Virus record (IMG/VR): IMGVR_UViG_3300047476_000955
Span: 1-30,134 of that record
DNA length: 30,134 bases
Reading direction: 5' to 3' (one strand)
Origin: a virus
Shown: positions 1-30,134 of the stretch, piece after piece
Numbering within the stretch: the first letter of the stretch is position 1
Layout: each line of letters starts with the position of its first letter
Translations under genes and position numbers: made by a program
The notes under the pieces: generated by a model
The model's database searches: none
What the model saw: the letters and a program-made list of their open reading frames with translations, nothing else
Told to the model about the DNA's origin: nothing

Positions 1-99
1 ACCCACAAGGATAGCAGACACGCCACCGAGCTTGTATTCATTGCAGTTTACTAAGTTGTGATCAAGGAGCGACGAATCGCAGTAGCTTACACAAGCCAT
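1..99 (-). CDS. Partial structural protein (N-terminal 33 codons only)
   Basis: An open frame starts at the ATG ending at base 99 and runs without a stop off the left edge. It begins MACVSYCDSSLLDHNLVNCN and continues with EYKLGGVSAILVG. The short Cys-rich start followed by a GGV(S/K)-like turn resembles the beginning of small tail-tube or tail-associated proteins in Bacteroidota phages, but this is from memory of the pattern only. It has its own well-formed promoter about 75 bases upstream, so it probably opens a separate late transcript, as a highly expressed virion protein would. The product cannot be identified with certainty because the rest of the gene is missing. Confidence 0.6.
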   Translation of the reverse strand, partial: MACVSYCDSSLLDHNLVNCNEYKLGGVSAILVG

Positions 100-171
100 A
101 GTAGTAGAGTTTTAATTATTGTCAGCCTGTTGAATAGGACGGCATAACCCCTACGTACCTATGATGTAGTG

Positions 172-200
172 CAAATATACGAATTTATTGCTGATACAAA
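172..200 (-). promoter_or_regulatory. Bacteroidota-type promoter for the partial gene at the left end
   Basis: On the minus strand the sequence reads TTTG, 17 bases, TATATTTG, followed by C. This fits the Bacteroidota sigma-A pattern (TTTG or TTG, 17-21 bases, TAnnTTTG). The -33 box lies in the last codons of the upstream tail gene. Transcription would start near base 165 and give a leader of roughly 65 bases before the ATG. Confidence 0.75.
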
Positions 201-1798
201 TTAATGAAGTTCTCGGTTGTGATGCGCTGATTATCCTGCGTTAATATAAACGGCTCATCGTTGTTATCCAATATCGAAGGTAAGCAATCAGCATCCACGC
301 CAACACATACCGTCTTACGCACCTTGTCGAGCTCGATGGTCGGGAACTCATTGTCGGCTGGAAATACCGTGCTGCCATTCACGTAGCAGTTGTCAAAGTA
401 GAATACAATCGAAAGGAAGTCGAGCACGTACTCAGGCAATCGACCGAAGTGATAGCTCAATTTCTTTTTGCGGTCTACAAAGCTCGCTTGCCATCTGCCC
501 GATGCGTATCTGAATAAGTCTGAATCAGTGTCATACTGCGGCTGGAATCGTCTGCCCTCAAGTCGGATGCCTGGGAAGAAAGAAGTGCCATAAAAGCCAA
601 AGCCGAATTGATTCTCGCCGTTGCAGCCTTCAATCTTGAAGAATCTGCACTCATCGCTGAAGTCACCAATCTGAATGAGGTCGCTGTACATGTCATAAAT
701 CGCGTGCTCCTTATAGGCCCTTAACTGCACTTGACTAACTGTAACTGTACCGCCTGCATTGGTTGCCGTAGCACGCAGCGATATGTTGCCTGTGCTTGTC
801 GGAGTGATGTTGGCAGTGTATGTGCCTGCCGTGGTTATCGATGCAAGATATTGCGTGTTATCAATCCACAAGCGCAGCGTTACATCGGTGATGCTGTCAA
901 CCACGATGGTGATGCTATACTCTACATCTTCACACACCTCAACAATCGATTCAAGGATTGTGATGTCTCCGCTGTTGGTCAATGTGATTGTTGCCTCGCC
1001 ATTGCCAACGCTCCACGTATCGCCTCCGACAACTGTCACGTTATCCCAGCCAAGCGGAGGACAATCAATGCAACCACCCCAATCATTGAAGTATGGATTG
1101 TACATGTAGTATTGGCCGCATGTGTTGGTGCAAAAGTCCGCAATCGCTAAGCGATAGCAGCCGGGCTCAATCTCATAATCAGCCAAGGCAATCGCTGCGG
1201 TTAGGTATTGGTCCTTGACAGTTAGCACCGGATCTAATCGCTCCACTACTGTCAGCGTTGCGGCATCCACCAAGCCGGCGAACAATGCGCCCGAGCAGTA
1301 CGGCTGGAAGTCCACCAAGGTGATGCTGCCCTCGAAGTTATCACCTGGCTTAGCCACGATACCAAGCAACAGCACACTGCTGTTCGTGTTGGTTGGAATA
1401 TCGTTCAGCTTGAGATATATCTCATGCGTGCCTGGTGCGCTAACGTCCACCATCGTACCATTGGCAAGACTAATCTGCAATGTGCCGATTGGGTTTGCAT
1501 CGATGGTGATGGTCACCTTAAACTCCAAGCAATTAATGAACTTGTAGTAAGATATCAAAGCACCAGCGGAGTCATCCAAGTTAGTCGGGAAGTTGATATT
1601 AAACCCGTCAACAATTACATCATTGATACCAGCGTATTCCTTAAATCGCAAGTATCCGCACTGCCCGGTCTCAAGCTGCCAGAACAGCTGATCGTTGAAG
1701 TCAGCAAGCTGGGCGAACTCTGAGCCACAGCCCTCGCAAGCTTCAGGCAATACGCTGTTGAATATGATTGGTTGGTTTGGTATTGAGGTGTAGCTCAT
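185..1798 (-). CDS. Distal tail protein, possible carbohydrate-binding domain
   Basis: 537 residues, translationally coupled to the preceding 690-residue tail gene by an ATGA overlap. The N-terminus (MSYTSIPNQPIIFNSVLPEA) has no signal peptide. The middle part, roughly residues 235-350, is a beta-rich Thr/Val/Ile stretch with a GWD..TVVGGDTWSVGNGEATITL pattern, like jelly-roll carbohydrate-binding modules found in tail tip proteins. The C-terminal third has many aromatic residues and scattered cysteines and ends in a compact TENFINLYQQ tail. Position directly after the tape measure protein and a second large tail protein suggests a baseplate or tail-tip component involved in host contact. No enzymatic motif is visible. 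The exact family is not recognised. Confidence 0.7.
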   Translation of the reverse strand: MSYTSIPNQPIIFNSVLPEACEGCGSEFAQLADFNDQLFWQLETGQCGYLRFKEYAGINDVIVDGFNINFPTNLDDSAGALISYYKFINCLEFKVTITIDANPIGTLQISLANGTMVDVSAPGTHEIYLKLNDIPTNTNSSVLLLGIVAKPGDNFEGSITLVDFQPYCSGALFAGLVDAATLTVVERLDPVLTVKDQYLTAAIALADYEIEPGCYRLAIADFCTNTCGQYYMYNPYFNDWGGCIDCPPLGWDNVTVVGGDTWSVGNGEATITLTNSGDITILESIVEVCEDVEYSITIVVDSITDVTLRLWIDNTQYLASITTAGTYTANITPTSTGNISLRATATNAGGTVTVSQVQLRAYKEHAIYDMYSDLIQIGDFSDECRFFKIEGCNGENQFGFGFYGTSFFPGIRLEGRRFQPQYDTDSDLFRYASGRWQASFVDRKKKLSYHFGRLPEYVLDFLSIVFYFDNCYVNGSTVFPADNEFPTIELDKVRKTVCVGVDADCLPSILDNNDEPFILTQDNQRITTENFINLYQQ

Positions 1799-3867
1799 GG
1801 CAGTAACTTGTTGGATCGTAGTTCGAATTGTGCGCCCTTGCGCATTACGCTTTCAATGTTTATGGTCTTGATGTAGGTCGGCACCACAGCCAGCGCATCG
1901 TCTCGCCTGCCGAGCAGTATCGGCTTGGATGTCTCCGATGTGATGGCGTTAATCTCTGCCATCGTTAGTGGCCTGTTGAACTTGTAGAGGTAGGCTTGCA
2001 CATCATCGATGTTGACTGGCTCCAGCGTTTGCGGTGTAAATGGTTCGCCAAGTACCGAGAAATAAGAAAATGCAGATGGTAGCGTAGTGTTTTGAAAACC
2101 ACTACCGAATCGTAAGAAAGGTTGTAATACATTTGGAAATGGTGCGGTTGCGGTTGCCTGTACACCTATATCGATTGCCAAATAATCGCCAGCCTCACAA
2201 ATAAATATTTGATTGTTTATTTCATACCAAGCAGGCTGACCGGGGTTTGCGGGGTCATTACCACCGATTGTTCGAGTTTCTAAAAGATTCAAACCGCTAT
2301 CGAATCGTTTTACCATTAATGAAATACCGCGACCTGCTGCAAATGTTATAGGCGTAAAGGTTGTAGGGTCTAAATATTCACCAAGTACAAGCCCTGCGTT
2401 AACGGTATAAATACCGGGATTCGATACGATATAATACTCGTATGTATTCGGTACGGGCTGCGTAAAATTATTCGGGTTAACAACTGGGTCGAGCCAAATA
2501 AAATAGTGTGCGAGTGTACCCGAAACCGTGTTTAATGTCGGTGCATTAACAACGCTCAATCTGTTTAATATTTCATTAGCCAGCGTTGCATCAAACCTCA
2601 ATGAACCAGTTGCGGTTACAGGGCTAAAACCCTCAAAAAAAGATAGCAACGAATTTGGATAACCACTCAACCAATTAGCCGATACAACTTCATTTCGGTA
2701 TGTGCCATTATAAATAGTATTACCAACTAAATACGGGTCGTAACCGTTAGCGGTAGCCGTGTTAGGGGCTTGGCTACCTGTCCAATTCGACTGAATGATT
2801 ACGCCGTTTGTTTCGTAGCCTGTATTGTTAAATACAACAATATCCTGAATAAGGTTAGTATCAAATATTATTTCGCTCGTTTTAAGGTTTAATATATTGC
2901 TTGTATTGCACTCGCCAACGAATCCAAATTTCTCGGCTCTAAAGCCCCTAAACGGCGTTTGTGTAAACTCGCATAGCGTATCGCCGTTATCACATTGCCC
3001 GACCTCTAAATAAAGTTCGTTGCCAAACTCAGCGGCTTGGTATAAGCGCCGCGTATCGAATTGCATCTCAATATCGGGCTGGTCGTACAAACTAACCGAC
3101 GGGCTGATTTGTTGAAAGTACGAAGCCTGCTCGATTCGTAACAATGGGCGACCATTCGACTGCTTTTCAAAACCCATACCGAGGTTTAATTTAGACCTCA
3201 ACGCTAAATACAAGTCCTGAAAATTGGCTAAAATCTCAACATTGCTTTTTGTCCTTATCGATTGGCCATTCGTATAGAATGCCACATCGGCTTGAGGATA
3301 ACTTGCCGCAAAGAAGTTTGAATCAAAATCGATTAAGCCATCGCTCATGCATGTTACCAAATGCGCGAACGTGTCGTAAACCGTGTAAGCATAAGCAGGG
3401 TTGGGGTAAATGATTACGCCAGGATTAAACACGTAAAGAGGCACAGCCGTTGGTGGTGTTATCTGCGTGCCATTCTTTGAGGTTGTTAAACGCAACGAAA
3501 ATGGAATATTCTTGTTGTTGTTTATCTTGGTACTGAATGTCTCATCATAAACCTTGGTCTTCACTTGGCATCTGTCCAGCACAAAGTTGGATTCAGTGAC
3601 AATGATGTACCCATCGACAAGCTTCTCCCATGTGCCGGAATTGCAAAGATATTGCACCGATACTCGAACCAACTCACAGTAGCCCGATGTCGCAAGCTTG
3701 TTGTACAAGTAGGTAAATACATCACCGCCAAATATCAGCTCATTGTCGAATGATACAATGCGAGCACCGATGGTACTGTCCTCATTTATTGTGATGCCAA
3801 AGTCCTCTGGATTCAGTGGCTGACCTCGGTCAATATTGTCGATAAGGAACTTTAATTCTGCTGCCAT
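1795..3867 (-). CDS. Large tail protein downstream of the tape measure (hub or distal-tail-like)
   Basis: 690 residues. It starts 16 bases inside the end of the tape measure gene and ends with an ATGA overlap into the next tail gene. In siphovirus tail modules the first gene after the tape measure usually encodes the distal tail protein or hub, which is the main reason for this call. The first 130 residues (ELKFLIDNIDRGQPLNPEDF onward) are a mixed alpha/beta region, and the remainder is rich in Asn, Thr, Phe and Tyr and mainly beta-strand in character. No catalytic motif was seen. The region coding for residues of about 300-600 looks more AT-rich than the gene ends, which may reflect an exchanged segment. 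Family not recognised with certainty. Confidence 0.7.
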   Translation of the reverse strand: MAAELKFLIDNIDRGQPLNPEDFGITINEDSTIGARIVSFDNELIFGGDVFTYLYNKLATSGYCELVRVSVQYLCNSGTWEKLVDGYIIVTESNFVLDRCQVKTKVYDETFSTKINNNKNIPFSLRLTTSKNGTQITPPTAVPLYVFNPGVIIYPNPAYAYTVYDTFAHLVTCMSDGLIDFDSNFFAASYPQADVAFYTNGQSIRTKSNVEILANFQDLYLALRSKLNLGMGFEKQSNGRPLLRIEQASYFQQISPSVSLYDQPDIEMQFDTRRLYQAAEFGNELYLEVGQCDNGDTLCEFTQTPFRGFRAEKFGFVGECNTSNILNLKTSEIIFDTNLIQDIVVFNNTGYETNGVIIQSNWTGSQAPNTATANGYDPYLVGNTIYNGTYRNEVVSANWLSGYPNSLLSFFEGFSPVTATGSLRFDATLANEILNRLSVVNAPTLNTVSGTLAHYFIWLDPVVNPNNFTQPVPNTYEYYIVSNPGIYTVNAGLVLGEYLDPTTFTPITFAAGRGISLMVKRFDSGLNLLETRTIGGNDPANPGQPAWYEINNQIFICEAGDYLAIDIGVQATATAPFPNVLQPFLRFGSGFQNTTLPSAFSYFSVLGEPFTPQTLEPVNIDDVQAYLYKFNRPLTMAEINAITSETSKPILLGRRDDALAVVPTYIKTINIESVMRKGAQFELRSNKLLP

Positions 3868-6566
3868 GAATATCTTGAATCAAAGCCGTTAATGTTTATC
3901 ACTGTATTCTTTGCCGCCATCGTGCGATTAAGCTTATCAAGCTTGCGCTCCATGCTCTTGCTGTTTAGTGATGCGTTGACTGTGATGCCATCCTTGCGCT
4001 TGTTGGCATAGCTCAAGATCGCTGGGCGAACGTATCGCTGGTCTATTAGCTTCCTGAATGCTGCACTGGATGTATTAAGCGCATCCAACTCAGTGCGATG
4101 GCGTGAGGTCGATGCCTTGTTTACAACGAACTCACCACGCTCTGCTTCAATCAATGTGCCGCCTGCTTCGTGGCTTCGCCCTCCAACTGCGCCACCCTTC
4201 TTGAATTTAGGGATTGGCTGTGATGCAATCAATGCAATCTGCGCAAGTCCTGATGCCAAAGCAAGTGCCTTGAGAATTGGCCCCTTCGCGCTTGCAACAG
4301 CGACCGCCGTGCCAATTGTAGCCTCGAAGATTGCAGATGCTTTTTCCGCAACCGCTTGTCTGCGCTTCTCGGCTGCAACCTTTTGTGCCGTCCTTAATTG
4401 CAATGCTTCAAGCTTGCGCTGCTTCTGCGCTTCGTTTAATGTGCTTTGTTCAATAGCCAACTTCTCGGCTTCTGATGAAGCATTAATCTCATCAATTCGC
4501 TTTTGCGATTGAACGCCTTGCAGTTCGATTATTTGCCCCAATACATTAGCGGTCGCTTGTGCAATGTTAAGCAGATTGTCTAGCTGCTCATCTGCCGTCT
4601 TCTTCTGCTCTTCGCGAATGGCGGCTTGGGTTTCAGCATTTATCAGTTCGATGATTGCTGCATTGCCTTCGGCCTCAGCAATTCGCTTCTCGCCATCTTT
4701 CTCAATCAGCTTGATGCGGCGATCGAGCGATGTGCCCTCGTTAATCTCCGCCGCTTTCAATAAGCTGATTTCATCGTTCAAGCCTTGAACCCTGATGCGC
4801 AATGTTTCTTGCGCCAACTTCTCAGCGGCTTCCTTATCCCTTGCCGCTTTATCTTCTGCGGCCTTTTTGTCAATCTCTGCAATCTGCTTGGTTGCATCTT
4901 CCTTGATTACAGTAATTGCGTTTTGCAATTTCTTTTCTTCATCGCTTCCAGCCTTAAACTTCGAATCAATAAACGCCTGCTCAAGTTCTTGAATCTTTGC
5001 ATTGCTTTCGGCCAAAACTTTTTCGCGCTCATCAAGCTGCGTTGCCAGTGCTTGGAGTTCAAGATCTGCCAACTTCTTGCGTGCCTCATCTCTTATCTCA
5101 AGTTCGCGCTTTGCAGCTTCCTCTGCTGCTTTTGCTCTATCCTCCGCTGCCTTCTTGGCTTCAGCATCGCGCTGCGCCTGCTCTTCACTTGCGAATGCTT
5201 GATTGATGCCAGCGATGGCTGTGTTTTGTTGTATGTTAAGAGCAATGACTCTGTCCTGACTTGCTTTTATATTCGATTCAGTTGTGGCAATTTGTGTCTG
5301 AAGTCTTTTAGTCTCAGCACTTGCAACAACTTCTCCGGTACGTGCCGCAGCTCTTGCATCTGCTTGGCGTGATTCGGCAAGCTCTTTTGATAATCGCTTC
5401 TGCTCTAATACTGATTTTGTTTGGGCACCAATCTCAACCTTGATATTGTCTTCGACAGTTTTGTTAGTTTCTTTTAGCACTTGCTGCCTGTCCGCTTCTG
5501 CCTGCGTAAGCTGACCAGTTGCAATCTTTATCCTTGTAGCTGAATCAAGTTGCAAGTTCTGCAACTCCTGAATGGCCTTGCGCGATCCTTCAGCAGCCTG
5601 CTTGGATAACTCAAGCGAGCGATTAAATGAAGCCTGATTCGCTGCTGCATCCCTTAGCTTATCCACCAACAACGCAACGCCGGTGATGAACAAGCCGATG
5701 CCAGTCGCAGCCAACGCCACTCTGAATGCGCTGATTGCTCCAGTGCTGATGGCAGTGGCAACAGCGACCGCCTTTTGCCCGGCAGCATACAGCGCAAGCT
5801 TAAGCGGACCTTGCCCAGTGATCTGATTCGCCAGGTCATTAACGCCGTTAGCGATGGCAGTCACAGCCGTGGTCTTGGCAATCACCTCCTGCAACTCCTT
5901 GCCTTCAGAACCGAACAAAGCAGCAGCACCTTGCGCCACCTCGAAGCCTGATGCCAGTGCTTGCGTTGCGCCTACCGCTGCATCGAACTTAAAGGTGTCA
6001 GATGCCAGCACGCGCACTCGCTCCCTGGTATCTCCAATCTGGTCCTCAAGCTTTGCCGCTGCGAACAGCAACTTATTGAATTCATCGCTGTTCTCTTTGC
6101 CCTGCTCTTCCAACAATGCGAGCTCTTGCTTGAGTCCGCGTAGCTGGCCAGTCAATGTCTTTTGCTTCTCTTCAGTCTGGCCAAAGGTGCGATTTAATTC
6201 GGCCTGCTCTGCATTCACTTGCGTGATCTGACTCTTCAGCGCAGCCTGCGCCTTGGCGTTATCCTGATAAGCCTTGCTCACCTTGTTGCCGGAAGCAATC
6301 AATGAAAGCTGCTCCTTCTGCAATTCCTTAAGGTTAGCAGTGAGCTTGTCGGATTCTTTGTTTAGCTGGTCGAGTGCCGCCTTTACTTGCGTGCCACCAA
6401 AGGCGGCAGCACCAGCCGCACCCATCTTCTTAAATTCGTCTCCAACTTCTTTGGTTGTCTCCTTGGTGTCAGCAACAATGGCATCGTTAGCCTTGATCAC
6501 TTCATTGACCGTTGCCTTGAGGCTCGAGGCTTCGGCCTCATAAATAATCTCAACCTTTGCTGCCAT
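3852..6566 (-). CDS. Tail tape measure protein
   Basis: 904 residues, the typical long helical ruler protein that sets tail length and is later released into the host envelope. The N-terminal 190 residues are charged coiled coil. A hydrophobic stretch at about residues 262-302 (including ATGIGLFITGVALLVDKL) would span a membrane. A very long Ala/Glu/Lys/Gln coiled coil follows to about residue 710. A second hydrophobic, Ala/Gly-rich helix lies at about residues 739-780, then a Gly-rich hinge (KKGGAVGGRSHEAGG). It lies directly after a pair of overlapping chaperone frames with a frameshift site, the diagnostic siphovirus arrangement. Its ATG lies 17 bases inside the end of the frameshifted chaperone gene. 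Many antisense open frames across it are by-products of its codon bias. Confidence 0.92.
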   Translation of the reverse strand: MAAKVEIIYEAEASSLKATVNEVIKANDAIVADTKETTKEVGDEFKKMGAAGAAAFGGTQVKAALDQLNKESDKLTANLKELQKEQLSLIASGNKVSKAYQDNAKAQAALKSQITQVNAEQAELNRTFGQTEEKQKTLTGQLRGLKQELALLEEQGKENSDEFNKLLFAAAKLEDQIGDTRERVRVLASDTFKFDAAVGATQALASGFEVAQGAAALFGSEGKELQEVIAKTTAVTAIANGVNDLANQITGQGPLKLALYAAGQKAVAVATAISTGAISAFRVALAATGIGLFITGVALLVDKLRDAAANQASFNRSLELSKQAAEGSRKAIQELQNLQLDSATRIKIATGQLTQAEADRQQVLKETNKTVEDNIKVEIGAQTKSVLEQKRLSKELAESRQADARAAARTGEVVASAETKRLQTQIATTESNIKASQDRVIALNIQQNTAIAGINQAFASEEQAQRDAEAKKAAEDRAKAAEEAAKRELEIRDEARKKLADLELQALATQLDEREKVLAESNAKIQELEQAFIDSKFKAGSDEEKKLQNAITVIKEDATKQIAEIDKKAAEDKAARDKEAAEKLAQETLRIRVQGLNDEISLLKAAEINEGTSLDRRIKLIEKDGEKRIAEAEGNAAIIELINAETQAAIREEQKKTADEQLDNLLNIAQATANVLGQIIELQGVQSQKRIDEINASSEAEKLAIEQSTLNEAQKQRKLEALQLRTAQKVAAEKRRQAVAEKASAIFEATIGTAVAVASAKGPILKALALASGLAQIALIASQPIPKFKKGGAVGGRSHEAGGTLIEAERGEFVVNKASTSRHRTELDALNTSSAAFRKLIDQRYVRPAILSYANKRKDGITVNASLNSKSMERKLDKLNRTMAAKNTVININGFDSRYSWQQN

Positions 6567-7238
6567 TTTTTTGCTGCTTTATGAACAGCTCAAATTTAAG
6601 CAAATAAGTTGAAACATCGGAGGCCATAAGAGTATTGAACTCAACGATGTTGCCATCGCTCAAGTTCATAATCTGATTGCGTAAGTCATCCACTACTTTT
6701 TTCGCCCGGTGTCCAGGTGAGTAGTTAAATGCTTGAGCGCTTGTGTCAGCTTTCGCTGCTCCTCCACGTTGTACTCCCACAATATCTGAAAGTCTTTGGG
6801 AGACATAGTTAACAATGGCATCAGCGGAGCGATATCCAAGCGAGTAAAAAAATCATGCGAAGCCTCCTTGCACATCGCTTCGAATAACTCAAGTTTCTGA
6901 TTGTGAATGGTAGGGTCAATCACGCCGGGATCTTCATCACCACGCACCACCCAAGTCGCTGAAAGGTTAAGCAGCAAGTCGCGATGTATCACCGTGTCTT
7001 GCCTCTCGCGGATGACATGGATATATCCAGCCACAACCGCCGCGTTCTTTGGATTGCTCAAGCCTGCGCTCAGTGCCTTCTCCATCCCTGCAAGTATGCG
7101 CTCCATCTCTGCACCTGATAGCCCAGAGCTGATGCGCTCCATCAGGGCCATCGACATGCTGAACCTTTCAAGCGGTAGATTCAATTCTTTTGGGAATCGA
7201 TAGTAGGTATGGCCCTCATGCTTGAACAGCTCAACCAT
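6550..7238 (-). CDS. Tail assembly chaperone, long frameshifted form (gpGT-like)
   Basis: Predicted -1 frameshift product of about 229 residues. Ribosomes read the short form to the heptamer A AAA AAG at bases 6702-6696, slip one base back and continue VVDDLRNQIMNL through another 48 residues, ending at base 6550 within the start of the tape measure gene. The zero-frame stop (TAG) follows the slippery site immediately, and the -1 frame is open both through and beyond it. In lambda and most siphoviruses a gpG/gpGT pair made in this way coats and folds the tape measure protein. The fused C-terminal segment is the part expected to recruit tail-tube subunits. A small hairpin with a GCAA loop (bases 6645-6658) lies further downstream than usual for a stimulator. 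Confidence 0.75.
6693..7238 (-). CDS. Tail assembly chaperone, short form (gpG-like)
   Basis: 181 residues from the ATG ending at base 7238 (MVELFKHEGHTYYRFPKELN), chosen because it lies 22 bases after the previous gene and follows a GAGG-like sequence. An ATG at 7316 would give 207 residues but overlaps the upstream gene by over 50 bases. The protein is predominantly helical, with a conserved-looking C-terminal part (LTMSPKDFQILWEYNVEEQR) and a basic end TGRKK immediately before the stop. Its place directly before the tape measure and the slippery sequence over its last two codons define it as the zero-frame tail chaperone. It is expected to be made in large excess over the frameshifted form. 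Confidence 0.72.
   Translation of the reverse strand: MVELFKHEGHTYYRFPKELNLPLERFSMSMALMERISSGLSGAEMERILAGMEKALSAGLSNPKNAAVVAGYIHVIRERQDTVIHRDLLLNLSATWVVRGDEDPGVIDPTIHNQKLELFEAMCKEASHDFFTRLDIAPLMPLLTMSPKDFQILWEYNVEEQRKLTQALKHLTTHLDTGRKK
6696..6702 (-). promoter_or_regulatory. Programmed -1 ribosomal frameshift site (A AAA AAG)
   Basis: The minus strand reads CGA AAA AAG TAG in the chaperone frame, that is the classic slippery heptamer A AAA AAG (as in E. coli dnaX) followed directly by a stop codon. The -1 frame is open through the site and for 48 further codons. Its position at the overlap of two frames just upstream of the tape measure gene matches the conserved tail-chaperone frameshift. 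Confidence 0.8.
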
Positions 7239-7260
7239 TGGCCTCAGTGGCTTTGTCTGC

Positions 7261-7515
7261 TTACTGCGTGTAAAAATTGAGCGCAGTCGCTCTGCGGATC
7301 TTTTGAATAATTTCATCGAGGGTATTTTTCGTGGTGATCTCTTTGTCGGTGCTCAGAAACGTGATGAAGCAACGCTCTGCCTCTTCATCTTCGTACACCG
7401 TGCTTATGTCATGCGTGTTGATCAGGACATCAATCCACTGCTCTTCCTTCTCGAGAAGCTTGTCAACCTCATCACTGTGCTGCAAGGCTTCGACAATGAT
7501 GAATCCGGTGAGCAT
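7261..7515 (-). CDS. Small protein of unknown function in the connector/tail module
   Basis: 84 residues when started at the ATG ending at 7515 (MLTGFIIVEALQHSDEVDKL), one base after the stop of the zinc-ribbon gene. An upstream ATG at 7545 would add ten residues but overlaps that gene by 29 bases. The protein is acidic in the middle (LLEKEEQWIDVLI, YEDEEAERC) with a C-terminal helix (LDEIIQKIRRATALNFYTQ). No motif is recognised. Position between the terminase and the tail chaperones suggests a head-tail connector or tail completion role, but that is by context only. Confidence 0.6.
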   Translation of the reverse strand: MLTGFIIVEALQHSDEVDKLLEKEEQWIDVLINTHDISTVYEDEEAERCFITFLSTDKEITTKNTLDEIIQKIRRATALNFYTQ

Positions 7516-7516
7516 A

Positions 7517-7726
7517 CTACCAGCGTAACAACGGGCAGGCTTCATCAGTCAATCGAGTCTTAGCCGGAAGGAAGCAGCCACACTCCCGGCATGTGTTGGT
7601 TGCCTTGATGCGATACGGACATTCTTTGCATATCGCCATCCGAGGCTTGGATACCTCGCGGCTCTCCTTGGTGTCAAACGCCCACAACGCCCAGCCGTGC
7701 GCGATGTTCTTTAGCACTCTAAGCAT
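7517..7726 (-). CDS. Small zinc-ribbon protein
   Basis: 69 residues. The C-terminal half carries a four-cysteine knuckle: CKEC at about residues 33-36, CRECGC at about 47-52, then a conserved-looking stretch AKTRLTDEACPLLRW with a further Cys. This C-x2-C ... C-x2-C-G-C-F-x-P pattern resembles a small phage zinc-ribbon family I know from T4-like and other phages, where the role is unclear. The N-terminal helix contains three Trp/Phe residues and no signal peptide. The gene overlaps the previous gene by 16 bases and is followed by the next after one base. It could bind nucleic acid or another protein through the zinc ribbon. Confidence 0.65.
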   Translation of the reverse strand: MLRVLKNIAHGWALWAFDTKESREVSKPRMAICKECPYRIKATNTCRECGCFLPAKTRLTDEACPLLRW

Positions 7727-8049
7727 TCGAGTAAGTTTATGGTTTGAGGTTCGTCAACATCCATGTTCACCACGCTGAAGCTGATGCAGTCATACAGCAC
7801 ATCGCAGATGCTGAACTGGTCGCAGTTCAATCCAATCGTGTAGCCTTGCAACGCATCAACCTTTGCGCCCTGGATAGTGATGATGCCATCAATGTCCGAT
7901 GTCGCAGTGAAGGTCTGCACGCGCTTGGTAGCGTTGTGCGTAATGGTCACAGTGTATTCAGTCTCAGGTGTGACCAAGCCGAAGCTTATGCCTGCATGGC
8001 AAGCGGCCACGCTGATGCCCGAATCAAAGCAAGGAGTACATACGCTCAT
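7711..8049 (-). CDS. Cysteine-rich beta-domain protein after terminase
   Basis: 112 residues from the ATG ending at 8049, which overlaps the terminase stop as ATGA; a longer frame to 8091 exists but is less likely. Eight cysteines are scattered from SVCTPC at the start to LLECLEC at the end. The middle part (TEYTVTITHNATKRVQTFTA, then DIDGIITIQ) has the alternating pattern of a small beta sandwich. Similar Cys-bearing beta-domain proteins sit in the structural modules of Bacteroidota prophages. It may be a virion decoration or connector protein; this is context-based. No enzymatic motif. Confidence 0.65.
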   Translation of the reverse strand: MSVCTPCFDSGISVAACHAGISFGLVTPETEYTVTITHNATKRVQTFTATSDIDGIITIQGAKVDALQGYTIGLNCDQFSICDVLYDCISFSVVNMDVDEPQTINLLECLEC

Positions 8050-9323
8050 AGATAACGCTTTAGGATTGCGTTCACAAAGTAACGAAAACAATCTAAAAAG
8101 TCAGCACGCTCGGCAATGTTTTTTCGGTTGCTCTTGATGATGCTCCCATTGGCATCGCACTGCACTTGCTTCGCATCGAACACGAATCCCTTGCACCGCT
8201 TGGAGTTGACACGGATGTCAAGCTTGCGAAGCGCAGCATTGCAATCGATTCTGCTGTTGTAGTGCGTTGGATTCGCCGGAATCAGAAACTGGCTATCGGT
8301 CAAGCCGAGCCGTCTCTTGATCTGCGTGTATGCACTTGAGTTATCACGCTGCTGCACAGTCCCACCTTTGCCCATCGCATCGCCTGTGATGCGTATCAGC
8401 CCCATCGGCACTCCGAGCGCAAGCACAGCATCGCAGAACGCATCCACGCTGCCCTTGTCAATCTTTATTTCATCCACCACTACCGCGCCTCTGCCAACAT
8501 GCTGGATGACCAATGCGCAAAGTGGATTGATGTTGAAGTCAACGCTTATGTGCACTGGCATGTTTCGGTTGAGCTGCACGCTATCATCGATGTGCTTCTC
8601 ATCGCTCCACTCGTACAGGAATGGGTTAGCCACATCATCCATCACATCCCAATCGCCCTCCACGAATCGGGCGTACTGCACTGGCGGGAGCTCCTTAAGG
8701 CTTTCGAGATACTCGGCTGGGATGTGAGGGTTATCGGTAATCTTGCTCGGGATGAATGTCCAACGTTCGGGCAATTTACCTTCTCGGTATGGGTTGTAGA
8801 TTATATCCTTTACCCAGTTATTCGCAGGGTTGCACGTTGCAAGGCATACAATCGGCGGCTGGCCTATTGCCTTGTTCCAACTTCCAATGCGTTCCTGTAC
8901 TTTGTAGAACGTGACATCTTGTAGCTCGTTCACCTCATCTAATCCAGCGCCGTTAACCTCGAGACCTTTGAAGCGGTTGAGGTCTTTATCATCGTCAAAG
9001 CTTTCAGCCATGAAGATAAGTTCACTGCCATTGATGAAGGTTACTACCTGCGTGTCGCGGTTCCAGTTCTCGACATATCGGTCGATGCCATCATTCAGGA
9101 TTGAACTAAACGATGGAAAGGTTGTTCGCTTCAGGTCGGGCAGGCTGCGGCGAATAATGACCCAACGGCTTCGTGGATATTGCAGCGCAAGGTAAACAAG
9201 TGTAATCAATAGCCAAGTGGTTTTGCCACCTCGTATACTCCCCCCAAATACGATTACACGGTACTGCCCAGACTCAACAGCCTCGAGTGCTATGGACTGC
9301 CTTTCAAATAGTTCGAAGTTCAT
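8046..9323 (-). CDS. terL: Terminase large subunit (packaging ATPase/nuclease)
   Basis: 425 residues. It pumps phage DNA into the prohead and cuts concatemers. The ATPase domain shows Walker A GGSIRGGKTT (about residues 27-36), the adenine-binding region with WVIIRRSLPDLKRTTFPSF, Walker B GAGLDE (about 125-130) and coupling motif ATCNP (about 162-166). The RNase H-like nuclease has acidic residues at about D262 (HISVDFN), D315 (RITGDAMGKGG) and D408/D411 (ERADFLDCFRYF). Length and motif order are normal for a siphovirus TerL. It starts with a TAATG overlap from a small membrane protein and ends with ATGA into the next gene, so it is translated as part of the packaging-tail operon. Confidence 0.95.
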   Translation of the reverse strand: MNFELFERQSIALEAVESGQYRVIVFGGSIRGGKTTWLLITLVYLALQYPRSRWVIIRRSLPDLKRTTFPSFSSILNDGIDRYVENWNRDTQVVTFINGSELIFMAESFDDDKDLNRFKGLEVNGAGLDEVNELQDVTFYKVQERIGSWNKAIGQPPIVCLATCNPANNWVKDIIYNPYREGKLPERWTFIPSKITDNPHIPAEYLESLKELPPVQYARFVEGDWDVMDDVANPFLYEWSDEKHIDDSVQLNRNMPVHISVDFNINPLCALVIQHVGRGAVVVDEIKIDKGSVDAFCDAVLALGVPMGLIRITGDAMGKGGTVQQRDNSSAYTQIKRRLGLTDSQFLIPANPTHYNSRIDCNAALRKLDIRVNSKRCKGFVFDAKQVQCDANGSIIKSNRKNIAERADFLDCFRYFVNAILKRYL

Positions 9324-9454
9324 TAATCCTCCTCATCATTCGGGTCGGGCATGCAGTCGATAACATGGCGAAGCACCAGCACCAGGCAGTACGCAAGCCC
9401 AACCATGAACAGGGTGAACAGCACTCCGATGCCAATCGATTTAAGCATTGCCAT
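9323..9454 (-). CDS. Small single-membrane-span protein between terminase genes
   Basis: 43 residues. The ATG ends at 9454; a second ATG at 9448 has a better-spaced AGAGG upstream and may be the true start, giving 41 residues. One hydrophobic segment runs from about residue 7 to 28 (IGIGVLFTLFMVGLAYCLVL), followed by a basic RH, then an acidic tail ending MPDPNDEED. It overlaps the small terminase gene by 8-14 bases and the large terminase gene as TAATG, so it is clearly part of the coupled gene string. The role is unknown; a small inner-membrane protein in this place could aid lysis, exclusion or packaging at the membrane. Confidence 0.7.
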   Translation of the reverse strand: MAMLKSIGIGVLFTLFMVGLAYCLVLVLRHVIDCMPDPNDEED

Positions 9455-9746
9455 CCTCTTTCGTCTTGATGATCACCAACGGCTCGGTAGTCTTCAGCGT
9501 GGTCTCGTTGGTCTGCTTCGGCTTGCCGTAGGCGCGGTCGAGCAGCAACTCGGCGGCGCGGGTATCGCCTTTAGCTGCGCGTGCGCGTATTGCTTTCAAT
9601 ATCGCTTCAGCCGCCGTAACGCCATCCTTCTCTTCGCCCAATACATCAGCGAGTAATACGTGAAGCTCCGGCAATTTACGAGGTCTGCCGTTCGGGTTTA
9701 GTGTTTCACCCTTCTTCATCTTTCTGCCATCATGCGGGAATGCCAT
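9441..9746 (-). CDS. Terminase small subunit-like protein
   Basis: 101 residues from the ATG ending at 9746 (MAFPHDGRKMKKGETLNPNG). Alternatives are 9719 (MKKGETL, just after the upstream stop) and 9782. The beginning, KKGETLNPNGRPRKLPEL, is the signature of DUF5681-type small phage proteins next to terminase genes. The rest, GVTAAEAILKAIRARAAKGD followed by TRAAELLLDRAYGKPKQ, is a helical region typical of that family. It most likely recognises packaging sites on phage DNA and recruits the large subunit. It lies two genes upstream of terL with only the small membrane protein between them. Confidence 0.7.
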   Translation of the reverse strand: MAFPHDGRKMKKGETLNPNGRPRKLPELHVLLADVLGEEKDGVTAAEAILKAIRARAAKGDTRAAELLLDRAYGKPKQTNETTLKTTEPLVIIKTKEDGNA

Positions 9747-10941
9747 GTGTCTGTATTTCGTCTGTTTTATATGGCTGACCATTGCGCTTAATCGTAAGCG
9801 TTGGGTCGAGTTTAATCATGCGGTCGACTATCACTTGGCAATACTTCGGGTCGAGTTCCATGCCGTAACATTTGCGTTTGAGTTGATGTGCTGCTACCAT
9901 TGTTGTGCCACTTCCTAAAAATGTGTCATGAACATCTCCATCATGGTTTGCAATAGCTTTAGCCATACATTCAATAGGTTTTTGAGTTGAATGCCCTGTT
10001 TCACTTTTAGATGGCTTTGCTATTTCCCAAATTGTAGTTTGTTTTCTATCACTTGCCCAATTTCCCTTGCTGCCTTTTTTAACTGCATACCAACAAGGCT
10101 CATGCTTCCAATGATAATCAGCCCTACTTATAGCAAAATTAGATTTAACCCATATTATTTGACTTCTTATTATAAAATCACAATCCTGTAAACTTTTTTG
10201 AACTACACCGCTAAAAATTCCAGCGTGATAAACATAAGCAACCTTAGAAGGTGTTAAAGACCAAGCTTCTGTCCAATCTGCATTATCATCATTTTTTACT
10301 TTCCCTATGGCTCTGCCAGCGATGGCAGAGCCATCTTCTCTTAGTGCATGATTTCTCCAATCAGCATCATAAACTACCCCATAGGGAGGGTCTGTAATCA
10401 TTAAATAAGGTTCTTTACCATTTAATAATTTAGCTACAGAATCGGCTTCTGTTGAACTGCCACAAAGCAAACGATGCTCACCAATCTCGAAAAGGTCACC
10501 AAGCACGATGTCGGTTTGTATTTCGTCAGGAACTTCGTAATCATCCTCAACGGCTTCAAGTGATTGCTCTGTTTCGAAGCTTGGAATATCCAAGCCCCAC
10601 GCATCCAGCTGCTCGGTATCCCATTCGTTTTGTAGCATAGCCCAATCCCATTCGCCTCCGCTTACGTTATCTTTTATTAAGAACTCGCGTTGCTGCTCTT
10701 CGGTTAAGTTATCTGCAATGATTATAGGTATTTCCTTTAATCCGGCTTCTTTGCATGCCTTTAGTCGCATATTACCACCAAGCACCACCATGTCGCTATT
10801 GACTACGATAGGGCGGATGGAAAGCATCTCAGGCAAGTCTTTGATTGACTGCACCAATTTAGCAAACTTCTCATCCTTAATCAATCGAGGATTGTTCGGG
10901 TTGAGTTTAACTTCTGATATCTTAACTGCTTTTGTTTTCAT
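9730..10941 (-). CDS. ParB-domain DNA methyltransferase (N6-adenine or N4-cytosine)
   Basis: 403 residues. Residues 1-120 form a ParB/sulfiredoxin-like domain (LNPNNPRLIKDEKFAKLVQS, then VVLGGNMRLKACKEAG). The methyltransferase domain shows the catalytic motif DPPYG at about residues 184-188 and the SAM-binding motif DTFLGSGTTMVAA at about 339-351, the beta-class order common for N6-adenine enzymes. The ParB fusion is common in phages and prophages and probably guides or anchors the enzyme on DNA. It likely modifies phage DNA to escape host restriction; no cognate endonuclease is next to it. The catalytic part (bases about 9930-10460) is visibly richer in A+T than both ends, suggesting an exchanged domain. 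Start overlaps the preceding small gene as ATGA. Confidence 0.9.
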   Translation of the reverse strand: MKTKAVKISEVKLNPNNPRLIKDEKFAKLVQSIKDLPEMLSIRPIVVNSDMVVLGGNMRLKACKEAGLKEIPIIIADNLTEEQQREFLIKDNVSGGEWDWAMLQNEWDTEQLDAWGLDIPSFETEQSLEAVEDDYEVPDEIQTDIVLGDLFEIGEHRLLCGSSTEADSVAKLLNGKEPYLMITDPPYGVVYDADWRNHALREDGSAIAGRAIGKVKNDDNADWTEAWSLTPSKVAYVYHAGIFSGVVQKSLQDCDFIIRSQIIWVKSNFAISRADYHWKHEPCWYAVKKGSKGNWASDRKQTTIWEIAKPSKSETGHSTQKPIECMAKAIANHDGDVHDTFLGSGTTMVAAHQLKRKCYGMELDPKYCQVIVDRMIKLDPTLTIKRNGQPYKTDEIQTHGIPA

Positions 10942-11078
10942 CTCCTACGTGCTTTTCGGTACTTCTCAGCCTCTGCCAGTGCTATTGCCTGCGCTTGCTG
11001 CGGTGAATATCCTTCGCCTATTAGCTTGCGGATGTTCATCGAAATGACCTCTTGGCTGTCTCCTTGGAATAGTGGCAT
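10938..11078 (-). CDS. 46-residue helical protein of unknown function
   Basis: A short frame with ATG ending at 11078, one base after the stop of the upstream gene, and a TGA that overlaps the methyltransferase ATG (ATGA). The protein starts MPLFQGDSQEVISMNIRKLI, continues with a GEGYSPQQAQAIALAEAEKY segment and ends in the basic run RKARRR. It looks like a compact helix-turn-helix-sized or UBA-like helical fold: EGYSPQQAQAIALAEAE is the kind of sequence found in small phage proteins of Bacteroidota. The seamless spacing on both sides supports it as real. Function not known. Confidence 0.65.
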   Translation of the reverse strand: MPLFQGDSQEVISMNIRKLIGEGYSPQQAQAIALAEAEKYRKARRR

Positions 11079-11079
11079 G

Positions 11080-11451
11080 CTATGCTGTGATTAGTTCGGT
11101 AAAGATACGGCCTTCGTGCTGTGCGTTAAGGCTGTGCCCATTGGTAACGATTTGATTGTATTGCCGTGGGTATATAACGAGGTTGTGCAGCTTGCCCGAT
11201 GCGAATACTTTGCACGTATAGGCATTGTTCTTATCGCGGTCTTCGGTTGGCAATATAACCCCGAACTTATACTCAGGTTCATCGGTTGGCAGAATCAGCT
11301 TGTTAACCTCTGCAAAGCCTTTCAACTCCTTTTCGGTGAATGCCACGGCTATATCGTACTCCATGCTCGGATGCGTAAGATAGCCGAAATAATGCGGCTT
11401 TCCGTTAACCTCTGAATCAATGAATACTCCGGCTCTTAATCTGCGTGTCAT
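11080..11451 (-). CDS. Hypothetical protein, 123 residues
   Basis: Begins MTRRLRAGVFIDSEVNGKPH and ends IFTELITA. The start overlaps the upstream gene as ATGA. The sequence looks like a mixed alpha/beta globular protein, with YFGYLTHPSMEYDIAVAF, then a charged helix and a C-terminal half with strands around GVILPTEDRDKN. No motif, membrane span or metal-binding pattern is seen. It is embedded in a run of small genes between the DnaB helicase and the ParB-methyltransferase, so a minor role in DNA metabolism or takeover is possible but unproven. Confidence 0.65.
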   Translation of the reverse strand: MTRRLRAGVFIDSEVNGKPHYFGYLTHPSMEYDIAVAFTEKELKGFAEVNKLILPTDEPEYKFGVILPTEDRDKNNAYTCKVFASGKLHNLVIYPRQYNQIVTNGHSLNAQHEGRIFTELITA

Positions 11452-11831
11452 AGGTTGTATGTATCAATTCGTTTCTTAACCATTTCAATGAATTTCTCCA
11501 TCATTGCCGCGTAGAAGCTGTTGAAGTCCTTATGCCCTTCGGGCGCGTGTTCAAATAGCACGTAGAGCGTTGAGCGTAACCGCTGGCTCGGTGTCTTGCT
11601 TCCAAGCTCTGCGGCATCGAGCTTCAGGTTATTGAGTATCTGTTCATCGTTATAGTTGAACTGCTCGCCTTTGAATGCCATCACACCCACACCACCCATC
11701 CACTGGTTGAAGAGTGCGCTCGTTTGCTCGGGCGTTAGCTCCTGCGTTCCGATTGTAACCTTGATGGTTTTATCGCGGCGCGTGGCTACCGATTCAATGG
11801 CGCAGGGTATTGTTAAAAGCTTAGCATCCAT
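11448..11831 (-). CDS. Hypothetical protein, 127 residues
   Basis: Starts MDAKLLTIPCAIESVATRRD and has beta-rich N-terminal sequence (KTIKVTIGTQELT) followed by helices (EQTSALFNQWMGGVG; RLRSTLYVLFEHAPEG; FYAAMMEKFIEMVKKRID). The C-terminal helices recall small phage proteins of unknown function that lie near replication genes. It overlaps the upstream RHH-like gene by 11 bases and the downstream gene as ATGA, so it is cotranslated with them. No catalytic or binding residues recognised. Confidence 0.65.
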   Translation of the reverse strand: MDAKLLTIPCAIESVATRRDKTIKVTIGTQELTPEQTSALFNQWMGGVGVMAFKGEQFNYNDEQILNNLKLDAAELGSKTPSQRLRSTLYVLFEHAPEGHKDFNSFYAAMMEKFIEMVKKRIDTYNL

Positions 11832-12033
11832 ATTCAGGAATATTGCGCTTAGGTTCGTTCTTAGGATTTGTCTTTAACCCATCCATGTAATCGTACACCA
11901 TACGGCGAATCGATGACTTATGCGACTCGGGAACACGAAAGGTAATGTTAACCGTTGGCTCGCCATATAGCGGCTTCGCTCCAGCTCCCTCGCGGTAGCC
12001 ACCTCGCCCTGTCTTTATGTTTTCACTTTCCAT
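11821..12033 (-). CDS. Small basic DNA-binding-like protein (ribbon-helix-helix type)
   Basis: 70 residues from the ATG ending at 12033 (MESENIKTGRGGYREGAGAK); an ATG at 12045 would add four residues but sits on a promoter-like box. The opening GRGGYREGAGAKPLYGEPT, followed by the strand VNITFRVPESHKSSIRRMV, is a pattern I know from many small phage and plasmid regulators, in which the basic Gly-rich arm precedes a ribbon-helix-helix-like strand and helix. It probably binds DNA as a dimer and regulates nearby genes. A TATCTTTG element lies just in front of the ATG, so the message may be almost leaderless. Confidence 0.6.
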   Translation of the reverse strand: MESENIKTGRGGYREGAGAKPLYGEPTVNITFRVPESHKSSIRRMVYDYMDGLKTNPKNEPKRNIPEYGC

Positions 12034-12042
12034 TGATGTTTG

Positions 12043-12050
12043 CAAAGATA
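12043..12050 (-). promoter_or_regulatory. Possible promoter element (TATCTTTG)
   Basis: The -7 box TATCTTTGC matches the Bacteroidota TAnnTTTG pattern and lies about 10 bases before the RHH-like gene. No TTG or TTTG is visible at the right distance upstream, so this is only a weak candidate. Confidence 0.35.
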
Positions 12051-12055
12051 AGTAT

Positions 12056-12292
12056 TTATTTGATTGTGTGATGCATTTCGATGCCGTTTTTTTTCAGAAG
12101 CATAAGCCACTCATAACAGCGTTTAAGGTACACCTTGCGCACGAATGAGCCATCAGGCGCGTGTTTCAAGTAGGCTGCATAACTTCGATGCGTTCGAGTG
12201 GTGCTGTGGTATGTTACGCATCCATCGGTTATCATTGCCTCACTCGGTTCGTAGTTATTCATGCGCTCGATTAGTTGCTCTTCGATTGTCAT
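12056..12292 (-). CDS. Hypothetical protein, 78 residues
   Basis: Coupled to the DnaB-like helicase gene by a TAATG overlap. Begins MTIEEQLIERMNNYEPSEAM; the second half is basic and aromatic (YAAYLKHAPDGSFVRKVYLK, then RCYEWLMLLKK). Two Cys and three His residues occur but not in a clear zinc pattern. No family recognised. Tight coupling to the helicase suggests a replication accessory role, but nothing in the sequence proves it. Confidence 0.6.
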   Translation of the reverse strand: MTIEEQLIERMNNYEPSEAMITDGCVTYHSTTRTHRSYAAYLKHAPDGSFVRKVYLKRCYEWLMLLKKNGIEMHHTIK

Positions 12293-13701
12293 TAGAACGG
12301 ATTAAAATCAAAAGTTTCATTCGGCTGCATTGCCTTTGGGCTACCGTTTAAGATTGGCTCGGCTTCAGGCATAGGCAAATAAGAGCTGCCACCACTCGAG
12401 CCGCTATCGTGAAAGCTCGTTATGGTGCTATTATGCTTAAAGAGTACCTCACCAGTTGAGCCTTGCCGGTGCTTCTCAAATAAATAAAACACATCGGAGC
12501 TATAAGGGTTACCAGCTTCATCGTTCAATCCGTAGTATTCAGGGCGGTAAACAAACATAACCGTATCGGCATCCTGTTCGATGCTTCCCGATTCGCGAAG
12601 GTCTGAGAGTATCGGTCGCTTATCGGCGCGTTGCTCGACCTGCCTGCTTAACTGGGCAAGTGCAATAATTGGTATATTAAGTTCCTTTTGCGCGGCTTTC
12701 AACGTGCGGCTTATCTCGGCAACCTCAGCCTCGCGATTACCGCCTCTGAAGCCCTCGATTGTCATCAACTGAAGATAGTCAATAATTGCCCATTTGCAAT
12801 TGTTCTTACGCGCTTCTCGGCGCATTATGCGTATTGCCTCATGCACACCGCATCGCGGCTTATCGTAAATCGTGATGGGTAGCTTCTCAACTAACCCGAT
12901 TGTGGTTTCAAATGCGTGTAGCTCGGGCTGCGATAGGTTGCCATCGCGTAGGCGTGCGCTGTTTATTGAATCGTTTGCATGTTGAAGTATGAGCCGCTGG
13001 CAGAGCTGGCTTTGATTCATCTCGAGGTTGAAGTATATGCCCGGCTCATTGAACTGGCAGGCGTGGTATAATGCGAGGGCGGTCTTACCCATCGATGGGC
13101 GGCCTGCAATGATTATAAGCTCGGGATGAAATCCGCCAGTGAATCGGTTAAGTGCTGCGATGCCGGTATTGAGCCCGCTTGTTTTACCGCTTTGATGTAA
13201 CGCAGCACGGCGGTAGTATGCTTGCCTCTCTTCGTGAGTTAACTGTGGTGTGGTTATGATGTTATCAGTAGGGCTGCCATTCTCGATCAGGGTGTTAAGC
13301 CGTTTAATGATGTTAACGGCTGTTTCGCTTCCGCTCGATTCTTTGCCGAGCCCAAGTGCCTGCTCGGTTAGTATGGTGTTTATATTGCGTTTGATGTGTT
13401 CATCTTTGAGGATTGCGATGTATTGGTTAATCGGTTCGGAGTAGCTTAACTCATTGCCCCACTGAGTAACCGATGCAATCTGTTGCGGTGTTAGTGCTTT
13501 GTCCTTTGTCGCGTATTGCCCGAAAGTAACGAATGTAGGCTGCTTGCCGTCCTTCATAATCGCATTAATGAGCTTAAATGTTTTAAGCGCGGTATCGTCT
13601 GCGAAGTAATCTTCGATAAGCTGCGGCGCGATTTCTCGGTAGTTATCATCGCCATTAAGGCAAAGAAACATTAGGGCTTGTTCTATCTTTGGTATGTTCA
13701 T
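12292..13701 (-). CDS. dnaB: Replicative DNA helicase, DnaB family
   Basis: 469 residues. Hexameric 5'-3' helicase that unwinds DNA at the phage replication fork. The N-terminal domain (residues 1-120) is the usual helical DnaB-N fold (FLCLNGDDNYREIAPQLIED). The RecA-like motor shows Walker A GRPSMGKT (residues 200-207), Walker B in WAIIDYLQLM (about 304-313), and the DnaB-specific AQLSRQVEQRADKRPILSDL followed by RESGSIEQDADTV (about 347-379), including the conserved DLRESG..EQDAD. Length is normal for the family. It lies behind a replication-organiser-like gene and is coupled by TAATG to the following small gene. A TAAATTTG box just upstream could start a near-leaderless message. Confidence 0.95.
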   Translation of the reverse strand: MNIPKIEQALMFLCLNGDDNYREIAPQLIEDYFADDTALKTFKLINAIMKDGKQPTFVTFGQYATKDKALTPQQIASVTQWGNELSYSEPINQYIAILKDEHIKRNINTILTEQALGLGKESSGSETAVNIIKRLNTLIENGSPTDNIITTPQLTHEERQAYYRRAALHQSGKTSGLNTGIAALNRFTGGFHPELIIIAGRPSMGKTALALYHACQFNEPGIYFNLEMNQSQLCQRLILQHANDSINSARLRDGNLSQPELHAFETTIGLVEKLPITIYDKPRCGVHEAIRIMRREARKNNCKWAIIDYLQLMTIEGFRGGNREAEVAEISRTLKAAQKELNIPIIALAQLSRQVEQRADKRPILSDLRESGSIEQDADTVMFVYRPEYYGLNDEAGNPYSSDVFYLFEKHRQGSTGEVLFKHNSTITSFHDSGSSGGSSYLPMPEAEPILNGSPKAMQPNETFDFNPF

Positions 13702-13705
13702 AATT

Positions 13706-13713
13706 CAAATTTA
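13706..13713 (-). promoter_or_regulatory. Possible promoter element before dnaB (TAAATTTG)
   Basis: TAAATTTG fits TAnnTTTG and sits about five bases before the helicase ATG, inside an AT-rich 34-base gap. No -33 TTG is visible, so it may be chance in AT-rich DNA. Confidence 0.3.
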
Positions 13714-13735
13714 GTGAATGAATGCTTTATTTTTT

Positions 13736-14401
13736 TTATTCCATTTTAACGCCCATCGAGGCGCGTGTCTTTGTTGGTGGTGGTTGTTTAGTGTTGTTGC
13801 GTTTAATTTCAAATAAACCGCTCCATCCGTTGGCGATTGCTTCCTCGAGCCCTTCAATTACTTCCTCTTTGGTTTTATAAATTTTACGCATTTTTTTAAT
13901 TAGCAATTCAATCGAGTTATCAGTTGGGTATTTCTTACGTGCAATACGTTCGGATAAAAATTGGATAAATAAGCTATTTATTTTTTCATCAGCAAAATGC
14001 TCCTTTTTTATTTCATCAATATTCTTATAAATTTTATTTGCATTTATACTATCACTATCACTTACACTATCACTTACACTATCACTATCAGGTTTTTTGG
14101 GTTTTGAAATAACCCGCTGGGTTTTTTGGGTTTCATTTTTACCTAATTGGTTTTTAGTTGGTCTGCCTCCTTTAGCCCCGTTTTCACGCGACCTTTCAGC
14201 TCGTTTCTCATACTTTACTCCATCTCTATCCAAGCTCGATTTAATGAATCCAAAGGCAATAAATAAAGGGTTGTTTATTTCGGGTGTCTTTCCGCTGGTT
14301 TGATATTCAAATATCATTCGCATTAATTTACCGAGCTGTTCATCGCTTAGGTGCTGAAGAGTGTCGTAGGTGTCGCTGTATAGTATAAATGATTTTCTCA
14401 T
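13736..14401 (-). CDS. Phage replication organiser-like protein (DUF6291-like)
   Basis: 221 residues. The N-terminal domain (residues 1-75) has the pattern FILYSDTYDTLQHLSDEQLG, then KLMRMIFEYQTSGKTPEINN, and FIKSSLDRDGVKYEKRAERS followed by RENGAKGGRPTKN. This is typical of DUF6291-type proteins, which occur with helicase genes in phages. A Ser/Asp/Val repeat linker (about residues 104-117, coded by a TATCAC-type tandem repeat) joins it to a helical C-terminal domain. It probably helps load the DnaB helicase encoded immediately downstream; that role is an inference from context. The ATG directly touches the U-tract of an upstream terminator-like RNA, implying control by attenuation. Confidence 0.72.
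   Translation of the reverse strand: MRKSFILYSDTYDTLQHLSDEQLGKLMRMIFEYQTSGKTPEINNPLFIAFGFIKSSLDRDGVKYEKRAERSRENGAKGGRPTKNQLGKNETQKTQRVISKPKKPDSDSVSDSVSDSDSINANKIYKNIDEIKKEHFADEKINSLFIQFLSERIARKKYPTDNSIELLIKKMRKIYKTKEEVIEGLEEAIANGWSGLFEIKRNNTKQPPPTKTRASMGVKME
14048..14090 (-). repeat. Short tandem repeat encoding a Ser-Asp linker
   Basis: On the plus strand the units actatc, actatc, acttac recur about seven times; on the coding strand they give DSDSVSDSVSDSDS. The repeats are in multiples of three and keep the frame. The region is a flexible acidic linker in the replication-organiser-like protein and could vary in length between relatives. Confidence 0.7.
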
Positions 14402-14476
14402 AAAAAAAAACGCCCTTTGATGGCTGCGGTCGAAGCGGCTCGGTTGTTACACCTTGCCTCGCAGCCCCCAAAGGGC
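14402..14476 (-). terminator. Rho-independent terminator with nine-U tract abutting a start codon
   Basis: An 8 bp outer stem plus a 7 bp inner stem separated by a short bulge, followed by G and nine U; the next base begins the ATG of the downstream gene. As a terminator it would stop transcription from the 14522 promoter and from upstream genes before replication functions unless it is opened. Confidence 0.7.
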
Positions 14477-14520
14477 TTCAAGATTTTTGAAACATCATTC
14501 AGGCTTCGACCTCTGAACGC
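14402..14520 (-). ncRNA. Structured leader or small RNA ending in a terminator, upstream of the replication gene
   Basis: Between a TATATTTG box and the ATG of the replication gene lies about 117 bases with dense pairing. Hairpin 1: CGTTCAG / CTGAATG (bases 14519-14513 with 14502-14496) with a ten-base loop. Hairpin 2: GCCCTTTG / CAAAGGGC (14476-14469 with 14419-14412) continued by GGCTGCG / CGCAGCC (14466-14460 with 14428-14422), followed at once by nine U. The loop of hairpin 1 (GTCGAAGC) is perfectly complementary to GCTTCGAC in the large loop of hairpin 2 (8 bases), so a kissing loop or a rearrangement is possible. It could be a stable phage small RNA or an attenuator. I do not recognise a known RNA family. 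Confidence 0.65.
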
Positions 14521-14521
14521 T

Positions 14522-14529
14522 CAAATATA
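14522..14529 (-). promoter_or_regulatory. Promoter element (TATATTTG) for the structured RNA
   Basis: TATATTTG matches the Bacteroidota -7 box exactly, and the predicted start a few bases later falls right at hairpin 1 of the RNA. No clear -33 TTG is seen at 17-21 bases, which weakens it. Confidence 0.5.
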
Positions 14530-14535
14530 CAAATT

Positions 14536-14811
14536 TTATCTGACTTCCTTGCACGATACCCGCGTATCGGTAGTGTATTTTTTATTGTTAATGATTACCG
14601 TTGTGCTGGTTGTCATCTGCTCAACGTATTGTTTATTCTCGCGCCGTGTCATGCCGCATTGCTCTATGATAACAGGCGGCTGCGGCTGCATCTGCCCATA
14701 TTGATTGGTGCTGCTCTGCATTATTCGACATTCGAAACATCGCTCGCAGCTGGTGAATAACATCGCAGCGGCGAATATTAGGCACGTAGTGCTTGTGTAA
14801 ATTGTTTTCAT
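14536..14811 (-). CDS. Small lipoprotein
   Basis: 91 residues. The N-terminus is a clear type II signal peptide: MKTIYTSTTCLIFAAAMLFT followed by S and the lipobox Cys (LFTSC, Cys at about residue 22). The mature part starts CERCFEC, is rich in Gln/Thr/Asn and has two more Cys near the end (EQCGM, VSCKEVR), so disulphides are possible. It would be anchored in a membrane after export. Phage lipoproteins of this size often block superinfection by masking a receptor, or act as outer spanins; here it is away from the lysis genes and upstream of the replication gene, which fits exclusion better. Function not proven. Confidence 0.7.
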   Translation of the reverse strand: MKTIYTSTTCLIFAAAMLFTSCERCFECRIMQSSTNQYGQMQPQPPVIIEQCGMTRRENKQYVEQMTTSTTVIINNKKYTTDTRVSCKEVR

Positions 14812-14823
14812 GTGTTTAGTTGT

Positions 14824-21633: not shown

Positions 21634-22026
21634 CTAAACTTTGCGCAAATCTTGTATCAATGCACTCCAAGCAGGCACACAACCGAGCGCATATTTAACA
21701 GTCAATAGCATTGTGAATGTTAGCACAATTCCGTTGGCAAGTATATCGTAATTCATAGGCATTTCACTTTGCGGCTCATTTCTTACAATCTGACTTTTGG
21801 GGATGTAATACGTGGCAGCTGGGTACAAAGATACATCGCACGGCTGAATTGTATCGAATGCCGTGAGCACTTTCGGCTTTAACGGTGTGGCAATCACAGC
21901 CTGAAAGCTCTCGCGGTTGGCTTGCGCAAAAGAGGTATCGGCATGAGCCGCTTCCCAGCTCATGGTATCGAGGTTTATCTTGTTATGCCTCGCAATTTTC
22001 ACGGTGTCTCTACGAATCTGCTGCAT
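21634..22026 (-). CDS. Hypothetical protein with C-terminal membrane span
   Basis: 130 residues. The soluble front part (MQQIRRDTVKIARHNKINLD onward) has no motif. A hydrophobic segment at about residues 96-115 (ANGIVLTFTMLLTVKYALGC) is followed by a short basic end, suggesting a tail-anchored inner-membrane protein. The start lies 17 bases inside the holin-like gene. With holin-like and lysozyme genes upstream it may be a second lysis protein (antiholin or spanin subunit), or serve the PAS-HisKA gene downstream; neither is proven. Confidence 0.55.
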   Translation of the reverse strand: MQQIRRDTVKIARHNKINLDTMSWEAAHADTSFAQANRESFQAVIATPLKPKVLTAFDTIQPCDVSLYPAATYYIPKSQIVRNEPQSEMPMNYDILANGIVLTFTMLLTVKYALGCVPAWSALIQDLRKV

Positions 22027-22216
22027 CGCTCTTGGCTTTTGGGATATATCCTGCTGCTATTAGTGCTGCAATAATGGCTGTTAATGTCTCGGCTGTTATC
22101 ACTTTGAATATGAGCAAAAAGATTGATACCAGAATCATCAGCGAGCCGATTGTGCTGCGCCAATGCTTTACAATCACATCAATCACTCGCCTTGGTTTGG
22201 TAGTTCTTTTTGGCAT
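22010..22216 (-). CDS. Holin-like small membrane protein
   Basis: 68 residues. Basic N-terminus (MPKRTTKPRRVIDVIVKHWR) followed by two hydrophobic segments, SLMILVSIFLLIFKVI (residues about 25-40) and LTAIIAALIAAGYIP (about 45-59), and a short polar tail. Small size, two spans, charged ends and the position next to a phage lysozyme match holins, which make the inner-membrane hole that ends infection. The family cannot be named. An 8 bp hairpin lies in the 46-base gap before it. Confidence 0.6.
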   Translation of the reverse strand: MPKRTTKPRRVIDVIVKHWRSTIGSLMILVSIFLLIFKVITAETLTAIIAALIAAGYIPKAKSDAADS

Positions 22217-22240
22217 ATGTGAATATACGCCAAAACCTTA

Positions 22241-22261
22241 CCCACGTTTGGGCAACGTGGG
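22241..22261 (-). other. Hairpin between lysozyme and holin-like gene
   Basis: CCCACGTT, five bases, AACGTGGG: a perfect 8 bp stem starting at the lysozyme stop codon region. On the minus strand it is followed by TAAGGTTTTGG, only weakly U-rich, so it is a doubtful terminator; it may reduce read-through or protect the message. Confidence 0.45.
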
Positions 22262-22262
22262 G

Positions 22263-22721
22263 CTAAAAATTACACAATGAGAAATAGAGGTTAGCCTCTT
22301 CGCGGCGGCGATTGGTAAGCCCTGTGAGCACTTTGCCGCCTGCCTTATTCCAGCGTAGGAACTCATCCAAGATGCTCGGGTCGGCTGCGTTGGCTTTCGC
22401 CTTGCGCATCAGCGTGGACTTCACCAACGCGCCAGTCCCTACGTTGTAGCTGAAAACCACAAGCGCATCGAACTGGCATTGGTTGAGGTTAGGTAGGTGC
22501 TTATTGACTGCATCCTCGAACGGCGAAAGCGTTGCAAGTAGCAATTGCGTTGCTTCCTTTTCGCCTGTTAGCTTCTCGCCGAGCATCACCTTCTTGCCGT
22601 TCGGGTAGCGTGTCGAGCCGTAGCCTATGGTCGGCACGCCGGCAGGGCATAGGTATGAACTAAGCCGCAAGCCCTCATACTTCTTAATCAGATTCAGACC
22701 GAGAAGCGAGGTGGAGCGCAT
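22263..22721 (-). CDS. Endolysin, phage lysozyme of GH24 family
   Basis: 152 residues, typical GH24 length. It cleaves the glycan strands of peptidoglycan at lysis. The catalytic E-(8)-C/D-(5)-T triad is visible: E16 in IKKYEGLRLSSYLCPAGV, C25 and T31 in PTIGYGSTRYPNG, the arrangement of lambdoid R-type lysozymes where Cys may replace Asp. Conserved helices follow (QFDALVVFSYNVGTGALVKS, then FLRWNKAGGKVLTGLTNRRR, EEANLYF). There is no signal peptide, so a holin is needed for release. The start shares TAATG with the upstream gene. Confidence 0.93.
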   Translation of the reverse strand: MRSTSLLGLNLIKKYEGLRLSSYLCPAGVPTIGYGSTRYPNGKKVMLGEKLTGEKEATQLLLATLSPFEDAVNKHLPNLNQCQFDALVVFSYNVGTGALVKSTLMRKAKANAADPSILDEFLRWNKAGGKVLTGLTNRRREEANLYFSLCNF

Positions 22722-23218
22722 TAGATTACTAAATATTGTGCTGTTACAAAGACATACGAGAACAAATCGCCAGCGGTGTTAGATGTAATATTAATTTGAA
22801 TTGTACTGCCTGATGGAATTGAGTTTAACCCCAAAGCAGTTACGTTGCTAATATTTGTATCGAACGTGATTGAACCATTAACTTGCCTTGGTCCTGAAAA
22901 GGTAGTAGCAACGGGAAGGCTTAATTCAAATGCCGCATCTGTTTGGGCTGCATCGAGCTGAACATCTAAGCGGATTGATACATTAACAACATTGCCAACC
23001 TTTGTATAAAAGCTTGTGTAAGGCGTTACGACCTCGCTGTAAGTCTCATTAGAAACTACTGGCGTGTAACTACCACTCTCAAACTGCGGCATCCCTGAAT
23101 AGATATTCTGCACCTCGATTTGCTTCGATTGATTTGCGCCAGTATCAACAATGTAGAAAACATCTGTTGCCGCTGCCGTGCTGGTCGATGTTAGGTCTGT
23201 AACTTTTACGCCTGCCAT
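22721..23218 (-). CDS. Small virion/fibre-associated protein, beta-rich
   Basis: 165 residues. Starts MAGVKVTDLTSTSTAAATDV, a pattern (TDL..TS..A...D.F.IVD) common at the N-terminus of fibre attachment proteins in Bacteroidota phages, which binds the tail through KQIEVQNIYSG. The remaining part (GSYTPVVSNETYSEVVTPYT onward) consists of alternating beta strands and ends SYVFVTAQYLVI, as in trimeric receptor-binding heads. It could be a short tail fibre or receptor-binding tip. A TAACTTTG promoter-like box lies 16 bases before the ATG. Confidence 0.6.
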   Translation of the reverse strand: MAGVKVTDLTSTSTAAATDVFYIVDTGANQSKQIEVQNIYSGMPQFESGSYTPVVSNETYSEVVTPYTSFYTKVGNVVNVSIRLDVQLDAAQTDAAFELSLPVATTFSGPRQVNGSITFDTNISNVTALGLNSIPSGSTIQINITSNTAGDLFSYVFVTAQYLVI

Positions 23219-23233
23219 AGTAGTTATTTTTTA

Positions 23234-23241
23234 CAAAGTTA
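23234..23241 (-). promoter_or_regulatory. Possible promoter element (TAACTTTG)
   Basis: Matches TAnnTTTG and lies just before the beta-rich virion protein. A TTTG occurs 25 bases upstream, too far for the normal spacing. Weak candidate. Confidence 0.35.
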
Positions 23242-23439
23242 AGCAATTTTAATAAACCCATCGGGGTCAAATACGCCGCTTGTTTTTGGTCTGTACTCGT
23301 ATGTCGTAAAGTCAAAATCAATAGGAGCTTCAAATACATTTACGCCATCGGGTGGCAGTATGCCATCGTAATGCACAGATATAATTGTATCGGGTGTGCC
23401 ACGCAATGAGCCATCTAAATCAATCCAAACAGTTGTCAT
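23239..23439 (-). CDS. Small hypothetical virion-type protein, 66 residues
   Basis: Begins MTTVWIDLDGSLRGTPDTII and reads like a compact beta protein (VHYDGILPPDGVNVFEAPID, then FDFTTYEYRPKTSGVFDPDG). The start is coupled to the 999-residue fibre gene by ATGA. No function recognised. Acidic and small; it might be a fibre chaperone or decoration protein. Confidence 0.55.
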   Translation of the reverse strand: MTTVWIDLDGSLRGTPDTIISVHYDGILPPDGVNVFEAPIDFDFTTYEYRPKTSGVFDPDGFIKIA

Positions 23440-26435
23440 ATTTTTATTTTTATTATTCGTGCGTTAGCCCCATAAGATACCAAGTAAATATATCCGTTAG
23501 TAGTGTCAATCGTAATAACTGACAAGCCGATATTTGTGGCATCAAACGAGGTGGTTACAATCTGCTTAAACATCTGCTTGGTGGCAGCATCCACGAGAGC
23601 CAAAGATGTCGGATTGAATACCGAGTTTGCAGGTGTTGGCTGCGCTATGTAAACATATCGAGTTGAGCTGTTATAGGCCAACTCATACGGTCTGTAAGCA
23701 TCGGTGTAAGTATCGTATGTAAAGCTGGTTGCCGTTGTTGGTGTAATGTACAACAGCCTATTATTGCCGACATTGCCGATGATATATCGGTCTGAGGTAG
23801 CATCGTAAACAATACTATTCGGCGTACTCATTTGTGAGCCGACATTCACAGCAGCTATCGTTATTGCGTTTGTGTTTGGGTTAATCAATAGCATTGTGTT
23901 GGCATTAGGACAAACTACTGCAATCCTATCGTTCTGCGCACTCGAAGGGTTGCTATTAAGCACCATCGAGCGTGGGAAGGTTGAGCCTGCTGCAATGGTG
24001 GCAGTCACAGTGCCAGTTGATGGATTAATTACCGTGATATTGTTACTGCCTGAATTGGCGATAAATACCTTTGTTGCGCTGTACTCAATGTAGTGCTGCC
24101 CACGATTACCGCTGCCAGTTATATCAGCACCAGCACTTGCGCCAGTTGTGGCATTGAATCGGCTGATATTGCCATTGGCTAAATACGTTACCCATAACTG
24201 ATTTACTGATGCAATGTAGAATACTGCATTAACGCCTGTTGTGCTTAATGTAGCAACCAAAGCATTTGTGCTGGTGTTAAATATGTATGTAACGTTTCCG
24301 CCAAAAAAAGGCACGTAAAGCCTGTTAATTGATGGCTCAACAAAGATGTCCAAGCAATTCGAGTTTTGACTTATGGCATTGCCGATTAGCTCTCCCTCAA
24401 TGTATGGCGTACTGCTTGCGCTTGGCAGAGTCGCAAGGCTGCCATCGCCTCGCACGTATTGCGAGGTCGTGCCCCCGAGTACATTGCCTAAACTTCGGTT
24501 TTTCCAAAGATTGTTAACTCCCGTAGTGTAAACTAAAAAATCATTATTAACGGGCGTAACTGTTGTGATGTCCACATCGCTAAGCTCGTCAAGCTGGAAG
24601 CCGTTTTGTACGAAAACATATATCTGACCATTGCCAGCATTCGCACGCTCAACAATACCGATACGTGTCAAGTGATTTGGTGCTAATGGCAGCGTGTTGG
24701 TTAGTGAGCCTGCGGTATTGCCTACATAGAGCGTATCGCCTGCGGTAAACATCCCAGTGTTGATGCCATCGACCACGCCCTGAGTTATGATGTAGCCCTT
24801 TTGATTTGGCCCAATCGAACTGCTGAACACAAGCCCCACCGTTTTGGAGCTTGTTGCCTCGGTAGTGTTATTCGCGAGCTTCACCGTCATGCGGTCACCA
24901 GTTGCGCCAAAGGCATAGACAGGCTGCCCTCGGTTAATCGTTACGCTGTCGGCATTGGTTACATAAGCAAACATTTGATTAGGCGCAACGCCTAACAATT
25001 GAAAGTTCGTGCCGTCATATATTGCAATGAATTGCTGGTTAGGTGCAATGTCACCACCAATGATCGGCACAGTATTATTCTTTGCGATGTTTACCGCACC
25101 GAGGCCGTTGATGTTTAGCGTGGATGCGCCTGTATTTGCATTGGTGAATCCAATCGCATAGGCATCATTCAGGCTATATCCAGTAACGCCGGGAATACTT
25201 ACGGCATAAGTATCAGTGCCTGTGGCTTGACCGCCTTGCATCCCTGTGGCCGCCGTGCTTGCAATGGTGAAGCTCGGATATGTGCCGGTAATTGATATGT
25301 CAGTGCCAGCCGTAAGCGATACAACTTGATCGGGGGCTGTGTTATCAATAGTGAAGTTAGGGTATGTTCCGCTTGTGCTTATGCCAGTGCCAGCCGTTAG
25401 CACTACCGTTTGGTCAGGTGCTGTGTTGCTTACAACATTACTTGTGATGTCAATGCCTGTGCCCGCTGTTAATGCATCTTGCTTGCCATCAAATGTGCTC
25501 CAATCTGATGAGCTTAAATATCCATCCGAGCTACTTGATGCTTGGCTGATGCTGATGTCAGGTGTTGCCCCACCGCTTGATGCAATCGGAGCCGTGCCAG
25601 TTACCGCAGTAACACCACCGCCACCGCCACCGCTCGGGATATTTACCTCAACCACACCGGGTGAAGTAAGCGAAGCCGTCACGCCATCGCCTGTGAAGTT
25701 CAGCGTGGTTGTATTGGTGCTTACATTTACGCCTTCATCCTGCGTGGTTAGTGGTGTTCCACCACCGCCACCAATTGCCACAAGTGGGTCGGCTGTTGTG
25801 CCGTTGCCTGTGATTGTCACCCCATCCACAGCTACCGATGTAAGGCAAGGCTCACACGGCTCGAAGTCAGGCAATGGGATGTCACCAGTAGCGCAAGTGT
25901 CATAGCAGCCGTCCTCGCTCGATGTGCTCACATTTACATCCACATCGATTGCAACAGCCGCCCATTCATAATTAACAGGTAGGTATCTTATCTCGGTTGC
26001 GTAACCGCTTGGCACTACCTCGTAAGCGATTGCCCCAATTGCGGTCTTAAATTGCGGGTCAGTGCCGCTAATTAACCTAAGCACTCGAGATGCTATCCAG
26101 TCGTTTGCATCGGAAGCATCGCAAGGTAGGTGGCTTTTGCGCACCATTGCATAGGCCGTCATCGAGAAGCGTGTCTCGTATATTGAGCGGCAACCGGCAA
26201 GCCTGAGCGAATCGTTTTTAGTTACGCTTGTCTTGCTTCGCTTCGCCCAGAATAGCGTGCCCTGCTTCGCATCGTAATCGGTCACAGGGATGGCTTGGCC
26301 GTTTCCGATGTAGAACGCCCACGCCTTATCATTGCCCTCGCCTACAAGCTCGCTAAGGCCGTAAATCTTATCGAAGATATTGCCGACCTCAATGCGTTGG
26401 TTAAGCCTGTCGAGAATGGTAGATAGTATATTCAT
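23436..26435 (-). CDS. Large tail fibre-like protein with C-terminal beta-propeller-like region
   Basis: 999 residues, one of the two largest genes here. Residues 1-190 form a distinct N-terminal attachment domain. Gly-rich hinges follow near residues 218-224 (GGGGGTP) and 268-274 (GGGGGG). From about 310 to 390 there are three near-repeats of LTAGTGI(D)ITS..GTYPxFTI. A beta-rich shaft with many Asn/Thr/Gly follows. From about residue 690 to the end the sequence looks like a YVTN/NHL-type beta-propeller: repeated blades such as SNNITVINPSTGTVTATIAA, TMLLINPNTNAITIA and RYVYIAQ. It probably reaches host surface glycans or proteins. Coupled by ATGA to the preceding gene. Confidence 0.72.
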   Translation of the reverse strand: MNILSTILDRLNQRIEVGNIFDKIYGLSELVGEGNDKAWAFYIGNGQAIPVTDYDAKQGTLFWAKRSKTSVTKNDSLRLAGCRSIYETRFSMTAYAMVRKSHLPCDASDANDWIASRVLRLISGTDPQFKTAIGAIAYEVVPSGYATEIRYLPVNYEWAAVAIDVDVNVSTSSEDGCYDTCATGDIPLPDFEPCEPCLTSVAVDGVTITGNGTTADPLVAIGGGGGTPLTTQDEGVNVSTNTTTLNFTGDGVTASLTSPGVVEVNIPSGGGGGGVTAVTGTAPIASSGGATPDISISQASSSSDGYLSSSDWSTFDGKQDALTAGTGIDITSNVVSNTAPDQTVVLTAGTGISTSGTYPNFTIDNTAPDQVVSLTAGTDISITGTYPSFTIASTAATGMQGGQATGTDTYAVSIPGVTGYSLNDAYAIGFTNANTGASTLNINGLGAVNIAKNNTVPIIGGDIAPNQQFIAIYDGTNFQLLGVAPNQMFAYVTNADSVTINRGQPVYAFGATGDRMTVKLANNTTEATSSKTVGLVFSSSIGPNQKGYIITQGVVDGINTGMFTAGDTLYVGNTAGSLTNTLPLAPNHLTRIGIVERANAGNGQIYVFVQNGFQLDELSDVDITTVTPVNNDFLVYTTGVNNLWKNRSLGNVLGGTTSQYVRGDGSLATLPSASSTPYIEGELIGNAISQNSNCLDIFVEPSINRLYVPFFGGNVTYIFNTSTNALVATLSTTGVNAVFYIASVNQLWVTYLANGNISRFNATTGASAGADITGSGNRGQHYIEYSATKVFIANSGSNNITVINPSTGTVTATIAAGSTFPRSMVLNSNPSSAQNDRIAVVCPNANTMLLINPNTNAITIAAVNVGSQMSTPNSIVYDATSDRYIIGNVGNNRLLYITPTTATSFTYDTYTDAYRPYELAYNSSTRYVYIAQPTPANSVFNPTSLALVDAATKQMFKQIVTTSFDATNIGLSVITIDTTNGYIYLVSYGANARIIKIKI

Positions 26436-26986
26436 TTGCTCATTGCGTTAATGATTTGTTGCACAAGCTCGGCTGCATGCTCCTCAAGCATCGCGGCTTG
26501 CTCTTCAGGTGTCGGCAAAAAGATAGTGCCGTATTTAAGCTCTAAGCCATCAATTTTGCCAACCTCGGATGTGGGTACGGTTATCGCTGCTTCCAATCCT
26601 TCAGTCAATACATCTGATGAAAGGAACCCACCTTTGAGCCTGCCAGTTAATTCGAGGGGTAACTTGCGCGAAGTGCTTTTCTTTAGCTCGGCATAACCGC
26701 TGGGAAAAAACAGCGACTCAATCGGTTCGCCACGCTTACCGACCTTAAACTTACTCGGTGCGTTGCTCAATGCCCTTGGGCTTATGTATAGCGGCTTAGT
26801 GCTGTATGGCTTGGTCGGTAGCTTTTCGCCCGCCGAGTTGGTTCCTCCGCTCGAGCCAGTGCCGAATATGCGCTTAAACATGATGCGCTTCAATTCACGA
26901 ACAGGGCCGTATAACGGCGTAAACTTGGAAGTCCAATCGCTATACAACGCATCGAGGTTCTTTTGAATTTCGGCAGGTGTCGGCAT
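26432..26986 (-). CDS. Head-tail joining / virion morphogenesis-like protein
   Basis: 184 residues. The middle and end (KLPLELTGRLKGGFLSSDVL, then EGLEAAITVPTSEVGKIDGL, ELKYGTIFLPTPEE) follow the pattern of phage virion morphogenesis and HK97 gp10-type proteins ('LTGrLr...G....vgt.v.YA.ihefG'). Such proteins join or complete the tail at the head. It starts one base after the stop of the upstream structural gene and is followed by ATGA coupling to the fibre. The family assignment is by pattern. Confidence 0.6.
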   Translation of the reverse strand: MPTPAEIQKNLDALYSDWTSKFTPLYGPVRELKRIMFKRIFGTGSSGGTNSAGEKLPTKPYSTKPLYISPRALSNAPSKFKVGKRGEPIESLFFPSGYAELKKSTSRKLPLELTGRLKGGFLSSDVLTEGLEAAITVPTSEVGKIDGLELKYGTIFLPTPEEQAAMLEEHAAELVQQIINAMSK

Positions 26987-26987
26987 G

Positions 26988-28025
26988 TTATGGTAACGCA
27001 GTAACGTACTTCATGTTTCGCTTACAATCCCAGCAATGCGTGTCATCAGGCAGTCGCATATTCTGAAGCATCGCTCCAAGCTCTTCGCTGTACCTCGATG
27101 CTGCGATGTCGCGTGCTGCCATTATGCCCTCTTGCAATTCGGCTTTATTCGAGCCACGATTCACAATGACGGTAGTATTCACTCGCTGATTCGGGCTCGT
27201 TGTTAGGGCATAGTTGTAAATCTCAACGGCTGTGGCATAGGCTAACGATAAAGCCATCGTTCCACCAATCGAGCAGAGCCATCCTTGGCGGTCGCAGTTC
27301 ACATTATACGTTAGGCTCATGCCTGTGGTGTACTTACTCGAGCTGCTTGTTAGCACATTCGTGCCATCGGTTGTCAGCTCGATGCCTATCGCATCCACGA
27401 ATGGGCAGATATGCGATTCCTTAACCCCACCACCACAGCTTGTGCAAGTGCCCTTCTTTGGCGTGAACTTAACCGTGTTGATATCTGACTCATACACGAT
27501 TGCAATATCGAGCTTGCGCTTTGCCGAGGTGAAGGTCTTACCGATGAACTGATCGAGCGCACCTGTTGAATAGGTAATCGTCTCAATCAGCTTTCCGGTT
27601 GTCATGTCGAATATTAACACAGGCACATTGGTATTCGTAGAGGCAATGGCAAGGTTAATATCCGCAAGGTAAAAGTTAAGGTATGCAATGGTATTAGGGT
27701 CAATCTTCAATCTGATGCCGCCATAGTTGCCAGCACCGAGCGCAGTCTGCACATTGGAATAGTTGCTCACCGCTTGCCCAATCCTACGGCTTTCGATGAC
27801 GGTATCGCTTTTCATCATCGGGCTGAGTTTAGTCAGCACATCCGATGACAGCTTGCGCCACGCAAACGCTCGTTTATCCTCGAACAGCTCAACGCCGTTG
27901 CGATATTGGTCGGTGATTAGTTGACCGAGGAAGGTTTGATTAATCCCAAGGTCATCGATGTAAAGCCCTGTCGATGGCTCAACGCCAGCGCAGTCTCTTA
28001 ATCCAAGCAGTGATTCAATACACAT
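26988..28025 (-). CDS. Structural protein of unknown family, 345 residues
   Basis: Starts MCIESLLGLRDCAGVEPSTG. A beta-rich central region (YGGIRLKIDPNTIAYLNFYL, then DINLAIASTNTNVPVLIFDM) is followed by Cys clusters CTSCGGG (about residues 191-197), HICPF, and CWDCKRN near the C-terminus (about 332-338), which could bind zinc or form disulphides. The helical C-terminal part includes ELQEGIMAARDIAASRYSEE. Placed directly after the probable capsid gene behind a terminator and a promoter box, it is likely a virion protein (head accessory or tail component). I do not recognise the family. Confidence 0.65.
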   Translation of the reverse strand: MCIESLLGLRDCAGVEPSTGLYIDDLGINQTFLGQLITDQYRNGVELFEDKRAFAWRKLSSDVLTKLSPMMKSDTVIESRRIGQAVSNYSNVQTALGAGNYGGIRLKIDPNTIAYLNFYLADINLAIASTNTNVPVLIFDMTTGKLIETITYSTGALDQFIGKTFTSAKRKLDIAIVYESDINTVKFTPKKGTCTSCGGGVKESHICPFVDAIGIELTTDGTNVLTSSSSKYTTGMSLTYNVNCDRQGWLCSIGGTMALSLAYATAVEIYNYALTTSPNQRVNTTVIVNRGSNKAELQEGIMAARDIAASRYSEELGAMLQNMRLPDDTHCWDCKRNMKYVTALP

Positions 28026-28040
28026 CGCTTATTGTTTTTA

Positions 28041-28048
28041 CAAAGATA
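28041..28048 (-). promoter_or_regulatory. Possible promoter element fused to a terminator (TATCTTTG)
   Basis: TATCTTTG begins within the U-tract of the terminator behind the capsid gene and lies about 15 bases before the ATG of the 345-residue structural gene. No -33 TTG is seen. If used, it would restart transcription immediately after termination. Confidence 0.4.
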
Positions 28049-28079
28049 AAAAAAAAGAGGGCACGAAGCCCCCCTCTTT
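28048..28079 (-). terminator. Rho-independent terminator after the capsid gene
   Basis: AAAGAGGG, a short TTCG-containing loop region, CCCTCTTT, then a nine-U tract in total (bases 28056-28048). The stem is strong and the U-tract long. It would let the capsid transcript end early so that capsid mRNA exceeds that of later genes. Confidence 0.8.
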
Positions 28080-28149
28080 ATTGCGTGGTTAGATTATCTA
28101 ATCCGTCTTGGGTTAATAAGTCCTGACCCGCTTGGGATAGCAGGCTCAT
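28078..28149 (-). CDS. Possible 23-residue peptide between capsid gene and terminator
   Basis: ATG ends at 28149, eight bases after the capsid stop codon, and the stop at 28078 falls inside the terminator stem. The peptide is MSLLSQAGQDLLTQDGLDNL followed by TTQ; it has an internal repeat-like pattern (LLSQAGQD / LLTQDGLDN). It fits exactly in the gap between gene and terminator. It may be a real micro-protein or simply an untranslated tail; codon evidence is too short to decide. Confidence 0.35.
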   Translation of the reverse strand: MSLLSQAGQDLLTQDGLDNLTTQ

Positions 28150-28157
28150 TAACCCGA

Positions 28158-29201
28158 TTACGGGTTTACGATGCTAACGCAGTTAACATAGTTCACGCCA
28201 GCGAACTTGTCAGCAGCCTCGTAAATGTCAGTCGGAAGCGTTACAATCTTTCCAGTTGTAGTCAACACGATTGACAAGTTACCGCAATCATCCTTCATGG
28301 TAAGGTCGCAAGGAACTCCAGCTGGTGTGAACACCAAAGTCTTAGAGTAATTGCTTCCAGCCACAGGCGTGATGCCAGTGTTCCAGTCTGCAAGATTGAA
28401 TGATAACCACTGGATTGCTCCGGCAGTTGTCACCAATGCTGAGTTCTGGTCACCTTGCGCAGCGGCTAAACGAGAATCGTAAGCGAATCCGAAGCCGTTT
28501 TGCTGCGTGATCGCAAGAAGGTCTAAGCCATACTGAGAGCAACAGCCAGCGGCCATTGCATTAGCGTAACGCTGCATTGCAGCACCGCCAAACGCAACAG
28601 GTGCACCGGGATAGTTAGCCATGCGAGTTGCTTGCTGAATGTCAGCAATTGCAAATGGGTTCGGCTCAGTTGTGCCGTTCATCGTTGCAATCTCCAAGCA
28701 GTCGCCAGTTACGGTGTAGAAGCCTTCAACATCAGTGCCCCACTTACCGATTTCAGCAACAGCCTGAACAGCGGCGGCAGAAGCCACCTTGCGGTCAAGC
28801 ACATCCATCAAGCGCATAACGCTCTCAAGAACGTAGCGGCTGTTTTCCTGACAATGGCGTGCGATGTCAGCAGCATTGATAAGCTGCGAAGCAACGAATG
28901 TGTCAGTGGTGTCAACCGTATACGTGGTTGTTGAATCTCCGTAAGTGTTCTCTGAAGTACAAGTAAGGATGTCGCCACCCTCGTTAACTTCGGTCTCAGG
29001 CAAACGCTGAATCCAACGAGCTTGAACGGTTTTTAATTTACCGCCGCCGGGTGCAACCTCGGTGCGGATTAGTTTTGCGTTTTCAGGCGAAAGCAAGAAC
29101 TCTAAGAAAGGCAATTGCTCACGCTGACCAACTTCAATAAAGAGTTCGCTAAGTGACATTTGCACATTAGGACACTCCGATAGAATGCGAGAAATAGACA
29201 T
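28158..29201 (-). CDS. Probable major capsid protein
   Basis: 347 residues. Starts MSISRILSECPNVQMSLSEL. An N-terminal helical part precedes VAPGGGKLKTVQARWIQRLP (about residues 51-70). Then comes a long helix typical of capsid spines (LINAADIARHCQENSRYVLE, then SVMRLMDVLDRKVASAAAVQ, about 111-150). Further on are APVAFGGAAMQRYANAMAAG and a beta-rich C-terminal half with NYSKTLVFTPAGVPCDLTMK. Length, fold-like layout, a strong own promoter, a structured leader and a strong terminator directly behind all fit the most highly expressed virion gene. No scaffold or protease is adjacent, and no homology search was possible, so other structural roles remain open. Confidence 0.65.
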   Translation of the reverse strand: MSISRILSECPNVQMSLSELFIEVGQREQLPFLEFLLSPENAKLIRTEVAPGGGKLKTVQARWIQRLPETEVNEGGDILTCTSENTYGDSTTTYTVDTTDTFVASQLINAADIARHCQENSRYVLESVMRLMDVLDRKVASAAAVQAVAEIGKWGTDVEGFYTVTGDCLEIATMNGTTEPNPFAIADIQQATRMANYPGAPVAFGGAAMQRYANAMAAGCCSQYGLDLLAITQQNGFGFAYDSRLAAAQGDQNSALVTTAGAIQWLSFNLADWNTGITPVAGSNYSKTLVFTPAGVPCDLTMKDDCGNLSIVLTTTGKIVTLPTDIYEAADKFAGVNYVNCVSIVNP

Positions 29202-29290
29202 GATTAATGTAGTTTGGAGTTTCTGTCAGTTGCAAAGGCCGACAGGTGCGCCTACTTTGCCGCGATAAGTTGCGGCTCACTACATCATAG
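29202..29290 (-). ncRNA. Structured 5' leader of the capsid gene
   Basis: The leader of about 90 bases can fold as a three-way junction. P1: ATGTAGT (29285-29279) with ACTACAT (29213-29207). P2: GCCGC / GCGGC (29276-29272 with 29263-29259). P3: CTGTC / GACAG (29245-29241 with 29227-29223). In addition GCAAAG (29260-29255) can pair with CTTTGC in the P3 loop (29237-29232), a possible pseudoknot. P1 closes six bases before the ATG, so folding could control translation or mRNA stability. I do not recognise a known family. Confidence 0.5.
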
Positions 29291-29296
29291 ATGGTG

Positions 29297-29328
29297 CAAA
29301 GATAAGAAAAAAAATAATACGCTACAAA
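29297..29328 (-). promoter_or_regulatory. Bacteroidota-type promoter for the capsid gene
   Basis: TTTG, 20 bases, TATCTTTG then C: a full match to the consensus. Start would be near 29290. The -33 box lies in the loop of a small hairpin ending the upstream transcript. Confidence 0.75.
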
Positions 29329-29334
29329 TTAGCG
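29304..29334 (-). terminator. Possible terminator of the accessory genes, overlapping the capsid promoter
   Basis: CGCTA, five bases, TAGCG (29334-29320), then TATTATTTTTTTTCTT. The stem is short but the U-tract good. It would separate the accessory cassette transcript from the capsid transcript. Confidence 0.4.
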
Positions 29335-29346
29335 GGTATAAGAGAG

Positions 29347-29562
29347 TTAGCGGTCAGTGCTATCTGACTGCTCCAATTGACGCTTTTTATTATTTCTTTC
29401 ATTAATCCATTTATCTATGTCGCCAAAGATGATTAATTGATTTAATTCATATCTATCAAGCGACCTTAACAAAGAAAGTATATTTGCATCATACAATCTT
29501 TTGTCTTGAAAATCCAAACGCTTACATAAAGCGTCAATTAATTGCTCTCCGTTTAAATTCAT
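29347..29562 (-). CDS. Accessory zone hypothetical protein, 71 residues
   Basis: Begins MNLNGEQLIDALCKRLDFQD; all-helical, charged, ends NNKKRQLEQSDSTDR. No motif or membrane span. The gene is AT-rich compared with the virion genes and is flanked by imperfect inverted copies of GTTAGCGGT..GTGC (29346-29360 and 29579-29594), one of which includes its stop codon. This suggests it is part of a mobile or exchangeable cassette. Function unknown. Confidence 0.6.
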   Translation of the reverse strand: MNLNGEQLIDALCKRLDFQDKRLYDANILSLLRSLDRYELNQLIIFGDIDKWINERNNKKRQLEQSDSTDR

Positions 29563-29578
29563 TTTCGTTTCATTTACC

Positions 29579-29689
29579 GCACCGAACCGCTAACAAGGCA
29601 TATACGCTACCCCTGCGGATGGTACGCTGTTAAACTTTTGTTTTTCAATTACGGGGCAGCGTATATGCCCCAACCGTTATGTGCCATTT
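29579..29689 (-). repeat. Long attC-like inverted repeat between two small genes
   Basis: The arms ggcatatacgct-a-cccc (29597-29613) and gggg-c-agcgtatatgcc (29653-29669) pair over 12 plus 4 bp around a 39-base loop. Outside them, ctaac (29590-29594) and gttat (29676-29680) flank the arms in the positions of attC R'' and R' core boxes. An outer copy of ccgttatgtgccattt ends it. The plan (core, spacer, arm, loop, arm, spacer, core; about 100 bases) resembles integron attC sites, but the core boxes deviate from RYYYAAC/GTTRRRY and no integrase is seen. Confidence 0.5.
29672..29689. repeat. 18-base direct repeat, copy 1
   Basis: aaccgttatgtgccattt; an identical copy lies at 29957-29974. Both copies immediately follow (in the minus direction) the stop codon of a small gene. 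Confidence 0.85.
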
Positions 29690-29900
29690 AATTATAGACA
29701 CGAAACCAACTACGTTTTGAATTAGCCATAAATCTTTTATTGCACCGACAACACTCATATTGTCCTACTTCCTTGCCATCAACTCTATCAATGAATTTAC
29801 ACTCTTCAATAGTTCTGATGTGATGAAATAAACGGCACATAACACCACCTAACCAAAAGCGGTGGCTTCGTGCTTTTTTGATAGTTAATTGCTCTTCCAT
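29688..29900 (-). CDS. Accessory zone small Cys-rich protein, 70 residues
   Basis: Starts MEEQLTIKKARSHRFWLGGV; cysteines/histidines include MCRLFHH (about residues 21-27), EECKF and YECCRCNKRF (about 48-57), compatible with a zinc-binding fold. The end is basic and aromatic (ANSKRSWFRVYN). The gene has no promoter of its own in sight and is bounded on each side by the 18-base direct repeat. It looks like a mobile cassette gene with unknown function. Confidence 0.6.
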   Translation of the reverse strand: MEEQLTIKKARSHRFWLGGVMCRLFHHIRTIEECKFIDRVDGKEVGQYECCRCNKRFMANSKRSWFRVYN

Positions 29901-29956
29901 TGTTTTGTTCTTTTAAGTTACTTTATCTGTTAAATCACCGCCTTCGGTTAGCTGTA

Positions 29957-29974
29957 AACCGTTATGTGCCATTT
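29957..29974. repeat. 18-base direct repeat, copy 2
   Basis: Identical to 29672-29689. It is followed in the minus direction by a short hairpin CGGTT / AACCG, where the other copy has the long attC-like inverted repeat. Confidence 0.85.
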
Positions 29975-30134
29975 TAACAAGAGAACGGAACTTTAATCCA
30001 TTGACCCTTAATGTTGGCATATATAAAACCAGCATACGAATCACCTTCCATGTTGGTAGTCCATTGCTCTACGTGAACATTTTTAAAAACACCACAATTT
30101 TCTTTATTGTCGTGACCTTTTGGAGCGTCTACAA
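29974..30134 (-). CDS. Partial gene running off the right end (C-terminal 52 residues)
   Basis: An open frame enters from the right edge and ends with TAA at 29974. The visible part starts VDAPKGHDNKENCGVFKNVH and ends IKGQWIKVPFSC. It alternates polar and aromatic residues (VEQWTTNMEGDSYAGFIYAN), like a small beta protein. No family recognised. It lies in the same orientation as the other two accessory genes and is followed by the 18-base repeat. Confidence 0.6.
   Translation of the reverse strand, partial: VDAPKGHDNKENCGVFKNVHVEQWTTNMEGDSYAGFIYANIKGQWIKVPFSC

Follow-up and report, generated by a model that had tools for sequence, protein, structure and literature searches.

The systems closest in logic to the element described here appear to be the CI RNA of phage P4 with seqA and seqC and the IsrK RNA of the Salmonella prophage Gifsy-1, and membership of either is not claimed. 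In P4 immunity, the CI RNA pairs with seqA and seqC (PMC4825925). The present element and its homologues (family A) resemble P4 in having complementary segments in one leader before replication genes, and RNA pairing may here, too, be tied to premature termination; in some other families a third copy of the segment lies downstream. The P4 RNA is, however, processed from a longer transcript and belongs to a temperate satellite, whereas here both partners reside within one RNA of ~119 nt that ends in an intrinsic terminator, and the family-A records show no integrase. With regard to antisense sites of the P4 type, the upstream site is always present, while the downstream site was found in family C and in the loci L227, L156 and L199, and not in family A genomes.

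IsrK shares the succession of promoter, short RNA, intrinsic terminator and readthrough mRNA, and its short RNA acts on the readthrough mRNA and activates translation (PMC4825925). This activation of translation, as well as the other genes and other hosts involved, sets IsrK apart, and the isrK model (RF01394) scored 10.8 bits against a gathering threshold of 50. The replication-gene leaders of the plasmids pT181 and pIP501 are attenuated by antisense RNA (PMC5703833). These leaders resemble the present one in that an attenuator precedes a replication initiator and in the control by RNA-RNA pairing proposed here; the regulator there is a separate antisense RNA, whereas here the partner lies on the same strand within the leader. 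The kissing loop pairs of RNAI and RNAII of ColE1 vary in concert between replicons, as the loop pairs do here, but they belong to two separate RNAs from opposite strands instead of one. The C4 phage RNA is complementary to sites in its own transcript, including the ribosome-binding region, and this complementarity is likewise shared. C4 antisense RNA of P1/P4-type phages (Rfam RF01695) is named in PMC2864571; its Rfam model did not match the element, and its structure and gene context are unlike those found here.

Within the whole window, Rfam gave no match at gathering or E-value thresholds, the best sub-threshold score in the region being 14.5 bits against 39. No description of the element was found in the open-access papers searched. 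The element seems to recur across many Bacteroidota phages and is apparently undescribed.

A pseudoknotted RNA before a replication gene

The window, that is, the whole stretch of DNA analysed, is a virus record of 30,134 bases. The features that matter for the argument are the following.

14522..14529, minus strand: promoter -7 element TATATTTG, matching the Bacteroidota type TAnnTTTG
14402..14521, minus strand: entire RNA element, ~119 nt (covariance model R1 match 14403-14521, 133.7 bits)
14496..14519, minus strand: hairpin 1 (P1), 7-bp stem 14519-14513/14502-14496 with 10-nt loop 14512-14503
14503..14510, minus strand: pseudoknot strand 1 in the P1 loop, allele GTCGAAGC
14477..14495, minus strand: A-rich single-stranded linker, AAA..ACATT/ATCTT type from the alignment
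14412..14476, minus strand: terminator hairpin (P2, P3, P4), from covariation
14476-14469/14419-14412, minus strand: P2, outer terminator stem GCCCTTTG/CAAAGGGC
14466-14460/14428-14422, minus strand: P3, inner terminator stem GGCTGCG/CGCAGCC
from 14458, minus strand: P4, inner hairpin within the terminator
14429..14436, minus strand: pseudoknot strand 2 in the bulge between P4 and P3, GCTTCGAC
14402..14410, minus strand: U-tract, nine U, of the intrinsic terminator, adjoining the ATG
14401-14399, minus strand: ATG of the DUF6291/O-like gene, abutting U9
13736..14401, minus strand: putatively controlled gene, DUF6291/replication-initiation O-like protein (PF19808, phrog_16304, phrog_678, phrog_6451)
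12292..13701, minus strand: next gene, DnaB-like replicative helicase (PF03796, 1.8e-78)

The preliminary description had proposed a promoter-like sequence followed by ~117 bases with two hairpins, the second of them a two-part GC-rich terminator whose nine U touch the ATG of the replication gene, and this layout is confirmed on the minus strand with a length of ~119 nt. The complementarity that it had seen between the loops of the two hairpins also proved exact, since GTCGAAGC (14510-14503) and GCTTCGAC (14436-14429) are reverse complements over 8 bp, or 9 if one stem pair opens. P2/P3 form a G+C-rich hairpin directly before U9, as in intrinsic terminators, and this arrangement is kept in homologues. 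The minus-strand element folds at -46 kcal/mol (z -3.31), a value equalled by 1 of 200 shuffles. As both complementary segments are located outside the terminator stems, pairing between them does not abolish the terminator by base exclusivity; it constitutes a pseudoknot and not a classical antiterminator hairpin. The suggestion of a strict antiterminator switch with mutually exclusive pairing was therefore rejected, as pseudoknot and terminator stems share no bases.

Covariation of the loop contact in family A

Homologues were collected from IMG/VR with the replication protein, a promoter-hairpin pattern and two other downstream genes as queries, and these searches returned many phages with the element ahead of replication genes. 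The promoter (TATATTTG or a variant at the equivalent place), the terminator and the gene start are kept together in family A, with a few bases at most between U-tract and ATG. Genes of three or more types follow the RNA, which persists where the downstream gene has been replaced; it is thus not confined to phages bearing the DUF6291/O-like replication gene. Because the ATG abuts the terminator, expression of this gene from the element's own or an upstream promoter needs readthrough. A pattern scan of genome contigs matched eleven stretches, none of which was scored by the covariance model, and a scan of 395 Bacteroidota genomes, run without a positive control, gave no match.

The loop-loop covariation for which a search in related phages had been proposed was found in 28 and then in 49 distinct homologues. 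In the set of 28, every pseudoknot cell is paired (100%), and 5 of the 8 pairs have changed on both sides. After realignment of the 49 distinct sequences, the 8-bp contact is Watson-Crick in 392/392 cells without any G-U, and 6 of its 8 pairs show two-sided changes among 14 alleles. The covariance model was built without the pseudoknot and the realignment was fitted to the nested stems only, so these counts are not favoured by the fit. None of 500 shuffles of the larger set reached any of five measures, and slid controls lost the signal. The nested stems covary as well (two-sided changes in 4/7 pairs of P1, with 98.3% of cells paired, in 8/15 of P2/P3 and in 4/5 of P4, all in the set of 49). 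The kissing loop is thereby strongly supported, its pairing being kept by compensatory change, and the more general proposal of a structured RNA or attenuator before the replication gene is borne out by this covariation, by the conserved adjacency of promoter, terminator and ATG, and by the recurrence in other families described below.

Each family-A record carries one sense copy according to the covariance model, with the exception of record G002, which carries two; antisense matches are weak and accounted for by the palindromic terminator. The 52-kb contig of G002 (L248-L250) repeats its first ~17 kb, as a genome of ~34.5 kb assembled 1.5 times around. The repeated parts stem from two co-assembled strains with the alleles GTCGAAGC and GTGGAATC, and they lend themselves to a natural comparison of strains. 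Their flanks near the element are mostly 85-99% identical per 100 columns, and identity is 28-81% across RNA and initiator (from 3488, where the RNA starts, to ~4260). The pattern is suggestive of an exchange of RNA and initiator as a cassette; mosaicism is not unique to it, as the strains also diverge at ~4560-4815, in a tail gene and in a small ORF.

Recurrence in other families and third copies at gene starts

A search for DUF6291 relatives that started from the protein of phi19:3, a cultured Cellulophaga phage, yielded 64 distinct upstream regions. In 19 of the 64, a terminator loop has a partner of at least 8 nt in an upstream segment, against a shuffle expectation of 0.75. Control gene starts at the same loci gave 3 such combinations of terminator and pseudoknot partner in 213; on inspection these three look like further real elements, so that the control rate is if anything too high. 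Three or more additional families have the same layout with unrelated sequences, and cultured phages of Flavobacterium, Cellulophaga and Tenacibaculum are among the carriers. Directed scans gave, among others, the family B alleles GCTCTCAC, CCTTCGAC, CATCCGAC and GGCTGGAC (part of this family was misaligned by MAFFT, and its contact was therefore taken from exact complementarity), a contact of 6 or 7 bp in family C, the family D alleles GTGGAACG, GTGAGACG and GTGAGAAG, and single cases beyond families B-D. Directly upstream of the DUF6291-like genes of Riemerella, Vibrio, Aeromonas, Pseudoalteromonas, Flavobacterium elemo and several gut phages, the element is absent.

Two traits are common to these otherwise unrelated families. 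One is the A-rich linker before the 5' arm of the terminator, with ACATT/ATTATT (AAA..ATTATT outside family A). The other is the spacing between pseudoknot strand 2 and the U-tract, with 16-20 nt in family A, 17-21 nt in most other cases and 18 nt in phi19:3; L220 and L189 are outliers in spacing and may not be real members. A distance of 16-21 nt is about that at which a segment just clears RNA polymerase as the U-tract is made, judging from the dimensions of the polymerase. The near-constant spacing across unrelated families thus fits an action at the termination decision.

Elements also precede genes other than the replication initiator. In the Tenacibaculum phage Gundel_1 (L261), whose allele is GCTCTCAC, a family B element (800-925) lies directly upstream of a gene annotated as antirepressor, and L199 carries two elements with different alleles (1353 and 4080) flanking the replication gene and the helicase.

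In eight elements (five family C alleles, L227, L156 and L199 at 4080) an allele-matched third copy of the 5' segment stands just before an ATG. The family C copies of the hairpin-1 loop read GTTGCAG (L152), GTCGCAG (L187), AGGCAG (L164), AAGCAG (L172) and GTGCAG (the L168 group). The gene behind the copy is DUF6291 in six of the eight cases, namely the five family C alleles and L227; in L156 the copy marks the start of a gene that lies ~390 nt before DUF6291, and the copy matching the second L199 element stands at the start of a 95-aa gene behind the helicase. In L168, L171, L174 and L177 the RNA is followed by four other genes, with the target ~1.9 kb downstream of the RNA. The eight matches total 55 bases against a permuted mean of 30.7, a total reached in 0 of 5000 permutations; since the cases were chosen for matching, this measures allele specificity and not the frequency of third copies. 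No third copy was seen for elements of families A and B, and in the window and in those family-A records that were retrieved whole the loop has scattered short matches, none at a replication gene start.

Proposed action and its rivals

We consider it probable that the element is a pseudoknotted transcription attenuator and, at the same time, a small RNA that meters the phage replication operon in a type-specific manner; an action in trans is suggested by pairing segments that are type-specific and change together. Transcription would start at the TATATTTG promoter and hairpin 1 would fold first, whereupon its loop would pair with the segment of the terminator loop as this leaves the RNA polymerase, just before the U-tract. 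The polymerase would then either stop, leaving a small RNA of ~115 nt, or in some fraction of cases read through into the initiator and DnaB genes. The pseudoknot may influence this choice: it could delay zipping of the terminator, or it could stabilise the folded, terminated RNA, which the conserved A-rich linker would suit. The terminated RNA may also act in trans, its targets being same-type transcripts that are still being made and, in phages with a third copy, the ribosome-binding region of a gene of the replication module; as families A and B show no third copy, trans pairing there would be of RNA on RNA only. The net effect would be a negative feedback, amounting to copy control and possibly to exclusion of same-type phages. 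Among the uses offered in the preliminary description, a small RNA or copy control of replication is, judging from sequence, the most likely.

More tentatively, the kissing loop might serve as a type code for self-recognition, by which phages of the same type, be they copies or superinfecting relatives, would silence one another's replication genes and leave other types free to replicate, much as in plasmid incompatibility; such a system would be widespread and would extend to virulent phages. The alleles bear on the preferred, type-specific reading in more than one way. On a family-A tree built from the other columns, each of the four variable positions of the pseudoknot needs 10-14 parsimony steps, and these positions are among the fastest-changing in the molecule (unpaired columns average 5.0 steps per site). 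Between L055 and L003, 4 pseudoknot sites differ but only 1 of 101 backbone sites does. The 14 alleles require 23 changes on the backbone tree, with a minimum of 13, and one allele is common to the distant backbones of the window, L100, L117 and L120. Positions 2 and 6 of the 8-mer are invariant and positions 1 and 8 seldom vary, which makes for a small sequence space in which some recurrence is expected. Some alleles are one base apart, and non-cognate pairing reaches -8.5 kcal/mol against -9.2 to -12.6 for cognate pairs, so orthogonality is incomplete. Compensatory drift without selection for specificity could also be the source of the alleles.

Such drift is what a purely cis-acting attenuator would imply, in which the pseudoknot sets how well the terminator works, possibly helped by a factor from host or phage. 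The length of the linker and the geometry of the pseudoknot are well suited to pairing within one molecule, family A genomes have no third copy and alleles recur within their small space. We nevertheless regard this reading as rather unlikely, because the stems, which have an equal pairing duty, change less (2.4 steps per site on the same tree, against the 10-14 given above), G-U intermediates are absent and allele-matched third copies stand at gene starts in other families.

The metering RNA that we prefer has to be weighed also against a small RNA acting in trans on host transcripts, with the replication gene read from elsewhere. Promoter, RNA and terminator would be self-contained enough for such a role, but in many families the element is located next to replication genes, the U-tract directly adjoins the ATG and phages on the same hosts carry different alleles. 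BLAST with a family D element matched 46 Flavobacterium phage records, and seven were read: GTGAGACG occurs in filifjonk9-1, hemulen6-1 and tooticki6-1, GTGGAACG in mumin9-1, snusmum9-1 and snusmum6-1, and GTGAGAAG in morran9-1. The stretches read in these cultured phage records contain no annotation of an RNA feature. These muminphages are reported to plate on both LMO6 and LMO9, and lysogeny genes were not found in them (PMC7077304). Three alleles thus occur among virulent Flavobacterium phages sharing two hosts, which speaks against a sequence dictated by the host; the idea of a host target was rejected on this ground and is in our judgement improbable. Immunity of a prophage was set aside for family A, as searches of the window and of family-A records, none of them marked complete, turned up no integrase.

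An RNA of the replication origin is another reading, to which we give very little weight: the RNA would serve as primer, or its transcription would activate an origin located within the initiator gene, and the kissing pair would control primer formation as in ColE1. The element does sit directly before the O-like gene, which contains a 12-bp tandem repeat, ACTATC / CACTATCACTTA (14053-14086, within 14048-14090), whose units are candidate origin iterons as in lambda O; a strong intrinsic terminator at the end of the RNA and the presence of elements ahead of other genes speak against it. A structured leader with a terminator would also be expected of a metabolite riboswitch, but the riboswitch-like switch considered at the outset did not hold up: no conserved unpaired core or pocket is kept between families and it is the tertiary contact that varies most, which renders a riboswitch highly improbable. 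That a good terminator merely happens to contain complementary segments is refuted by the covariation reported above (392/392 Watson-Crick cells, 14 alleles).

If the proposed metering of replication is correct, the element would represent a new and widespread class of phage regulatory RNA gating DNA replication, whose pairing code evolves fast. The idea that phages, virulent ones included, use RNA pairing in the manner of plasmids to count themselves or to keep relatives out becomes testable, and such a test is practicable, as the published cultured phages on Flavobacterium LMO6/LMO9 carry three alleles. A defined RNA-RNA code together with an attenuator would also be added to the tool set for Bacteroidota.

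Genes near the element in the window encode exonuclease-like proteins, methyltransferases and a Holliday-junction-resolvase-like protein. The product of the gene at 9730-10941 (minus strand) is a fusion in which an N6/N4 DNA methylase follows a ParB-like N-terminal domain. Within the gene for the cytosine methyltransferase at 15194-16387 (minus strand), an ORF of 331 aa (15262-16257, minus strand) is open in another frame and matches the methyltransferase family phrog_1008 (1.2e-28), which is its host gene's own family. With an equivalent out-of-frame overlap present in L032 (2769-3809), it looks like a long, conserved out-of-frame overlapping gene.
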